64,000 bases of DNA from Roseovarius sp. SCSIO 43702 (GTDB taxonomy: Bacteria > Pseudomonadota > Alphaproteobacteria > Rhodobacterales > Rhodobacteraceae), in contig NZ_CP080623.1 in assembly GCF_019599045.1 (NCBI RefSeq), forward strand, positions 3,370,501-3,434,500, in the 5' to 3' direction. Position 1 is the first letter of the stretch; the number at the start of each line of letters is the position of its first letter. Shown here piece by piece: positions 1 through 64,000 of the stretch. Made by a program: the position numbers and the translations under genes. The notes under the pieces were generated by a model, which worked only from the letters and a program-made list of their open reading frames with translations, searched no databases and was not told the DNA's origin.

Positions 1-395
1 TGCTCCTCCGCGGCCTGAAGGCGGCGCTGGATCGAGACCTTGATGTCGCTCTTGGCCCTCTCCGCGGCCGTGGCGGCCTCGGACTTGGCGTGCTGGACGA
101 TCCGGTCGGCCTGGTCCTGGACTTCCTTATGCTTGCGCTCGTAGCTCGCCAGCAGCGACTGCGCCTCCTCGCGAAGCGACCGGGCCTCGTCGAGCTCGGA
201 CTTGATCCCCTCGGCCCGCTTGTCGAGCATCCCGCCAAGCTGGCCGGGCACCTTGAGGTAAAGCAGCAGCGCGATGAACAGGAGGAACGCGATCAGCACC
301 ACGAAATTCGTGTTGCCGAGCGAGAAGAACGGGCCGCTCGCGGCAAGCGCGGGGCTCGCTGCGAAAAGTGCGATGAGGGTTGCCGTGATACGCAT
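1..395 (-). CDS. atpF: F0F1 ATP synthase subunit b, partial (3' end beyond window)
   Basis: Membrane-anchored peripheral-stalk subunit of ATP synthase. The visible N-terminus begins [11 protein letters not shown], has an Ala-rich hydrophobic stretch, then a membrane helix around residues 25-45, then the start of a long charged helix rich in Glu, Arg, Ala and Gln typical of the b dimer. The start ATG lies 5 bases after the stop of the b' gene, so the two are co-transcribed and probably translationally coupled. The window edge truncates it; about 131 codons are visible. Having separate b and b' genes is normal for alphaproteobacteria. The last base-pairs at position 1 are still in frame. Confidence 0.9.
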
Positions 396-400
396 GATCC

Positions 401-958
401 TTACCCTTTCATCCGTGCATTGACCGCGGCGGTGACGGTGCGGGCATCGGCCTTGCCGCCCATGGCCGCGACCAGTTCCTTCGCGGTGTCCTTGGCGACC
501 TCCTTGATGGCCTCCATCGCGCCTTCGCGGATCTCGGCGATCTTCTTCTCGCCTTCCGCGGTCTTGGCAGAGATCTCGGCGTCGGCCTTCGCCATCGCGT
601 CGTCGATATCGGCCTGGATCTCGGCCTTGGCCTCGGCGATGATCGCCTGCGCCTCGGTCCGCGCGTCGCTCAGGGCCTTCTCGTAGGCCTCCTCGGCCTC
701 GGCGGCCTTGGTCTTGAAATCCTCGGCCGCGGCCAGGTCGTTGGTGATCGTGCCCTGCCGCTCCGCGAGGATCGACGCGATGCGCGGCAACGCGATGCGC
801 GACAAGATGAAAAAGAGCACGACAAGCGTGACCAGCAGCCAGAAGATCTGGTTGCCCATCCACTCGGGACAAAGCTGGGGCAGGCCGATGGCGCCGCCAG
901 CGGAGTCGACGCATTGCCCGGCTTCTTCCAGTTCCAGCGGGCTTGTCTCAGTTGCCAT
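401..958 (-). CDS. atpG: F0F1 ATP synthase subunit b' (AtpF2/AtpG type)
   Basis: 185 aa. Second stalk subunit that pairs with b and connects F1 to the membrane ring. A short polar N-terminus with two cysteines precedes one membrane helix at about residues 36-58 ([14 protein letters not shown]). The rest is a continuous Ala/Glu/Lys-rich coiled coil, as expected for b'. It lies between atpE and atpF in the operon, which separates it from ordinary b. Known in photosynthetic and non-photosynthetic alphaproteobacteria as the duplicated, diverged b subunit. The symbol varies between annotations (atpF', atpX, atpG), so the family is certain but the symbol is conventional. Confidence 0.93.
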
Positions 959-1054
959 GTCGGCATCCTCCCTCGGGAAGCGTTCCGTTTACAGGGGGGA
1001 AGGGCGGCACGCGCCGCCCCTCGCCCCATCCGCAAGGATCGTGTGCTTCGAGGC

Positions 1055-1291
1055 TCAGACGGCGAACATCAGCAGAAGCGCGACGAGGAACGAGAAGATC
1101 CCCAGCGCTTCGGCGAAGGCAATGCCGATGAACATCGTCGCGGTCTGGCCTGCGGCGGCCGACGGGTTGCGCAGGGCACCGGCCAGGTAGTTGCCGACCA
1201 CGTTGCCCACACCGACGGCTGCGCCGCCCATGCCGACCGAAGCCAGACCTGCACCGATCAGTGCGCCCATTTGTGCGATATCGCCTTCCAT
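1055..1291 (-). CDS. atpE: F0F1 ATP synthase subunit c
   Basis: 78 aa proteolipid forming the rotating c-ring. Two membrane helices are joined by a polar loop containing ARNP-like RNPSA at residues 41-45. The first helix carries the small-residue packing motif ([12 protein letters not shown]) and the second carries the proton-binding carboxylate Glu61 in GIAFAEALG. Glu rather than Asp at this site is usual in this group. It sits between atpB and the b' gene with gaps under 100 bases, consistent with a single transcript. A strong ribosome binding sequence (GGAGATA) precedes the ATG on the minus strand. Confidence 0.96.
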
Positions 1292-1357
1292 GATGTATCT
1301 CCTTACGTTGGAATTGCGGTAATTTCGGGTGTTCTCGGGGTGGGGTTCAGCCCACCG

Positions 1358-2143
1358 TCAATGCGCCGGATGCAGGGCATCCTTCAGGTAGACGCAGGTG
1401 AGGATCGTGAAGACATAGGCCTGGATGAACGCCACCAGCACCTCGAGCGCGTAGATCGCCGTGATCGCGAGGATCGACAGCGGCGTGACGAGGATGCCGA
1501 TGCCCACCGAGATCGTGATGAGCGGCGCGAAGGCCGCGAAGACCTTGATGACCGCGTGACCGGCCATCATGTTGCCGGCAAGACGGATCGAGTGGCTGAC
1601 CGGCCGCACGAAGTAGGAAATCACCTCGATCAGCGCGAGGATCGGGCGCAGCACGAGCGGCGCCGAACCGATCCAGAAAAGCCCGAGGAAGCCCGCGCCG
1701 TTCTTGACGAAGCCGATCACCGTGACCGACACGAAGACCAGGAGGGCCAGCACCGCCGTCACCCCGATATGCGAGGTCGAGGTGAACGCACCGGGCAGAA
1801 GCCCCAGGAAGTTCGAGAAGACCACGAAGACGAAGATCGTCATGATATAGGGGAAATACGGCAGCGCGTCCTTGCCCGCCACGTCCTCGACCATCTTGCG
1901 GATGAAGCCGTAGCACAGTTCGGCGATGGACTGGATGCGCGTCGGGATGACCGAGCGGCCCGAGGTGCCGAGGATCAGGAGCGCGACCGCCGCCAGCACC
2001 GTCATCACCATCCAGAAGCTCAGGTTGGTGAAGGTGAAGGTGCCCACGGGTCCGTCGCCGAAGAAAGGCTTCAGGATGAACTGGTCCATCGGATGAAAGC
2101 TGAGGCTCTCGCCCCCTTCAGCACCTTGCGCTTCAGTCGCCAT
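1358..2143 (-). CDS. atpB: F0F1 ATP synthase subunit a
   Basis: 261 aa integral membrane subunit forming the proton half-channels against the c-ring. Five to six hydrophobic helices are visible. The essential arginine is in the [14 protein letters not shown] segment of the fourth helix, and the C-terminus ends in the usual amphipathic helix ([20 protein letters not shown]). Length and order are standard. The start ATG overlaps the 3' end of atpI by 11 bases, pointing to translational coupling. Nothing unusual was seen. Confidence 0.96.
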
Positions 2144-2501
2144 GCGTCTGCGTCCCTTTGCCTTCGCCCGCGTCGTCGGGCGCCATCTTCTCGGCCTCTT
2201 CGGCCACCTGTTTGCGCTGGATTTCCTCCGCGCTGCGGATCATCGTCTTGATCCCGGCGGCAAGGCCCAGCAACGTGAACAGCACCAGGAAAAGGGGCAA
2301 TGTCCCCAACAGGCGGTCAAGCCCGTACCCGATGCCGAAACCGATCAGAAGACCGGCCACAAGCTCGATCACCATGCGCCAGGCCAGTTGCGCCTGCGAA
2401 TAGTGCTCTTCGGTGTGGGACTTCTCCGCCTTCGGCGTCTTCAGGGCGGCGATCCGGGCTTCCAGCGCGGCCAGACGCTCCTTCTCATCGCCTTGCGACA
2501 C
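2133..2501 (-). CDS. atpI: ATP synthase accessory protein AtpI (AtpI/AtpZ-like)
   Basis: 122 aa. Small membrane protein at the head of the F0 operon, implicated in c-ring assembly. The N-terminus (about 40 aa) is charged and partly coiled coil ([19 protein letters not shown]). Two helices follow at about 41-62 and 67-88, then a highly charged tail. GTG at 2501 is chosen as the start because family similarity begins there, because the upstream extension is Arg/Ala/Pro-rich and unlike AtpI, and because a promoter ends about 25 bases before it. It overlaps atpB by 11 bases. Confidence 0.85.
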
Positions 2502-2532
2502 GATACGTGAACCCCCACATCGGTTGGCGCCA

Positions 2533-2561
2533 TTGCTATGCGGGGGTGGGTTCGGAGTCAA
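2533..2561 (-). promoter_or_regulatory. Predicted sigma70-type promoter of the atpIBEFF operon
   Basis: Reading the minus strand, TTGACT (2561-2556) and TAGCAA (2538-2533) are separated by exactly 17 bases. The expected start of transcription is around 2526, giving a leader of about 25 bases before the GTG of atpI. This is a pattern match only, with no experimental support, but it is the best promoter in the divergent gap. Confidence 0.5.
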
Positions 2562-2767
2562 GCGCGCCGCACCGGCCCGCGCACGAGCCGCAATAGTCTG
2601 TTTTATCTCGATATTCCTGGCAAGATGACGATCCGCGCGTCGCGCGCCGCCGGTCAGATCGCGCGCGCCGCCGGCCCGGGGCATATTCAACCGGATGGTT
2701 GAGGTTCCGGGCCCGCCCCCGCCACCGCGCGCTTGCTTTTCGCCGCGGCTCGGGATGCAATGCGCCC

Positions 2768-4054
2768 ATGACAGGTTCCAGTTTCGCCCATCGCCTCGCC
2801 GTGCGCAGCGCGCTGCCCCGCCACTCCGTCGGGATGCAGGATAGCGTCGATATCGGCTTTCTCGGCCCGCTCACCGGCCCGGTCCAGAGCTGGGGGCTGC
2901 CGGGCCTGAACGGCTGCCGGATCTGGGAGGACTGGATCAACAAGGCAGGCGGGCTGCTCATCGAGGGGCACCGGTTCCCGATCCGCATCCACGCCTTCGA
3001 TTGCGGCTATGATCCCGACCGCGCGATGGAGGGCGCCCGCAGGCTTGTCGAGCAGAACAAGGTCAAGCTTCTGATGATGCTGGGCGGCGACACGCTGACC
3101 CCGGTGCGCGGGTTCCTGACCCGTCACAAGGTGCTCACATCGACGCTCCTGCCGTCGGACCTGTCGCCCGACACCCCCTATCTCATCGCCCCGAGCGAGC
3201 TTCACCCCATCTTCAACGTCACCGGCGTCGACTGGCTTGCCCGGACGCGGCCGGAGTTGAAGACCGTCGCGATCTGCAGCCAGACCGACGCGCTCGGCCT
3301 GCCCTCGCTCGCCACCTACCGCGCCGCGTTCAAGGCGGCGGGCATCGAGATCGTGGACGAGGTGCTTTACGATCCGTCCGAGACGGACCCGCGCGGTTTT
3401 CTCACGCCCATCCTCGCCCGGCGGCCGGACATCCTGTGCTGGTGCACGAGCTATGCGCCCATGGTGGACGCGATGACCGAGTTTGCCCATGCGCAGGGCT
3501 TCGAGGGGCAGATCGTGTCCTGCACCATCGACAACTACCCCCGGCTGATCCAGCGCACCTCGCCCGAGTTCATGGAAGGGGCGGTGTTCCAGTTTCCCGA
3601 TTTCGACGACCCTCTCCTGCGCGAGAAGGCCTTCTTCTTCAACCGTCCCCACGTGTTCTTCGAGGAATACAACCGTCGCTTCCCCGGCACCTGGAGCGCG
3701 GTCAGCTGGGAGTATGTGGCCATTCTCGAGATCTGGCAGGCCGCGGTCGAGAAGGCCGGAAGCACGCGTCCCCCGTCCGTGCTGGCCGCGATGAAGCAGC
3801 TCGGGCAGGTCGTCCACGCCTTCGGTCCCGCCGACTGGTGGGGGGCCGAGATGTTCGGCATCGACAACGCGCTCGTGGGCGACTGGCCGGTGGTGACGAT
3901 CCGCGAGGGCAAGGCGCGGATCGCCGAATTCGGCTCGATCCGCGGCTGGCTCGACCGCAACGGCGTTCTCCTGCGCGAGGAGATGTCGGAACTGGGCCAA
4001 CTCTGGGAACAGCGGGTGCGCCAGACCATAGAGGAAGAGGAGGACGTGGACTGA
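2768..4054 (+). CDS. ABC-type substrate-binding protein, amide/urea/branched-chain family (Peripla_BP_6), no signal peptide
   Basis: About 428 aa from ATG 2768; a later start at 2834 (MQDSVDIGFLGPLTG) is possible. The IGFLGPLTGPV opening, the NGCRIWEDWIN segment, LLMMLGGD and the alternating Rossmann-like halves are typical of type I periplasmic-binding proteins of the LivJ/UrtA/AmiC kind. The N-terminus (MTGSSFAHRLAVRSALPR) shows no hydrophobic core or cleavage site, so export is not evident. No permease or ATPase gene is adjacent. It could be a cytoplasmic ligand sensor like AmiC, or its start could be misplaced. It ends 6 bases before the convergent FadR-type regulator. Confidence 0.75.
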   Translation: MTGSSFAHRLAVRSALPRHSVGMQDSVDIGFLGPLTGPVQSWGLPGLNGCRIWEDWINKAGGLLIEGHRFPIRIHAFDCGYDPDRAMEGARRLVEQNKVKLLMMLGGDTLTPVRGFLTRHKVLTSTLLPSDLSPDTPYLIAPSELHPIFNVTGVDWLARTRPELKTVAICSQTDALGLPSLATYRAAFKAAGIEIVDEVLYDPSETDPRGFLTPILARRPDILCWCTSYAPMVDAMTEFAHAQGFEGQIVSCTIDNYPRLIQRTSPEFMEGAVFQFPDFDDPLLREKAFFFNRPHVFFEEYNRRFPGTWSAVSWEYVAILEIWQAAVEKAGSTRPPSVLAAMKQLGQVVHAFGPADWWGAEMFGIDNALVGDWPVVTIREGKARIAEFGSIRGWLDRNGVLLREEMSELGQLWEQRVRQTIEEEEDVD

Positions 4055-4060
4055 GCCGCC

Positions 4061-4789
4061 TCAATCGTCCTGTAGCAGCAGCCGGTTTTCTTCCATCAGG
4101 TTCAGCTTCACGAATTCCACCGCCGCCTCCACGTCCCGCGAGGCGATAGCGTTGAAAAGCGTGTTGTAGCGCCTCTGCGCGTCCTGGATGCGATTGGGTG
4201 TCAGGTGCCGGCGCAGAAGCGCGCTGCGAAAGCTCTGGTGGCTCGCCTCGATCGCAAGCTCGTAGCACGAGGCCAGAAGCGGGTTCTCGGTGCCGCGCGC
4301 GATCTTGAGCAGCATCTCTTCCTCGAGCTGCACGAACTCCGCCACGTCGGTGCGCACCGCCTCGAGCCGGCTGAGCGTCTTGTCGAGATCCTCGATGGCG
4401 CGCGGCGGCATGTTGATCACCGCGAGGCGCACGATCTCGGGCTCGAGGATGCCGCGCACCACGAGGTGATCGAGCGGGCTGGTCTCCGACGCGATGGAAC
4501 CGACCGAGGGGCTTTGCGGCGTGTCCGAGCGATAGGTCACGAAGCTGCCCGACCCCGCGCGGCGGCGGATCACGCCCCGCGCCTCGAGCACGTCGAGCGC
4601 CTCGCGCACCGTGTTGCGCGCGACCCCCAGTTCGGAGGCCAGCGTGCGCTCGGACGGAAGGCGCGTGTCCACCGGGTATTCCTCGGACTTGATCCGCGCG
4701 AAAAGCGTGTCGATCACCACCCGCGCGGTCGCGCCGATGGACTGGTCCGGGTCGATCGGCATCGTCTCGTCGGTGGGGGATGCGGCCAT
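4061..4789 (-). CDS. GntR-family transcriptional regulator, FadR/FCD subfamily
   Basis: 242 aa. N-terminal winged helix-turn-helix at about residues 22-85 with the GntR signature RLPSERTLASELGVARNTVR and a wing around RRRAGSGSFV, followed by an all-helical FCD ligand-binding domain (about 100-235). Such proteins usually repress catabolic genes and bind organic acids, often through metal-coordinating histidines. The ligand cannot be told. It converges with the orphan binding protein and diverges from the ArsR-GT61 pair, so either could be its target. Standard length and no defects. Confidence 0.9.
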   Translation of the reverse strand: MAASPTDETMPIDPDQSIGATARVVIDTLFARIKSEEYPVDTRLPSERTLASELGVARNTVREALDVLEARGVIRRRAGSGSFVTYRSDTPQSPSVGSIASETSPLDHLVVRGILEPEIVRLAVINMPPRAIEDLDKTLSRLEAVRTDVAEFVQLEEEMLLKIARGTENPLLASCYELAIEASHQSFRSALLRRHLTPNRIQDAQRRYNTLFNAIASRDVEAAVEFVKLNLMEENRLLLQDD

Positions 4790-4898
4790 GATCCTGCCTG
4801 TCTCGTCACTCTGCCTTCCCTGTTTATCATCGAATTACGGCGCTTTCGAGCCTTTTGGAGAGTTGACGCGGCGCGGCCTTCGGGGCTTATGGAAACGC

Positions 4899-5228
4899 AT
4901 GGCCAACACCCTCGACACCGTCTTCGCGGCGCTCGCCGATCCGACCCGGCGGCAAATCCTCACGATGCTGCTCGAGGACGACATGGCCGTGACCGACGTG
5001 GCCCACCCGTTCGACATGAGCCTCGCGGCCATATCCAAGCACCTGGGCATCCTCACCCGCGCCGGCCTCATCACGCAGGAACGGCGGGGCCGCGTGAAAT
5101 GGTGCAAGCTCGATCCCGACGCGCTGCGCGATGCCTCGATCTGGATGCAGAGCTTCGGCCAGTTCGAGGCCGTGAACCTCGACGCGTTCGAGCGCTTCCT
5201 GCGCGCGGAGCTCGACCATGACGACTGA
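4899..5228 (+). CDS. ArsR-family helix-turn-helix regulator
   Basis: 109 aa from ATG 4899. Winged HTH with the ArsR hallmark opening ALADPTRRQIL and recognition helix around residues 41-56 (SLAAISKHLGILTRAG). It lacks the CxC metal motif in the recognition region, so a metal-independent ArsR of the type often paired with other enzymes is more likely than an arsenic or cadmium sensor. A single Cys is present at about residue 69. It overlaps the following GT61 gene by 11 bases, so it is co-translated with a glycosyltransferase, an unusual partner. Confidence 0.88.
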   Translation: MANTLDTVFAALADPTRRQILTMLLEDDMAVTDVAHPFDMSLAAISKHLGILTRAGLITQERRGRVKWCKLDPDALRDASIWMQSFGQFEAVNLDAFERFLRAELDHDD

Positions 5229-6213
5229 GACGGGCGCCGCCGCTCCCCTCGATCCCGGCACGCTGCCCCCGCCGCGGACCGAGCTCATCCGCGACGCGAC
5301 CGTGATGCCGATGGGGCCGGGGCGCGACATGCCGCATGGCGTGTTCCGCGCGGACGGCAGCTTCTGCGACGCATCGCGCACGCTCATCTCGAAGAACCGC
5401 TTCACCGGCATTCCGCCCGCTCCGGGCGAGGCCGGGACTTTGCCACTTCGCGGCCGCTACCTCTTTGCGGGGGTGGGACGGCACCATTTCGGGCATTTCC
5501 TGATGGAGGGGCTGGGCCGGCTCTGGGCGCTGGAGCAGACAGGCGAGGCGATCGAGGGCATTCTCATCGTCCCCATGCACGACAAGGACATCGAAAGCGT
5601 GCTGCGCCGCCGTTTCCTGCCTTTCTACTCCTGGCTCTGCGACGCCCGCCCGCTCTGGCTCATCGACCGTCCCGCGCGCGTCGACGAGGTGAGCGTGCCG
5701 ACCCAGGGGTTCGGACATGGCGACTGGAGCGTCGGCACGCCCGAGTTCCGCCGCTTCATCTGCGACCGCATCGCGGCGCGCATCACGCCCGAGGGCCCGC
5801 GCCGCATCTTCGTGTCGCGCACGCAGCTCAAGTCGGCCGAGCAGCGGATGTATGGCGAGGAACGGCTCGAAAGGGCGCTCATCAAGCGCGGCTACGTGGC
5901 CTTCCATCCCGAGCAGTATTCCATCGCCGAACAGCTTCAGGTCTACATGGCCGCCGAGCGCATCGTGGGTGTCGACGGCTCCGCCTTTCACCTGGCGCCC
6001 TTCGCGATGCGTCCCGGCGCCCGCGTGGGCCTGATCCAGCGTCGGCACCGGCGCGCGCCCTTCGATGCGCTCTGTGCCCAGATCCGCGCCTTCGCCGAGG
6101 TCGATCTCGTTACGCTCGACGCGCTCACCTCCCCCGAGGATCTCCGCGAAGGGGCGGCGCCCGTCGACATCAGGCGGCTGGTGCGGCGGCTCGGAGATGC
6201 CGGATTCTTCTGA
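5218..6213 (+). CDS. Glycosyltransferase family 61 protein
   Basis: 331 aa, cytoplasmic, no signal peptide. Matches the GT61/DUF563 pattern: GRHHFGHFLMEGLGRLWAL at about 88-105, RRIFVSRTQ near 195, and the late GVDGSAFHLAPFAM around 253-266. These motifs are known in capsule and extracellular-polysaccharide xylosyl- or related transferases. No other polysaccharide genes are adjacent; its partner is the overlapping ArsR gene. The acceptor and donor sugar cannot be inferred. The N-terminal 30 residues are Pro/Ala-rich and probably disordered. Confidence 0.8.
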   Translation: MTTETGAAAPLDPGTLPPPRTELIRDATVMPMGPGRDMPHGVFRADGSFCDASRTLISKNRFTGIPPAPGEAGTLPLRGRYLFAGVGRHHFGHFLMEGLGRLWALEQTGEAIEGILIVPMHDKDIESVLRRRFLPFYSWLCDARPLWLIDRPARVDEVSVPTQGFGHGDWSVGTPEFRRFICDRIAARITPEGPRRIFVSRTQLKSAEQRMYGEERLERALIKRGYVAFHPEQYSIAEQLQVYMAAERIVGVDGSAFHLAPFAMRPGARVGLIQRRHRRAPFDALCAQIRAFAEVDLVTLDALTSPEDLREGAAPVDIRRLVRRLGDAGFF

Positions 6214-6215
6214 GG

Positions 6216-7127
6216 TCAGGCGCGCGGGGCCCGCAACCGCGCGCGCGCCTCGTCGTCGCGCAGCAGAAGCGCGAGCGCCACGACCGTGAGCACGACCCCC
6301 ACGGCGATGAGCGCGGGCGGCACCCCCTGTCCCAGCGCCGCCTGCCAGACGATCACCCAGCTCGGGGTGAGATAGGTATAGGCCATGACCTTGGCGCTCG
6401 GCAGGCGCAGCGTCGCATATTGCACCATCACGAAGGTGAGGGCGGTGGCGAAAAGGGCGGTATAGAGGATCGTGACCCACACGATCCCGGGCAGGGCGGA
6501 CCACTCCGTCGCCACGATCTCGCGCCAGCCCACGAGCGTGATGAGCGCCGCGGCCGCCACCATCGCGCCCAGCGAGAAGACAACCGCCGGCTCCCCCCGG
6601 TTCAGCTTGCGCACCAGCGGCGTGTAGGCCGCGTGCGCCACGCAGCCCCAGAAATAGATCGTCTCGCCGCGGCCCACCTCGAAACGCGCGAATGCATTCC
6701 AGTCGGCACGGAAGATCACCCAGAGCGCGCCCACCGCCCCGATGGTGAGCGCCAGCGCCATGCGCGGCGTGGTGATCTGGCGCAGCAACAGAAATCCGAA
6801 CCCCGCCGAGAGGATCGGGGTGAGCGTGAAGACCGCCGCGGCAGAGACCGGTGGCGCGGTCTTGAGCCCCTCGAACATCAGCACGAAGTAGAGACCCATC
6901 GAGGCGCCCAGCACCAGGTAGCGCCACGGCGCGCGCAACGCCTCTCGCGAGATGCCGACCGTGGCAAGCGCCGCCGCCCCCACGAGGCACGAGGCAAGGA
7001 TGAACCGCACCGAGTTGAGCGCGACCGGCGCGATATGCGGCGCCGCCATCGAGCCCAGCGCGAAGCTGCCCGCGATCAGACCCGAGAAGACGAGCATCGC
7101 CAGATGTCCGCGCGCCGCCTCGCTCAT
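6216..7127 (-). CDS. EamA/DMT-superfamily transporter
   Basis: 303 aa from the ATG at 7127 (MSEAARGHLAMLVFSGL); ten hydrophobic helices in two repeats, as in the drug/metabolite transporter superfamily. The start is chosen because it overlaps the stop of the upstream LysR gene in an ATGA, and the longer frame adds only a hydrophilic Pro/Gly-rich leader. Probably an exporter of amino acids or related metabolites. Control by the co-transcribed LysR gene is likely from arrangement but unproven. The C-terminus ends in an Arg/Ala-rich cytoplasmic tail. Confidence 0.85.
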   Translation of the reverse strand: MSEAARGHLAMLVFSGLIAGSFALGSMAAPHIAPVALNSVRFILASCLVGAAALATVGISREALRAPWRYLVLGASMGLYFVLMFEGLKTAPPVSAAAVFTLTPILSAGFGFLLLRQITTPRMALALTIGAVGALWVIFRADWNAFARFEVGRGETIYFWGCVAHAAYTPLVRKLNRGEPAVVFSLGAMVAAAALITLVGWREIVATEWSALPGIVWVTILYTALFATALTFVMVQYATLRLPSAKVMAYTYLTPSWVIVWQAALGQGVPPALIAVGVVLTVVALALLLRDDEARARLRAPRA

Positions 7128-8005
7128 GTGGTCTCCCACGCCGTGGCGGCCTCCTTGAGGAAGGCGAGGAAGGTCTGCACCTTCGTCGTCCGGTGCAGGT
7201 CCATATGTGTGACGAGCCATAGCTGCGACGCCCAGTCGTCCTGCGGCGGATGCAGTTCGACCAATCCTCCCAGTTCGCGCGCCTGAAGCCGCGTCATGAA
7301 CCCGATGCCCAGCCCCTCCTCGATCGCGCGGCGTTGCGCGTGCACGTCCCCGCTGCGAAACACGACCCTTTCGGGCGGCACATGCGCCTGCATCCAGCGA
7401 AAGAAGGGAGCACGCGACTTGGTGTCTTCGGGGCCGACGAAGTCATGCGTGGTCAGATCCTCCGCCGCGCGCGGATCGCCACGCCGCGCGATATAGGCCT
7501 CGCTCGCGTAAAGCGTGGTCTCCAGCCGGACGAGCGGTTGCACCACGTTGTCGGGCTGATCCGGCACCGCGCCTGCCCGGATCGCCACATGCGCCTCGCC
7601 GTATTCCAGCCGGAAGAGCCGGTCGCCGGCCAGGAACCGCAAGACCACCTGCGGATAGGTCTCGCGGAACGCGGCCAGCACGGGGATCAGGAGATAGCTC
7701 AGCCCGCCCAGGGAGGTGACGACAAGCTCTCCCGCGACACCGTCACCCAGCCCCTTGATGCGCCCGGCAAGCTGTCCGAACTGGTCGTCCGTCGCCTGCG
7801 CCACCTGCAAGAGGTCGTTGCCCGCCTCGGTGGGCGTGTAACCGCGTGCATGCCTCTGGAACAGCTTCGCCCCAAGCCGTCCCTCGAGCGCGTCGATATG
7901 CCGGATCACCGTCGCATGATGCACGCCCAGCACCTCGGCGGCGCCGCTGACCGTCCCGATCCGCGCCACGTGGTAGGCCGTGCGCACCTCGTCCCAGTTC
8001 TCCAT
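7124..8005 (-). CDS. LysR-family transcriptional regulator
   Basis: 293 aa. N-terminal HTH (about 5-62: TAYHVARIGTVSGAAEVLGV then HHATVIRHIDALEGRLGAKL) followed by a periplasmic-binding-like effector domain from about residue 90. The N-terminus with VGVHHATVIRH resembles the LysR subgroup of single-gene regulators that accompany exporters. It shares an ATGA overlap with the downstream EamA transporter, so the two form an operon rather than the usual divergent LysR layout. Confidence 0.88.
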   Translation of the reverse strand: MENWDEVRTAYHVARIGTVSGAAEVLGVHHATVIRHIDALEGRLGAKLFQRHARGYTPTEAGNDLLQVAQATDDQFGQLAGRIKGLGDGVAGELVVTSLGGLSYLLIPVLAAFRETYPQVVLRFLAGDRLFRLEYGEAHVAIRAGAVPDQPDNVVQPLVRLETTLYASEAYIARRGDPRAAEDLTTHDFVGPEDTKSRAPFFRWMQAHVPPERVVFRSGDVHAQRRAIEEGLGIGFMTRLQARELGGLVELHPPQDDWASQLWLVTHMDLHRTTKVQTFLAFLKEAATAWETT

Positions 8006-8117
8006 CCCGCCCCCTGTGCGGCTTCAAACGATATGACCGAAACCGTAGCGACCTGCGTGTTTCCGCACAACGGGTGGCCACCACGCCGGCAGGATTTCCC
8101 GGCTCCCGTGTGACGCG

Positions 8118-8669
8118 CTAGAGCTCCAGCCACGTCACCTCGACGCCCCATCTCTCGAGCACCGCCAGCAAATCGTCGGGTGCAAGGCCCACCGTCCGGT
8201 CATTGACCAGAGGGTGCACATGGATGAGCCGCCCCCGCGACAGCGCCGCGTCCATGAAAAGGCGCACGCCCGTCTTGGCCCCTGTCACCATGGCAAGCGG
8301 GCTCACCGCGCCGGGCCGAACCCCCAAATGCTCCATCAGCCGCGCGGCCGAGCCGAAGGACAGCCCCGGCGCACCCATAGCCTGCCCCAGTGCCTTCAGA
8401 TCGACGTCGCGATCCTGCTCGAGAACGACGAGATGATTCCGCTTCTTACGGTCGCGCAGGTAGAAATTCTTGACGTGGTGGATGCCCGCCCCGTCCGGCA
8501 GAACGTCGCCCTGCACCGTCTTGGCGTCGTCCACGGTGCGCAGCGGAATATGCTCGTGATACTCGAACGCGACGCCCGTCGCCCCCAGCGTCTCCAGAAG
8601 CGCGTCGGACGTCACCGGCAGATCGCCCTGGTTGGCCGAACTCGCATCCCTGTCCATCCCTTCGGTCAT
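8118..8669 (-). CDS. YbaK/prolyl-tRNA deacylase-domain protein (ProX-like)
   Basis: 183 aa from ATG 8669 (an internal ATG at 8657 is an alternative). The YbaK/aa-tRNA editing domain covers most of it: FEYHEHIPLRTVDDAK, then HHVKNFYLRDRKKRNHLVVL with the conserved Lys, then the GxxLSFGSAARLMEHLGV and GAVSPLAMV motifs of the ProX/PrdX group, which hydrolyse mischarged Ala-tRNA(Pro). The substrate is inferred from family only. It is divergent from the C-N hydrolase, with about 100 bases between the starts. Confidence 0.85.
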   Translation of the reverse strand: MTEGMDRDASSANQGDLPVTSDALLETLGATGVAFEYHEHIPLRTVDDAKTVQGDVLPDGAGIHHVKNFYLRDRKKRNHLVVLEQDRDVDLKALGQAMGAPGLSFGSAARLMEHLGVRPGAVSPLAMVTGAKTGVRLFMDAALSRGRLIHVHPLVNDRTVGLAPDDLLAVLERWGVEVTWLEL

Positions 8670-8768
8670 CTCGCGCGTGCTCCCGCTTGCCTCGTCGCCC
8701 GAGATATCGCCCCCATGCCGCGCGGAGGCAATGGACAATCCCGCGCGACTTGCGCCATGATCGCGCGC

Positions 8769-9575
8769 ATGGAACTCGCACTTTACCAGATGACCGCCGA
8801 ACCCGAACCGCGCTCGCGCCCGCAGCGCATCATCGACGCCATGGCGCGCGCGCGCTCCTTCGGTGCCGACCTCATGGTCGCGCCCGAACTCGCCCTGTCG
8901 GGCTACGGCGAAGGCGATCGCCTGCGCGACCTCGCGCAATCGGCCTCGGGCGCATGGGTGCAGGAAATGCGCGAAGCCGCCGAAGGCATCGGGATCAGCC
9001 TCGTCGCGGGCTTTCCCGAGCGCCGCCGCGACGGCCTGAGCATCTCGGCCATGGCGGTCTTCGCGGACGGGCGCGAGCCTGTGATCTACCGCAAGGGCTT
9101 TCTCTACCGTCCCTACGAGAAGGACATCTTCACCCCTGCCGGCCCCAACACCGTCACCTTCGAGCTGAACGGGCTGCGCGTCGGGATGCTCATCTGTTTC
9201 GACGTGGAGTTTCCCGAATGCGTCCGCGCGCTGGCCCTGGCGGGTGCCGATCTCGTCGTCGTGCCCACGGCGCTGCCCGCGCAGCAGGGCAGCGACTTCA
9301 TCGCGCAAAGCCTGATCCGCGTGCGCGCACATGAAAACCAGGTTTTCGTCGCCTATTGCGATCATGCCGACGCCGACGACCGCTTCGCCTACCAGGGCAT
9401 GTCGTCGATCGTGGCACCCGACGCCTCGGTCCTCGCCTCCGCGCCCGAAACCGGCGAGGCGCTCATCACCGCCACGATCGACCCCGCGGCCTACGCCGAA
9501 TCGCGCGAGATCAATCCCTATATCGAGGAATGGCGCGCCGCCACACGGGTTGACTCGGACGCCGCCCCGGCGTAA
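8769..9575 (+). CDS. Carbon-nitrogen hydrolase (nitrilase superfamily)
   Basis: 268 aa from ATG 8769; ATG 8757 would add four residues. The Glu-Lys-Cys triad is visible: Glu40 in VAPELALSGYG, Lys109 in YRKGFLY, and Cys143 in MLICFDVEFPE. The family hydrolyses amides or nitriles in the cytosol (e.g. omega-amidase, N-carbamoyl-amine or aliphatic amide hydrolases). The specific substrate is not readable. Length is standard. It stands alone, followed by a hairpin and then ffh. Confidence 0.88.
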   Translation: MELALYQMTAEPEPRSRPQRIIDAMARARSFGADLMVAPELALSGYGEGDRLRDLAQSASGAWVQEMREAAEGIGISLVAGFPERRRDGLSISAMAVFADGREPVIYRKGFLYRPYEKDIFTPAGPNTVTFELNGLRVGMLICFDVEFPECVRALALAGADLVVVPTALPAQQGSDFIAQSLIRVRAHENQVFVAYCDHADADDRFAYQGMSSIVAPDASVLASAPETGEALITATIDPAAYAESREINPYIEEWRAATRVDSDAAPA

Positions 9576-9637
9576 ACGCCGCCCCGTATCCGGAAGTCGC
9601 CGACGCTTCCGGTCCCTTGGCACCCTGCCGGGATCGC

Positions 9638-9672
9638 CCCCCACCAGCGAGTTTCGCCCGTGGGGGCCTTTG
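9638..9672 (+). terminator. Hairpin between C-N hydrolase and ffh, possible terminator
   Basis: CCCCCAC (9638-9644) pairs with GTGGGGG (9660-9666), and inside it GCGA pairs with TCGC across a GTT loop. The stem is followed by CCTTTGTGATTT, a weak T-rich stretch. It probably ends the hydrolase transcript or structures the ffh leader. Confidence 0.45.
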
Positions 9673-9733
9673 TGATTTGAGCCGCCCTTCTTATCTCGAA
9701 GGGCAATGACGCAACCGGCAAGGAGGCCGCGGA

Positions 9734-11236
9734 ATGTTTGAAAATCTGTCCGAACGCCTCTCCGGCGTCTTTGACCGGCTGACGAAACAGGGCGCGCTCT
9801 CCGAGGAGGACGTCAAGACCGCCCTGCGCGAGGTGCGCGTCGCCCTGCTCGAGGCCGACGTCTCGCTGCCCGTGGCGCGCGATTTCGTCAAGGCCGTGCA
9901 GGAAAAGGCCACCGGGCAGGCGGTCACCAAGTCCGTCACGCCCGGCCAGCAGGTCGTCAAGATCGTCCATGACGAGCTTGTCCATGTCCTCACCGGCGAC
10001 GAGGATCCCGGCAAGCTCAAGATCGACAACCCGCCCGCGCCCATCCTCATGGTGGGTCTGCAGGGCTCGGGCAAGACGACGACCACCGCCAAGCTCGCCA
10101 AGCGCCTCAAGGAGCGCGAGGGCAAGCGCGTGCTGATGGCATCGCTCGACGTGAACCGCCCGGCGGCCATGGAACAGCTGGCCATCCTCGGAACCCAGAT
10201 CGGCGTCGACACGCTGCCCATCGTCAAGGGCGAGGACCCGGTGCAGATCGCCAAGCGCGCCAGGACGCAGGCCAGCCTCGGTGGCTACGACGTCTACATG
10301 CTCGACACCGCCGGCCGGCTGCATATCGACGCCGAGCTCATCGCGCAGGCGGCGGCCGTGCGCGACGTGGCCAACCCGCGCGAGACGCTGCTGGTGGTCG
10401 ATGGCCTCACCGGTCAGGACGCCGTCAACGTCGCGACCGAGTTCGACGACAAGATCGGCGTGACCGGCGTGGTCCTCACCCGCATGGACGGCGACGGGCG
10501 CGGCGGTGCGGCCCTCTCGATGCGCGCCGTGACGGGCAAGCCGATCCGCTTCGTGGGTCTGGGCGAGAAGATGGACGCGATCGAGACCTTCGAGCCCGAG
10601 CGCATCGCGGGCCGCATCCTCGGCATGGGCGATATCGTCAGCCTCGTGGAAAAGGCGCAACAGACCATCGAGGCCGAGCAGGCCGAGAAGATGATGCGCC
10701 GCTTCCAGAAGGGTCAGTTCAACATGAACGACCTCAAGATGCAGCTCGAGCAGATGCAGAAGATGGGCGGCATGGAATCGATGATGGGCATGATGCCCGG
10801 CATGGGCAAGATGGCCAAACAGGTGCAGGAGGCCGGCATCGACGACCGGATGCTCACCCACCAGATCGCGCTGATCCAGTCGATGACCAGGAAGGAACGC
10901 GCCAACCCCAAGCTCCTGCAGGCCAGCCGCAAGAAACGCATCGCGCGCGGTGCGGGACTCGAGGTTTCCGAGCTCAACAAGCTTCTCAAGATGCAGCGCC
11001 AGATGGGCGACATGATGAAGAAGATGGGCAAGATGGGGAAAGGCGGCATGCTGAAACAGGCCATGAAGGGCATGTTCGGCAAGGGCGGCCCCAGCCCCGA
11101 GGACATGGCCGGCATGGACCCGAAGGCCATCGAACAGGCCGCGAAGCAGATGGGCAAGGGCCTCCCCGGCGGGATGCCCGGTCTTGGCGGCGCCGGCCTG
11201 CCCCCCGGTCTCTCGGGCCTCGGCAAGAAGAAGTGA
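9734..11236 (+). CDS. ffh: Signal recognition particle protein Ffh (SRP54)
   Basis: 500 aa GTPase that, with 4.5S RNA, targets nascent membrane proteins to FtsY. N domain 1-85, then the G domain with P-loop LQGSGKTTTTAKLAK at about 109-123, DTAGRL, and TRMDGDGRGGAALS. The M domain is extremely Met/Lys/Gly-rich (about 330-500), including the RNA-binding helix region near RIARGAG. The C-terminal Gly/Met/Pro-rich tail is somewhat long but usual in alphaproteobacteria. No 4.5S RNA gene was recognised nearby. Confidence 0.97.
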   Translation: MFENLSERLSGVFDRLTKQGALSEEDVKTALREVRVALLEADVSLPVARDFVKAVQEKATGQAVTKSVTPGQQVVKIVHDELVHVLTGDEDPGKLKIDNPPAPILMVGLQGSGKTTTTAKLAKRLKEREGKRVLMASLDVNRPAAMEQLAILGTQIGVDTLPIVKGEDPVQIAKRARTQASLGGYDVYMLDTAGRLHIDAELIAQAAAVRDVANPRETLLVVDGLTGQDAVNVATEFDDKIGVTGVVLTRMDGDGRGGAALSMRAVTGKPIRFVGLGEKMDAIETFEPERIAGRILGMGDIVSLVEKAQQTIEAEQAEKMMRRFQKGQFNMNDLKMQLEQMQKMGGMESMMGMMPGMGKMAKQVQEAGIDDRMLTHQIALIQSMTRKERANPKLLQASRKKRIARGAGLEVSELNKLLKMQRQMGDMMKKMGKMGKGGMLKQAMKGMFGKGGPSPEDMAGMDPKAIEQAAKQMGKGLPGGMPGLGGAGLPPGLSGLGKKK

Positions 11237-11356
11237 CGCAATGGTGGACCGCGCATCATACCCCGCCCCTGGCGCAACTTGCGCGCGGAGGAACGAGTAT
11301 TTGAGGCAAGATGAAGCAGCGCGTGCCCGCTTGCGCGTCCGGCGGAGCATGTCGTC

Positions 11357-11923
11357 ATGACCGCGCTTCCCGATATCCGGCTCGAGACCGGGCGTCTCCT
11401 TCTCCGTCTTCCCGAGGCGGCGGATTTCGACGCCTATTGCGCCTTCGCCCTCGACAGGGAACGTGCGGCGGGCTTCGGGCTCGAGACGAACCGCGCGCAG
11501 GCATGGCGCTGGTTCGCCTGCAACCTCGGCCATTGGGCGCTCCACGGCTACGGCTATTTCACGATCGTCTGGAAGGAGACCGGGGCTCCTTGCGGGATCA
11601 CCGGCATCTGGAACCCCGAGGGCTGGCCCGAACCGGAAATCGGCTGGGTCGTCTACGAAGGCTACGAGGGCCTCGGCATCGCCCGCGAGGGGGCGGAGCG
11701 CGCCCGCCGCTGGGCCTACGAAACCCTCGGCTTCACCACGCTGACCTCCAACATCGTCCCCGGCAACGATCGCTCGGTCGCGCTGGCCGAACGTCTGGGT
11801 GCCTCCTACGAACGCACCTACGAGAACGTCCACATGGGCACCGAGATGCTCTACCGGCACCCCTCGCCTTCCGAGCTGGGCCTCGAGGTCGATGCCGATG
11901 GAAGCCCCGAGGCCTACGCATGA
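11357..11923 (+). CDS. GNAT-family N-acetyltransferase (first of a tandem pair)
   Basis: 188 aa. RimJ/RimL-type acetyltransferase fold: RLETGRLLLRLPEAADFD at the start, the acceptor-side W-rich helix (AWRWFACNLGHWALHGYG), EIGWVVYEGYEGLGIAREGAE forming the acetyl-CoA loop, and the LTSNIVPGNDRSVALAERLGA motif typical of N-terminal or small-molecule acetyltransferases. The substrate is unknown. It ends in an ATGA overlap with a second, related GNAT gene, so the pair is co-translated. Confidence 0.85.
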   Translation: MTALPDIRLETGRLLLRLPEAADFDAYCAFALDRERAAGFGLETNRAQAWRWFACNLGHWALHGYGYFTIVWKETGAPCGITGIWNPEGWPEPEIGWVVYEGYEGLGIAREGAERARRWAYETLGFTTLTSNIVPGNDRSVALAERLGASYERTYENVHMGTEMLYRHPSPSELGLEVDADGSPEAYA

Positions 11924-12456
11924 CCCACGCCACCCGCCCCCTGCCCGAGAATGCGCCCACGGTCGACACCCCCGACCTGATCCTGCGCGGCTATCGCGAA
12001 AGCGATTTCGAGGCGATCGCCGCCTTCGGCGCGTCCGAACGGGCGCGTTTCGTGGGCGGGCCGATGAACCGGTGGGACAGCTGGCGCGCGCTTCTCGCGG
12101 GGATCGGCCACTGGACCCTCCGGGGTTACGGCATGTGGATCGTGGAGCACCGCGCGAGCGGCGAAGTCGCGGGCCGCGTGGGCATCATCTTCAACGACGG
12201 CTGGGACGAGCCCGAGCTTGGCTGGCACATTTTCGAGGGCTTCGAGGGGCGCGGTTTCGCCCACCAGGCCTGCCTCGCGGCACGCGCCCACGCGGCGAAG
12301 GCATGGGGTCTCGACGGTGTCATCTCCTACATCGCCGCCGATAACGACCGCTCGCTCCGCCTCGCCCGGCGCCTCGGCTGCGTCCACGAACGCGACGGCA
12401 CGCTGCTCGGCGAACCCTGCCAGATCTGGCGCCACCCCCGGGAGGCGATGCAATGA
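11920..12456 (+). CDS. GNAT-family N-acetyltransferase (second of a tandem pair)
   Basis: 178 aa from ATG 11920. Paralogue of the preceding gene with the same segment order: PDLILRGYRESDFEA, the GHWTLRGYGMW helix, ELGWHIFEGFEGRGFAHQA for the acetyl-CoA loop, and YIAADNDRSLRLARRLGC. The shared motifs and adjacency indicate local duplication with strong divergence. The start is set by the 4-base overlap. Substrate not inferable. It is followed 30 bases later by chorismate mutase. Confidence 0.85.
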   Translation: MTHATRPLPENAPTVDTPDLILRGYRESDFEAIAAFGASERARFVGGPMNRWDSWRALLAGIGHWTLRGYGMWIVEHRASGEVAGRVGIIFNDGWDEPELGWHIFEGFEGRGFAHQACLAARAHAAKAWGLDGVISYIAADNDRSLRLARRLGCVHERDGTLLGEPCQIWRHPREAMQ

Positions 12457-12486
12457 GTCCCGCAACCGCTTTGAAAGGCGCATCTC

Positions 12487-12783
12487 ATGTCTGACGCGTC
12501 CAAACTCGCCGCCGAACTGCTCAAGAGCCATCGCGACAGCATCGACCGTCTCGATGCGGTGCTCGTCTTCACCCTGGCCGAGCGGTTCAAGCACACGCAG
12601 GCCGTTGGCGTGCTCAAGGCACAGCACGACCTGCCCCCCTCCGATCCGCTGCGCGAAAGCCAGCAGATCGAGCGGCTCGAGCGCCTGGCGCGCGAGGCCG
12701 ATCTCGACCCCGAATTCGCCCGGAATTTCCTGAATTTCATCATCGGCGAAGTGATCCAGCACCACAAGAAACACCAATCCTAG
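12487..12783 (+). CDS. Chorismate mutase, AroQ type
   Basis: 98 aa, all-helical. Converts chorismate to prephenate for Phe/Tyr synthesis. The AroQ pattern is seen as R16-x-x-I-x-x-L-D (RDSIDRLDAVLVFTLAER), then K44 in VGVLKAQHDLP, and the C-terminal helix NFIIGEVIQHHKKHQ. Length matches free-standing AroQ mutases of this family. It lies 48 bases before rpsP, an arrangement common in Rhodobacteraceae by recollection. No regulatory ACT domain is attached. Confidence 0.88.
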   Translation: MSDASKLAAELLKSHRDSIDRLDAVLVFTLAERFKHTQAVGVLKAQHDLPPSDPLRESQQIERLERLAREADLDPEFARNFLNFIIGEVIQHHKKHQS

Positions 12784-12831
12784 GAGGGGGTCCGCCCCCG
12801 TCCGACCCAGCCATTCAAAGGAGAAACGACA

Positions 12832-13245
12832 ATGGCCATGAAAATCCGTCTCGCCCGTGGCGGCAGCAAGAAACGCCCCCATTACTCGATCGTCGCCGCC
12901 GATTCGCGCATGCCGCGCGACGGCCGCTTCATCGAGAAGCTGGGCACCTACAACCCGCTCCTGCCCAAGGACAGCGAGGACCGCGTCAAGATGAACATGG
13001 AGCGCGTGCAATACTGGCTCGACCAGGGCGCGCAACCCAGCGATCGCATCTCGCGCTTCCTCGAAGCGGCGGGCCATATCGAGAAGAAGGAACGCGCCAA
13101 CCTCAAGAAGGGCGAGCCGGGCCAGAAGGCCAAGGAACGTGCCGAGGAGAAGGCCGAGAAGGCCAAGGCCGCAGCCGAAGCCGCCAACGCCCCCGCCGAG
13201 GAACCGGCGGCCGAGGCCGAGGCCGAGGCGGCGACCGAAGAGTAA
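12832..13245 (+). CDS. rpsP: 30S ribosomal protein S16
   Basis: 137 aa. The conserved core ([20 protein letters not shown] to about residue 85, with [13 protein letters not shown]) is followed by about 50 residues that are almost entirely Ala, Glu and Lys. The charged tail is a common alphaproteobacterial S16 extension and is probably disordered. It is preceded by a strong ribosome binding site (AAAGGAG, about 12816). It starts the S16-RimM-TrmD-L19 order with bluB inserted. Start at ATG 12832; a second Met at residue 3 is also possible. Confidence 0.97.
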
Positions 13246-13266
13246 CCGGGCAACGGGCGGCGGATC

Positions 13267-13896
13267 ATGCCGCACTTCTCGGAAGACTTCCGGGCCGATC
13301 TCGACCGGCTCATGCGGTGGCGGCGCGACGTGCGCCGCTTCCGCACCGATCCGGTCGACGAGCCATGCCTCGATACCTGCCTCGCCGCCTTTCTCACCGC
13401 CCCGTCGGTGGGCCTGAGCGAGCCGTGGCGCATCCTGCGCGTCTCCTCCCCTGCGGCGCGTGGCGCCGCGCTTGAGAATTTCCGCACCGAGAACGACCGC
13501 GCGCTGGCAGGCTACGAGGGACGCCGTGCCGCGCTCTACGCCGGGCTGAAACTCTCGGGCATGCAGGAGTCGCCGGTGCAACTCGCCGTCTTCTGCGACG
13601 AGGCGACCGGGAAGGGCGCCGGTCTCGGCGCAGCCACCATGCCCGAGATGCGCCGCTATTCCGTGGTGGGCGCGATCACGCAGTTCTGGCTTGTCGCGCG
13701 CGCCCACGGGCTCGGCGTCGGCTGGGTGTCGATCCTCGACCCCGACCGCCTTGCGCGCGATCTCGACGCGCCCGGAGACTGGCGCCTCGTGGCCTATCTC
13801 TGCGTCGGCTGGCCCGAGGAGGAAAGCGAGACGCCGGAACTCGAAACCGCCGGCTGGGAGGATCGCCGCGCGTCCCTCCCGATCGAGGAGCGTTGA
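13267..13896 (+). CDS. bluB: 5,6-dimethylbenzimidazole synthase BluB
   Basis: 209 aa flavin-destructase of the nitroreductase fold that turns reduced FMN into the lower ligand of cobalamin. BluB-type features: [11 protein letters not shown] (FMN-contacting arginines) at the N-terminus, [12 protein letters not shown] around 45-56, and [32 protein letters not shown] near 135-165. No other B12 genes are adjacent. It ends 2 bases before a small candidate ORF that leads into rimM. It starts 22 bases after rpsP. Confidence 0.9.
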
Positions 13897-13898
13897 CC

Positions 13899-14024
13899 AT
13901 GCCCGCTCGCTTGCGCCTTGCCATTTTCACGCTGCCGGCGTTCCCTGCGGGAATGATGATGGAAACCGACCAGGTAACGGCGGCCGGCCGCGGAGGCGAC
14001 CGCGGCCCCAGGGGGCTGTCATGA
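13899..14024 (+). CDS. Candidate 41-aa small ORF between bluB and rimM
   Basis: Reads [25 protein letters not shown]... and ends Gly-Leu-Ser. Three things favour it: a good ribosome binding site GAGGAG (13885-13890) 8 bases before the ATG, a start 2 bases after the bluB stop, and a stop that overlaps the rimM ATG as ATGA. The first half is weakly hydrophobic and the second half is Gly/Arg-rich. No family is recognised. It may be a translational-coupling leader peptide for rimM rather than a functional protein. It is too short for usual gene calling. Confidence 0.4.
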
Positions 14025-14527
14025 CCGATCTCATCTGCATCGGCGCCATCGCGGGCGCCTTCGGCGTGCGCGGCGAGGTGCGGCTCAAGAGCTTCACCGC
14101 CACCCCCGACGACATCGCGACCTATGGCCCGCTCACCACGCAGGACGGCGCGCGCGATTTCCGCGTGACGCTCACGGGCCAGACCACCAACGCGCTCACC
14201 GCGCGCCTCTCCGGCGTCTCCACCAGGGAGGAGGCCGACGCGCTGCGCGGCACGCAGCTTTTCGTCGCGCGCGACCGCCTCCCCTCGCTGCCCGACGACG
14301 AGTATTACCACGCCGACCTGATCGGCCTCGAGGTCGTCGATACCGGCGGCACGACGCTGGGACGGGTCAAGGCCGTGCTGAACCACGGCGCCTCGGACAT
14401 CCTCGAGATCCACGGCCCCGGACTCAAGTCGAGTGTCCTGCTGCCCTTCACCCGTGCGGCCGTGCCCACCGTCGATCTCGGCGCGGGCCGCATCGTGGCC
14501 GATCCGCCCGAAGGGCTCTTCGACTGA
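14021..14527 (+). CDS. rimM: 16S rRNA processing/maturation factor RimM
   Basis: 168 aa from ATG 14021. It binds S19 and helps 30S head maturation. The N-terminal RimM domain begins [21 protein letters not shown]; the PRC-barrel domain starts around residue 92 ([14 protein letters not shown]) and ends in the conserved [13 protein letters not shown]...IVADPPEGL. The start is supported by GGGGG 5-10 bases upstream and by overlap with the small ORF. Lies in the S16-RimM-TrmD-L19 series. Standard length. Confidence 0.93.
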
Positions 14528-14630
14528 GGGGCGGCAGCCCTCGCGGGAACCAAGCGTGACCTCACGATGTTGTGAGTGCAGGATGCCGATCCGGCAGCCG
14601 TGAGGACAACAGTGAACGAGGACTAATTAC

Positions 14631-14792
14631 ATGCTTGAGTGGATTCTCATACTTCTCGCCATCGCGGCCATCGCGGCCATGCTCGGCTTCGGTCGTCTGT
14701 CGGGCGTCGCGCTTTCGGGCGCCAAGATCCTGATCGTGATCGCCCTGATCCTGTTCCTGCTGGTGGTGCTGGGCGTCATATCATTGGCCTGA
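14631..14792 (+). CDS. DUF1328 (UPF0391) small membrane protein
   Basis: 53 aa: MLEWILILLAIAAIAAMLGF, then GRLSGVALSGAKILIVIALI and a second hydrophobic end. Two membrane helices with a Gly-rich turn and a conserved Lys match the YtjA/DUF1328 family, which has no established function and is often stress-induced elsewhere. It is preceded by GAACGAGGA (about 14614-14622). It interrupts the usual rimM-trmD spacing. Confidence 0.8.
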   Translation: MLEWILILLAIAAIAAMLGFGRLSGVALSGAKILIVIALILFLLVVLGVISLA

Positions 14793-14855
14793 CGGGTCCG
14801 GCGGCCCCCGAAGATAGGAGTTTGCATGCTCGCGTCGATGACCTAAGACGCGGGC

Positions 14856-15668
14856 ATGTCCGCATCTGACGACACCCCCAGCCGCGCGGCGGGCCGGAAG
14901 GCCGTTTCCGTCTCGACAAGGCCGCGCGAACTCATGGCCGACCGTCCCCGCCTGGCCGGGGCATGGACCGCGCGCGTCATCACCCTTCTGCCCGAGGCGT
15001 TTCCCGGCGTGTTGGGACACAGCCTGACGGGCCGCGCGCTCGACCAGGGGCTCTGGGCGCTCGAGACGACCGACCTGCGCAGCCATGGCGAGGGCAGACA
15101 CCGCAATGTCGACGACACGCCCGCCGGCGGCGGCGCCGGGATGGTCCTGCGCCCCGACGTGATGGGCCGCGCCATCGACGAGGCCATGGCAGGCACGCCG
15201 CCCGACTGGCCGCTCGTCTATCTCAGCCCGCGCGGCACGCCGTTCACGCAGGCCATGGCCGAGGATTTCGCCGCGCGCCCCGGCCTCACCCTTATCTGCG
15301 GCCGCTTCGAGGGGCTCGACCAGCGCGTCATCGACCACTACGGCATCCGCGAGGTCTCGATCGGGGATTTCGTGCTGACCGGCGGCGAGATCGCGGCGCA
15401 GGCGATGATCGACGCCATCGTCCGACTGCGGCCCGGAGTGCTCGGCAACGCGGCCTCGACCGAGGACGAGAGCTTTTCGGACGGGTTGCTGGAACATCCC
15501 CAATACACCCGCCCGGCCGAATGGCGCGGGCACACGATCCCCGAGGTGCTGACCTCGGGCGATCACGCGCGCATCGCCCGCTGGCGGCGCGACAGGGCCG
15601 AGGAGATCACGCGCGACCGCCGCCCGGACCTCTGGGCCGCGCGCGGCGACCGCGACACCCGGAGCTGA
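14856..15668 (+). CDS. trmD: tRNA (guanine-N1)-methyltransferase TrmD
   Basis: 270 aa SPOUT methyltransferase making m1G37 in tRNAs, which prevents frameshifting. The core starts at about residue 38 ([19 protein letters not shown]) and shows the trefoil-knot SAM region [31 protein letters not shown]. The first 35 residues are a polar extension beyond the E. coli enzyme; a later start at [11 protein letters not shown] (ATG 14934) would also give a complete protein. Located between the DUF1328 gene and rplS as in other alphaproteobacteria. Confidence 0.93.
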
Positions 15669-15689
15669 CGCCCGCGCCCTCCTCGACGC

Positions 15690-15718
15690 TTGATCCGCGC
15701 GCCGATCCCGCCTATACG
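15690..15718 (+). promoter_or_regulatory. Predicted sigma70-type promoter of rplS-rpmE
   Basis: TTGATC (15690-15695) and TATACG (15713-15718) with a 17-base spacer. Transcription would begin near 15725, leaving a leader of about 220 bases before rplS. Such a leader could carry ribosomal-protein autoregulation, but no known leader fold was recognised. It is the best promoter match in the gap after trmD. Confidence 0.5.
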
Positions 15719-15943
15719 TCCGCTCGTTCGGAATCGCCTCGGCGGCTCCGGGCCTGTTTCCGTTGGGCACATTCCGGTCGGCCGCTTCTGCCGATCCCGC
15801 ATCGCCCCGCGAAACAGCTTCGACAGATAACGACGATCCGATCTCGGGCGGGCACCGCGGTGAACCCGGACGAAGACCACGAGCTCTCGGAACGCGACAC
15901 ACCTTTGCGGACACCAACCGCAAGCAACCCAGGAGAAGATCAG

Positions 15944-16348
15944 ATGAACCTGATCGCAGAAATCGAGGCCGAACAGATCGCCTCGCTCGGGAAGGACATT
16001 CCCGATTTCAAGGCCGGCGACACCGTGCGCGTCGGCTACAAGGTGACCGAAGGCACCCGCACCCGCGTGCAGGCCTTCGAGGGCGTCTGCATCAGCCGCA
16101 AGAACGGCGAGGGCATCGCCGGGTCGTTCACCGTCCGCAAGATTTCCTTCGGCGAAGGCGTGGAACGGGTATTCCCGCTCTACTCGACCAATATCGAAAG
16201 CATCGAGGTCGTGCGTCGGGGCCGCGTCCGCCGGGCCAAGCTCTACTACCTGCGCTCGCGCCGCGGCAAATCGGCCCGTATCGCCGAGGACGCGAACTAC
16301 AAGCCCAAGGATGACGGCAAGAAGCCTGTGCAAGGATCCTCGACATGA
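15944..16348 (+). CDS. rplS: 50S ribosomal protein L19
   Basis: 134 aa. Sits at the 30S-50S interface. Typical segments: [54 protein letters not shown] and [20 protein letters not shown]-terminal tail of about 20 residues (Lys/Asp-rich) extends beyond the minimal L19. The start at ATG 15944 follows AGGAGAAG. The stop overlaps the rpmE ATG as ATGA, so L19 and L31 are coupled. Confidence 0.97.
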
Positions 16349-16566
16349 AAAAAGACATCCACCCCGATTACCACCTCATCGAAGTCAAGATGACGGATGG
16401 CACGACCTTCAAGATGCGCTCCACTTGGGGCAAGGAAGGCGACACGCTCTCGCTCGACATCGACCCCACCGTGCACCCCGCGTGGACGGGCGGCTCCTCG
16501 CGCCTGATGGACGCCGGCGGCCGCGTGTCGAAGTTCAAGAAGAAATACGAAGGTCTCGGCTTCTGA
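16345..16566 (+). CDS. rpmE: 50S ribosomal protein L31, zinc-free form
   Basis: 73 aa. Starts [20 protein letters not shown] and ends [13 protein letters not shown]. It has no cysteine, so it lacks the zinc-binding CxxC pairs of the zinc-containing L31 form. This cysteine-less form does not depend on zinc; it is the usual L31 in Rhodobacteraceae by recollection. It overlaps rplS by four bases and is followed by a strong terminator. Confidence 0.95.
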
Positions 16567-16593
16567 GCCACGGACCGACCCGACGCAGGAAAG

Positions 16594-16621
16594 CGCCCGC
16601 CCGAAAGACGGCGGGCGTTTT
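16594..16621 (+). terminator. Rho-independent terminator after rpmE
   Basis: CGCCCGCC (16594-16601) pairs with GGCGGGCG (16610-16617) around an 8-base loop, followed directly by TTTT. It is the clearest terminator of the ribosomal-protein run. Confidence 0.85.
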
Positions 16622-16752
16622 CACGTTTGACCCCATGCGATCCCTCGCAATCCGGCGTGGGATGCCTACCTTCGAATCCTGACCCATGCCGATTCCGGGC
16701 CGCGCTGCCGGACGCCCCGGACGCGCGGCGCCCATGACCCAAGGTATCCGAT

Positions 16753-18243
16753 TTGCGCCTGCCCTTTTCGCTTCCCGACGTCTCCGACCGCCCGACGAGC
16801 CTTCGCCCGCCGCCGCGCACCGACACCGCGCTGGGCGCGGCGATGCGCCGCGAAGGTGAAGGTCATGACGCGGCGCATTCCGGTGTCCGGGTGCTGCAAT
16901 CCGGGCGCGACGCGCTTGCAGCGCGGCTCGCGCTGATCGAGGCAGCCGAGGTCGCGGTCGATGCGCAATACTACATCTGGCACGATGACGTGTCGGGGAT
17001 GCTCATGTTCGACGCGCTGGAACGCGCCGCCAGGCGCGGGGTGCGCGTGCGGCTGCTGCTCGATGACAACGGGATCGACGGGCTCGACCCGTTTCTCGCC
17101 GCGCTGAACGAGTGCGAGAATTTCGAGGTCAGGATCTTCAACCCTTCCCCGATCCGCCGGCTTAAGATCCTCGGATTCGCGCTCAATTTCTTCCGCATGA
17201 ACCACAGGATGCACAACAAGGCGCTCATCGTCGACGGCGCGGCCACGATCATCGGGGGCCGCAACGTGGGCGACGAGTATTTCCAGGTTCACCAGGACAT
17301 CTTCTACATCGACACCGACGCCATCGCCACGGGCCCGGTCGTGACCGAGACGGCGAAGATCTTCGACGAATACTGGAACAGCGCGCCCGTCATCGAACTC
17401 GAGCGTGTCGTGGGCGATGTCGCCGATCGCCCCGCCTACGAGGCCCATCTGAACGAGATCCGCGCCCGGGACGAGGCATGCGAGCTTCGGGCCGAGGCCG
17501 ACAGTTTCGCCCATGAGATCACCCATGGCGACCTCGCCTTCGAATGGACCACCGTTTCGGTCATCGCCGACGATCCGCGCAAGGGCCTCGGCAACGCCAA
17601 GAGGGATCAGCTTCTCATTCACCGCATGGGCGAGATGCTGACCCGCTCGACGCATTCGCTCGACGTGGCCTCGGCCTATTTCGTGCCGGGCAAGACCGGG
17701 GCGCGGTATCTCACCGAACTCGCGCGCAAGGACTGCAAGGTGCGCGTGCTGACCAACGCGCTCGATACCACCGATGTCTTCCTCGTCCATGCCGGCTACA
17801 GCCGCTACCGCAGGACTCTGCTCAAGGCCGGCGTCGAACTCTACGAGCTGAAGCTGCGCGCCGCGGCCGAGAGGACACCCGACCAGCAGGTGCTGCCCCT
17901 CGGCCTGTCCGGCGGCAGCCTTCACGCCAAGACCTTCGTGATGGACGAGCGCGAGGTCTTCATCGGCTCCTTCAACTTCGATCCCCGCTCGGCGCGGCTC
18001 AATTGCGAGATGGGGTTCCTGATCGACAGCCCGGAAATCGCCGCCACGGTGACGCAGAGTTTCGAGAGCCTTCTGCCGCGCATCACCTACCAGCCCCGGC
18101 TGACGCCCGAGAACAACATGGTCTGGATCGAGGAGCGCGAGGACGGCAAGGACATCATCTACCAGCGTGAACCGGGCGCGAACCTGTTTCAGCAGATCGC
18201 ATTCGCGATCATCCAGCGCCTGCCCATCGAATGGCTTCTCTGA
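16753..18243 (+). CDS. Phospholipase D-like / cardiolipin synthase (ClsB-like)
   Basis: 496 aa using a TTG start (ATG 16843 is the alternative and keeps the whole domain). Two HKD motifs: His154-x-Lys156-x4-Asp161 (HNKALIVD) and His391-x-Lys393-x4-Asp398 (HAKTFVMD), each followed by Gly/Ser and Asn as in phospholipid synthases. Tandem PLD domains condense phosphatidylglycerol or other headgroups at the membrane. The gene overlaps a YbhP-like EEP gene; E. coli clsB (ybhO) pairs with ybhP in the same way, which supports the assignment. No membrane helix at the N-terminus. Confidence 0.82.
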   Translation: MRLPFSLPDVSDRPTSLRPPPRTDTALGAAMRREGEGHDAAHSGVRVLQSGRDALAARLALIEAAEVAVDAQYYIWHDDVSGMLMFDALERAARRGVRVRLLLDDNGIDGLDPFLAALNECENFEVRIFNPSPIRRLKILGFALNFFRMNHRMHNKALIVDGAATIIGGRNVGDEYFQVHQDIFYIDTDAIATGPVVTETAKIFDEYWNSAPVIELERVVGDVADRPAYEAHLNEIRARDEACELRAEADSFAHEITHGDLAFEWTTVSVIADDPRKGLGNAKRDQLLIHRMGEMLTRSTHSLDVASAYFVPGKTGARYLTELARKDCKVRVLTNALDTTDVFLVHAGYSRYRRTLLKAGVELYELKLRAAAERTPDQQVLPLGLSGGSLHAKTFVMDEREVFIGSFNFDPRSARLNCEMGFLIDSPEIAATVTQSFESLLPRITYQPRLTPENNMVWIEEREDGKDIIYQREPGANLFQQIAFAIIQRLPIEWLL

Positions 18244-18959
18244 CCATGCCCGAACCCCCGTCCTCCTCGCGCCTGCGCATCGCAAGCTACAACATCCGCA
18301 AGGCGGTAGGCCTCGACTGGCGGCGCGATCCGGGGCGCATTCTCGACGTGCTGGCCGAGATCGACGCCGATGTCGTCGCCCTGCAGGAGGCCGACAAGCG
18401 CCTCGCACCGCGCCCCGGCGTGCTGCCCATCGACCGGCTCCGCGACGAGCTCGGGTATGACTTCGCCGATCTCGCCCCCAACGATCAAAGCCACGGATGG
18501 CACGGCAACGCGCTGCTCTACCGCAAGGGCCTGCTCAGGCCCGCACACACGCGTCGCCTGATCCTCCCCGCGTTCGAACCGCGCGGCGCCGTCGCCGTCG
18601 GCTTCGATGCGCCGCGCTTCGATCTCCTGGGCGTGCATCTCGGCCTGACCGCGGGGACGCGCGCCCGACAGCTGAAGGCGCTGCGCGCCGACATGGCCGA
18701 TCAGGACCACCCGGTGATCGTCGCGGGCGATTTCAACATGTGGCGCGGCGCCGACAGCTTCGAGGCGGTCTTCGGCCCCGATCTCACCCTGCTCGAACCG
18801 GGGCCGAGCTTCCACGCCGCGCGGCCCACCGCCTGCCTCGACCGGTTCATCCTGTCGCATCCCGACCTGCCCCATTCCGTTCACGTCCACCACAGCCCGC
18901 GCGCCGCGCGCGCCTCGGACCATCTTCCCATCGTGCTCGACATCGACCTGCCGCGCTGA
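18231..18959 (+). CDS. Endonuclease/exonuclease/phosphatase-family protein (YbhP-like)
   Basis: 242 aa, starting inside the 3' end of the PLD gene (ATG 18231; ATG 18246 also possible). Metal-dependent EEP fold: IASYNIRKAVGLDWRR at the N-terminus, VVALQEAD with the metal-binding Glu, VIVAGDFNMW, and ASDHLPIVLDI with the catalytic His near the end. Substrates of the family include nucleic acids and phospholipid or inositol phosphates. Overlap with a ClsB-like gene suggests a lipid substrate, as proposed by the ybhP-ybhO pairing, but this is inference. Confidence 0.85.
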   Translation: MASLTMPEPPSSSRLRIASYNIRKAVGLDWRRDPGRILDVLAEIDADVVALQEADKRLAPRPGVLPIDRLRDELGYDFADLAPNDQSHGWHGNALLYRKGLLRPAHTRRLILPAFEPRGAVAVGFDAPRFDLLGVHLGLTAGTRARQLKALRADMADQDHPVIVAGDFNMWRGADSFEAVFGPDLTLLEPGPSFHAARPTACLDRFILSHPDLPHSVHVHHSPRAARASDHLPIVLDIDLPR

Positions 18960-19055
18960 GTTCCTGCTTCTTTCCGGTTGCCGATACTCCACGCCCACGC
19001 CTGCCGCGGGCGCGCCGCTCTGGACAGGGGCCGTGCCGGCCTCTATCTCCCTCCC

Positions 19056-19532
19056 ATGGCCAAGCCCAAGGACAATCCCAACTACAAGGTGATCGCCGAG
19101 AACCGGCGTGCGCGCTACGATTACGCGATCGAGGACGATCTCGAATGCGGCATCATCCTCGAGGGCTCCGAGGTGAAATCCCTGCGCGAGAACTCCGCCA
19201 ACATCGCCGAGAGCTATGCCGCCGTCGAGGACGGGGAGCTTTGGCTCGTCAACTCCTACATCGCGCCCTACGAACAGGCCAAGACCTTCGGCCATGACGA
19301 GAAGCGGCGCCGCAAGCTCCTGGTGTCGAAACGCGAACTCGCGCGCCTCTGGAACGAGACGCAGCGCAAGGGGATGACCCTCGTGCCGCTCGTGCTCTAC
19401 TTCAACCATCGCGGCATCGCCAAGATCAAGATCGGCATCGCCAAGGGCAAGAAGACGGTGGACAAGCGCGCCACCGAGGCCAAGCGCGACTGGAACCGCC
19501 AGAAACAGCGGCTCCTCAAGGATTTCGGCTGA
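19056..19532 (+). CDS. smpB: SsrA-binding protein SmpB
   Basis: 158 aa partner of tmRNA in ribosome rescue. The OB-fold core starts [34 protein letters not shown] and includes NIAESYA and the late [21 protein letters not shown]. The basic C-terminal tail ([21 protein letters not shown]) reaches into the mRNA channel. ATG 19056 is chosen because the family begins with a short basic leader of this kind. Followed 10 bases later by a small membrane protein. Confidence 0.96.
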
Positions 19533-19542
19533 GGCGGCGCGG

Positions 19543-19812
19543 ATGTACCTGATGCTCTGCCTGATCTCCGGGGCCGTCGGGGGCGTGTCGCTGGGGCGGT
19601 TGCGGGCACCCATGGGCCGGCTGCCCGCCACGCTGCTGGGGCTCGCGGGCGGCGGCGCGGCATACGGGTGTCTCGCGCTTCTCGGCGCCGGGGGCACGCG
19701 CACCGGCGCGGTGGACACGGGCGTCACGCTGACCCAGGTGGGCGCCGGGGTCGCGGGCGGCGCGATCCTCGTCGCACTTCTCGGCTGGGCGCGGCGCCGC
19801 GCCGGGCGCTGA
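19543..19812 (+). CDS. Small hypothetical membrane protein
   Basis: 89 aa, Gly/Ala/Leu-rich. Three hydrophobic stretches are visible: residues 2-16 (YLMLCLISGAVGGVS), about 28-46, and about 64-81 (QVGAGVAGGAILVALLGW), and the C-terminus is basic (ARRRAGR), suggesting an inside tail. It starts 10 bases after smpB and probably shares its transcript. No family is recognised. It could be a conserved lineage-specific inner-membrane protein. Confidence 0.55.
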   Translation: MYLMLCLISGAVGGVSLGRLRAPMGRLPATLLGLAGGGAAYGCLALLGAGGTRTGAVDTGVTLTQVGAGVAGGAILVALLGWARRRAGR

Positions 19813-19889
19813 GGCACCCGCGGCCTTGCACCCCGTCCGACGCTTGTGTAGCCCTTGGCGCGTTGCGACCCCCATGAGGCATTCCGACC

Positions 19890-20747
19890 ATGGCACAGGA
19901 CGATCCCACCACGCTTGTCTCGACCGCATGGCTGGCCCGGCACATGAAGGATCCCGACCTGCGCGTTCTCGACGGAAGCTGGTATCTGCCCGCCGCCGGC
20001 CGCGATCCGCGCGCCGAATACGAGGCCGCGCATATCCCCGGTGCGCGGTTCTTCGACATCGACGAGATCTCCGATCACCGCTCGGACCTGCCGCACATGG
20101 CCCCGCCGGTCGAGAAATTCATGTCGCGCGTCCGCGCGCTCGGCGTGGGCGACGGGCACAAGGTGGTGGTCTATGACGGCATGGGCCTCTTCTCGGCCGC
20201 GCGCGTCTGGTGGCTCTTCCGCCTGATGGGCCACGACGACATCGCGGTGCTCGACGGCGGCTTGCCCAAGTGGCAGGCCGAGGGCCGCCCGGTTGAATCC
20301 ACGCCTCCCGTGATCCGCGACCGTCACATGACCGTGCGCCGCCGCCCCGAGTTGGTGCGCAACGTGACCGAGGTGGCGCAGGCGTCGAAGCTGGGCGATC
20401 ACACGATCCTCGACGCGCGCGCCGCCGCGCGTTTCCGCGGCGACGCGCCCGAGCCGCGCGAGGGGCTGCGCGCGGGCCATATCCCCGGCGCGCGATCCGT
20501 GCCCTATACCGACCTTCTGAACGACGACGGCACCATGAAGGAGCCCGACGCCCTGCGCGCCGTCTTCGACGCGGCGGGGGCCGATCTGTCGAAACCCGTC
20601 ATCACGACCTGCGGGTCGGGCGTGACGGCGGCGGTCATCAACCTCGCGCTCGCGCGGCTGGGCAAGACCGATCACGCGCTTTACGACGGGTCATGGACCG
20701 AATGGGGCGCGTTCCCGACCGTGCCCGTCGCGACCGGCGACGCCTAG
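19890..20747 (+). CDS. sseA: 3-mercaptopyruvate sulfurtransferase (rhodanese-type)
   Basis: 285 aa with two rhodanese domains (about 8-125 and 155-280). The second carries the active-site loop TTCGSGVTA; the CG[ST]G[VI]TA form favours mercaptopyruvate sulfurtransferase over thiosulfate rhodanese (CRKGVTA). The first domain has the structural motifs DGSWYLP and AHIPGARFFDID. It transfers sulfur from 3-mercaptopyruvate to thiols or cyanide in the cytosol. Standard length. Confidence 0.9.
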   Translation: MAQDDPTTLVSTAWLARHMKDPDLRVLDGSWYLPAAGRDPRAEYEAAHIPGARFFDIDEISDHRSDLPHMAPPVEKFMSRVRALGVGDGHKVVVYDGMGLFSAARVWWLFRLMGHDDIAVLDGGLPKWQAEGRPVESTPPVIRDRHMTVRRRPELVRNVTEVAQASKLGDHTILDARAAARFRGDAPEPREGLRAGHIPGARSVPYTDLLNDDGTMKEPDALRAVFDAAGADLSKPVITTCGSGVTAAVINLALARLGKTDHALYDGSWTEWGAFPTVPVATGDA

Positions 20748-20765
20748 ACCGGGAACCCGGCCGAT

Positions 20766-21104
20766 CTAGGCAACGCAGCCCTTCCTGATCTGCGATTGCT
20801 GCAGGACCTGCTTGTGGCCCTTCAACTGCGCGATCTGGTCCGCGACATTGTCACCCGACAGGGTCGAGACCGGCAGGCCCAGAAGGATCACCCCCGCGGT
20901 GTCGTTGCTGCGCGCCTTGCGCTGCGCGGCCGAGGCCGACCCCAGCGCCGCATCGACGCGCGCCGCCTCCGCGGCAAGCTGGCGGCACGAGAAACCGTTG
21001 TAGGTCGTGGGCGAGATGTAGGCGGGCGCGATCGCCTCGGGCTTCTTCGCGCAGGCGCCGGCCGCCGCGAGGGCCGCCAGCATCAGGAAATGGGAACGTC
21101 TCAT
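20766..21104 (-). CDS. Small secreted or lipid-anchored hypothetical protein
   Basis: 112 aa from ATG 21104, preceded by GGAG. N-terminus MRRSHFLMLAALAAAGACAKKPE has a signal peptide followed by a Cys; the lipobox (AGAC) is imperfect but plausible, and Lys-Lys after it would fit outer- or inner-membrane retention. The mature region contains a conserved-looking FSCRQLAAEAARVDAALGSA with one further Cys and ends IRKGCVA. Similar short proteins are common in this family and have no known function. It converges with sseA. Confidence 0.65.
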   Translation of the reverse strand: MRRSHFLMLAALAAAGACAKKPEAIAPAYISPTTYNGFSCRQLAAEAARVDAALGSASAAQRKARSNDTAGVILLGLPVSTLSGDNVADQIAQLKGHKQVLQQSQIRKGCVA

Positions 21105-21238
21105 GTTGTCTCCGAACTTGAACAGGATGAACTCGCGGCGCATCCACGCCGCAGGGGCGGTCCTAGCCATCGGATCGGAAAGAACGGATTAAGACACGGT
21201 GACGAATTGCACGCGGATTTCGTAAAATGCCCGCGGCC

Positions 21239-21898
21239 TCAGCCGGATTGCTTCACGCCATACCGCGCGAGGAACATCTCGACCACGCCGGTCACGACCC
21301 GGTCGATGGCCGCATCGTCGCAGGCGCATTGCAACCCGCAGATGCACTTCACGAAAAGATCGCTCTTGCAGAGTTCGCCGAACTGGCTGGCGGCGAGGTC
21401 CATGTCGTCGATCTCCAGATCGCCGCGTGCCACGTAGGCATCGAGGATCGTGCCCAGCTTCTCGCGCAGCATCCCCGGACCCGACGCGTAGAACCGCTCT
21501 CCCAGCTCGGGAAAACGCTGCGACTCGGTCACGCAGGTGCGGAACATCTGCAAGCCGAATTCCGACAGGAAGAACCGCACGACCAGCTCGGCGGCCTCGC
21601 GCAGGGCGTCCTCGACCGACTTGCACTCGGGATCGAAATCCTTCAGCGCGGCCTCGGCCTGCCGGTTGCACTCGATCCGCGCGATCTCCGAGAAGAGAAG
21701 CCGCTTGTCGGGGAAATAGGAATAGAGGGTCGCCTTCGACACTCCGGCCTCGCGCGCGATGTCATCGACGCTCGCCCGCTCGAACCCGTCTCGCAGGAAG
21801 ATCGTGCGCGCGCCTTCGAGCACCTGGTCGAACTTGCGCCCCTTCTTGATATCGGCGCTCATTTCCATACCCGCACCCTTCCAGTCGTTACCGGCCAT
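21239..21898 (-). CDS. TetR/AcrR-family regulator (AefR-type C-terminus)
   Basis: 219 aa from the first ATG; ATGs at 21868 and 21862 are close alternatives. HTH at about residues 24-68: ILEGARTIFLRDGFERASVDDIAREAGVSKATLYSYFPDKR-type. The C-terminal domain is Cys-rich (CNRQAE, CVTESQRFPEL, CKSDLFVKCICGLQCACDD), with several closely placed cysteines that could sense redox or thiol-reactive compounds. It probably binds the GTTCAC palindromes at 22212-22290, upstream of a 63-aa exported protein in the same direction. Target inference is from position only. Confidence 0.82.
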   Translation of the reverse strand: MAGNDWKGAGMEMSADIKKGRKFDQVLEGARTIFLRDGFERASVDDIAREAGVSKATLYSYFPDKRLLFSEIARIECNRQAEAALKDFDPECKSVEDALREAAELVVRFFLSEFGLQMFRTCVTESQRFPELGERFYASGPGMLREKLGTILDAYVARGDLEIDDMDLAASQFGELCKSDLFVKCICGLQCACDDAAIDRVVTGVVEMFLARYGVKQSG

Positions 21899-22000
21899 AC
21901 CTTAGCCACGCCGGCCCGCACGGGGCAAGCCAAGGTTGCGGGGCGACGGTCGGGAGGAGCGGCCCCCGTCGCCCCGCCACGCGAAACGCGGAGGCGGGGA

Positions 22001-22192
22001 TCACTTCCGCAGATCGTCCGCATCGCGTGTCACCGGCTGGGGGGCCGGATCCGGATAGGTCAGCGTCGGAGTGAGACCGCTCAGGTCGGGCGATAGGGCC
22101 GCCACGGGCGCCGCGACGGCACCAAGGCCGAGGCTGATCGCGATCGCGGTAAGGGTGATCTTCAGGGGGTAGGTGCTGATTCTGCGTGTCAT
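22001..22192 (-). CDS. 63-aa exported small protein
   Basis: MTRRISTYPLKITLTAIAISLGLGAVAAPVAALSPDLSG and so on. The signal peptide with a hydrophobic core and an AAPVAA cleavage region is followed by about 30 residues rich in Pro, Asp and Thr. It is preceded by AAGGA 8 bases upstream and lies 102 bases before the TetR gene on the same strand, so it likely heads that transcript. No family recognised. The region in front of it carries a cluster of TetR-like operators. Confidence 0.5.
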   Translation of the reverse strand: MTRRISTYPLKITLTAIAISLGLGAVAAPVAALSPDLSGLTPTLTYPDPAPQPVTRDADDLRK

Positions 22193-22211
22193 TTTCTCAT
22201 TCCTTGACTGA

Positions 22212-22292
22212 ACTCTTCGGTTCACTTTGCAATCTAAACCAACAAGTTCACTTTGCAAGAACAAAATGAACTGAACTGTTCACTTTTATTTC
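22212..22292. promoter_or_regulatory. Cluster of TGAAC/GTTCA inverted repeats (probable TetR operators)
   Basis: Three overlapping inverted repeats sit in an unusually AT-rich stretch: TGAAC-n6-GTTCA (near 22209-22224), an extended AGTTCA-n-TTTG-n6-CAAA-n-TGAACT palindrome (near 22245-22272), and TGAAC-T-GTTCA (near 22274-22284). The direct repeat GTTCACTTTGCAA occurs twice. It lies between the divergent 63-aa gene/TetR unit and the AEC transporter and could control both. Boundaries are approximate to a base or two. Confidence 0.55.
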
Positions 22293-22373
22293 TGGCACCC
22301 GCATTCCTGCGAGCGCCCATCCTCTGCGTGCCTTGTCGATTGACCCCGCCTGCCCGCGTGCTACGAACCCGCC

Positions 22374-23306
22374 ATGCTGGCCGTCTTTCTTCAGACCATC
22401 CCCTTCTTCCTCATCATCGGCCTCGGATACGGCGCCGGGCGCACCGGCTTCTTTCCCGAACCGGCGACGGCATGGCTCACGAAATTCGTGTTCTACTTCG
22501 CGCTCTCGGCGATGCTCTTCCGCTTCTCGGCCAATCTCTCCATCGCCGAGGTGTTCGATATCTGGTTCGTCGCCGCCTATCTCTGCGCCACCGGCGTCGT
22601 CTATCTCGCGGCGACCGGCATCGCGATGCTGCGGCGCCAGACGGTCGAGGTGGCGGCGGTCGAGGCGCAATGCGCCGTGATCGGCAACGTGGGCTTCCTC
22701 GGCATCCCCATGCTGACCCTCCTGATGGGCGAGGATGCGATCGTCTCGATCATGCTCGTCCTCGCGGTCGATCTCATCGTCTTCGGCTCGCTCATCGTGA
22801 TCCTCGTCACCGGCTCGCGCGACGGGCGGATGAATGTCCGCGTGCTCGGCACGGTGGGCATGGGGCTTCTGAAGAACCCGATGATCGTCTCGATCGTGCT
22901 CGGGCTGCTCTGGTCGGGCCTCGCGCTGCCGATCCCGCAGGTGATGAACGATTTCCTCTCGCTCCTGGGCGGGGCGGCGACGCCGGGCGCGCTCTTCGCC
23001 ATCGGCGCCTCGCTCGCGTCGAAATCCGCCGAGCGTCCGGTCATCGCGGGCTATCTCTCGGCCTGCAAGCTCGTGCTGCATCCCGCCGCCGTGGCGGTCG
23101 CGGCGCTGCTCGTCTTCCCGGTGGCCCCCTACCCGGCCGCCGTCATGATCGCCGCCGCGGCGCTGCCGGTCGCGGGCAACGTCTATATCCTCGCCCAGCA
23201 CTACGGCGTCGCGCCCCAGCGCGTCTCGGCCTCGATCCTCATCTCCACCACTCTCGCCGTCGTCACCGTGTCGCTGGTGATCGGCTGGGTTTCGGCGCTT
23301 TACTGA
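22374..23306 (+). CDS. AEC (auxin efflux carrier)-family transporter
   Basis: 310 aa, about ten membrane helices. Opening QTIPFFLIIGLGYGAGRTGFF, the NVGFLGIPMLTLL motif around 104-116, and the second-half KNPMIVSIVLGLLWSGLALPIP are typical of bacterial AEC carriers (e.g. malonate or organic-acid permeases). It is divergent from the TetR unit and shares the operator-rich gap, so it is a likely TetR target. Substrate not known. Confidence 0.85.
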   Translation: MLAVFLQTIPFFLIIGLGYGAGRTGFFPEPATAWLTKFVFYFALSAMLFRFSANLSIAEVFDIWFVAAYLCATGVVYLAATGIAMLRRQTVEVAAVEAQCAVIGNVGFLGIPMLTLLMGEDAIVSIMLVLAVDLIVFGSLIVILVTGSRDGRMNVRVLGTVGMGLLKNPMIVSIVLGLLWSGLALPIPQVMNDFLSLLGGAATPGALFAIGASLASKSAERPVIAGYLSACKLVLHPAAVAVAALLVFPVAPYPAAVMIAAAALPVAGNVYILAQHYGVAPQRVSASILISTTLAVVTVSLVIGWVSALY

Positions 23307-23377
23307 TTTCCGGCTTTCGACCGGGGCGCGAAATGCGCTAAGCCTGTGGGCGACCTGACAAGGAGTTGAGGTGAGCC

Positions 23378-24208
23378 ATGGAAACGAAATCGGAAAACGC
23401 CTGTTTCGGCGGGGTGCAGGGCGTCTACACCCACGCCTCCAAGTCCACGAATTGCGACATGACCTTCGGCCTCTTCCTGCCCGCCGAGGCGCGCGACGGC
23501 CCGGTGCCGCTTCTTTGGTATCTCTCGGGCCTCACCTGCACGCATGAAAACGCCATGACCAAGGCCGGCGCCCAGGGCTGGGCCGCCGAGCAGGGCATCG
23601 CGCTCGTATTCCCCGACACCTCGCCGCGCGGCGAGGACGTGGCCGACGACGAGGCGTTCGACATGGGCCAGGGCGCGGGTTTCTATGTCAACGCGACGCA
23701 GGACCCATGGGCCAGCCATTTCAGGATGTGGGACTACGTGGCCGAGGAACTGCCCGCGCTGCTGGGCGACAATTTCGCCGTCGATCTCGACCGGCAGTCG
23801 ATCACCGGCCACTCGATGGGCGGCCACGGCGCGCTGACCCTCGCGATGGGGCTCAAGGGGCGCTTCCGCTCGGTCTCGGCCTTCTCGCCCATCTGTCACC
23901 CGACCGAGAGCGACTGGGGCCGGAAGCAGCTTGGCGGCTACCTGGGCGACGACACCTCGAAATGGGCCGCGCATGACGCCACGCTCCTGATGCGCGAATC
24001 GGGGTTCGACGGCCCGGTCCTCACCGACACCGGCACCGAGGATCAGTTCTCGGACCTGCTCAACACGGCCGATCTCTTCGCCGCCGTGGCCGAGCGCCGG
24101 CAACAGGCCACGTTGCGCCTGCAACCGGGCTATGACCACAGCTATTTCTTCGTCTCGACCTTCATGGAGGACCACGTGAGCTTCCACGCCGAAGCGCTCT
24201 ACGGCTGA
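23378..24208 (+). CDS. fghA: S-formylglutathione hydrolase
   Basis: 276 aa esterase D-type alpha/beta hydrolase that releases formate and glutathione in formaldehyde detoxification. Motifs: YLSGLTCTHENAMTKAG near 48-64, the nucleophile Ser146 in GHSMGGHGAL, Asp222 in GTEDQF, and His254 in GYDHSYFF. A Cys at 54 (TCT) is the usual modulatory residue. The glutathione-dependent formaldehyde dehydrogenase is not adjacent. It is followed 34 bases later by sthA. Good ribosome binding site AAGGAG. Confidence 0.92.
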   Translation: METKSENACFGGVQGVYTHASKSTNCDMTFGLFLPAEARDGPVPLLWYLSGLTCTHENAMTKAGAQGWAAEQGIALVFPDTSPRGEDVADDEAFDMGQGAGFYVNATQDPWASHFRMWDYVAEELPALLGDNFAVDLDRQSITGHSMGGHGALTLAMGLKGRFRSVSAFSPICHPTESDWGRKQLGGYLGDDTSKWAAHDATLLMRESGFDGPVLTDTGTEDQFSDLLNTADLFAAVAERRQQATLRLQPGYDHSYFFVSTFMEDHVSFHAEALYG

Positions 24209-24241
24209 AGCCGGACCCAAGCCCCGAGACCGCGCCGCACC

Positions 24242-25672
24242 ATGTCGAACAGCACGCATTACGATCTTGTCATCATCGGCTCCGGCCCCTCGGGCCGGGC
24301 CGCCGCGATCCAGGCGGGCAAGCTCAAGCGGCGCGTGCTCGTGGTGGACCGCAAGGACCGCCTGGGCGGCGTATCCGTGCACACCGGCACGATCCCCTCC
24401 AAGACCCTGCGCGAGACCGTGCTCAACCTATCGGGCTGGCGCGAGCGCAGCTTCTACGGCCGCTCCTACCGGGTGAAGGACGACATCGACGCCGCCGACC
24501 TCCAGGCGCGGCTTCACAAGACGCTCGACTACGAGGTCGACGTGCTCGAGCACCAGTTCAACCGCAACCATGTCGATACGCTCATGGGCCTCGCGCGCTT
24601 TACCGGCCCGAACGAGATCGAGGTGGCGACCGAGGCGGGCGACACGACGACGCTCACCGCCGAGCGCTTCCTGATCGCCACGGGAACCCGGACCCATCGC
24701 CCCGATTACGTGCCCTTCAACGGCACCACCGTGCTCGACAGCGACGAGTTCCTCGAGCTGGCCCAGATCCCGCGCAGCCTGACCGTGGTGGGCGCGGGCG
24801 TGATCGGGGTGGAATACGCCACCATGTTCTCGGCCCTCGACGTGCGCGTCACCCTGATCGAGCCGCGCGACACCTTCCTCGACTTCATCGACCGGACCAT
24901 CATCCAGGAATTCACCCACCAGATCCGCGAGAACGGCGTCGACCTGCGCCTCGGCTCGGCGATCGAGAAGATCGAGGACACCGGCACCCATGTCGAGGTG
25001 ACGATGGCCAACGGCCGTCATGTCCGGTCCGAGATGCTGCTCTTCGCCGCCGGCCGCATGGGCGCGACCGAGCGGCTCGACGTGAAGGCCGCGGGGCTCG
25101 AACCCGACCGCCGCGGGCGGCTCGAGGTGGATCGCAAGACCTACCAGACAAGCGTGCCGCATATCTACGCCACCGGCGACGTGATCGGGCACCCCTCGCT
25201 CGCCTCCACCGCGCTTCAGCAGGGCCGCGTCGCCGCCTGCCACGCGCTCGACACGCCCACCCTGCCCGAAAGCCCGTGGTTTCCCTACGGCATCTATTCG
25301 GTTCCCGAGATCTCGACCTGCGGCATGTCCGAGGAAGAGATGCAGGAGCGCGGAATCCCCTACGAGGTCGGCATCGCGCGCTTCCGCGAAACCTCGCGCG
25401 GGCACATCATGGGGCTCGAGGACGGAATGCTGAAGATGCTGTTTTCGCTCAAGACGCGCCGGGTGCTCGGCGTGCAGATCGTGGGCGAGGGCGCCACCGA
25501 GCTCATCCACATCGCGCAGGCGGTCCTGAACCTCAAGGGCACGGTCGATTACTTCGTGCAGAACACCTTCAACTACCCCACACTCGCCGAGGCCTACAAG
25601 ATCGCCGGCCTCGACGCCTTCAACCGCATGCCGATCCCCGAGGAGTACAGGGTGGGCAATAAAAAGGGATGA
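24242..25672 (+). CDS. sthA: Soluble pyridine nucleotide transhydrogenase
   Basis: 476 aa flavoprotein interconverting NADPH/NAD+ and NADH/NADP+. FAD-binding GxGxxG at [14 protein letters not shown](P) motif [15 protein letters not shown] near 182, and a dimerisation domain ending [20 protein letters not shown]. The redox-active CxxxxC of dihydrolipoamide dehydrogenase is replaced by [14 protein letters not shown], which has no cysteine, as in SthA. Therefore not a second lpd. Follows fghA; together they could balance NAD(P)H during formaldehyde oxidation. Confidence 0.92.
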
Positions 25673-25675
25673 TCT

Positions 25676-25702
25676 GAGATTTCTTCGGAAGAAGAAAATC
25701 TC
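25676..25702. other. Hairpin after sthA
   Basis: GAGATTTCTTC (25676-25686) pairs with GAAGAAAATCTC (25691-25702) around GGAA with one bulged A. No T-run follows on the plus strand, so it is a weak terminator or an RNA-stabilising stem. It contrasts with the surrounding GC-rich DNA. Confidence 0.45.
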
Positions 25703-25751
25703 CTATGAGAATCCGCACGACTTACCTGCCCGCCACCGAACGGATTGCCCC

Positions 25752-26201
25752 ATGCCCATCTATGTCGACGCAGATGCCTGCCCCGTGAAGTCCGAGGTCG
25801 AGCGCGTCGGCACCCGCCACGGCACGCGGATCTACATCGTCTCGAACGGCGGCCTTCGCCCCTCGCGGAACCCGCTCGTCGAGACCGTCATCGTGCCCGA
25901 CGGCCCGGACGTCGCCGACATGTGGATCGCCGAGCGGGCGGGTCCGGGCGACGTCGTGGTGACGGGCGACATCCCCCTCGCGGCGAAATGCGTCGAGGCG
26001 GGCGCCCGCGTGCTCAAGCACAACGGCGAGGCGCTCACGCAGGCCAATATCGGCAACGCGCTCGCGACCCGCGACCTGATGAGCGACCTGCGCGCCGCCG
26101 ATCCCTTCCGCCAGGGCGGCGGTCGCGCCTTTTCGAAGGCCGACCGGTCGCGTTTTCTCGACGCGTTGGAACGCGCCCTCCGACAGGCAGCGCGGGACTG
26201 A
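25752..26201 (+). CDS. YaiI/YqxD-family protein (DUF188)
   Basis: 149 aa. PIN-like fold domain opening [14 protein letters not shown], then FIVSN-like [33 protein letters not shown] and a late [18 protein letters not shown]. The conserved acidic residues suggest a metal-dependent nuclease, but no activity is established for the family. It stands alone between sthA and an EamA transporter. Standard length. Confidence 0.88.
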
Positions 26202-26363
26202 CACCGGCCCTCCCGCCCTTCCCCGCCCCGGGCTTGGCCCGGGGCCTCCTGCCATATCCTCGCGACGCGACCCGCGGCACGGGAGAAAGGGCGACCTCTC
26301 GCCTTTACATTCCGCGTCCGCTCCCTTTTCCTTGCCCCGTCGCAACCCCCCGGAGTCGCGCGG

Positions 26364-27329
26364 ATGACGACCACGACCCTGCCCCGCTCCAACCTTCTCG
26401 GCGCGCTCTGCGTGGCCGTGGCGGCATTGTGCTTTTCGCTCAACGACATGGGGATCAAGTTCCTGTCCTCGGACTACGCCCTGCACCAGGTGGTCTTCAT
26501 CCGCTCGCTGGTGGGGGCGGCGACGCTCTTCGCACTGGTCATGCCCTTCGCTGGCGGGTTCCGGCTCGTCCGCACGCGGCGGCTGCGGTGGCACCTGGCG
26601 CGCGGGCTTTGCGTGGTCTTCGCCAACTCCTTCCTCTTCCTGGGGCTCGCGGTGCTGCCCATCGCCGACGCGGTGGCGATCTTCTTCATCTCGCCGCTCG
26701 TCATCACGCTCATGTCGGTCATCTTTCTGGGAGAGACGGTCGGGCCGCGCCGCTGGGCCGCCATCGCGGTGGGCTTCGTGGGCGTCCTCGTGATCGTCCG
26801 CCCCGGCACCTCGGCCTTCCAGGTGGCGGCGCTCTTCCCGATGATCTCGGCGGTGCTTTACGGGACGATGCACATCATCGCCCGCCGCATCGGCAGCACC
26901 GAGAGCGCGGCCACCATGACCTTCTACATCCTCGTGTCGTTCATGGTGGTCTCGGTCCTCGTCTGGGCCGTCGCGGGCGACGGGCGCTATGCCACCTCCG
27001 ATCACCCCTCGGCGCAGTTCCTGCTGCGCGCGTGGCGGCCCGTGGACCGCGACGACATCGCGATCTTCGTGATGCTCGGCACCTCGGGCGTGCTGGGCGG
27101 GCTCCTCATCAGCCAGGCCTACCGCATCGCCGAGGCCGCCTTCGCCGCGCCGTTCGAATATGTCTCGATGCCCATGGCGATCATCTGGGGAATCACCGTC
27201 TTCGGCACCTTTCCCGTGCCCTCCGCCTGGATCGGCATCGTGCTGATCGTGGGCTCGGGGCTTTTCCTGATCTGGGCCGAGTCGCGGCGCGCGAAACCGC
27301 CCGTGCCGCGCTCGGGGGTCTATAAATGA
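26364..27329 (+). CDS. EamA/DMT-superfamily transporter
   Basis: 321 aa with ten membrane helices in two EamA repeats. RNLLGALCVAVAALCFSLNDMGIK-type opening, a RSLVGAATLFALV helix, and a long polar loop at about 205-235 before the last helices. It begins a tight five-gene run: its stop overlaps the HAD gene as ATGA. Probably an exporter of an amine or amino acid; the downstream ornithine cyclodeaminase-like gene suggests related substrates, which is inference. Confidence 0.85.
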   Translation: MTTTTLPRSNLLGALCVAVAALCFSLNDMGIKFLSSDYALHQVVFIRSLVGAATLFALVMPFAGGFRLVRTRRLRWHLARGLCVVFANSFLFLGLAVLPIADAVAIFFISPLVITLMSVIFLGETVGPRRWAAIAVGFVGVLVIVRPGTSAFQVAALFPMISAVLYGTMHIIARRIGSTESAATMTFYILVSFMVVSVLVWAVAGDGRYATSDHPSAQFLLRAWRPVDRDDIAIFVMLGTSGVLGGLLISQAYRIAEAAFAAPFEYVSMPMAIIWGITVFGTFPVPSAWIGIVLIVGSGLFLIWAESRRAKPPVPRSGVYK

Positions 27330-27946
27330 CCGTCCGCGCCGTCATATTCGACATCGGCAACGTGCTGATCCGCTGGCACCCCGAAGGCTGGTTCGACGCG
27401 CGCATCGGCCCCGCCCGCCGCGCGTCGCTGTTCGGGGCCGTCGACATCCACGCCATGATGCAGCGCATCGACGCGGGCGCCCCCTTCGGCGCCACGATCG
27501 AGGAGACGGCCATCGCACATCCCGGCTGGACCGCCGAGATCCGCGCCATCCGCGACCACTGGACCGAGATCGCGCAGCCGGCCATCGACGGCTCCGTGCG
27601 CCTCCTGCACGCGCTGCGCCGCGCCGGCGTCCCGGTCTTCGCGCTGTCGAATTTCGGCGCCGAGAACTTCCCCCTTTCCGAGGCGCAATTCCCCTTCCTG
27701 CGCGATTTCGACCGCCGCTACATCTCGGGGCGGATGGGGCTGGCGAAACCCGACCCGGCGATCTTCGCCGCGGTCGAGGCCGATTGCGGACTGCCCCCCG
27801 AAACCCTTCTCTTCACCGACGATCGCGCCGACAACATAGCGGCGGCCCGCGCGCGCGGCTGGCGGACACATCTCTTCACCACCCCCGACGCGCTGGCCGC
27901 CTGCCTCACCTCCCACGACCTGATCACCGAGGAGCAGATCACATGA
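27326..27946 (+). CDS. HAD-superfamily phosphatase (YihX-like subfamily IA)
   Basis: 206 aa. Motif I FDIGNVLIRW with Asp9 as nucleophile; the second position has Gly rather than Asp, as in the YihX type. Motif II is FALSNF, motif III MGLAKPDPAIF and motif IV LLFTDDRADNI. The family hydrolyses sugar or small-molecule phosphates. It overlaps the EamA gene upstream and the cyclodeaminase gene downstream, both by four bases. Confidence 0.88.
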   Translation: MTVRAVIFDIGNVLIRWHPEGWFDARIGPARRASLFGAVDIHAMMQRIDAGAPFGATIEETAIAHPGWTAEIRAIRDHWTEIAQPAIDGSVRLLHALRRAGVPVFALSNFGAENFPLSEAQFPFLRDFDRRYISGRMGLAKPDPAIFAAVEADCGLPPETLLFTDDRADNIAAARARGWRTHLFTTPDALAACLTSHDLITEEQIT

Positions 27947-28860
27947 GCTTCACCCATATCCCCTTCGCCGAAGGCGAGGCCAATCTCGACTGGATGGACC
28001 TCATCCGTGCGCTCGAGGCGGGCCACCGCCTCCCCAAGGCCGAAATCGGCGACACCTTCCTCTACCGCGATCCCGACACGCTGCTCTCGCGCGCGGCGTG
28101 GATCGACGGGATGGGTCTCGCCGTCAAATCCGCCACGATCTTTCCCGGCAACCCCAAGGCTGACAAGCCGATGGTGAACGGCGCGGTCTGCCTCTATTCC
28201 GACGAGGACGGCACGCTCGAGGCGCTCATCGACTTCCATCTCGTGACCAAGTGGAAGACCGCCGGCGACAGCCTCTACGCCGCCACCCGCCTCGCCCGGC
28301 CCGACAGCCGGCGCATCCTGATCGTGGGCGCGGGCACGGTGGGCCGCAACCTCTTCTCCGCCTATTCCGCCGCCTTCCCCGATGCCCGCTTCACCGTCTG
28401 GAACCGCACCCGCGCCAATGCCGAGGCGATGGCCGGGGACTGCCGGGGCCTTGAGGTCGCGGACGATCTCGAGGCGGCCGTGAAGGAGGCCGATATCGTC
28501 ACCTCCGCCACCATGTCGACCGACCCCATCCTCAAGGGCGCCTGGTTCCGGCCCGGTCAGCATATCGACCTCATCGGCGCCTATCGTCCCGACATGCGCG
28601 AGGCGGATGACGAGGCGCTCACCCGCGCGCGCGTGTTCGTGGACAGCTACGACACGACGGTGGGCCACATCGGCGAGATCAAGATCCCGCTCGAGGCGGG
28701 CAAGATCGCCCGCGACGATATCCTCGCCGACTACTACGAACCCGAGAGCTTCGCCCGCCAGAGCGATGACGAGATCACGCTCTTCAAGAACGGCGGCGGC
28801 GCGCATCTCGACCTGATGACCTCGCGCTACATCCTCGACGCGTGGCAGGGGGCGGCGTGA
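27943..28860 (+). CDS. Ornithine cyclodeaminase/mu-crystallin-family protein
   Basis: 305 aa from ATG 27943. NAD(P)-binding Rossmann segment ILIVGAGTVGRNLFSAYSAAF at about 126-146; N-terminal part with DTFLYRDPDTLL and LAVKSATIFPGNP, and Lys in VTKWKTAGDS, as in the family. These enzymes deaminate ornithine to proline, or act as ketimine reductases or opine-type dehydrogenases. The exact reaction is not readable. Overlaps on both sides (ATGA upstream, GTGA downstream) place it firmly in the operon. Confidence 0.88.
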   Translation: MSFTHIPFAEGEANLDWMDLIRALEAGHRLPKAEIGDTFLYRDPDTLLSRAAWIDGMGLAVKSATIFPGNPKADKPMVNGAVCLYSDEDGTLEALIDFHLVTKWKTAGDSLYAATRLARPDSRRILIVGAGTVGRNLFSAYSAAFPDARFTVWNRTRANAEAMAGDCRGLEVADDLEAAVKEADIVTSATMSTDPILKGAWFRPGQHIDLIGAYRPDMREADDEALTRARVFVDSYDTTVGHIGEIKIPLEAGKIARDDILADYYEPESFARQSDDEITLFKNGGGAHLDLMTSRYILDAWQGAA

Positions 28861-29783
28861 TCTGGTGGGCCCTGGGGGGCGTCGCGGCGCTTCTCTACGC
28901 CCCCTTCCTGCGCGACCTCGCGCGCAAGCCCATGACCGACCGGGTCCGCGCCGCCGCGCCGGGCGATATCCTCACGCTGCCGCGCGGCAAGACGCATTAC
29001 CGGTGGCACGGGCCCGAGGGCGGACAGGTCATCGTCTGCATCCACGGGCTGACCACCGCCTCCTATGTCTGGGGGCCCATCGCGGAGGAACTGGCCGCGC
29101 GCGGCTACCGGGTGCTCACCTATGACCATTACGGGCGCGGCTATTCCGACAGGCCGCGTGGCGACCAGGACCCGGCCTTCTTCCGCGACCATCTCGATCA
29201 CCTGCTGGACGCGCTCGCGGTCGAGAAACCCGTGGTCCTTCTCGGCTACTCGCTCGGCGGCGCCGTCGCCGCCGACTACGCGGCCCACCGCCCGGCCCGC
29301 GTTCGCGAACTGGCCCTTCTCGCGCCGGCGGGGCTCGGCCACGATCTCGGCCCCGCCGCCCGCCTCGTGGCGAACCACCGCCGGCTCGGGCAATGGCTCA
29401 TGCACCTCACCTACCCGCGCTCCTTCCGCGCCGCGACCCGAGCGGAACGCGACCTCGAGCAGAGCTCGATCCCCGGCATCGTCGATCTGCAACTGCGCGA
29501 GCTCGATTACCGCGGCTTCGTGCCCGCCGTCTGGTCGTCGCTCCACCACACGCTCGACCACGATCTCGACACGGAGCACCGTGCGGTGGCCGAGGCCCGC
29601 ATCCCCACCCTCGCGATCTGGGCCGCCGAGGACGACATCATCCCCGTCGCCGGCGCCGACCGCCTCGCATCGCTCAACCCCGCGGCGCGCAACGTCATCA
29701 TTCCCGGGGCGGGCCATGCGCTTGCCTACACGCATACCGACAGGGTGCTCGGCGCGCTCGACCGGCTCGAAACCCGGCCCTGA
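28857..29783 (+). CDS. Alpha/beta hydrolase with N-terminal membrane anchor
   Basis: 308 aa from GTG 28857, which overlaps the previous stop as GTGA; a GTG at 28842 would add five residues. A short hydrophobic N-terminus (IWWALGGVAALLYAPFL) probably anchors it, then HGLTTASYVWGPIAEEL (oxyanion), nucleophile Ser in LGYSLGGAVAADYA, Asp in AAEDDIIPVAGA and His near GAGHALAYTH. Substrate unknown. Last gene of the EamA-HAD-cyclodeaminase run; a dispersed repeat follows its stop. Confidence 0.85.
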   Translation: MIWWALGGVAALLYAPFLRDLARKPMTDRVRAAAPGDILTLPRGKTHYRWHGPEGGQVIVCIHGLTTASYVWGPIAEELAARGYRVLTYDHYGRGYSDRPRGDQDPAFFRDHLDHLLDALAVEKPVVLLGYSLGGAVAADYAAHRPARVRELALLAPAGLGHDLGPAARLVANHRRLGQWLMHLTYPRSFRAATRAERDLEQSSIPGIVDLQLRELDYRGFVPAVWSSLHHTLDHDLDTEHRAVAEARIPTLAIWAAEDDIIPVAGADRLASLNPAARNVIIPGAGHALAYTHTDRVLGALDRLETRP

Positions 29784-29840
29784 TCCTTCTTCTTGCCGAA
29801 AAATATCCCGGGAGCGCGAGGGCAGCGCCCTCGCTCCGCC
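29784..29840. repeat. Dispersed intergenic repeat, copy A
   Basis: Begins CCTTCTTCTTGCC immediately after a stop codon, then AAATATCCCGGG and a hairpin GAGGGC-AGC-GCCCTC. The same layout recurs at 60823-60875. It may serve as a terminator for the hydrolase transcript. From memory, sequences of this shape are frequent in Rhodobacteraceae genomes. Confidence 0.6.
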
Positions 29841-29845
29841 CCCCG

Positions 29846-31162
29846 TCACGCCTCATGCCGGTTCCGCCAAAGCTCCCGGGCGAACCGCGCGCGCACGCCC
29901 ATATCGAGAAACGGGCGCGGCGGCAGGGGCGAAGGGGTGCCCAGGCTCTCCATGTCGGCGATGAGCGGGTTGTCCTCTCCTGATGCCATGTCGGCGGCAA
30001 GGATGCCGCCGAAGGTCCCCTTCGTCACGCCCACCGCGTTCTGGCAGGTGGCGGCCCAGATGTTCGGCGCCACCCGCCCGAAGCCCGGCGCCGCGTTGCG
30101 CGACAGGCAGACGAAACCCGACCAGGTATGCGCCATCTCGACCGCGTCCAACCCCGGAAACCGCGCGTCGAAAAGCCGCTTGTGCCGCCGCGCGACGGCC
30201 CGCCGCCCGGCTTCCGGGAACCGTTGCGACGGGCAATAGCTCAGGCCCTGCCGGATCAGGATGCGGTGATCGTTGGTATGACGCATCGTGATCCCCGCAA
30301 ACGCGTTGGCGGGCGTGAGACCCCAGGGGCGCGTCACGCCGTATCTCGCGCGCTCCGCCTCGGTCAGCGGGCGGGTCAGGCTCGCATGGGCGACGAGGTG
30401 CAGGAACCGGCCCCGGAAGGCGCCGAACCGCTCGGCAAACCCGTTCGCGGCAAGGATCATCTTCGGCGCGCGCAGCGAGCCGTCGGGCGTCGTGAGCGTG
30501 ACGCCGTTCGAGTTCTCGAACGCGGTCACGGGCGAATTCTCGTAGAGCGTGACGTTCTTCGGCAGGCTGTCCGCCAAGCCCCGGCACAGCGCCGCGGGGT
30601 TCATCAGCCGCCCGCCCGGCGTGCGGATCGCGGCGGTGAAATGCGGGCTCCCGAGCGCGGCCCGCAGCGCGCCGCCCTCGATCCACTCATAGGGCTCGCC
30701 CAGCGCCTCCAGCTCCCGCGCGAAAGGCTCCAGCACCTCGCGCCGCCCGCGCTCCGAGACGGCGGTGTGGTATTTTCCATCCGCCGACCAGTCACAGGCG
30801 ATGCCCTCCGCCTCGATCACGCGGTCGAGCTCTCCGATGGCGAACCGCGCCCGCCGCATGAACCGATGCGAGCCGTCAAGCTCGTCGAGCGACGACCCCA
30901 CGTTGTGCGGCAGGTCGATGGCGAAGCCCGAATTGCGGCCCGAGGCGTTCTCCCCGGCCTCCCCCGCCTCGATCAGGGCGATCCGCGCGGCCGGATGCAA
31001 CTCGGCCAGCCGCCGCGCCGCGCCCAGCCCGGCATAGCCCGCACCCACGACCACCCAGTCGGCCCGCACCTCGCCCGCCAGGGGCGGATTGGGGCTGCGC
31101 GGGGGCAGGATCGCGCTCCACCCGTTCGCGCGATCGTCTCCCGGCAGTCGCGTGATCCGCAT
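29846..31162 (-). CDS. FAD-dependent amino-acid/amine oxidase (DadA/DAO type)
   Basis: 438 aa from ATG 31162. FAD-binding WVVVGAGYAGLGAARRLAELHP at about 35-56, then ALIEAGEAGENASGRNSGFAIDLPHN, the signature found in gamma-glutamylputrescine oxidase-like and related DAO enzymes. The C-terminal part contains MAHTWSGFVCLSRNAAPGFG and a GVTKGTFGG flavin contact. It oxidises a secondary or primary amine; the exact substrate is unknown. Divergent from the TetR-desaturase operon, so the TetR may regulate it. Confidence 0.85.
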   Translation of the reverse strand: MRITRLPGDDRANGWSAILPPRSPNPPLAGEVRADWVVVGAGYAGLGAARRLAELHPAARIALIEAGEAGENASGRNSGFAIDLPHNVGSSLDELDGSHRFMRRARFAIGELDRVIEAEGIACDWSADGKYHTAVSERGRREVLEPFARELEALGEPYEWIEGGALRAALGSPHFTAAIRTPGGRLMNPAALCRGLADSLPKNVTLYENSPVTAFENSNGVTLTTPDGSLRAPKMILAANGFAERFGAFRGRFLHLVAHASLTRPLTEAERARYGVTRPWGLTPANAFAGITMRHTNDHRILIRQGLSYCPSQRFPEAGRRAVARRHKRLFDARFPGLDAVEMAHTWSGFVCLSRNAAPGFGRVAPNIWAATCQNAVGVTKGTFGGILAADMASGEDNPLIADMESLGTPSPLPPRPFLDMGVRARFARELWRNRHEA

Positions 31163-31194
31163 CTTCGGCCCTCCCTGCTTGACAGGAACCATAC

Positions 31195-31210
31195 ATCCCT
31201 GCATGTTTCC
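31195..31210. promoter_or_regulatory. Palindrome between DAO gene and TetR gene
   Basis: ACAT-CCCTGC-ATGT lies between the divergent DAO and TetR genes, just after TTGACA (about 31179-31184), a likely -35 element for the TetR transcript. A TetR-family repressor would be expected to bind here. Exact limits are uncertain by a base or two. Confidence 0.4.
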
Positions 31211-31235
31211 GGACAACCCTGTACGGAGCCGCCCC

Positions 31236-31865
31236 GTGACCGCCCCCCGCCCCATGCGCAAGACCCGCGAGGACTGGCTCGATGCCGCCATCGGGCTGCT
31301 CAAGGCCGAGGGTATCGAGGCGGTGCAGATCACCGCGCTCTCCCGCGCGCTCGGCATCACGCGGGGCAGCTTCTACTGGCATTTCGAGGATCGCGCCGAC
31401 CTGCTTGCGGCGGTGCTCGACACCTGGCGGGCGCGCAATACCGGCGTGATGCTCGATGCCCTTGCCGGGGCGCGCGGGCTCGATGACGGGCTGCTCGCAC
31501 TCTTCGCGGTCTGGGTGGACCATACCCGCTTCGACCCCGCGCTCGACCAGGCGGTGCGCGACTGGGCCCGCCGCGCGCCCGACGTGGCGGCCAGCCTCCG
31601 CGCCGAGGACGACGCGCGGATCGCCGCGATCGCCGCGTTCCTCGACCGTCACGGCTTCGACCGCCCCGAGGCGTTCATCCGTGCCCGCGTCATCTATCTC
31701 ACGCAAGTCAGCTACCACGCGCTCGGCATCACCGAGAGCGTGCCCGAGCGACTGAGCTATCTCGACCCCTATTTCCGCTGCTTCATCGGCCGCCCCCCCG
31801 ACGCCGAGGCCGCGCGGGCCTATTTCGCCGGCTATCTCGCCACGCTCGGGCGCGATGCCCCATGA
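31236..31865 (+). CDS. TetR/AcrR-family regulator, co-operonic with a desaturase
   Basis: 209 aa from GTG 31236, supported by GGAG 8 bases upstream; ATG 31254 is the alternative. HTH region: TREDWLDAAIGLLKAEGIEAVQITALSRALGITRGSFYWHFEDR-like segments at about 10-55. The C-terminal part is a ligand-binding helical bundle. Its stop overlaps the desaturase start as ATGA, so the regulator is transcribed with the enzyme; this suggests sensing of fatty acids or acyl-CoA, as inference. Confidence 0.85.
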   Translation: MTAPRPMRKTREDWLDAAIGLLKAEGIEAVQITALSRALGITRGSFYWHFEDRADLLAAVLDTWRARNTGVMLDALAGARGLDDGLLALFAVWVDHTRFDPALDQAVRDWARRAPDVAASLRAEDDARIAAIAAFLDRHGFDRPEAFIRARVIYLTQVSYHALGITESVPERLSYLDPYFRCFIGRPPDAEAARAYFAGYLATLGRDAP

Positions 31866-32764
31866 CCGACCACAAGACCCTCATCGCCAGCCTGCCCGCC
31901 GACACGCTCGCCCGGCTGGGCCAGCGCAGCGACCGGGCGGGGCTCTTGCATCTCGCGGGCCATGTCGGGCTGATCGCGGGCCTGGCGCTCTGGGTCGCGC
32001 AGGGCTGGTGGCTTTGGCCGCTGGCGCTGCTCCCGCTGGGGATCGCGATCTGCTTTCTCTTCACGCTCGAGCATGAATGCACCCACAAGACGCCGTTTCG
32101 GACGCCCTGGCTCAACGAATGGGTGGGCCATGCGGCGGGGCTCCTGATCCTGCAACCGTTCGAGTGGTTTCGCTACTTCCACCTCGCCCATCACCGTCAC
32201 ACCAACGATCCCGACCGCGACCCCGAGCTCCTCTCGGGCGCCAAGCCCGAGACGCGGGGCGAATTCATCCGGCACGTCTCGGGCCTGCCCTACTGGTGGG
32301 CCATGGCGCGGCAGACATGGCGCAACGCGCTGGGCCGCGATCCGGGGGATCATGTGCCCGCCCGCGCGCGGCCCCGTCTCCGGCGCGAGGCGCGCGTGAT
32401 GCTGGCGCTCCATGCGCTGGCCGCAAGCAGCCTCGCCGTCACGCCGCTTCTCTTCTGGATCTGGCTGCTCCCGGCCCTTCTGGGCCAGCCCTTCCTGCGG
32501 CTCTACCTGCTGGCCGAGCATGGCCGCTGCCCCCGCGTGGCGAACATGCTGGAGAACACGCGCACCACCTACACCAACCGCATCGTCCGGTTTCTCGCGT
32601 GGAACATGCCCTACCACACCGAGCATCACACCCTCCCCGCGATACCCTTCCATCAGCTCCCGCGTCTCAACGCGCTCATGCGGGACCGCCTGCGCATGAC
32701 CTCCGCGGGCTACACGCGGTTCACCCGCGCCTATCTGGACGATCTGCGGAACCGGAATGGCTGA
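31862..32764 (+). CDS. Fatty acid desaturase
   Basis: 300 aa membrane di-iron enzyme. His boxes: HECTH (71-75), HLAHHRHTND (107-116) and HTEHH near 240, separated by hydrophobic helices (32-66, 90-105, 185-205). Family members introduce double bonds in acyl chains or hydroxylate related lipids; the compact HECTH form also occurs in beta-carotene-hydroxylase-like and rhizobial desaturase-like proteins. Overlaps the TetR gene by four bases. Confidence 0.88.
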   Translation: MTDHKTLIASLPADTLARLGQRSDRAGLLHLAGHVGLIAGLALWVAQGWWLWPLALLPLGIAICFLFTLEHECTHKTPFRTPWLNEWVGHAAGLLILQPFEWFRYFHLAHHRHTNDPDRDPELLSGAKPETRGEFIRHVSGLPYWWAMARQTWRNALGRDPGDHVPARARPRLRREARVMLALHALAASSLAVTPLLFWIWLLPALLGQPFLRLYLLAEHGRCPRVANMLENTRTTYTNRIVRFLAWNMPYHTEHHTLPAIPFHQLPRLNALMRDRLRMTSAGYTRFTRAYLDDLRNRNG

Positions 32765-32783
32765 AATCCGCTTTTGTGCTACA

Positions 32784-32815
32784 CATCCCTGGCAGGAAGC
32801 CTATTGTCAGGGATG
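32784..32815. promoter_or_regulatory. Inverted repeat CATCCCTG...CAGGGATG
   Basis: Perfect 8-base inverted repeat (32784-32791 and 32808-32815) with a 16-base spacer, between the desaturase stop and the cytochrome c2 gene. It has no T-tract, so an operator is as likely as a terminator. The half-site ACATCCCTG is also present in the palindrome upstream of the TetR gene. Confidence 0.4.
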
Positions 32816-32851
32816 GAAACGCGAAACTTGTGAAGGCACGAAAGGTTGATC

Positions 32852-33331
32852 ATGAAACACCTAATCGCACCGACGCTTGCCGCATTGGCATTCGCGCTCC
32901 CGGCACATGCCGAGGGCGATGCCGACAAGGGCGAGAAAACGTTCAACAGATGCAAGTCCTGCCACGCGATCGCCGACGGCGATGAAGACATCGTCAAGGG
33001 CGGCAGGACCGGCCCCAATCTGTATGGTATCATCGGGAGCACCGCGGGCACCGTCGAAGATTTCAGCGGCTACGGCGATTCGCTCGTCGCCGCGGGCGAG
33101 GCGGGCCTCGTCTGGGACGAGGAGAACCTGGCGGAATACGTCAAGGATCCCCGCGGCTTCCTCAAGGACTACCTCGACGACGATGGCGCCAAGAGCAAGA
33201 TGACATTCAAGCTCAACAAAGGTGGTGAGGATGTTGCGGCCTATCTCGCGACGTTCAGCGCGGACGAAGATGGCGACTCCGATTCCGAGGAAGGCGCCAG
33301 CGAGGACGCCGAAGGTTCCGACGCGTCCTGA
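32852..33331 (+). CDS. Cytochrome c2 (class I c-type cytochrome) with acidic tail
   Basis: 159 aa. Signal peptide MKHLIAPTLAALAFALPAHA (cleaved after residue 20), then Cys34-x2-Cys37-His38 (CKSCH) for heme, a conserved RTGPNLYGIIGSTAG segment and YVKDPRGFLK, and Met in SKMTFKL as sixth ligand. Closely follows the Rhodobacter cytochrome c2 pattern, which carries electrons from bc1 to aa3 oxidase; ctaD is nearby. It ends with about 28 Asp/Glu/Ser/Gly-rich residues not needed for the fold. The ATG at 32852 has AAAGG before it. Confidence 0.9.
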   Translation: MKHLIAPTLAALAFALPAHAEGDADKGEKTFNRCKSCHAIADGDEDIVKGGRTGPNLYGIIGSTAGTVEDFSGYGDSLVAAGEAGLVWDEENLAEYVKDPRGFLKDYLDDDGAKSKMTFKLNKGGEDVAAYLATFSADEDGDSDSEEGASEDAEGSDAS

Positions 33332-33353
33332 GCATCGGACACCCACAGGAAAA

Positions 33354-33380
33354 GCGGCCGCGATCACCCGCGGCCGTTTT
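33354..33380 (+). terminator. Rho-independent terminator of cytochrome c2 gene
   Basis: CGGCCGCG (33355-33362) and CGCGGCCG (33369-33376) form an 8-base stem with a 6-base loop, followed by TTTT. The stem sequence is repeated in the opposing terminator at 33454-33482. Confidence 0.85.
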
Positions 33381-33453
33381 GCTTGGCGGACATGCGTCCG
33401 TCAGGGCGCCCGCCAGATCGCTCCCGACCGCACCGCGTTCGACTTCCGAACAC

Positions 33454-33482
33454 GAAAAAACGGCCGCGATCGCTCGCGGCCG
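33454..33482 (-). terminator. Rho-independent terminator of the HdeA-like gene
   Basis: On the minus strand the stem CGGCCGCG/CGCGGCCG (33461-33468 and 33475-33482) is followed by TTTTTTC (33460-33454). It serves the gene at 33507-33872. It uses the same stem as the cytochrome c2 terminator. Confidence 0.85.
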
Positions 33483-33506
33483 TCTCGTATCCCAAGGAAA
33501 CGACGC

Positions 33507-33872
33507 TTAGCCGCGCATTTCCTTGCTGTTCATGATGTCGTCGAGATTCGCCTCGGGATCGGCTTCGCACATCTCGCGCATCTTCACGACCACGTCTGAG
33601 CCGCGTGCCATCTGGGCGCGCTCTTCCTCGCCGCCGGCCACGTTGTCGGCCGATTCCGTGTCAACGGTCGCCGCGTCGTCGCCGCCCATGTCGGCGTCGT
33701 CGCCACGGGCCATGTCGCGGGCTGCCATGCGGCCACCCATGTCATACATCACGCCGAGTTGCTCATCGGGGCTCATCGCGTCGAATTCGGCACAGGTCAT
33801 CGCCGCTGCGGGCATCGCCATCGCTGCGGTCAGGCCGGCCACGGAAACGGTCTTGAGCATGAAGTTCTTCAT
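33507..33872 (-). CDS. HdeA/HdeB-like periplasmic protein
   Basis: 121 aa from ATG 33872, with a very good ribosome binding site (GGAGGTAG). A signal peptide of about 24 residues (MLKTVSVAGLTAAMAMPAAA) leads to a Met/Asp-rich mature domain. Cys27 in TCAEFDAMSPDEQ and Cys102 in MCEADPEANLDDI resemble the paired cysteines of HdeA-fold acid-stress chaperones. A middle stretch of about 45 residues is Asp/Ala/Met-rich and probably disordered. The assignment rests on fold-like spacing, not a clear family signature. Confidence 0.6.
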   Translation of the reverse strand: MKNFMLKTVSVAGLTAAMAMPAAAMTCAEFDAMSPDEQLGVMYDMGGRMAARDMARGDDADMGGDDAATVDTESADNVAGGEEERAQMARGSDVVVKMREMCEADPEANLDDIMNSKEMRG

Positions 33873-34191
33873 TTCTACCTCCAGGTTATTCAGAAGGGCG
33901 CACTTGGCTGTCCGCCTTCCAGTTGAGAATTCATGGAGGCCCAACCACCGCCCGCGCCGGTAGTTCCCGAATTTCTGGACCGATGCCGGATTTTTTTGCA
34001 TCCGACAATCGCGAGGCGGCGCCCCGACCCGTGATTTCACACATGCGGGCTCAGAGCGTCGCCCGGTGCGGTATTTATTTGATCTGCGTCAATTTCGAAC
34101 ATTGCCCCGCTCGGCCCGGCGGACTAAAACATCCCATGATCAGGGGCGCCTTCCGCGTGCCCGCGCCACCAATGTCAGCAGGAGGCACCAA
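33873..34191. other. Divergent gap between HdeA-like gene and ctaD
   Basis: 319 bases with no gene. It is more AT-rich than the coding DNA around it and holds an FNR-like box (34079-34092), presumed promoters for both flanking genes, and the ribosome binding site AGGAGG (34180-34185) of ctaD. No other structure stood out. Confidence 0.6.
34079..34092 (+). promoter_or_regulatory. FNR/FnrL-type box upstream of ctaD
   Basis: TTGATCTGCGTCAA fits the TTGAT-n4-GTCAA form of the FnrL consensus used in Rhodobacteraceae. It lies about 100 bases before the ctaD start. The position relative to the transcription start is unknown, so activation or repression cannot be told. Confidence 0.6.
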
Positions 34192-35865
34192 ATGGCAGAC
34201 GCAGCCATTCAAGGCCACGACCACCACGACGATCGCGGGTTCTTCACCCGCTGGTTCATGTCCACCAACCACAAGGATATCGGTATCCTCTACCTGGTCG
34301 TATCGGCCTTCGTAGGGCTGATATCGGTCCTGTTCACCGTCTACATGCGGCTCGAGCTGATGGAACCGGGTGTCCAGTACATGTGTCTCGAGGGCGCGCG
34401 CTTCATCGCGGACAGCTCGGCGCCCTGTACCCCGAACGGCCACCTGTGGAACGTGATGATCACCTACCACGGCATCCTGATGATGTTCTTCGTGGTGATT
34501 CCGGCGCTCTTCGGCGGTTTCGGCAACTATTTCATGCCGTTGCAGATCGGTGCGCCGGACATGGCGTTCCCGCGCATGAACAACCTCAGCTTCTGGCTCT
34601 ATGTCGCGGGCACGTCGCTCGGCGTCGCGTCGCTCCTGTCGCCCGGCGGCAACGGTCAGCTCGGCTCGGGCGTGGGCTGGGTGCTCTACGCGCCGCTCTC
34701 GACCTCCGAGGCGGGCATGTCCATGGACCTCGCGATCTTTGCCGTCCACGTCTCGGGCGCAAGCTCGATCCTGGGCTCGATCAACATGATCACGACCTTC
34801 CTCAACATGCGCGCACCGGGCATGACGCTCTTCAAGGTGCCGCTCTTCTCGTGGTCGATCTTCGTCACCGCATGGATGATCCTGCTCTGCCTGCCGGTGC
34901 TCGCCGGCGCGATCACGATGCTGCTGACGGACCGCAACTTCGGAACGACCTTCTTCGATCCGGCGGGCGGCGGTGATCCGGTGCTCTACCAGCACATCCT
35001 GTGGTTCTTCGGCCACCCCGAGGTTTACATCATCATCCTTCCCGGCTTCGGCATCATCAGCCACGTCATCGCGACCTTCTCGCGCAAGCCGATCTTCGGC
35101 TACCTGCCGATGGTCTGGGCGCTGATCGCGATCGGGGTCTTGGGCTTCGTGGTCTGGGCGCACCACATGTATACCGTGGGCATGTCGCTCACCCAGCAGA
35201 GCTACTTCATGCTGGCGACGATGGTCATCGCGGTGCCGACGGGGGTCAAGGTCTTCTCGTGGATCGCGACCATGTGGGGCGGGTCGATCGAATTCCGTAC
35301 GCCGATGCTCTGGGCGTTCGGGTTCCTCTTCCTCTTCACCGTGGGCGGCGTCACGGGCGTCGTGTTGGCCCAGGCGGGCGTCGACCGGGCCTATCACGAC
35401 ACCTATTACGTGGTGGCGCATTTCCACTACGTGATGTCGCTCGGGGCGATCTTCGCCATCTTCGCGGGGGTCTACTTCTACTTCCCCAAGATGACCGGCA
35501 AGATGTATCCCGAATGGGCGGGCAAGCTGCACTTCTGGGCGATGTTCATCGGTGCGAACCTCACCTTCTTCCCGCAGCACTTCCTCGGCCGCCAGGGCAT
35601 GCCGCGCCGCTACATCGACTACCCGGATGCCTTCGCGTTCTGGAACTACTGGTCGTCCATCGGCGCCTTCATCTCCTTCGCGAGCTTCGTGTTCTTCTTC
35701 GGCATCATCGCCTACGCACTCCTGCGCGGCACCCGGGTGACCGAGGCGAACCCGTGGAACGAGTATGCCGACACCCTGGAATGGACCCTGCCCTCGCCGC
35801 CGCCCGAACACACGTTCGAGCAGCTTCCCAAGCGCGAGGATTGGGACAAGTCCCACGCGCACTGA
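34192..35865 (+). CDS. ctaD: Cytochrome c oxidase (aa3-type) subunit I
   Basis: 557 aa from ATG 34192 with AGGAGG 6 bases before. Twelve membrane helices; heme-copper motifs [11 protein letters not shown] (heme a ligand region), [17 protein letters not shown] with the Cu-B His, the cross-linked Tyr and the proton-channel Glu, WAHHMYTVG (Cu-B His pair), and [18 protein letters not shown] (heme a3 and a ligands). The other subunits (ctaC, ctaG, ctaE) are not adjacent, as in R. sphaeroides, where ctaD is separate. An upstream FNR box hints at oxygen control; a terminator follows. Confidence 0.96.
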
Positions 35866-35891
35866 TCGCAGGGCACTACCCGAACTTGAAA

Positions 35892-35919
35892 GGCCCCGGT
35901 TCCCGACCGGGGCCTTTTT
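35892..35919 (+). terminator. Rho-independent terminator after ctaD
   Basis: GGCCCCGGT (35892-35900) pairs with ACCGGGGCC (35906-35914) across a 5-base loop, followed by TTTTT. A strong terminator. Confidence 0.9.
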
Positions 35920-35970
35920 CGTGGCTGGCCGACCGTGCGCCGCATTCACGATTGCCGCGACTCACCTTCC

Positions 35971-36037
35971 ACCGACGCGATACCGACGTGGATACCGACA
36001 TGGATACCGACGTGGGGTCCGGCCCGTTAACCTTCGG
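35971..36037. repeat. Tandem ACCGACGTGGAT repeat with TTAACC end, copy 1
   Basis: Four units of 11-12 bases (starting at 35971, 35982, 35994 and 36006) followed by a GTCCGG stretch and GTTAACCTTCGG. The GTTAAC includes the stop codon of the minus-strand DUF1989 gene. The same arrangement occurs at 62400-62466. Confidence 0.7.
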
Positions 36038-36881
36038 AAAATCCGTGGCTGCGGTCATACCCGTTCACCTGCGGCGGCGCCCATCCTTCGAGCGCGCCGG
36101 CCTCCGGCTCGAACACCTCGACCAGGAGCGGATGGCACACCGCCACATCGCTCGAATGCTGGGCCGAGCAATCGCCGCCGGGACAGGCGCTCAGCGCCCC
36201 CAGAAGGTCGATTTCCGCAAGGAATTCAAGGTAATCGTCGGGCCGCACGGGGCTTGCCTTCATGAAATACTGGCCCGTGTCCGCGGTGAACCCGGTGCAC
36301 ATGAAGACATTCAGCACGTCATGCACCGCCCGTTCCGCCGCCTCCCGGTCGAGCCCCGTCGCCCCGGCGAGCGCGCGGGTCAGGTTCGAGTGACAGCAAT
36401 GGTGATACTGCGACCCTGCCAGCAGGTTTCCCGTATAAGGATCGCAGCGCGTCCCGATCACGTCATGCACCGACCCACCGAACGCATCCCGCCCGTACCA
36501 ATCAAGCGTATCCTCGACGATCGTGGCCATCGGCCGCAGATAGGGGAAGGACGACCACATCCGCTCGCCTGTGGTGAGATGCGTGCCATGCAGCGCGCGC
36601 GTCTTGCCGGAATAGAACCGCTCGTCGAGATTGTCCGCATGCCACAGGTTCAGGTCCCCGACTTGCGGGCCCTCGACGCTCGTGATGCGAAAGAACTGCC
36701 CCGCCTCGACCCTGAAAGTGCAGGCGTCGCGCGGGGCGGCGACGGCCTCGGCCACCTTGCGCGCGCCCGCCCGTGCCCTGCGATAGAGCGCGAGCGGCAC
36801 CTCGGGCAGCGTCTCGTTCGGATAGCAGATGACCGGCGCGACGGCGCGGCGCGCGGCGGCGTCGGGGGGCGGGGTGGGCAT
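36027..36881 (-). CDS. DUF1989 / urea-carboxylase-associated family protein
   Basis: 284 aa. DUF1989 features: ACTFRVEAGQFFRITSVEGPQVGDLNLW near 53-80, SGKTRALHGTHLTTGERMWS, a Cys/His pair in GSQYHHCCHSNL, and CTGFTADTGQYFMKASP. Family members accompany urea carboxylase or guanidine-related systems, but no such gene is adjacent, so its role is open. Downstream of the DEAD-box gene in the same direction (66-base gap). The 3' end merges with the tandem repeat. Confidence 0.85.
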   Translation of the reverse strand: MPTPPPDAAARRAVAPVICYPNETLPEVPLALYRRARAGARKVAEAVAAPRDACTFRVEAGQFFRITSVEGPQVGDLNLWHADNLDERFYSGKTRALHGTHLTTGERMWSSFPYLRPMATIVEDTLDWYGRDAFGGSVHDVIGTRCDPYTGNLLAGSQYHHCCHSNLTRALAGATGLDREAAERAVHDVLNVFMCTGFTADTGQYFMKASPVRPDDYLEFLAEIDLLGALSACPGGDCSAQHSSDVAVCHPLLVEVFEPEAGALEGWAPPQVNGYDRSHGFSEG

Positions 36882-36947
36882 GGCGCGGCGCTCCTCTCCT
36901 CGGGATCACCGCGTCACTCTTCCGCCCTCACCGGCGCTTGTAAAGGC

Positions 36948-38183
36948 TCAACCGGCCTTGCGGCTGCGACCCCGGCCGCGGCCCGGACGGCGCCCACGGC
37001 CCTTGCCCGGCGCGCCACCCGGCCGGCCCTTGTTGGCCGCCAGCTGCACCCCTTCCCAGGGCCGCCCGCTCGCCACCGGCACGTCCATCTTGAGCACCTT
37101 CTGGATGTCGCGCAGAAGCTCCGCCTCGTCCGGCGCACAGAACGCCACCGCGCGGCCCTCGGCCCCCGCCCGCGCGGTGCGCCCGATCCGGTGGACATAG
37201 CTGTCGGGCACGTTGGGCAGGTCGTAGTTGTAGACATGCCGCACGTCCGGGATGTCGATCCCCCGCGCCGCCACGTCCGTCGCCACCAGGACGCGCGCCT
37301 GCCCGTCCTTGAACTCCTGAAGCGCACGATCCCTCTGCCCCTGGCTCTTGTTGCCGTGGATCGAGGTGGCCGCGAATCCCGCGCTCTCGAGGTTGCGCTT
37401 CAGCCGCTCGGCCCCGTGCTTCGTGCGCGAGAAGACCAGCGCAAGCTCCTCGCGGTGCTCGTCCAGCAGCTCCTTGAGAAGCCCCGTCTTTTCCGCCTGC
37501 GCGACGAAATGCACCGACTGGGTGATCTTGTCCGCCGCCTTGCCGGGGGGCGAGACGTCGACCCGCACGGGCGAGGTGAGATAGGCCTGCGCGATCTCGT
37601 TCATCTGCTTGGGCATGGTGGCCGAGAAAAGCATCGTCTGCCGCTCCGCGGGCAGGGCCGCGGCGATCTTGCGCAGCGCGTGGATGAAGCCGAGGTCGAG
37701 CATCTGGTCCGCCTCGTCGAGAACGAGGAACCGCGTGTTGCCCAGCTCGATCGCGCGCCGCTCCATCAGGTCGATGAGCCGCCCCGGCGTCGCGACAAGG
37801 ATGTCGGTCCCGCGTTCCAGCCGCTTGACCTGCATGTTGAGCGACTTGCCGCCCACCACGATATTCAGCCGCAGGTGGCTCTTGCCCAGGTATGTCTGGA
37901 GGTTCTCGAAGATCTGGTTGGCCAGTTCCCGCGTCGGGGCCAGCACCAGCCCGCGCACGCCGCGCGGTCCCGGCTTGACCTGCTCGCTCAGCATGATCTG
38001 CGCCAGCGGCAGGCCGAAAGCCGCCGTCTTGCCGGTGCCGGTCTGCGCCAGCCCCATCAGGTCGCGCCCGTTCAGGGCCTCCGGGATCGCCCGCATCTGG
38101 ATCGGCGTCGGATCGGTGATGCCGCTCTCGGTCAGCCGGTCGACAAGCCGGTCACTCAGACCCAGCATCTTGAAATCGCTCAT
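36948..38183 (-). CDS. DEAD-box ATP-dependent RNA helicase (RhlE-like)
   Basis: 411 aa. Q motif near 22-30 (TDPTPIQMRAIP), motif I AQTGTGKTAAFGLPL, Ia PTRELANQI, motif II VLDEADQML, motif III SATMPKQM, motif V ARGIDIPDVRHVYNYDLP and VI HRIGRTARAG. It ends with about 30 residues that are almost only Gly, Arg, Lys and Pro, a basic RNA-binding tail. Such helicases act in ribosome assembly or mRNA decay, often at low temperature. The 235 bases before it hold a long GC-rich leader with no recognised gene. Confidence 0.93.
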   Translation of the reverse strand: MSDFKMLGLSDRLVDRLTESGITDPTPIQMRAIPEALNGRDLMGLAQTGTGKTAAFGLPLAQIMLSEQVKPGPRGVRGLVLAPTRELANQIFENLQTYLGKSHLRLNIVVGGKSLNMQVKRLERGTDILVATPGRLIDLMERRAIELGNTRFLVLDEADQMLDLGFIHALRKIAAALPAERQTMLFSATMPKQMNEIAQAYLTSPVRVDVSPPGKAADKITQSVHFVAQAEKTGLLKELLDEHREELALVFSRTKHGAERLKRNLESAGFAATSIHGNKSQGQRDRALQEFKDGQARVLVATDVAARGIDIPDVRHVYNYDLPNVPDSYVHRIGRTARAGAEGRAVAFCAPDEAELLRDIQKVLKMDVPVASGRPWEGVQLAANKGRPGGAPGKGRGRRPGRGRGRSRKAG

Positions 38184-38418
38184 GAATTATTCCTATTCCG
38201 GCCTCGGCCGGTTCTGGCCCGCTTGGGGCGACGTCAGGTATGGGAGAGGCCCCGACGGGGCATCCCATTGGCATCCTGCGTGATCTGGACCCCGGTGAAA
38301 CACGCCATCGTCTGCGCCCATGCTCTTTCGTGCTGGCGTCCCCGCTCACGCGGCGGGGGACAATGGCCTTCCCCGCCACATGGGCCTTCGCGCGGCGCAA
38401 GTCAACGACAATCTCGGA

Positions 38419-38604
38419 TTACGCCCCGTCCCGTGGCCGCAGGCACCGTTCGGGCGGGTCGAGGCCTTCGGACACCGCGCCGCAATAGGCGCAGCGCCAT
38501 TCGCCCGCATCGCGGTCCTTGCGCCAGCGGCAATACCGCATGTCGCGCCGCGCAAAGATCAGCATCAGCACGAAAGCGATGACAAGACCCGCAACGATGA
38601 TCAT
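38419..38604 (-). CDS. Small membrane-anchored protein with Cys4 zinc-ribbon-like motif
   Basis: 61 aa. A hydrophobic N-terminal helix (MIIVAGLVIAFVLMLIF) is followed by a Cys-containing domain: RYCRWRKDRDAGEWRCAYC then GLDPPERCLRPRDGA, giving four cysteines in a plausible zinc site. Strong ribosome binding sequence GGGAGG precedes the ATG. No name or function is known to me, though proteins of this shape are recalled from related genomes. Divergent from the following EamA gene. Confidence 0.6.
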   Translation of the reverse strand: MIIVAGLVIAFVLMLIFARRDMRYCRWRKDRDAGEWRCAYCGAVSEGLDPPERCLRPRDGA

Positions 38605-38740
38605 CCGCGCCTCCCGGTAATGGCTTGTTAACGCGCTTGGGGCAGGATGTTTCCCGTAACACGAGGCACACCCCCGATCCCAGCCCGCATGTCGTTTCCC
38701 GGCTGGACGACGCTTCCCGCGCCGCTCTACAGTCCGCCGC

Positions 38741-39625
38741 ATGGCCCGGCTGACACCCTCCTCCTCCGCACCCGCGGGGCTCACACCGCTCGACATCCTG
38801 CTCGGGGTGACGGTGGCGCTCGTCTGGGGGATGGGGTTCGTCTTCGCCAAGGCGGCGATCGCGCATTTCCCGCCCATCCTGCTGATGGCGTTCCGCTTTT
38901 CGGTGACGGCCCTCGCCCTCGTGTGGTTCGTGCGCATCCCCCGTGGCCAGCTTCTCGCGCTCTTCGCCATCGCCTTCGTCGCGGCGGGGTTCCAGTACGG
39001 GCTGACCTTCACAGGCCTCAAGCAGCTCGACGCCGGGGCGGCCGCCCTCATCGTGCAGCTCGAGGTGCCGTTCCTCGTCATCATCGGCGCGCTCTTTCTG
39101 GGCGAGGCTCCCGGCTGGCGCAAATGGATCGGCATCGCGCTGGCTTTCGTGGGCGTGTGGTACATCTCCGGCGCACCGCGCATCGCGAGCGAATGGCCCT
39201 CGGTCCTCATGGTGATCGGCGGCGCCTTCTTCTGGGCGGTCGGACAGGCGATGATCCGGCGGCTCGAGCGGATCGACGGCCTCACCGTCACCGCGTGGAT
39301 CGCCGTCATGGCGACGCCACAGCTTTTCCTGGGTTCTCTCCTCGTGGAACGCGACCAGGTCGCCGCCATCGCGAATGCGGGGCCGGTGGTCTGGCTTGCC
39401 GTGCTCTATCTCGGGCTCGTCATGACGGCCTTCGGCTACGGGCTCTGGAACACGCTTCTGCGCCGCAACCCGGTCAGCCAGGTGGCGCCCTTCCTTCTCC
39501 TCCTGCCGCTCTTCGCGCTCGTGGGAGGGGTGGTGTTCCTGGGCGAGGATCCGGGCCCGCAAACGCTCATCGGGGGCGCGCTGGTGATCGGCGGGGTGGG
39601 GTTCATCCTTTTCAGCCGCGACTGA
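38741..39625 (+). CDS. EamA/DMT-superfamily transporter (YedA-like)
   Basis: 294 aa with ten membrane helices in two repeats. The AFVFAKAA region, the second EamA repeat from about residue 150 (VLMVIGGAFFWAVGQAMIRR) and a G-rich C-terminus are typical of YedA/RhtA-like exporters of amino acids or related compounds. Stands alone and converges with the ZIP-like gene, with 13 bases between their stops. Third EamA transporter in the window. Confidence 0.85.
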   Translation: MARLTPSSSAPAGLTPLDILLGVTVALVWGMGFVFAKAAIAHFPPILLMAFRFSVTALALVWFVRIPRGQLLALFAIAFVAAGFQYGLTFTGLKQLDAGAAALIVQLEVPFLVIIGALFLGEAPGWRKWIGIALAFVGVWYISGAPRIASEWPSVLMVIGGAFFWAVGQAMIRRLERIDGLTVTAWIAVMATPQLFLGSLLVERDQVAAIANAGPVVWLAVLYLGLVMTAFGYGLWNTLLRRNPVSQVAPFLLLLPLFALVGGVVFLGEDPGPQTLIGGALVIGGVGFILFSRD

Positions 39626-39638
39626 ACACCCCAACGCC

Positions 39639-40358
39639 TCAATGCAGAACCACGTGCCCCGCGAGGCCGAGCAGGAAGCCCGCGACCCCGCCCAGCGGCG
39701 GCCCCCAATGCCGTTCGAGCCGCACCTGCGGCGCAAGATCCTGGAAAAGCAGGTAGACGATCCCGCCTGCCGAGAACATCATGATGACGCCCAGCACCGC
39801 GGGCGATCCGCTGAGGAAAAGAAGGCCCGCGAGTGCCGCCAACGGCCCCACGGGCACCATGAGACAGAAGAGCGCGAAGAGCCGCCAGCGCCCGGCCTCG
39901 CCGCTTCCCCCGGCCATCTCGCGATAGGCGTTGAACCCCTCGGGCAGGTTCTGAAGGGCAATCATCAGCGCAAGCAGCACCGCGGTCGAACCCTGGTCCG
40001 CCAGCATCGCGCCCAGCGCCATCGCCTCGGGAAGGTAGTCGAGCATCATGGCGGTGAACTGCGCGGCCTTGCCACCTGACCGGGCCAGCGCGCGGTCCAC
40101 CACCATCAGCGTGAGGCCACCCAGCGCAAAGCTCAGAAGCGCGATGCCGCCATGCGCCCGGTCGATCCCCTCGGGGATCAGCACCAGAGCCACCGCCGAG
40201 AGAAGTGCACCCGCGCCGAAGGCCACGATCCCGTGGCGGAACTCGTCCTCGTGCCAGCGGGGCAGCAGCCGCCCGATCATCGCCGCGCCCGCCCCCGCCG
40301 GAATGGCCAGGCCGGCCACCGTGGCCAGGATCAGCGCGTGGAGGAAATGCTCGGGCAC
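39639..40358 (-). CDS. ZIP-family metal transporter-like protein lacking usual metal histidines
   Basis: 239 aa from a GTG start; eight hydrophobic helices. The two ZIP signature positions read DYLPEAMALG (about 107-116) and QNLPEGFNAY (about 136-145), where zinc-transporting members usually have a His first (HNxPEG and HxxPE). Asp and Gln stand in the place of the metal-coordinating His. It starts 7 bases after sdhB and is probably the last gene of the sdh operon. It may transport a different metal or be non-transporting. Confidence 0.75.
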   Translation of the reverse strand: MPEHFLHALILATVAGLAIPAGAGAAMIGRLLPRWHEDEFRHGIVAFGAGALLSAVALVLIPEGIDRAHGGIALLSFALGGLTLMVVDRALARSGGKAAQFTAMMLDYLPEAMALGAMLADQGSTAVLLALMIALQNLPEGFNAYREMAGGSGEAGRWRLFALFCLMVPVGPLAALAGLLFLSGSPAVLGVIMMFSAGGIVYLLFQDLAPQVRLERHWGPPLGGVAGFLLGLAGHVVLH

Positions 40359-40365
40359 GCCCCGC

Positions 40366-41145
40366 TCAGATCGCGCGTTCGACCATCATCTTCTTGATCT
40401 CGGCAATGGCCTTCGCGGGGTTGAGGTTCTTGGGGCAGGTCTTGGTGCAATTCATGATCGTGTGGCACCGGTAGAGCTTGAACGGATCTTCCAGGTCGTC
40501 GAGCCGCTCGCCCGTCGCCTCGTCCCGGCTGTCGACGATCCAGCGATAGGCATGCAACAGCGCGGCCGGCCCGAGATACTTGTCGCCGTTCCACCAGTAG
40601 CTCGGACAGGCGGTCGAGCAGGAGGCGCACATCACGCATTCGTAAAGCCCGTCAAGCTTCTCGCGGTCCTCGATCGACTGCTTCCACTCCTTCGCCGGCC
40701 GGTTCGTCTTGGTCTCGAGCCAAGGCATGATCGAGGCATGTTGCGCATAGAAATGCGTCAAGTCGGGGATCAAATCCTTGACCACGGGCATATGGGGCAA
40801 CGGATAGATCTTCACGTCGCCCTTCACCTCGTCGAGCCCGTAGATACAGGCCAGCGTGTTGATCCCCCCGATATTCATCGCGCACGAGCCGCAGATACCC
40901 TCGCGGCAGGAGCGGCGGAAGGTGAGCGTCGGGTCGATCTCGTTCTTGATCTTGATGAGTGCGTCCAGGACCATCGGCCCGCACTTGTCCATGTCGAGGA
41001 AATAGGTGTCGAGACGCGGGTTGTCGCCGCTGTCGGGATCGTAGCGATAGATCTGGAACTTGCGGACATTCGTGGCACCCTCGGGCTCGGGCCACGTCTT
41101 GCCCCGCGTGATGCGCGAGTTCTTGGGTAGGGTAAGCTGAACCAT
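40366..41145 (-). CDS. sdhB: Succinate dehydrogenase iron-sulfur subunit
   Basis: 259 aa. Carries three clusters: [2Fe-2S] cysteines in [22 protein letters not shown], [4Fe-4S] in [12 protein letters not shown] and [3Fe-4S] in [12 protein letters not shown]. Links the flavin of SdhA to the quinone site of SdhCD. Standard length. It is separated from sdhA by two small lipoprotein genes instead of following directly. The ZIP-like gene begins 7 bases after its stop. Confidence 0.97.
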
Positions 41146-41160
41146 TCCTGGACCTCCGTC

Positions 41161-41481
41161 TCAACCGGCAAGCAAGGTGATGCTCTGCTCGGCAATGCAG
41201 TTCACGGCCTCGCGGCGGCTGGCGATGGCCAGCACCTCCTCGACCGTCGATTGGGTGACGCCGGTGACCGACGCGCTCGCGATGTTGAGGATTTCAGCCG
41301 CGCTCGCGGCGTCGATGATGCAATCCGTGACCGGCGCGGCGTTCACGCCCGGAAACCGCTGGGCGACCACGCTGTTCACCACCGTCTTGGCCCTGTCGCG
41401 CGCCACCGCGTCCGCCGCGTCGTTCGCGGCGGTGCAGCCGGCCAGCGCCGCGGCCGCGAGGATCACCGCAAGCCTTCTCAT
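41161..41481 (-). CDS. Small lipoprotein embedded in sdh operon (second)
   Basis: 106 aa: MRRLAVILAAAALAGCTAANDA..., a type II signal peptide with lipobox LAGC and Thr/Ala after the Cys. The mature part is about 90 residues with CIIDAASAAEILNIASASVTG and a later NCIAEQSIT, so one further pair of cysteines could form a disulfide. It overlaps the first lipoprotein gene by four bases and ends 15 bases before sdhB. No family is recognised. It is likely periplasmic or outer-membrane attached, on the outer side of complex II, but a physical link is only inferred. Confidence 0.65.
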   Translation of the reverse strand: MRRLAVILAAAALAGCTAANDAADAVARDRAKTVVNSVVAQRFPGVNAAPVTDCIIDAASAAEILNIASASVTGVTQSTVEEVLAIASRREAVNCIAEQSITLLAG

Positions 41482-41765
41482 GTCGCACCCTCCGCAAGGC
41501 AGGCATTGGCCTTGTCCATCTGGTCGTCCGACACGGCCCCGCCCGAGACGATGCGCACGATGGGCCTGCCCTCGTCGAAGAACGTTTCGGTCTCGTAATC
41601 CCCGCGCACCCCTGCACGCGCCGCGCAAAGCTCGAGCCGCTCGGGCGGCCCGCCAAGCCTGGGCGGCTCCTGCGCCGGAACGGGCGCCGAAGAGCCCCCG
41701 CTCGCCTCGCAGGCGGCGAGCGGCAGGACCGCGAGCGCGGGCCATATGGCACGCGACAGCGGCAT
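41478..41765 (-). CDS. Small lipoprotein embedded in sdh operon (first)
   Basis: 95 aa: [24 protein letters not shown]..., a lipobox (LAAC) after a signal peptide. The mature region is Pro/Gly-rich for 25 residues and then compact with two cysteines (ELCAARAG, ANACLAEGAT) and FFDEGRPIVRIVSGG. The start shares one base with the sdhA stop (TGATG) and its stop overlaps the next lipoprotein as ATGA, so translation is coupled to sdhA. No family is recognised. Confidence 0.65.
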   Translation of the reverse strand: MPLSRAIWPALAVLPLAACEASGGSSAPVPAQEPPRLGGPPERLELCAARAGVRGDYETETFFDEGRPIVRIVSGGAVSDDQMDKANACLAEGAT

Positions 41766-43567
41766 CAGAACGTGCGTTCCTTGGGCGCGATCTTCTTGAG
41801 ACTGATGCCGCCCTCGTCCTCGGTGGTCAGCGGCTCCTCGATGATCGGGCGATAGCTCAGCTCCACATCGGTGCCGTCCACGCGGGCGATGGTATGAACG
41901 CGCCAGTTCTCGTCGTCGCGCTTCTCGTAATCCTCGTGCGCATGGGCACCCCGGCTCTCGTGACGCGCCTCGGCGCCGTGGATGGTGGCCAACGCGTTCG
42001 GCATGAGGTTGGTCAGCTCCAGCGTCTCCATCAGGTCGCTGTTCCAGATCATGCCACGATCCGTGACCTTGAGGTCCGAGAGCTTCCCGGCGATCTCGGT
42101 CATCCGCTCGACCCCCTGCTTGAGCGTCTTCGACGTGCGGAAGACGGCCGCGTCCTCCTGCATCGTGCGCTGCATCTCGTCGCGAAGCTCCGCGGTGGGC
42201 GTGTCCCCGTCCGCGTGACGGATTCGGTCGAACCGGTCCAGCGCCTTGTCGACCTGCTCCTTGTTCGTGCCCGGAACCGCGCTGTCGTGGTCCACCACCT
42301 TGCCCGCGCGAATGGCCGCGGCACGGCCAAAGACGACGAGGTCGATGAGCGAGTTCGAGCCCAGACGGTTCGCGCCATGCACGCTGGCGCAGCCCGCCTC
42401 GCCCACGGCCATGAGGCCCGGCACCACCGCGTGCGGATCGTCCTCGGTCGGATTCACCACCTCGCCCCAGTAATTCGTGGGGATGCCGCCCATGTTGTAA
42501 TGCACCGTCGGGATGACCGGAATCGGCTCCTTGGTCACGTCCACGCCGGCAAAGATCTTGGCGCTTTCCGAGATCCCCGGCAGCCGCAGGTTCAGCGCCT
42601 CGGGCGGCAGGTGGCTGAGGTTGAGGTGGATATGATCGCCCTTCTCGCCCACGCCGCGCCCCTCGCGGATCTCCATCGTCATCGAGCGGCTGACATAGTC
42701 GCGCGGCGCCAGGTCCTTGTATTGCGGGGCATAGCGTTCCATGAACCGCTCGCCCTCGGAATTGGTGAGATAGCCGCCCTCGCCCCGCGCGCCCTCGGTG
42801 ATCAGGCACCCAGAGCCATAGATGCCGGTCGGATGGAACTGCACGAACTCCATGTCCTGCAAGGGCAGGCCCGCACGGGCCACCATCCCGCCGCCATCCC
42901 CGGTGCAGGTATGCGCCGACGTCGCGCTGAAATACGCCCGGCCATAGCCGCCGGTGGCCAGAACGACCATCTTGGCGTTGAAGACATGCATCGTGCCGTC
43001 CTCGAGCTTCCAGCACACGACCCCGGTGCAGGCCCCGTCGGTCATGATCAGGTCGATGGCGAAATACTCGATATAGAACTCGGCCTTCTGCTTGAGGCTC
43101 TGGCCATAGAGCGTGTGCAGGATCGCGTGGCCCGTCCTGTCGGCCGCGGCACAGGTGCGCTGCACGGCCGGGCCTTCTCCGAACTCGGTCGTGTGCCCGC
43201 CGAAGGGGCGCTGGTAGATCTTGCCTTCCTCGGTGCGCGAGAACGGCACGCCGTAATGCTCGAGCTCATAGACCGCCTTGGGCGCCTCGCGCGCGAGATA
43301 CTCCATCGCGTCCGTGTCACCCAGCCAGTCCGACCCCTTCACGGTGTCGTACATGTGCCACTGCCAGTGATCCGGCCCCATGTTGCTGAGGCTCGCCGCG
43401 ATGCCGCCCTGCGCGGCCACGGTGTGCGACCGCGTGGGAAACACCTTGGTCACGCAGGCCGTGCGCAACCCCTGCTCGGCCATGCCCAGCGTCGCCCGAA
43501 GACCGGCGCCGCCGGCTCCGACGACCACGACATCGTAATCATGCGTCTCGTATTCGTAAGCAGCCAT
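41765..43567 (-). CDS. sdhA: Succinate dehydrogenase flavoprotein subunit
   Basis: 600 aa. Oxidises succinate to fumarate with covalently bound FAD. FAD-binding [20 protein letters not shown] at the N-terminus, the covalent-attachment histidine in [13 protein letters not shown], and active-site features such as [17 protein letters not shown] and the C-terminal [11 protein letters not shown] segment. All standard. Ten bases follow sdhD. The stop overlaps the first lipoprotein start. Confidence 0.97.
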
Positions 43568-43577
43568 CTCGACCCCT

Positions 43578-43949
43578 TCAAAGCGCGATTTTAGCGAGAG
43601 CGAACAGGCCCGAAGCCGTCAGCCCGTAAGAGAGTACGGCAACGCTGATGATGAGGATCTTGCGCGTGGTGCCGCGCGAGTAGTCATCGATCATCGTTTG
43701 TGCGCCACGCCGGAAATGCTGCATCCCGGCAAAGATCACGAGCGCCGTCAGGATCGCGATCGCAGGGTGGGCGAAGGTCGCCAGAACCTCCTCGCGGTCG
43801 CCTCCCAGCGCGCGACCGAAGATGACGACGAAGACCGGCACGATCAGCGCGAGGCCCACCGCGCTCACGGTCATATGCCAATGGTCTTCGGTCCCGGTGC
43901 CCGAGGCGCCCTTGCCCTCGGCCCGCTTGCGGGCGGTCAGATATCGCAT
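43578..43949 (-). CDS. sdhD: Succinate dehydrogenase membrane anchor subunit D
   Basis: 123 aa from ATG 43949. Three membrane helices; [27 protein letters not shown] includes the conserved His region that leads to the quinone site, and the [13 protein letters not shown] segment contains the Asp-Tyr motif near ubiquinone. Binds heme b with SdhC. Starts 14 bases after sdhC. The N-terminus is polar and cytoplasmic. Confidence 0.92.
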
Positions 43950-43963
43950 CTCTCGCCTCCCCT

Positions 43964-44347
43964 TCAGATGATCAGAAGTGTGAGCACGGTCAGGACGACC
44001 GAGCCGATGACACAGACCCAGCCCAGCATCTCGGCGGTCCGAAGCTCGAGTCCCTTGCCCGCATCCCAGTAGAGATGCCGCAGCCCCGCCAGGTAGTGAT
44101 ACCACACCGCCCAGAGCGACAGCACGAAGACCAGGTCGCCGAACCACGAGGTGACGACCGCGTCGGCCGTGGCGAAATACTCGGGTCCGGCCGCCGCCGC
44201 CAGGAGCCACCAGACCCCCAGCAGGAACGCCACGATAAGCGCGTTGCCCGTGATCCGCGTCAGGATCGAACTGACCGACGTGATCTGCGGGCGATAGATA
44301 CTCAGGTGGGGTGAAAGCGGGCGGTCGCCCCGGTTCACATCTGCCAT
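43964..44347 (-). CDS. sdhC: Succinate dehydrogenase cytochrome b556 subunit
   Basis: 127 aa from ATG 44347; extended starts upstream lack family similarity. SPHLSIYRPQITSVSSILTRITG is the SdhC signature with the Ser and Arg lining the quinone pocket; H84-region HYLAGLRHLYWD includes the heme b histidine. Three membrane helices. First gene of the sdh operon; paired GTGATCAC palindromes sit about 155 bases upstream. Confidence 0.94.
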   Translation of the reverse strand: MADVNRGDRPLSPHLSIYRPQITSVSSILTRITGNALIVAFLLGVWWLLAAAAGPEYFATADAVVTSWFGDLVFVLSLWAVWYHYLAGLRHLYWDAGKGLELRTAEMLGWVCVIGSVVLTVLTLLII

Positions 44348-44501
44348 GGTGTCGCGTCCTTCATGTCTGCGGCGGCGTCGCGGGGCGCGCGCGTCCGCGC
44401 CCGGCGTCACCGCCTTCACGAGTCGTTTTAACGCGCCGGGGCGCAAAGCACAGGGGAAAAGACGAATAACCCCCGCGAAAAACCGTCTCACCCGGGAATA
44501 T

Positions 44502-44529
44502 GTGATCACCCTAAATTTTCAGTGATCAC
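44502..44529. promoter_or_regulatory. Paired GTGATCAC palindromes upstream of sdhC
   Basis: Two GTGATCAC sites (44502-44509 and 44522-44529), centre to centre 20 bases, with an AAATT core between them. The whole is a near-perfect inverted repeat ATGTGATCAC...GTGATCACAT. A matching pair is found upstream of sucC, so a shared regulator of TCA-cycle operons is likely. The regulator is not identified. Confidence 0.65.
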
Positions 44530-44560
44530 ATAACGCTCTTCCGCGACGCCCCACACCGGC

Positions 44561-45592
44561 CTAGATCGGCACGAGCGCCCAGTAGTCGAGGTCGAGCAAC
44601 ACGTCCGCGAGGTATTTTCCGTCACCGCCCCGCAGTGCGCCGGGCGCACCGCCCTTCGTCGCCACCAGCCGCAGCCGCAGCGCGCCGATGCCCGGCACAT
44701 CCGTCTCGGCCTTGTCCAGCACCTCCGACCAGGCGCGCACCGTATCGCCGGCGAAACACGGATTGGCATGTGCCCCGGCATTGAGGCCCACGATCATCTG
44801 CGCGTTGGCCAGCCCGTTGAAACTGAGCGCGCGCGCCATCGAGATCACGTGCCCGCCATAGATGAGCCGCCGCCCGTCCGGTCGCGCCGACGCATCGAAA
44901 TGCACCTTGGCGGTGTTCTGCCACAGGCGCGTCGCCATCATGTGCTCGGCTTCCTCGATGGTCACGCCATCCACGTGGTCGATCGTTTCGCCCGGCTCAT
45001 AGTCGCCCCAGCGATGCGGCTCGCCGGCGAGTTCGAAATCGTAACCCGAGAAGTCCAGCCCCTCGGGCACCATCAGGTCGCCCGCCTCGAGCGCGGGCTT
45101 CAGGTCGGGGATCACCGGCTCGGGCGCGGCGCTTCCCTGCTCCCGCTTGCGCACCATCACCCAGCGCACGTACTCGAGAACCGCCTCGCCATGCTGGTTG
45201 GTTCCCGTCGTGCGGACCCAGACCACGCCCGACTTTCCGTTCGAGTTCTGCTTCAGCCCGATCACCTCGGAGCTCGAGCGCAGCGTATCTCCCGGCCAAA
45301 CGGGCCGAAGCCACCGCCCCTCGGCATAGCCCAGGTTGGCCAGCGCATTGAGCGAGATGTCGGGCACCGTCTTGCCGAAGACCGTATGGAACGCCGCAAG
45401 GTCGTCCATCGGGCTCGCGCGCAATCCGCAAGCCTGCGCGAAGGCATCCGACGAGTAGATCGCGTGCCGCGCCGGGTAGAGCGCGTGATAGAGCGCGCGC
45501 TCGCCCGCGCCGATCGTGCGCGGCACCGCATGGCCGATCGTCTCGCCGACCGCGTAATCCTCGAAGAACCGGCCCGGGTTGGTCTTGGCCAT
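44561..45592 (-). CDS. mch: Mesaconyl-CoA hydratase (MaoC-like, tandem hot-dog)
   Basis: 343 aa from ATG 45592. Two hot-dog domains of the MaoC type (about 8-150 and 195-340), including FFEDYAVGETIGHAVPRTIG, the FYLWPGDTLR-like PVWPGDTLRSSSEVIG, and EPGETIDHVDGVTIEEAEH in the second half. In Rhodobacter this enzyme makes beta-methylmalyl-CoA from mesaconyl-CoA in the ethylmalonyl-CoA pathway. Placement with malyl-CoA thioesterase and sdh supports this over an ordinary enoyl hydratase. Two bases separate it from the DUF1737 gene. Confidence 0.85.
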   Translation of the reverse strand: MAKTNPGRFFEDYAVGETIGHAVPRTIGAGERALYHALYPARHAIYSSDAFAQACGLRASPMDDLAAFHTVFGKTVPDISLNALANLGYAEGRWLRPVWPGDTLRSSSEVIGLKQNSNGKSGVVWVRTTGTNQHGEAVLEYVRWVMVRKREQGSAAPEPVIPDLKPALEAGDLMVPEGLDFSGYDFELAGEPHRWGDYEPGETIDHVDGVTIEEAEHMMATRLWQNTAKVHFDASARPDGRRLIYGGHVISMARALSFNGLANAQMIVGLNAGAHANPCFAGDTVRAWSEVLDKAETDVPGIGALRLRLVATKGGAPGALRGGDGKYLADVLLDLDYWALVPI

Positions 45593-45594
45593 GC

Positions 45595-45798
45595 TCACTG
45601 CGCCCCGAGCTTCGTGTCGGGCGAATAGGTGCCGGGCGCATCCTTCACTACCGCCTGGCCGCACCGCATCACGCCGTTGGCACTATCGAAGGCATAGGTG
45701 GGATCGCCGTAAAGCTCCCAGCCCTTGTTCAGCGCATCCGTCACCTTGTGACAGAAAGCCGAGGTATCGTCCTCGGTCAGCAAACGATAGAGTTTCAT
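45595..45798 (-). CDS. DUF1737-family small protein
   Basis: 67 aa: MKLYRLLTEDDTSAFCHKVT then LNKGWELYGDPTYAFD and AVVKDAPGTYSPDTKLGAQ. Typical DUF1737 (short, soluble, conserved LNKGWEL). It has no known function. It lies 11 bases after the NnrU gene and 2 bases before mch, deep inside the operon, so a role near the ethylmalonyl-CoA enzymes is suspected from position only. Confidence 0.75.
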   Translation of the reverse strand: MKLYRLLTEDDTSAFCHKVTDALNKGWELYGDPTYAFDSANGVMRCGQAVVKDAPGTYSPDTKLGAQ

Positions 45799-45809
45799 GC
45801 TCTCTCTCC

Positions 45810-46361
45810 TCAATGCGGGAAGGGCCACACGCCCAGCCATGCGTGAATCGCGGCGATGACCGCGAAGGCCACCACCGTCATGACGACAAGGATGATGTCG
45901 CGGCTCGCCGGTCCGGGCTCGGGCCGGTCCCAGGGGCCGGCGCGGTTGATCACGATCACCTCCGCCACGGCCCAGGCGAGGAGTCCGCCGAAAAGCAGGA
46001 TCGACACCGCGTCGCCGTTGACCAGCAGGTGCGCCACCGCCCAGACCTTCACCGCCGTGAGTTGCGGATGCCGCATCTTCCCGCGCAGCCGCCCCTTGGT
46101 CTCGCTCATCGCGAAGAGGAACACGGCCCCCACCATCAGCAGGTTGTTGAGATGCACGGTCCAGGCGGGCGGGGTCCAGACCGGGATGAACTCCGCCATG
46201 CGGTAGCCCACGATCATCAGGACGAGGCCCAAGCCCACCCCCAGCGCAACGATCCCGCGACCGGCATTGCCCATCGCCGCCCGCCGCTCGGGCGCGATCC
46301 GCTTGAAGAAATGCGCCAGCGCCCAGAGCGCCAGCCCGAGAAGAACAAGTGCAAACCCCAT
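45810..46361 (-). CDS. NnrU-family membrane protein
   Basis: 183 aa with about six membrane helices. Features: GFALVLLGLALWALAHFFKR, HLNNLLMVGAVFLFAMSETKGRLRGKMRHPQLTAVKVWAVAHLLVNGD with conserved His, Lys and Arg. NnrU is known near nitric-oxide and nitrite reductase genes and is related to heme-dependent zeta-carotene isomerase Z-ISO. Here it sits between mcl2 and DUF1737 with gaps of 3 and 11 bases, with no denitrification gene around. The conserved His residues may bind heme. Confidence 0.8.
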   Translation of the reverse strand: MGFALVLLGLALWALAHFFKRIAPERRAAMGNAGRGIVALGVGLGLVLMIVGYRMAEFIPVWTPPAWTVHLNNLLMVGAVFLFAMSETKGRLRGKMRHPQLTAVKVWAVAHLLVNGDAVSILLFGGLLAWAVAEVIVINRAGPWDRPEPGPASRDIILVVMTVVAFAVIAAIHAWLGVWPFPH

Positions 46362-46364
46362 CGC

Positions 46365-47225
46365 TCAGGCCTCCGCCATTTCGGCCACCGCATCCGCGCG
46401 GGCCAGCACGCGCCGGGCGGCGACGACATGCAGGTTCTCGACGATCTGTCCGTCCACCACGGCGATCCCCTGCCCCGAGGCCATGCTGTCCTCGTAGGCG
46501 GCGATCTGCCGGCGCGCGAGGTCGATCTCCGAGTTCGTCGGCGCAAAGGCCACGTTGGCGCCCTCGATCTGCGCCGGATGGATCAGCGTCTTGCCGTCGA
46601 AGCCCAGGTCCCGCCCCTGCTCGCACTCGGCCTTGAGGCCCTCGCCGTCGCGGAAGCGGTTATAGACCCCGTCCACCGCCACGATCCGCGCCGCCCGCGC
46701 GGCCATCACGATGGTCTGGAGCGCGGTCATGAGAGGCATCCGGTCCGCGCGGTATCGCGCGCCCAGATCCTTGATCAGGTCGTTCGTTCCGGTGACGAGC
46801 CCTGCCACCCGCGCATGCGCCGCGATCTCGCGCGCGTTGAAGACGCTGGCCGGCGTTTCCATCATCACCCAGATCGGCAGGTCGCGCGGCAGGAGATCGG
46901 CAAGGCTGTCCACGTCCGGCGCGGCGTTCACCTTGGGAAGCAGGATCGCGTCCGCCCCCGCGTCGCGCAACACCCGCACATCCTCGAGACCCCACTCGGT
47001 CGTCAGCGCGTTGATCCGCACGATCTTGGCGCGCTTGCCGTACCCGCCTTCGGCCAGCGCGCGCTTGAGCGTCTCGCGCGCCTCGGCCTTCGCGTCGGGC
47101 GCCACCGCGTCCTCGAGGTCGAAGATGATCGCATCGGCGGCAAGCGTCCGCGCCTTCTCGAGCGCGCGTTCCTTCGAGCCGGGGATGTAAAGCACGGAGC
47201 GATAAGGATGGGTCGTCATGTCCAT
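46365..47225 (-). CDS. mcl2: (3S)-malyl-CoA thioesterase (Mcl2-like CoA ester lyase)
   Basis: 286 aa from the first ATG; ATG 47219 (MTTHPYRSVLYIPG) is equally plausible. TIM-barrel HpcH/HpaI aldolase-CitE family: SVLYIPGSKERALEKA, FDLEDAVAPDAK (acidic metal ligands), RINALTTEWG, VMMETPASVFNAREI and DLGFDGKTLIHPAQ. In Rhodobacter, Mcl2 hydrolyses (3S)-malyl-CoA from the Mcl1 reaction to malate, and its gene is near mch. Mcl1 versus Mcl2 is decided from length and recollection of sequence, so moderately certain. Confidence 0.8.
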   Translation of the reverse strand: MDMTTHPYRSVLYIPGSKERALEKARTLAADAIIFDLEDAVAPDAKAEARETLKRALAEGGYGKRAKIVRINALTTEWGLEDVRVLRDAGADAILLPKVNAAPDVDSLADLLPRDLPIWVMMETPASVFNAREIAAHARVAGLVTGTNDLIKDLGARYRADRMPLMTALQTIVMAARAARIVAVDGVYNRFRDGEGLKAECEQGRDLGFDGKTLIHPAQIEGANVAFAPTNSEIDLARRQIAAYEDSMASGQGIAVVDGQIVENLHVVAARRVLARADAVAEMAEA

Positions 47226-47434
47226 GGCGGCACCTTTCCGGCGGGGCTTGGAATTTTCTTGCGCAGGGATGCCACTTTTCGCGGGAAACCTTCAAGGGGT
47301 TTCCCGCCGCGACGCAACGCAACCGGCGGACACGGGCGCAAATGTCCGCGTCGTTAACCCTGTTTTCAGGGTTCCTCGGCCACTCTCTCATCACGAACAA
47401 GGCAGGGACCCAATCAGAAGGAAAGGGTGATGTC

Positions 47435-47737
47435 ATGAAACGGATGATGATGGGCGCGGCCGTGGTCGCCATTCTCGGCGGGCCGCTCGATGCCCAGGGC
47501 CGCAATTGCGCACCGCGCGACGTGGTGGTCGAACGCCTCGCCTCGAAATACGGCGAATCGCGGCAGTCGATGGGCCTCGGCGCCAACAACGCGGTGATCG
47601 AGGTTTTCGCGTCCCAAAGCTCCGGCACCTGGACGATCACCGCCACCAACGTGCGCGGCGTGACCTGCCTCGTCGCCAGCGGCCAGGCGTTCGAACAGAT
47701 GGCGGAGGGCCTCCCGATCCCGGGCCAGGACGCCTGA
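47435..47737 (+). CDS. Small exported hypothetical protein
   Basis: 100 aa from ATG 47435. Signal peptide MKRMMMGAAVVAILGGPLDAQG with a likely cut after LDAQ, then a compact domain NCAPRDVVVERLASKYGESR ... VIEVFASQSSGTWTITATNVRGVTCLVASGQAFE with two cysteines positioned for a disulfide. Frequent in Rhodobacteraceae by recollection, with no assigned function. Divergent from mcl2. Confidence 0.65.
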   Translation: MKRMMMGAAVVAILGGPLDAQGRNCAPRDVVVERLASKYGESRQSMGLGANNAVIEVFASQSSGTWTITATNVRGVTCLVASGQAFEQMAEGLPIPGQDA

Positions 47738-49023
<1,286 letters not shown>

Positions 49024-49051
49024 GGCAACCACCCGTCCGAAACAGCGATGA

Positions 49052-49077
49052 ACACGCGCCCCATCGGGCGCGTGTTT
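49052..49077 (+). terminator. Rho-independent terminator after mdh
   Basis: ACACGCGCCC (49052-49061) pairs with GGGCGCGTGT (49066-49075) over a 4-base loop, with TT after it. The stem is long but the T-run is short. Symmetric enough to also end the minus-strand gene that stops at 49086. Confidence 0.75.
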
Positions 49078-49085
49078 GTCTCAGA

Positions 49086-50099
49086 TCACTGTGCGGCCTC
49101 GGTCTCGTCCTGCGCGTCGTCCTCGGATTCGGGCGCGTTTGACCCCTCCGACGCGCCGCTCTCGTCCTGCGCGTCGCCCTCCGACTCCTGCGATGCGCCA
49201 TTACCGGAATTCGACCGGCCCTGAGCCGCCGCTTCCCCCGCATCCCCGCCTTCACCCCCGGCGGACAACTCCTCGATCCGCTTCTCGATCTCCAGCAGTC
49301 GGTTCGACCGGGTTTCGACATTCTGGGTCAGGTTGGTGAGCAGCGCCTGCAACTCGGCGCGTTGTTCTTCCGCCGCGGCCACGTCTTGCGTCAGGGCCTC
49401 GCGCCGCTCGGCAAGCTGGCTCACCTCGGCCGCCAACGTCTCGCGCTCTTCCCCGAGCGTCCTCGCGCGCTCCTCGAGCGTCGCGACCTCGTCGGCGAGC
49501 TTGGCCCGCTCCTCGCTTGCGGTCTGCAAATTCTTCTCGTTCCGGGCAAGCTCCTCGCTCAACGCCGCCGCCTCCTCGTTGAGCTTGGCGAGCGTCTCGC
49601 GCAATTGCGCCTCTTCCGCGCGCGCCTCCTCGAGACGGGCACCCACGTCCTCCAGCTCGGCGCGCTGTTCGGCCAGCGCGGCCTCGGCCTTCTTGCTGCG
49701 CTCCTCGAACCCCGCGATCTCCTCGCGCAACGGCTGCGCATCGGCCTCGAGCGCGCTCAGCGTCTCTTCCTGCTGCGCGATCTTCTGCGCCAGGGCCTCG
49801 CTCTCCTCGGTGCGCTGCGCCAGCGTGTCCTCCGCCTCGCGCAACTCGTCCAGCCTCGGCTCGAGCTCGGCGATCTCGGCCCTGACGCTGTCGAGCGTTC
49901 CCGCCGCCTCGCGCTGCGCCTGCAATTGCGTCTCGGCGCGGTTGCGCGCCGTCTCGGCCTGCTCGACGCGACCGCCAAGCTCCATCTCCGTCTTCGAAAG
50001 GCTCGTGCCGAAATATATCGCGGTCCCCCAACCGATCACCGCGACCGTGCCCAGCAAGAGCACCTTCGCGCTCATCCAGCTTGTCCCGTCGTTTGCCAT
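49086..50099 (-). CDS. Membrane-anchored coiled-coil protein with acidic repeat tail
   Basis: 337 aa. One membrane helix at about residues 11-30 (KVLLLGTVAVIGWGTAIYFG), then about 225 residues of unbroken Glu/Ala/Leu/Arg/Gln-rich coiled coil, then about 65 disordered residues with repeated SEGDAQDES and PESEDDAQDET. Resembles tethered spectrin-like or uroporphyrin-synthase-adjacent proteins only in architecture; no family is recognised. It lies between mdh and sucC, divergent from sucC. Both helix length and repeats look real rather than shadow coding. Confidence 0.7.
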   Translation of the reverse strand: MANDGTSWMSAKVLLLGTVAVIGWGTAIYFGTSLSKTEMELGGRVEQAETARNRAETQLQAQREAAGTLDSVRAEIAELEPRLDELREAEDTLAQRTEESEALAQKIAQQEETLSALEADAQPLREEIAGFEERSKKAEAALAEQRAELEDVGARLEEARAEEAQLRETLAKLNEEAAALSEELARNEKNLQTASEERAKLADEVATLEERARTLGEERETLAAEVSQLAERREALTQDVAAAEEQRAELQALLTNLTQNVETRSNRLLEIEKRIEELSAGGEGGDAGEAAAQGRSNSGNGASQESEGDAQDESGASEGSNAPESEDDAQDETEAAQ

Positions 50100-50483
50100 T
50101 CTCTCCGTCCCCCTTCAGCATGTCTTCCTGACAGCCCCGGCCGCGAGCCGGGTCCAATGTCCGAACCGCTCAAACCCCACATGGTTCCCGCGACGGCCGC
50201 GCGCAGCGCCCGAGCCCGACGCGGGGACGCCCGCGAACCGCGATCGGATGCCGCAAATGGTCCCTGCGAAACCTCCCCCACGTCAACGCCTCAAGCAGCA
50301 GTGTTCCGGGCTTCCGCGCACGGAAAAACCGCGATACGTCGCCTTGTGATCACGGCAAATTACCATGTGATCACGATACCGGGAAATATCGCTCAAATTA
50401 GCGTCATCGCCCAGAATCCCCTTTAACTTCGCCGCAAGCTGCACACTATGCCAAGCCAATTCGGACCAACACGGGATAAGTTC
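50100..50483. other. Divergent gap upstream of sucC
   Basis: 384 bases without a gene between the coiled-coil protein and sucC. The half nearest sucC is AT-richer and carries paired GTGATCAC palindromes (50346-50374). The other half is GC-rich like coding DNA but no plausible protein was seen. Promoters for both genes are expected here. Confidence 0.6.
50346..50374. promoter_or_regulatory. Paired GTGATCAC palindromes upstream of sucC
   Basis: GTGATCAC at 50346-50353 and 50367-50374, centre to centre 21 bases, with AAATT between them, about 110-138 bases before the sucC start. Same site, spacing and AT core as upstream of sdhC. Probably bound by the same dimeric regulator. Confidence 0.65.
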
Positions 50484-51677
50484 ATGAACATCCACGAGTA
50501 TCAGGCGAAGGCGCTGCTGCGCTCCTATGGCGCGCCGGTTTCGGACGGTCGCGTCGTCCTGCGCGCCGAAGAGGCCAAGCGCGCGGCGAGCGAGATGGAC
50601 GGACCTCTCTGGGTGGTCAAGGCCCAGATCCACGCCGGCGGCCGCGGCAAGGGCAAGTTCAAGGAACCGGGCGCCGGAGACGAGGGCGGCGTGCGCCTCG
50701 CCCGCTCGGTCGAGGAAGCCGCCGAGGAAACCAAGAAGATGCTGGGCCGCACCCTCGTGACCAAGCAGACCGGCGAAGCCGGCAAGCAGGTGAACCGCGT
50801 CTATATCGAGGACGGATCGGGCATCGAAAGCGAATTCTACCTCGCCCTTCTCGTCGATCGTCAGACCAGCCGCGTGAGCTTCGTCGCCTCGACCGAGGGC
50901 GGCATGGACATCGAGGAGGTGGCCGAGAAGACCCCCGACAAGATCCTGTCCTTCAGCGTCGATCCCGCGACCGGCTACCAACCGTTCCACGGCCGCCGCA
51001 TCGCCTTCAACCTCGGGCTTTCGGGCAAGCAGGTGAAGCAATGCGTTTCGCTGATGGGCACGCTCTACAGGATGTTCCTCGAGAAAGACATGGAGATGCT
51101 CGAGATCAACCCGCTCATCGTCACCGACGAGGGCGATCTCAAGTGCCTCGACGCCAAGATGGGCTTCGACGGCAATGCCATCTACCGCCACTCCGACATC
51201 GCCGAGCTGCGCGACACGACCGAGGAAGACCCCAAGGAGCTGGAGGCGTCGAAATACGACCTCAACTACATCGCGCTCGACGGCGAGATCGGCTGCATGG
51301 TCAACGGCGCGGGCCTTGCCATGGCGACGATGGACATCATCAAGCTCTACGGCGCCGAGCCCGCCAATTTCCTCGACGTGGGCGGCGGCGCGACCAAGGA
51401 GAAAGTGACCGAGGCGTTCAAGATCATCACCTCGGACCCGCAGGTGAAGGGCATCCTCGTCAACATCTTCGGCGGCATCATGCGCTGCGACGTCATCGCC
51501 GAGGGCGTGGTCGCGGCGGTCAAGGAGGTGGGCCTCAAGGTGCCGCTGGTCGTGCGGCTGGAAGGCACGAATGTCGAGCAGGGCAAGGAGATCATCAACA
51601 ATTCAGACGTGGACGTGATCGCCGCCGACGACCTCAAGGACGGCGCGCAGAAGATCGTGAAGGCGGTGAAGGGGTGA
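50484..51677 (+). CDS. sucC: Succinyl-CoA synthetase (ADP-forming) beta subunit
   Basis: 397 aa from ATG 50484. ATP-grasp domain ([37 protein letters not shown]), metal and nucleotide ligands [17 protein letters not shown], and the C-terminal ligase half [20 protein letters not shown]. Acts with SucD in the TCA cycle. Its TGA shares a base with the ATG of the next, exported, protein (TGATG). Standard length. Confidence 0.97.
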
Positions 51678-52273
51678 TGTCGATGCCCCGATCACTTCGC
51701 GACGTGGCATTGGGAGCTTGCGCTTTCCTCTACGCCACTGCCGGTCCGGCGCTCGCCGAAAACGCCCTAATCGAGGACGTCTGGCAAGCCTTTGAGGAGC
51801 ATTGCGGCCCCGTGATGCGGACTAAAGGCGTAGATCCCGACGCGTTCGACAACCTGCCGTCCGAGCACAGGATCTCGAAAAGCACCGACGGCCGCCGGAT
51901 CCAGGTGGATCACCAGACACAGGACATGAAATGGTCCGTCTCTGCCGCGCAAAGTGACCTGGCCGCAACGCGCTACATCTACTGCATGGTTGGATATCAT
52001 AACTTGCAGCCGCTGGAGGACTTCGACGGTATCGTAGCCGCCTTGCGGGAGCGTCTCGAAAAGAGCAATGCCTCCGACATCGCAGGAGGCGAGGACGAAT
52101 TTCTCAGGATCACTCCACTTTATGCAACACCCGGAAGCGGTCTCGACCAGACAGTGCACATGGATGCGATCGGCGTATTGTCCGAACCCGATTTTGTCGC
52201 ACAGTTTCAAGTTTATTCCTACGGCATCAGCATTGGAACGCTGGCCGTTTTGCCCCTGCGCGAGGTTCAATGA
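51677..52273 (+). CDS. Exported protein of unknown function between sucC and sucD
   Basis: 198 aa. [32 protein letters not shown] has a signal peptide with an LAE-type cut, so it is predicted periplasmic. Cysteines at EEHCGPVM and YIYCMVGY may pair. The latter half uses visibly more A/T-rich codons than sucC and sucD, consistent with later acquisition or fast evolution. The start is coupled to the sucC stop (TGATG) and sucD begins 92 bases after. No family is recognised. Confidence 0.65.
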
Positions 52274-52365
52274 CATGATGACCAGTCGCGACTTCCAAGC
52301 ACTTGACCTATAAACGAACTTTGCCCGCTTAGCGGCCAAAACAGAATAGTTAGGAGCCCAAAAAC

Positions 52366-53250
<885 letters not shown>

Positions 53251-53328
53251 GATGACGGGATATGCTCACACGGCAACTGCAATGACGCGCGCAATGGCCC
53301 ACGCCGCGGCTTGGCGGAGAGTCGGGCG

Positions 53329-53994
53329 ATGACGAAACGTGCCCTCCTCTTCCCCCTTCTCGCGCTCGCCGTGGCCGCGCTGGTCTGGTGGTTCTCTGCC
53401 GAACCGGCGCAGCAAGGCAGCGTGGCCGATGACGTGGTCCGCCTTTTCGCGACGATCCCGGATGAGGACACGACAGACACCCGCATGGGCGAACTGGGCT
53501 GGACACCGCTGCCCGAGGACCGGCACGAGGAACTTGCCCGCGCCACCGCGCTTTTCCACATCGCCACGCGCCGCGCCGGTGACGCGGACTTCGACGCCGA
53601 GGCCGAGCGCACGCAGTTCCTCGCCCGCGTGAGCGATGCGCGCGACAGCCTCGCTCAACCCGGCCTGCAGGCCTTCGGCCGCACCGACACCGCTGCCATG
53701 GCGATGATCGCGCCCGTGCAGGGCCTGCCCGCCGCCACCGGCTGCGACCTGTTCCTGACCGACGCCGACGGGCGCGCGTGGTTCGACCGCCTGACCGCGC
53801 CGCACGAGACGAGCAGCACCCAGAACGGCTGGGCCGAGGCGACATATACCGAGGGCCAGTTGCCCCGTCCCGGCCTCTGGGTCGCCAACCTCGCCGTGCT
53901 GACCCCGAATGACGAATTGACCGAATTCCTTGGCGGAGTGCCCGCGCAGACGATCCTGTCGCGCAACGCCTTCCGCGGCGAGATGCCGAAATGA
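53329..53994 (+). CDS. Membrane-anchored or exported hypothetical protein
   Basis: 221 aa from ATG 53329, with a GGCGGAGAG ribosome binding site. N-terminal hydrophobic segment MTKRALLFPLLALAVAALVWWFS (anchor or signal peptide), then an acidic domain without cysteine apart from one at GCDLFL. No family recognised. It lies between sucD and sucA in the same direction, in the position where other genomes have variable hypothetical proteins. It could be a periplasmic partner with no known activity. Confidence 0.55.
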   Translation: MTKRALLFPLLALAVAALVWWFSAEPAQQGSVADDVVRLFATIPDEDTTDTRMGELGWTPLPEDRHEELARATALFHIATRRAGDADFDAEAERTQFLARVSDARDSLAQPGLQAFGRTDTAAMAMIAPVQGLPAATGCDLFLTDADGRAWFDRLTAPHETSSTQNGWAEATYTEGQLPRPGLWVANLAVLTPNDELTEFLGGVPAQTILSRNAFRGEMPK

Positions 53995-54184
53995 CCGGAC
54001 CGCGCGAACCCCTTCTGGCACTCGCGGCGGGGCATGCCCGGCCGGCTGCACTCCCGCACTCCTCCGCGCCGCCGGGGGACGATACCATGACACGACATCC
54101 CGGACGTGTCATCGACATGAGCATACGCCGCACTACCGTGAACCCCGTATTTCTTCCATGCTCGCAATCCCATGAGGTGAGCCA

Positions 54185-57145
54185 ATGACCGACCAATCCC
54201 CCAACGACCAGTTCCACGCCTCGAGCTTCATGCAGGGCCACAACGCCGAGTATCTCGAGCAGCTCTACGCCCGTTACGCAAACGATCCCGACGCGGTCGA
54301 CCAGTCCTGGCGCGAGTTCTTCGCGCAGATGGACGACAGCGAGATCGAGGTGAAGGCCGAGGCCGCCGGCCCCTCCTGGGCGCGCGCCGACTGGCCGCCG
54401 ATGCCGATGGACGACCTGACCGGCGCGCTCACCGGCGAATACCCGCCCGAGATCGAGGCGAAGGAAGCCGCCAGGAAGATCGCCGCCAAGGCAACCGAGA
54501 AGGGCGTCGAGGTCTCCGACGAGGCGATCAAGCGCGCGGTGCTCGATTCGGTGCGCGCGCTCATGCTCATCCGCGCCTATCGCATCCGTGGTCACCTCAT
54601 CGCCGATCTCGATCCGCTCGGCCTGCGCGAACAGACCTACCAGCCCGAGCTTGATCCCCGGTCCTACGGCTTCACCGAGGCCGACATGGACCGGCCGATC
54701 TTCATCGACAACGTGCTGGGCCTCCAGGTCGCCTCGATCCGCGAGATCCTCGACGTGGTGCGCTCGACCTATTGCGGCACCTTCGCGCTGCAATACATGC
54801 ACATCTCCGACCCCGAGCAATCCGCCTGGCTCAAGGAGAGGATCGAGGGCTACGACAACGAGATCCGCTTCACCCGCGAAGGGCGCAAGGCCATCCTCAA
54901 CAAGCTCGTTGAGGCCGAGGGATTCGAGAAATACCTGCATGTGAAATACATGGGCACCAAGCGGTTCGGCCTCGACGGGGGCGAGTCGCTCATCCCGGCG
55001 ATGGAGCAGATCATCAAGCGCGGCGGCGCGCTCGGCGTGAAGGACATCATCATCGGGATGCCTCACCGCGGCCGTCTCTCGGTGCTGGCCAACGTCATGG
55101 GCAAGCCCTACCGCGCCATCTTCCACGAATTCCAGGGCGGCTCCTTCAAACCCGAGGACGTGGACGGCTCGGGCGACGTGAAATACCATCTCGGCGCCTC
55201 GTCCGACCGCGAGTTCGACGGCAATTCCGTGCACCTTTCGCTCACCGCGAATCCCTCGCATCTCGAGGCGGTGAACCCCGTGGTGCTGGGCAAGGCGCGC
55301 GCCAAGCAGGACCAGAACCACGACAAGGAGCGGACGACCGTGCTCCCGGTGCTGCTTCACGGTGACGCGGCCTTCGCCGGGCAGGGCGTCGTGGCCGAGT
55401 GTTTCGGCCTGTCGGGCCTCAAGGGGCACAAGACCGGCGGCACCATGCATATCGTGGTCAACAACCAGATCGGCTTTACCACCGCGCCGCATTTCTCGCG
55501 CTCATCGCCCTATCCCACCGACATCGCGCTGATGGTCGAAGCGCCGATCTTCCACGTCAACGGCGACGACCCCGAGGCGGTCGTGCACGCCGCGAAGGTC
55601 GCGACCGAGTTCCGGCAGAAGTTCAAGAAGGACGTGGTGATCGACATCTTCTGCTACCGCCGCTTCGGCCACAATGAGGGGGACGAACCGATGTTCACCA
55701 ACCCCATCATGTACAAGAAGATCAAGCAGCAGAAATCCACCCTCTCGCTCTATACCGAGCGCCTGGTCAAGGACGGCCTGATCCCGGAGGGCGAGATCGA
55801 GGACATGAAGGCCGAGTTCCAGGCGTTCCTCGCCGACGAGTTCGAGGCCGGCAAGGATTACAAACCGAACAAGGCCGACTGGCTGGACGGCAAGTGGTCG
55901 CATCTCGACCGCAAGGACGAGGATTACCAGCGCGGCGAGACGGCGATCGACGGCGACACCTTCGACGAGATCGGCCGGGCGCTGACCACGGCGCCGGACG
56001 GCTTCCCGCTGCACAAGACCGTCCAGCGCCTGCTCGAGAACAAGGCCAGGATGTTCGAGAGCGGCGAAGGGTTCGATTGGGCCACGGCCGAGGCGCTGGC
56101 CTTCGGTTCGCTCCAGCTCGAGGGATACCCGGTGCGCCTCTCCGGCCAGGACAGCGCGCGCGGCACCTTCAGCCAGCGGCACTCGGCGCTCATCAACCAG
56201 GAGACCGAGGAACGGTATTACCCGCTGAACCACATCCGCAAGGGCCAGGCAGGATACGAGGTCATCGACTCGATGCTCTCGGAATACGCGGTGCTGGGCT
56301 TCGAATACGGCTATTCTCTGGCCGAACCCAACGCCCTCGTGCTGTGGGAGGCGCAGTTCGGCGATTTCGCCAACGGCGCGCAGATCATGTTCGACCAGTT
56401 CATCTCGTCGGGCGAATCCAAGTGGCTGCGGATGTCGGGGCTCACCTGCCTTCTGCCGCACGGCTACGAGGGGCAGGGGCCGGAACATTCCTCCGCCCGG
56501 CTCGAGCGGTTCCTCACCATGTGCGGCCAGGACAACTGGATCGTCGCCAACTGCACGACGCCGGCGAACTATTTCCACATCCTGCGCCGGCAGCTTCACC
56601 GCACCTACCGCAAGCCGCTCATCCTGATGACGCCCAAGTCGCTGCTCCGGCACCGGCTCTGCGTTTCGAAGAAGGACGAGTTCACGACCGGATCGTCCTT
56701 CCACCGCGTGCTCTGGGACGATGCGCAATACGGCAACTCCGACACCAGGCTGGTGGCGGATGACAAGATCAGGCGCGTCGTCCTCTGCTCGGGCAAGGTC
56801 TATTACGACCTGCTCGAGGAGCGCGACAACCGCGGCATCGACGACATCTACCTGATGCGCATCGAACAGTTCTATCCCTTCCCGGCCCAGGCGATGGTCA
56901 AGGAGATGGAGCGTTTCACCGATGCCGAGATCGTCTGGTGCCAGGAAGAACCCAAGAACCAGGGCGCCTGGTCCTTCATCGAGCCCAATATCGAATGGGT
57001 GCTGACCCGCATCGACGCCAAGCACCAGCGGCCCGTCTATGTCGGTCGCCCCGCCGCGGCCTCGCCCGCCACCGGCCTGGCCTCCACCCACAAGCAACAA
57101 CAGGAAGCGCTGGTCGACGCCGCGCTGACCATCGAAGGGAATTAA
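54185..57145 (+). CDS. sucA: 2-oxoglutarate dehydrogenase E1 component
   Basis: 986 aa. Thiamine-diphosphate enzyme starting oxidative decarboxylation of 2-oxoglutarate. N-terminal SFMQGHNAEYLEQLYARYANDPD-like lead, HGDAAFAGQGVVAECFGLSG with the ThDP/His region, FVVNNQIGFTT, and the C-terminal dehydrogenase half with HGYEGQGPEHSSARLERFL and YHRKPL-like RTYRKPLILMTPKSLLRH. Full length. ATG 54185 follows a GAGGT. Three bases separate its stop from sucB. Confidence 0.97.
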   Translation: MTDQSPNDQFHASSFMQGHNAEYLEQLYARYANDPDAVDQSWREFFAQMDDSEIEVKAEAAGPSWARADWPPMPMDDLTGALTGEYPPEIEAKEAARKIAAKATEKGVEVSDEAIKRAVLDSVRALMLIRAYRIRGHLIADLDPLGLREQTYQPELDPRSYGFTEADMDRPIFIDNVLGLQVASIREILDVVRSTYCGTFALQYMHISDPEQSAWLKERIEGYDNEIRFTREGRKAILNKLVEAEGFEKYLHVKYMGTKRFGLDGGESLIPAMEQIIKRGGALGVKDIIIGMPHRGRLSVLANVMGKPYRAIFHEFQGGSFKPEDVDGSGDVKYHLGASSDREFDGNSVHLSLTANPSHLEAVNPVVLGKARAKQDQNHDKERTTVLPVLLHGDAAFAGQGVVAECFGLSGLKGHKTGGTMHIVVNNQIGFTTAPHFSRSSPYPTDIALMVEAPIFHVNGDDPEAVVHAAKVATEFRQKFKKDVVIDIFCYRRFGHNEGDEPMFTNPIMYKKIKQQKSTLSLYTERLVKDGLIPEGEIEDMKAEFQAFLADEFEAGKDYKPNKADWLDGKWSHLDRKDEDYQRGETAIDGDTFDEIGRALTTAPDGFPLHKTVQRLLENKARMFESGEGFDWATAEALAFGSLQLEGYPVRLSGQDSARGTFSQRHSALINQETEERYYPLNHIRKGQAGYEVIDSMLSEYAVLGFEYGYSLAEPNALVLWEAQFGDFANGAQIMFDQFISSGESKWLRMSGLTCLLPHGYEGQGPEHSSARLERFLTMCGQDNWIVANCTTPANYFHILRRQLHRTYRKPLILMTPKSLLRHRLCVSKKDEFTTGSSFHRVLWDDAQYGNSDTRLVADDKIRRVVLCSGKVYYDLLEERDNRGIDDIYLMRIEQFYPFPAQAMVKEMERFTDAEIVWCQEEPKNQGAWSFIEPNIEWVLTRIDAKHQRPVYVGRPAAASPATGLASTHKQQQEALVDAALTIEGN

Positions 57146-57148
57146 GTC

Positions 57149-58756
57149 ATGACCACCGAAGTCCGCGTCCCCACACTTGGCGAATCCGTGACCGAGGCCA
57201 CGGTCGCCACCTGGTTCAAGAAGCCCGGCGACCCCGTTGCCGCCGATGAAATGCTCTGCGAACTCGAAACCGACAAGGTCACGGTCGAGGTGCCCGCACC
57301 CGCCGCCGGCACGATGGGCGACATCATCGCCGCCGAGGGCGAGACCGTCGGCGTCGACGCCCTGCTGGCCACCATCGAGGAAGGCGAGGGCAAGGCGGCG
57401 GGCGATGGCGGCAAGAAGACCGCCGCGGAGCCGAAACCCGAGCCGGAGCCCGAGGCCAAGCCCGAGCCCGACGAGGCCAAGACCAGGCCGGCCAAGCCCG
57501 AAACCAACGGCGACAAGGGCAATGTCGACGTGATGGTGCCCACCCTGGGCGAATCCGTCACCGAGGCGACCGTGTCCACATGGTTCAAGAAGGTGGGCGA
57601 CGACGTGGCCCAGGACGAGATGCTCTGCGAGCTCGAGACCGACAAGGTCTCGGTCGAGGTGCCCTCGCCCGCCGCCGGCACGCTCGTCGACATCCTCGCG
57701 CAGGAGGGCGACACCGTTCAGGCCAACGGCAAGCTCGCGGTGCTTTCGGGCTCCGCCGACGGCACCATCTCACCCGAGATCCGCCCCGAGCCGATGGACA
57801 AGGAAGCGAATGGCGGCCAATACAGCACGCCGCCCGCCGGCCGTGACGCCGAAGATGTCGAGGATGCGCCCTCCGCCAGGAAGGCGATGGCCGAGGCCGG
57901 CCTGTCGCGCGACGAGGTCGAGGGCACGGGCCGCGATGGCCGCGTCATGAAAGAGGACGTGGCCCGGGCCAGGTCCTCCGATACCACGAGCGCGGCGCCG
58001 AAACCCTCCGCGGCCCCCGCCGGCCCGCAACGCGCGCCGAGCCCCGCCGAGGACGCCTCGCGCGAGGAACGGGTCAAGATGACCCGCCTGCGCCAGACCA
58101 TCGCCCGCCGCCTCAAGGAGGCGCAGAATACCGCGGCCATGCTCACCACCTACAACGAGGTGGACATGACCGGGATCATGGCACTCCGGTCCGAGTACAA
58201 GGAGGAATTCCAGAAGAAGCACGGCGTGAAACTCGGCTTCATGTCCTTCTTCACCAAGGCCTGTTGCCATGCGCTCAAGGAGGTGCCCGAGGTCAACGCC
58301 GAGATCGACGGGGACGAGATCGTCTACAAGAACTTCGTGCACATGGGCATCGCCACGGGCACGCCGACGGGTCTCGTGGTGCCGGTCGTGCGCGACGCCG
58401 ATTCCATGTCCTTCGCCGAGATCGAGAAGGCCATCGCCGAGAAGGGCGCCCGCGCCCGCGACGGCAAGCTCTCCATGGCCGAGATGCAGGGCGGCACCTT
58501 CACGATCTCGAACGGCGGCGTTTACGGCTCGCTCATGTCCTCGCCCATCCTCAACCCGCCGCAATCGGGCATCCTCGGCATGCACAAGATCCAGGAGCGT
58601 CCCATGGTCGTGAACGGCGAGATCGTCGCCCGCCCCATGATGTATCTCGCGCTCAGCTACGATCACCGCATCGTCGACGGCAAGGGGGCGGTCACGTTCC
58701 TCGTGCGCGTGAAGGAGGCGCTGGAGGACCCGCGTCGGTTGCTGATGGATTTGTGA
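57149..58756 (+). CDS. sucB: Dihydrolipoyllysine succinyltransferase E2 with two lipoyl domains
   Basis: 535 aa, longer than the single-lipoyl E2o of E. coli. Two lipoyl domains, about 2-77 and 125-200, each with a lipoylated lysine in an ETDKV[TS]VEV motif. They are joined by a Pro/Glu/Lys-rich linker of about 45 residues. A peripheral subunit-binding domain is seen at about 233-270 ([19 protein letters not shown]) and a catalytic domain ends with [11 protein letters not shown] (catalytic His-Asp). Forms the 24-mer core with SucA and Lpd. Four bases precede the BrnT-like start. Confidence 0.95.
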
Positions 58757-58759
58757 GGG

Positions 58760-59023
58760 GTGAGCGAAGGCTCCGTCTATGAATGGGACGCCGACAAGGC
58801 CGAGGCGAATCTGGCCAAGCACGGCGTCCCGTTCGAGCATGTCCACGGTTTCGACTGGGCGACAGCCATTCAGCGTGAAGACAAGCGGTTCGATTACGGG
58901 GAACGGCGCATGACAGCCCTTGGCAAAATCGGCGACCGTGACCACGTATTGGTCTATACTCTCCGGAACCAGCGCATACGGGTCATCTCCCTGCGCAAGG
59001 CCAACACGCGAGAAGCAAGATGA
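58760..59023 (+). CDS. BrnT-family toxin (DUF497)
   Basis: 87 aa from a GTG start. BrnT pattern: YEWDADKAEANLAKHGVPFEHV near 7-28, RRMTALGKIGDRDHVLVYTLR near 49-69, and the RIRVISLRKANTREAR ending. BrnT is a ribonuclease toxin. The gene overlaps the putative antitoxin as ATGA, the normal BrnT-BrnA order, yet it lies four bases after sucB inside the 2-oxoglutarate dehydrogenase operon. It has no obvious inactivating change in its core motifs. Confidence 0.85.
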   Translation: MSEGSVYEWDADKAEANLAKHGVPFEHVHGFDWATAIQREDKRFDYGERRMTALGKIGDRDHVLVYTLRNQRIRVISLRKANTREAR

Positions 59024-59253
59024 ACCAACGCTCCAAACCCCCGGCCGACTATGACGAGAACCCGCCCCTTGGCGAAGATTTCTTCGCCGAGGCGCGGCCC
59101 GCGCTCGAAGACCCTGAACTCGCGCGCGTTCTGGCAGCCAAGAGCCTGGAATACCGCGAGGCCCTCCGCTCGATCATCGAGGCGCACGAGGCCGGAGAGC
59201 CGCTCGACCGCGCCATCGCCGACGCCCGCGCGGCGCTGACGGCGGCGCAGTGA
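59020..59253 (+). CDS. BrnA-like antitoxin lacking the usual ribbon-helix-helix end
   Basis: 77 aa. The N-terminal DYDENPPLGEDFFAEARPAL matches the BrnA DNPEWTEEDF-ARARPA linker segment. The normal ribbon-helix-helix DNA-binding domain (IRLDPDVVEHF-type) is absent; instead the end is helical (ALRSIIEAHEAGEPLDRAIAD). Overlaps brnT. It probably neutralises the toxin without acting as its own repressor. The assignment depends on gene order and the short motif. Confidence 0.6.
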   Translation: MNQRSKPPADYDENPPLGEDFFAEARPALEDPELARVLAAKSLEYREALRSIIEAHEAGEPLDRAIADARAALTAAQ

Positions 59254-59318
59254 AGGATGCGTGGCATTGAGGCCCGTGTGGAATTCTTCTCGGTCTGGAA
59301 AGTAGCGGAGGGAAGGGA

Positions 59319-59484
59319 ATGACGGAAAAGGAACTCGCTGACTTGTTGCGACAGCATTACGAAACTGCCCCTTATCGAAGGAAGCACTCGCATGTCGTTC
59401 TGTTCGGCATCAAGTATTCCGAAGCTTTGAAATCACACTCCATCGCCTCTGTCTGCGAAATGTCAGGCATTGGAAAGTGGGGGC
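59319..59484 (+). pseudogene. Truncated HTH-like protein remnant
   Basis: The frame starting ATG 59319 reads MTEKELADLLRQHYETAPYR then LFGIKYSEALKSHSIASVC and GIGKWG, which resembles the start of a small HTH-like family (LFGI...L..L..KGI.GKWGTEIRKG). It then loses similarity at about residue 55 and runs in a shadow frame. The expected C-terminal 25 or so residues (E[LI]RKGM.LA) are missing, cut at the start of the next gene. Visibly lower GC than its surroundings, so probably transferred and later broken. Confidence 0.5.
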
Positions 59485-59895
59485 ATGACCCCCGCCCCCA
59501 CCGCCCTCACACTCGCCGCCCTCCTGCAAGTGGCCCAATACGTCCTCATGGCCGTCCCCGCCTTCCTGGGCTGGACCGCGGCGATCAACATGCCCCTGAT
59601 GCCCGGCACCCTGCCGCGTGCCGAAGGCCTGGTCTGGCCTGTCATGGCCCTGTGCGCCGTCACCGGTTTCAGCATCTGCGCCCTGTCGGACTCGTTGCGC
59701 GGAACGTCCTTGTTGCCAACCGCCGCACTGTCGCTCGGCCTGCTCACGGGGGCATTGGCGCTGCGGCTCACGGTGCTGCCATTGCTCGACACCGCATCGC
59801 CGCTCGCGCTGGTCGGCGTCCGCGAGGCGCTGGCGATTTGCAGCGCGGCCTATCTCGGCTTCGCCATCGCGCTCCTGCGGAGACGGCGCAGATGA
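59485..59895 (+). CDS. Chimeric membrane protein with MAPEG-like N-terminus
   Basis: 136 aa from ATG 59485, hydrophobic. The first 26 residues are nearly the same as the MAPEG protein encoded at 60412 (22 of 26 identical; 65 of 78 bases). The rest (FLGWTAAINMPLMPGT..., about four helices, ending ALLRRRRR) does not resemble MAPEG. It looks like a duplicated MAPEG start fused to another membrane segment. It could be a functional small membrane protein, but no family is known. Confidence 0.6.
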   Translation: MTPAPTALTLAALLQVAQYVLMAVPAFLGWTAAINMPLMPGTLPRAEGLVWPVMALCAVTGFSICALSDSLRGTSLLPTAALSLGLLTGALALRLTVLPLLDTASPLALVGVREALAICSAAYLGFAIALLRRRRR

Positions 59896-59929
59896 ACGCC
59901 ACCCCAATTCCGCCCCCGAAAGGAACGCC

Positions 59930-60313
59930 ATGTCACGGATCACCTTCGACCACTGCGTCATCCATGTCGGCGACTGGGATCGCTCCACCGCCTTCTACCG
60001 CGACGTGATGGGGGCCGAGATCGTCCCCTACGGCAAGGGCGCGATGTTCCGCTTCGGCCCGGTGCAGCTCAACACCCACGGCCCCGACCAGATCGGCAGC
60101 CCCCGCGCGAAGCGGCCCGTCATGCCGGGCGGCAGCGACCTCTGCTTCGAATGGCACGGCACGATTCCGCAGGCGCAGGCGCATCTGCGCGCGCACGGTG
60201 TCGCGGTCGAGCTTGGCCCCGTCGAACGCCTCGGCGCCAAGTCCACCGGCACCAGCCTCTATTTCCGCGACCCCGACGGCTCGCTGCTGGAGTTCATCGT
60301 CTATGAGGACTGA
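59930..60313 (+). CDS. VOC-family (glyoxalase/dioxygenase fold) protein
   Basis: 127 aa from ATG 59930 (AAAGGAA upstream). Single-domain VOC: FDHCVIHVGDWDRSTAFYRDVMGAEI at the start, His8 as first metal ligand; LCFEWHGTIPQAQAHLRAHGV; and LYFRDPDGSLLEFIVYED with the last Glu ligand. The FDHxVIHV/FYRDVMGAE form is typical of YaeR-like or fosfomycin-resistance-like small VOC proteins. Substrate unknown. Flanked by MAPEG-related genes. Confidence 0.85.
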   Translation: MSRITFDHCVIHVGDWDRSTAFYRDVMGAEIVPYGKGAMFRFGPVQLNTHGPDQIGSPRAKRPVMPGGSDLCFEWHGTIPQAQAHLRAHGVAVELGPVERLGAKSTGTSLYFRDPDGSLLEFIVYED

Positions 60314-60411
60314 ACGCGCGCGCCGGGCAGAGCGCAACACCCGCCCCCTGCTCCGGGGCATCGACACCACTCAGGAGGTCCCGGGTCAGGCCCGGGATGC
60401 GTAGCGCATAA

Positions 60412-60822
60412 ATGACCCCAGAACTCACCGCCCTCACCCTCGCCGCGCTGCTGCAGGTCGTGCAATTCGTCCTCATGGCCGTTCCCGCCAATCTCGAACT
60501 GGGTCCGGGCAAGACGCTTTCCCCGCGCGATCCCGACCGCATGGAAAAGCCCATGGCCGAGCAGGTCAGCCGCGGCACCTCGCGTCTCTTCCGCGCCCTC
60601 AACAACCATTTCGAGGGGCTCATCCTCTTCTCCATCGCCTGCGTGGTGATCTCCGTCACGAACCAATCCACCCCCTTCACCACCACCTGCGCCTTTGCCT
60701 ACCTCGCCGCGCGCGTGCTCTACGTTCCCGCCTACTATTTCGGCTGGGTCCCTTGGCGTTCGCTCATCTGGGCGATAGGTTTCCTCGCGACGACATTCAT
60801 GCTGCTCGCCGCGCTTCTCTGA
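60412..60822 (+). CDS. MAPEG-family membrane protein
   Basis: 136 aa, four membrane helices. [27 protein letters not shown], then [25 protein letters not shown], matching the NNHFE motif of eukaryotic-like eicosanoid and glutathione-metabolising MAPEG proteins. Probably handles hydrophobic thiol conjugates. Just before lpdA; the dispersed repeat copy B lies between them. Confidence 0.85.
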
Positions 60823-60875
60823 CCCTTCTTCTTGCCCCAAGTATCCCGGGGTCCGGGGCAGAGCCCCGGCGACCG
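60823..60875. repeat. Dispersed intergenic repeat, copy B
   Basis: CCTTCTTCTTGCCCCAAGTA then TCCCGGGGTCC and the hairpin GGGGC-AGA-GCCCC, directly after the MAPEG stop. Same start, spacing and hairpin layout as 29784-29840. Confidence 0.6.
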
Positions 60876-60895
60876 ACCAGAAAAGGACCACCCCA

Positions 60896-62284
60896 ATGGC
60901 ACAATACGACGTCATCGTGATCGGCTCCGGCCCCGGCGGCTATGTCGCCGCCATCCGCTGCGCGCAGCTCGGCCTCAAGACCGCCTGCGTCGAGGGGCGC
61001 GAGACGCTGGGCGGCACCTGCCTCAACGTGGGCTGCATTCCCTCCAAGGCGCTCCTGCACGCGTCCCACATGCTCCACGAGGCCGAGGAGAACTTCGCCA
61101 AGATGGGGCTCAAGGGCAAATCGCCCTCGGTCGACTGGAAACAGATGCTCGCCTACAAGGACGACACCATCGGCCAGAACACCAAGGGGATCGAGTTCCT
61201 CTTCAAGAAGAACAAGATCGACTGGCTCAAGGGCTGGGGCTCCATCCCCGAGGCCGGCAAGGTCAAGGTCGGCGACGAGGTGCACGAGGCGAAGAACATC
61301 ATCGTCGCCTCCGGCTCCGAGCCTTCGCCCCTCAAGGGTGTCGAGGTGGACGAGAAGGTCGTCGTCACCTCCACCGGCGCGCTGGAGCTTGGCAAGATCC
61401 CCAAGAAGATGGTCGTGATCGGCGCGGGCGTGATCGGGCTCGAGCTCGGGTCGGTCTATTCCCGCCTCGGCTCCGAGGTGACGGTCATCGAGTTCCTTGA
61501 CCACATCACCCCCGGCATGGATGCCGAAGTGCAAAAGACCTTCCAGCGCACGCTCAAGAAACAGGGCCTCACCTTCATCATGGGCGCCGCGGTGCAGAAG
61601 ACCGAGGCCACCAAGACCAAGGCCAAGGTCACCTACAAGCTTCGCAAGGACGACAGCGAGCACGAGCTGGATGCCGATGTCGTCCTCGTCTCGACCGGCC
61701 GCAAGCCCTATACCGACGGGCTCGGCCTCTCCGACCTGGGCGTCGAGATGACCGACAAGGGCCAGATCAAGACAGATAACCAGTGGCAGACCAACGTCAA
61801 GGGCATCTACGCCATCGGCGACGCCATCGCGGGCCCCATGCTGGCCCACAAGGCCGAGGACGAGGGCATGGCCTGCGCCGAGGTGCTGGCGGGCAAGCAC
61901 GGGCACGTCAACTACGGCGTCATTCCCAGCGTGATCTACACCCACCCCGAGGTCGCGGCCGTCGGCAAGACCGAACAGGAGTTGAAGGACGAGGGACGCG
62001 AGTACAAGACGGGCAAGTTCTCGTTCATGGGCAACGGCCGGGCCAAGGCGGTCTTCGCCGGCGACGGGTTCGTCAAGATTCTCGCCGACAAGAAGACCGA
62101 CCGGATCCTCGGCTGCCACATCATCGGCCCCTCGGCGGGCGATCTCATCCACGAGGTCTGCGTCGCGATGGAGTTCGGCGCCTCCGCCGAGGACCTGGCC
62201 CTGACCTGCCACGCCCATCCCACCTTCTCCGAGGCGGTGCGCGAAGCGGCGCTCGCCTGCGGCGACGGACCCATCCACGCCTGA
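60896..62284 (+). CDS. lpdA: Dihydrolipoyl dehydrogenase E3
   Basis: 462 aa. FAD-binding [22 protein letters not shown], redox disulfide [20 protein letters not shown] motif [19 protein letters not shown] and the C-terminal active-site His-Glu in [15 protein letters not shown]. Reoxidises lipoyl groups of SucB and possibly of other complexes. It ends the sucCD-sucAB-lpdA run; a terminator follows. Confidence 0.97.
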
Positions 62285-62291
62285 GTGACGG

Positions 62292-62322
62292 GCCGGGGGC
62301 GGCGACGCTCCCGGCGCATTTT
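62292..62322 (+). terminator. Predicted terminator after lpdA
   Basis: GCCGGG (62292-62297) pairs with CCCGGC (62310-62315); inside, GC pairs with GC. It is followed by a short TTTT (62319-62322). It ends the 2-oxoglutarate dehydrogenase transcript. Confidence 0.6.
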
Positions 62323-62399
62323 CCTCCCGAATGAGTGGCAACGCCCGGCAAGGACCGGCCGGGCGCGCGCATCGTTAGGATTTCGCCTGCGGCGCAAAC

Positions 62400-62466
62400 A
62401 CCGACGTGGATACCGACGTCGCACCGACGTGATACCGACGCGGGTTTCCGGCATTAACCTTTGGCG
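62400..62466. repeat. Tandem ACCGACGTGGAT repeat with TTAACC end, copy 2
   Basis: Four units of 11-12 bases (from 62400, 62412, 62423 and 62434), then TTTCCGGC and ATTAACCTTTGG. It lies 25 bases before the 3' end of the minus-strand plsC-like gene. It matches the element at 35971-36037 in unit sequence and in the conserved end. Confidence 0.7.
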
Positions 62467-62490
62467 CGACTCACCCCTGATGGACCCGCG

Positions 62491-63243
62491 TCAGGTTTCG
62501 CGCTCCGCTGCCTCTCGCGCATCGAACCCCGCCTCCGCCATCAACCTGTCCGACGCCGTCTCGACCGCCTCCTCGAGCTCGGCCAGGAATATCTCGCGCG
62601 GCTTACCCGGTTGAATCGGCGGCAGGAATTCAACCACCGCCGTTCCGGGCGTCCGGTAGATCCCCTTCTTGGGCCAGAACAGGCCCACATTCGTCGCCAC
62701 CGGCACGCAGGGCTGGCCAAGCTCCTGGTAGAGGATGGCCGTGCCCACCTTGTAGGGCGCCCTCACCCCCGGCGCGATGCGCGTTCCCTGCGGATAGATG
62801 ATGAGCTGCCCGGCGGCCAACCGACCCCTTTCCACATCCTTAACCATTTTCTTGATAGCCTGGCTGCGCTTGCCGCGATCCACCGGCACGCAGCCCAGTT
62901 TCAGCGCGTATTGCCCGATGATCGGCGCATACATCAATTCGCGCTTCATGATGAACTTGCCCGCGGGGATCGACTTGAAGATGAGGATGATATCGAGAAA
63001 GGACTGGTGCTTGGCCGCGATCATCGCCTCGCCCTGGGGCGGCGTGCCCCGCACCTCGCAGCGGATGCCGACCATCCAGCGCGCCGACCACACGGCCCAG
63101 CGCGACCATGTCTTGCACGCGGCGATCGCGCCCCGCCGGTCCAGAAGCGCCCAGGGCAGGAACACGACCCCGATGGGAAGCATCATGCCATAGACCTGCA
63201 CCACGTAGATGAGCGAGCGAAACCATTGAACCGCGTATCTCAT
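62491..63243 (-). CDS. plsC: 1-acyl-sn-glycerol-3-phosphate acyltransferase (PlsC-like)
   Basis: 250 aa from ATG 63243, overlapping the ftsX stop as ATGA. Acyltransferase motif I with the catalytic HxxxxD in AAKHQSFLDIILIF, motif III with IIYPQGTR and a late VPVATNVGLFW. N-terminal hydrophobic helix. Makes phosphatidic acid in the inner membrane. Linked to ftsX here, an order also found in relatives by recollection. Confidence 0.85.
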   Translation of the reverse strand: MRYAVQWFRSLIYVVQVYGMMLPIGVVFLPWALLDRRGAIAACKTWSRWAVWSARWMVGIRCEVRGTPPQGEAMIAAKHQSFLDIILIFKSIPAGKFIMKRELMYAPIIGQYALKLGCVPVDRGKRSQAIKKMVKDVERGRLAAGQLIIYPQGTRIAPGVRAPYKVGTAILYQELGQPCVPVATNVGLFWPKKGIYRTPGTAVVEFLPPIQPGKPREIFLAELEEAVETASDRLMAEAGFDAREAAERET

Positions 63244-64000
63244 GTCATCCCCCGCAGCGTGGTGCGCGCCGCCATCGCCGTCGCCGCGAAGGCGACGCCC
63301 GCTCCCAGGATCGGGATGAGCAACGGCCAGAGCCAATGCCACCCCTGGAAGCCGAGCCCGGTGAGAAAGCCGCCCGCCACGTCCGTCGAGGGCAGGATCA
63401 GCGTCGCGAGGCATCCCAGGACGGTGCCGACCCCCGCGCCGATGAGGCCGCGCAGCGTGAAGCGCCGCACGAAGGCCTGCGCGATGTAGCTGTCCTGCGC
63501 CCCGACGAGACGCAGCACCTGGATCACCTGCGCGTTCGCCGCAAGCGCGGCGTTCGCGGCGAGCGTGATCATCGCGGCCATCGTCCCGCCGATGAGCAGG
63601 AGCGACAGCCATCCGAGAAGGCGCAGACGCGACGCAGCCTTGATGAGCGGCTTGCGCCACCGGGTGTGATCGTCGAGCACCGCGCCCGGCGCTTCCGCCG
63701 CAAGACGCAGGCGAAGGCCCTCCGCGTCGAACCCTTCGCCGTCCTCGATGATCTCGATGAGGCGCGGAATGGGCAGGCGATCGACCGGCAGATCGGGGCC
63801 GAACCACGGCTCCAGGAGTGCGCGCTGTTCCTCGTCGCTGAGCGCGCGGGCCGAGGCGATGCCGGGTGTCGTCTCGAGGACCCTGAGCGCGGCCTCGGTC
63901 TGGGCCGCCATCTGGCCCTGCGGCGCCGAGATGCGCAGCGTCGAGGCGCGCGCCAGTTCGTCGCCCCAGCGATCCGCAAGGCGGTCCGTCGCCAGCGACA
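63240..64000 (-). CDS. ftsX: Cell-division protein FtsX, partial (5' end beyond window)
   Basis: The visible C-terminal 250 or so residues of the FtsX permease-like protein. A periplasmic domain region (about 1-110 of the visible part: GIASARALSDEEQRALL and TRWRKPLIKAASRLRL) is followed by the transmembrane core WLSLLLIGGTMAAMITLAANAALAANAQVIQVLRLVGAQDSYIAQAF. FtsX acts with FtsE in divisome-linked peptidoglycan hydrolysis. The frame is open to the window edge, so the N-terminus is outside. Confidence 0.88.
   Translation of the reverse strand, partial: SLATDRLADRWGDELARASTLRISAPQGQMAAQTEAALRVLETTPGIASARALSDEEQRALLEPWFGPDLPVDRLPIPRLIEIIEDGEGFDAEGLRLRLAAEAPGAVLDDHTRWRKPLIKAASRLRLLGWLSLLLIGGTMAAMITLAANAALAANAQVIQVLRLVGAQDSYIAQAFVRRFTLRGLIGAGVGTVLGCLATLILPSTDVAGGFLTGLGFQGWHWLWPLLIPILGAGVAFAATAMAARTTLRGMT

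Follow-up and report, generated by a model that had tools for sequence, protein, structure and literature searches.

Two pairs of GTGATCAC palindromes, one ahead of sdhC and one ahead of sucC in Roseovarius sp. SCSIO 43702, are very probably operators of the GntR-family activator AkgR. According to this reading, to which a probability of about 85% is assigned, two AkgR dimers would occupy each pair from one face of the DNA helix and activate the steps of the citric acid cycle from 2-oxoglutarate to fumarate, and AkgR would repress its own gene in part of the family. An earlier note on this DNA, which described the pairs, left the motif unnamed and knew of no regulator with this exact consensus. 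However, GTGATCAC is reported among the AkgR binding sites of Rhodobacter sphaeroides (PMC6365646), which links the motif to an activator already described for the citric acid cycle.

Paired sites in the window and in the genome

The window, i.e. the whole stretch of 64,000 nucleotides that was analysed, contains exactly four GTGATCAC octamers (Table 1), compared with a mean of 1.18 expected; four or more were obtained in 2 of 100 shuffles. The octamers form two pairs. The sdh pair (44502-44529) has the 12-bp spacer CCTAAATTTTCA and a centre-to-centre distance of 20 bp, and it lies about 155 bp from the sdhC ATG at 44347 on the minus strand. The suc pair (50346-50374) has the 13-bp spacer GGCAAATTACCAT and a centre-to-centre distance of 21 bp, and is located 110 bp from the sucC ATG at 50484. 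Positions and distances given for both pairs in the earlier note are correct. The AAATT that it saw between the sites is present in both window spacers, but does not hold as a conserved core, as the middle of the spacer is merely A/T-rich across the aligned loci of relatives, with no fixed AAATT.

Table 1. Features of the sdh and suc regions, with positions in the window
Feature	Position	Strand	Basis
Probable sdhB, downstream of sdhC, same direction	40366..41145	-	Fer2_3, 4Fe-4S domains
sdhA, downstream of sdhC, same direction	41765..43567	-	FAD_binding_2, Succ_DH_flav_C
sdhC (127 aa), gene next downstream of the sdh pair	43964..44347	-	reading frame; Pfam Sdh_cyt, E 4.3e-28
GTGATCAC, sdh pair, promoter-proximal site	44502..44509	.	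sequence, genome-wide pair search
GTGATCAC, sdh pair, promoter-distal site	44522..44529	.	sequence, genome-wide pair search
GTGATCAC, suc pair, promoter-distal site	50346..50353	.	sequence, genome-wide pair search
GTGATCAC, suc pair, promoter-proximal site	50367..50374	.	sequence, genome-wide pair search
TTAACT, predicted -35 box of sucC, 48 bp past the pair	50423..50428	+	predicted from sequence and position in relatives
TATGCC, predicted -10 box of sucC, 18-bp spacing	50447..50452	+	predicted from sequence and position in relatives
sucC (397 aa), gene next downstream of the suc pair	50484..51677	+	ATP-grasp_2, Ligase_CoA
sucD	52366..53250	+	CoA_binding, Ligase_CoA
sucA, 2-oxoglutarate dehydrogenase E1	54185..57145	+	E1_dh, OxoGdeHyase_C
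sucB, 2-oxoacid dehydrogenase acyltransferase	57149..58756	+	2-oxoacid_dh, Biotin_lipoyl

A search of the whole genome (3,612,261 bases) for exact GTGATCAC pairs with a spacer of 8-16 bp returned the sdh and suc pairs only, and 0 pairs in the reversed control. The occurrence of just these two pairs in a genome of 3.6 Mb, together with the empty control, argues against chance. Looser pairs with up to three mismatches are more frequent, with 76 matches for a 13-bp spacer (reversed control 1) and 15 for a 12-bp spacer (reversed control 0). Since a 21-bp repeat is in codon phase, many of these mismatched pairs may be coding repeats, and they were left out as evidence for targets. Sites resembling TTGTGATCACAA with up to two mismatches number 29 in this genome (reversed control 8); two of them constitute the suc pair, and four others that were inspected all overlap open reading frames.

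The genes sucC, sucD, sucA and sucB follow each other on one strand and are presumed to form a single operon. Between sdh and mdh, the window (44561-47225) also contains a mesaconyl-CoA-hydratase-like gene and an HpcH/HpaI aldolase-like gene, and matches of both kinds recur near the pairs in many of the loci compared.

Conservation of the pair

Of 198 family genomes (one per genus, the present one counted), 175 carry one or more exact pairs with a spacer of 11-14 bp (reversed control 0), so that a small regulon appears to be kept in 175 of the 198 sampled genera. Most positive genomes carry two pairs, others one, and four genomes carry three; in G189, the third pair has a spacer of 11 bp and matches neither sdh nor suc. 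Across 385 genomes sampled from the class, all five family genomes, the present one included, carry the pair, as do 5 of the 380 others. The latter five have one pair each, and the reversed control yields 5 in one of them (G271) and 0 in the other four. At one locus outside the family (L192, 992-1020), the pair is located between a TonB-receptor gene and a GntR/FCD gene, and a dehydrogenase-like reading frame comes next.

A scan of species genomes provided at least 120 stretches with the pair. After removal of repeats of the same sdh or suc site, 157 pairs were kept (L001-L158), of which 123 were assigned by gene match (50 sdh, 73 suc), 3 sdh and 4 suc more by neighbouring genes, and 27 to neither. 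Among the species-scan matches listed, 15 of 80 titled loci are neither sdh nor suc, and 14 of these 15 are titled as other groups. The fifteenth is a pair with a G/C-rich spacer and without sdh or suc match in a bin titled Rhodobacteraceae (L104, 3613). One of the 27 unassigned pairs is a third GTGATCAC pair of genome G042 (L022, 1501-1529), located ahead of fumC (Lyase_1, FumaraseC_C), which would add a further reaction of the citric acid cycle to the regulon. In two further genomes, G135 and G191 (L317, L324), a third octamer at a 21-bp step ahead of sucC creates a triple GTGATCAC array.

Within 174 sdh and suc loci the spacer is N13 in 156 and N12 in 18, in line with the two helical turns proposed in the earlier note. 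The suc loci aligned on the pair read TTTGTGATCACAC...TGTGATCACAAA, with a conserved flanking T and A and no conservation of the bases farther upstream; conservation of the octamers within this locus set is given by construction, because the loci were fetched by the exact pair. Neither a random spread of pairs through the genome nor their loss from the sdhC and sucC promoters of relatives, the two outcomes that the earlier note had set against its own proposal, was found. The sdh and suc pairs are real and very probably functional.

AkgR as the probable regulator of the sdh and suc pairs

In R. sphaeroides, the GntR regulator RSP_0981 is predicted to control sucCD, sdh and the 2-oxoglutarate dehydrogenase genes sucAB (PMC4344238), and AkgR is called a transcriptional activator (PMC6365646). 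We infer that RSP_0981 is AkgR. The targets expected of AkgR are matched in the window by the pairs ahead of sdhC and of sucC, the latter with sucD, sucA and sucB behind it, and the idea of one regulator for succinate dehydrogenase and the suc operon is supported. This regulator is very probably AkgR, and the regulon is very probably the known AkgR regulon, encountered here in another genome.

The genome contains 15 GntR matches, 11 of them over the cut-off. The likely akgR is G000:C1:570489-571133 (group B), which encodes a protein of 215 aa with GntR and FCD domains and shares 65-79% identity with the corresponding genes in nine genomes compared; family, motif and gene neighbourhood suggest that it is orthologous to R. 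sphaeroides akgR. In the FCD part of AkgR, N136, H140 and H183 are invariant across 39 AkgR loci, and FCD proteins usually have D at the position of N136. In this genome and many others akgR lies elsewhere, unlinked to the sdh and suc operons, and in at least seven genomes it is found within 18 kb of a pair (about 5 kb in G051, 9-12 kb in G001, G120, G124, G154 and G197, and about 18 kb in G063). In 16 relatives, up to 20 kb downstream of sdh contained no GntR gene; several of these relatives have akgR on the other side of sdh. Three GntR genes considered as first guesses for the regulator (L159, L160 and L162) have no NCBIfam model over the cut-off and were discarded. The window itself contains a further GntR domain (4538-4726, minus strand) within a 257-aa open frame.

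A single GTGATCAC is present near the akgR start, i.e. between 120 bp before and 60 bp after the aligned start, in 33 of 39 loci of a first sample that is biased towards close relatives (38 genes, G052 being present twice). It is mostly positioned 16-20 bp before the aligned start, after a TTGAC. The site occurs in 29 of the 30 best-scoring matches to the AkgR of this genome and in 4 of 9 loci picked for other reasons. The sole exception among the 30 is this genome itself: no GTGATCAC precedes its akgR, and GAGGCGCACA is found where relatives have the site, which by comparison with these relatives appears to have been lost. A second sample contained the site in 20 of 40 loci, namely in 16 of 20 next-ranked and 4 of 20 low-ranked ones. 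As the site thins out in the wider sample, the single akgR site is a property of closer relatives and not of the whole family. In genomes that have it, the site suggests repression of akgR by its own product. The expectation of the earlier note that a helix-turn-helix gene would carry the pair at its own promoter thus came true in part: a single GTGATCAC is found at akgR of closer relatives, but akgR of this genome and of most of the farther relatives sampled is devoid of it.

Promoter position and helical phasing

Downstream of the pair, 59 of 77 sdh loci contain a strict promoter pattern ([GTA]TGAC and TA at 16-bp spacing), which was chosen after inspection of the promoters and has 0 matches on the reverse strand as control. 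All 59 predicted -35 boxes are found at three ranges of offset past the pair, 57-60 bp (46 loci), 68-70 bp (6 loci) and 78-80 bp (7 loci). These clusters are one helical turn apart, which corresponds to shifts in whole-turn steps. Relaxing the spacing to 15-18 bp increases the number to 63 of 77 loci, adding one at 48, an outlier at 11 and two in the main cluster. A Rayleigh test on the sdh offsets gives a strong signal near 10.5 bp, most of which comes from the main cluster that the loci share. A quick and weakly supported tree of sdhA DNA from 58 of the 77 loci requires 12 or more changes of offset class among the classified rows; its well-supported branches by themselves force only two for the class shifted by two turns and three for the class shifted by one. 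The sdh promoter of the present genome has no match to the strict pattern.

For suc, a looser pattern is found in 18 of 97 loci, 13 of them at an offset of 47-48, one turn from the main sdh cluster, and 5 elsewhere. The best-scoring sigma70-like boxes were also tried for suc and abandoned, their positions being scattered. Counted from the predicted boxes, the proximal site would be centred some 90 bp (suc) to 97 bp (sdh) upstream of the transcription start, and the distal site 20-21 bp beyond it.

Between pair and promoter, the A/T content peaks every 10-10.5 bp. The periodic power at 9.5-11.5 bp in this region reaches 0.96 for suc (97 loci; shuffle maximum 0.015) and 0.66 for sdh (75 loci; shuffle maximum 0.026). 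On the upstream side of the pair it is 0.04 for suc and 0.05 for sdh, which is still above the respective shuffle maxima of 0.022 and 0.029. Strong periodicity downstream and weak periodicity upstream mean that the strong A/T pattern points to the promoter. The phased tracts may curve the DNA, or they may provide the alpha subunits of the polymerase with successive contact points.

The distance between pair and promoter bears on the proposal of the earlier note that the pair serves a dimeric or cooperative repressor, which would block transcription of sdh and suc. Predicted -35 boxes that are mostly found 47-80 bp downstream of the pair, and in helical phase in the case of sdh, speak against such a repressor, while the fact that GntR/FCD proteins are often repressors counts for it, as do the suitability of paired palindromes at two helical turns for cooperative repressors and the single site ahead of akgR in closer relatives, which sits where a repressor would act. 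With nearly all predicted boxes at least 47 bp downstream and with AkgR described as an activator (PMC6365646), the proposal is probably wrong, and we consider a repressor operator unlikely.

Co-occurrence of akgR and the operator

An akgR orthologue (E below 1e-55) is present in 177 of the 198 family genomes; operator and akgR are both present in 172 genomes, the operator alone in 3, akgR alone in 5, and neither in 18 (Fisher p 2.7e-18, uncorrected for shared ancestry). The cut-off was placed after a gap had been seen in the table, with 1.8e-57 as the weakest match counted and 6.9e-49 as the strongest left out, and the counts were read by eye from the genome tables. The operator occurs without an akgR match in G019, G096 and G114 (completeness 91, 77 and 100%). 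Conversely, akgR occurs without an exact pair in G040, G122, G147, G155 and G166. G040 has one-mismatch pairs ahead of sucC and of sdhC. The other four are 76, 73, 92 and 71% complete and have 3, 6, 7 and 7 matches, respectively, to pairs with a 13-bp spacer and up to two mismatches; the two best matches of each genome include none at sdh or suc.

Because this statistic ignores shared ancestry, it would also accommodate a different reader of the pair with akgR merely co-occurring, for example the GntR paralogue G000:C1:544799-545503 (group A), which shares 36-40% identity with AkgR orthologues and resembles them in its recognition helix, or a CRP/FNR-type protein. However, in the region from 250 bp upstream to 60 bp downstream of the aligned start of the paralogue, 27 of 30 loci contain TTTGATCAA or TTGATCAAA and 0 of 30 contain GTGATCAC, and close orthologues of the paralogue (44-100% identity) occur in 94 of 198 genomes, well below the number with the operator, which is tracked by akgR. 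With a different upstream palindrome and a much narrower distribution than the operator, the group A paralogue was rejected as regulator, and another reader of the pair is very unlikely. At the group A loci (L244-L273), TTTGATCAA and TTGATCAAA are mostly positioned 50-90 bp before the aligned start.

A model for activation by AkgR

In the proposed model, the GntR/FCD protein AkgR would activate the part of the citric acid cycle that leads from 2-oxoglutarate to fumarate. Each palindrome would bind one AkgR dimer, placing two dimers side by side on one DNA face at a distance of 20-21 bp, i.e. two helical turns, and their centres some 90-100 and 110-120 bp ahead of the transcription start. From this position, the dimers may assist RNA polymerase at the sdh and suc promoters, presumably by contact, while the helix-phased A/T tracts might curve the intervening DNA or present their minor grooves to the alpha subunits of the polymerase. 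In part of the family, the single site at the akgR promoter would in addition allow AkgR to repress itself. The sites, their pairing and conservation, the co-occurrence with akgR, the phasing of the predicted sdh promoters and the single akgR site in closer relatives, on which the model draws, are read from genome sequences.

A more specific version of the AkgR model is a helical ruler, in which paired dimers about 90-130 bp upstream would act on RNA polymerase across the phased A/T tracts and selection would permit changes of spacing by whole turns only, with self-repression from a single site in part of the family; we lean slightly towards this version. That the pair instead acts as an RNA element, its octamers forming an up to 11-bp stem around a 13-base loop (TTTGTGATCAC-N13-GTGATCACAAA), as the two sites are also mutual reverse complements, has a negligible probability, since every octamer is palindromic by itself, single copies precede akgR in relatives, triple arrays at 21 bp exist in two genomes, and the predicted promoters are downstream of the pair, which should therefore not be transcribed from them.

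The proposed binding of AkgR to paired sites raises the mechanistic question of whether a GntR activator can touch RNA polymerase from about -100 through phased and possibly curved DNA. The family furthermore provides natural variation that shows over what distances, and by which increments, an activator site can shift with respect to its promoter. The architecture, with its strict pairing, triple arrays and whole-turn shifts, may be new; a literature search of partial coverage recognised no paper on paired AkgR sites or their phasing, and absence from print is not claimed.

Comparison with known systems

The closest system is AkgR of R. sphaeroides itself, a GntR-type protein with the same GTGATCAC motif (PMC6365646) and, with RSP_0981 taken as AkgR, the same predicted targets sucCD, sucAB and sdh (PMC4344238). 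Set beside it, the features found here are the pairing at 20-21 bp and the whole-turn phasing of sdh, as well as the single akgR site in some relatives, the triple arrays and one fumC target.

The same palindrome GTGATCAC is proposed for PS417_07240, a GntR-like regulator of Pseudomonas simiae to which AkgR is 32% identical, and is found at -47 to -40 of the start of that regulator gene (PMC6365646). PS417_07240 governs a catabolic deoxyribonate cluster, unlike AkgR with its targets in the citric acid cycle (PMC6365646).

A second R. sphaeroides regulator, CceR, is similar in its targets, as its regulon is reported to include succinate dehydrogenase and 2-oxoglutarate dehydrogenase (PMC11323563); for succinate dehydrogenase, control by CceR is also predicted in PMC4344238. 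CceR belongs to the LacI family, unlike the GntR-family AkgR, and is likened to it here by targets and not by motif.

Class I activators such as CRP work at positions that are one helical turn apart. The sdh promoters resemble these systems in that activity would be kept upon whole-turn shifts of the site; unlike in CRP, the pattern described here represents natural variation between genera and involves a paired site about 90-120 bp upstream.
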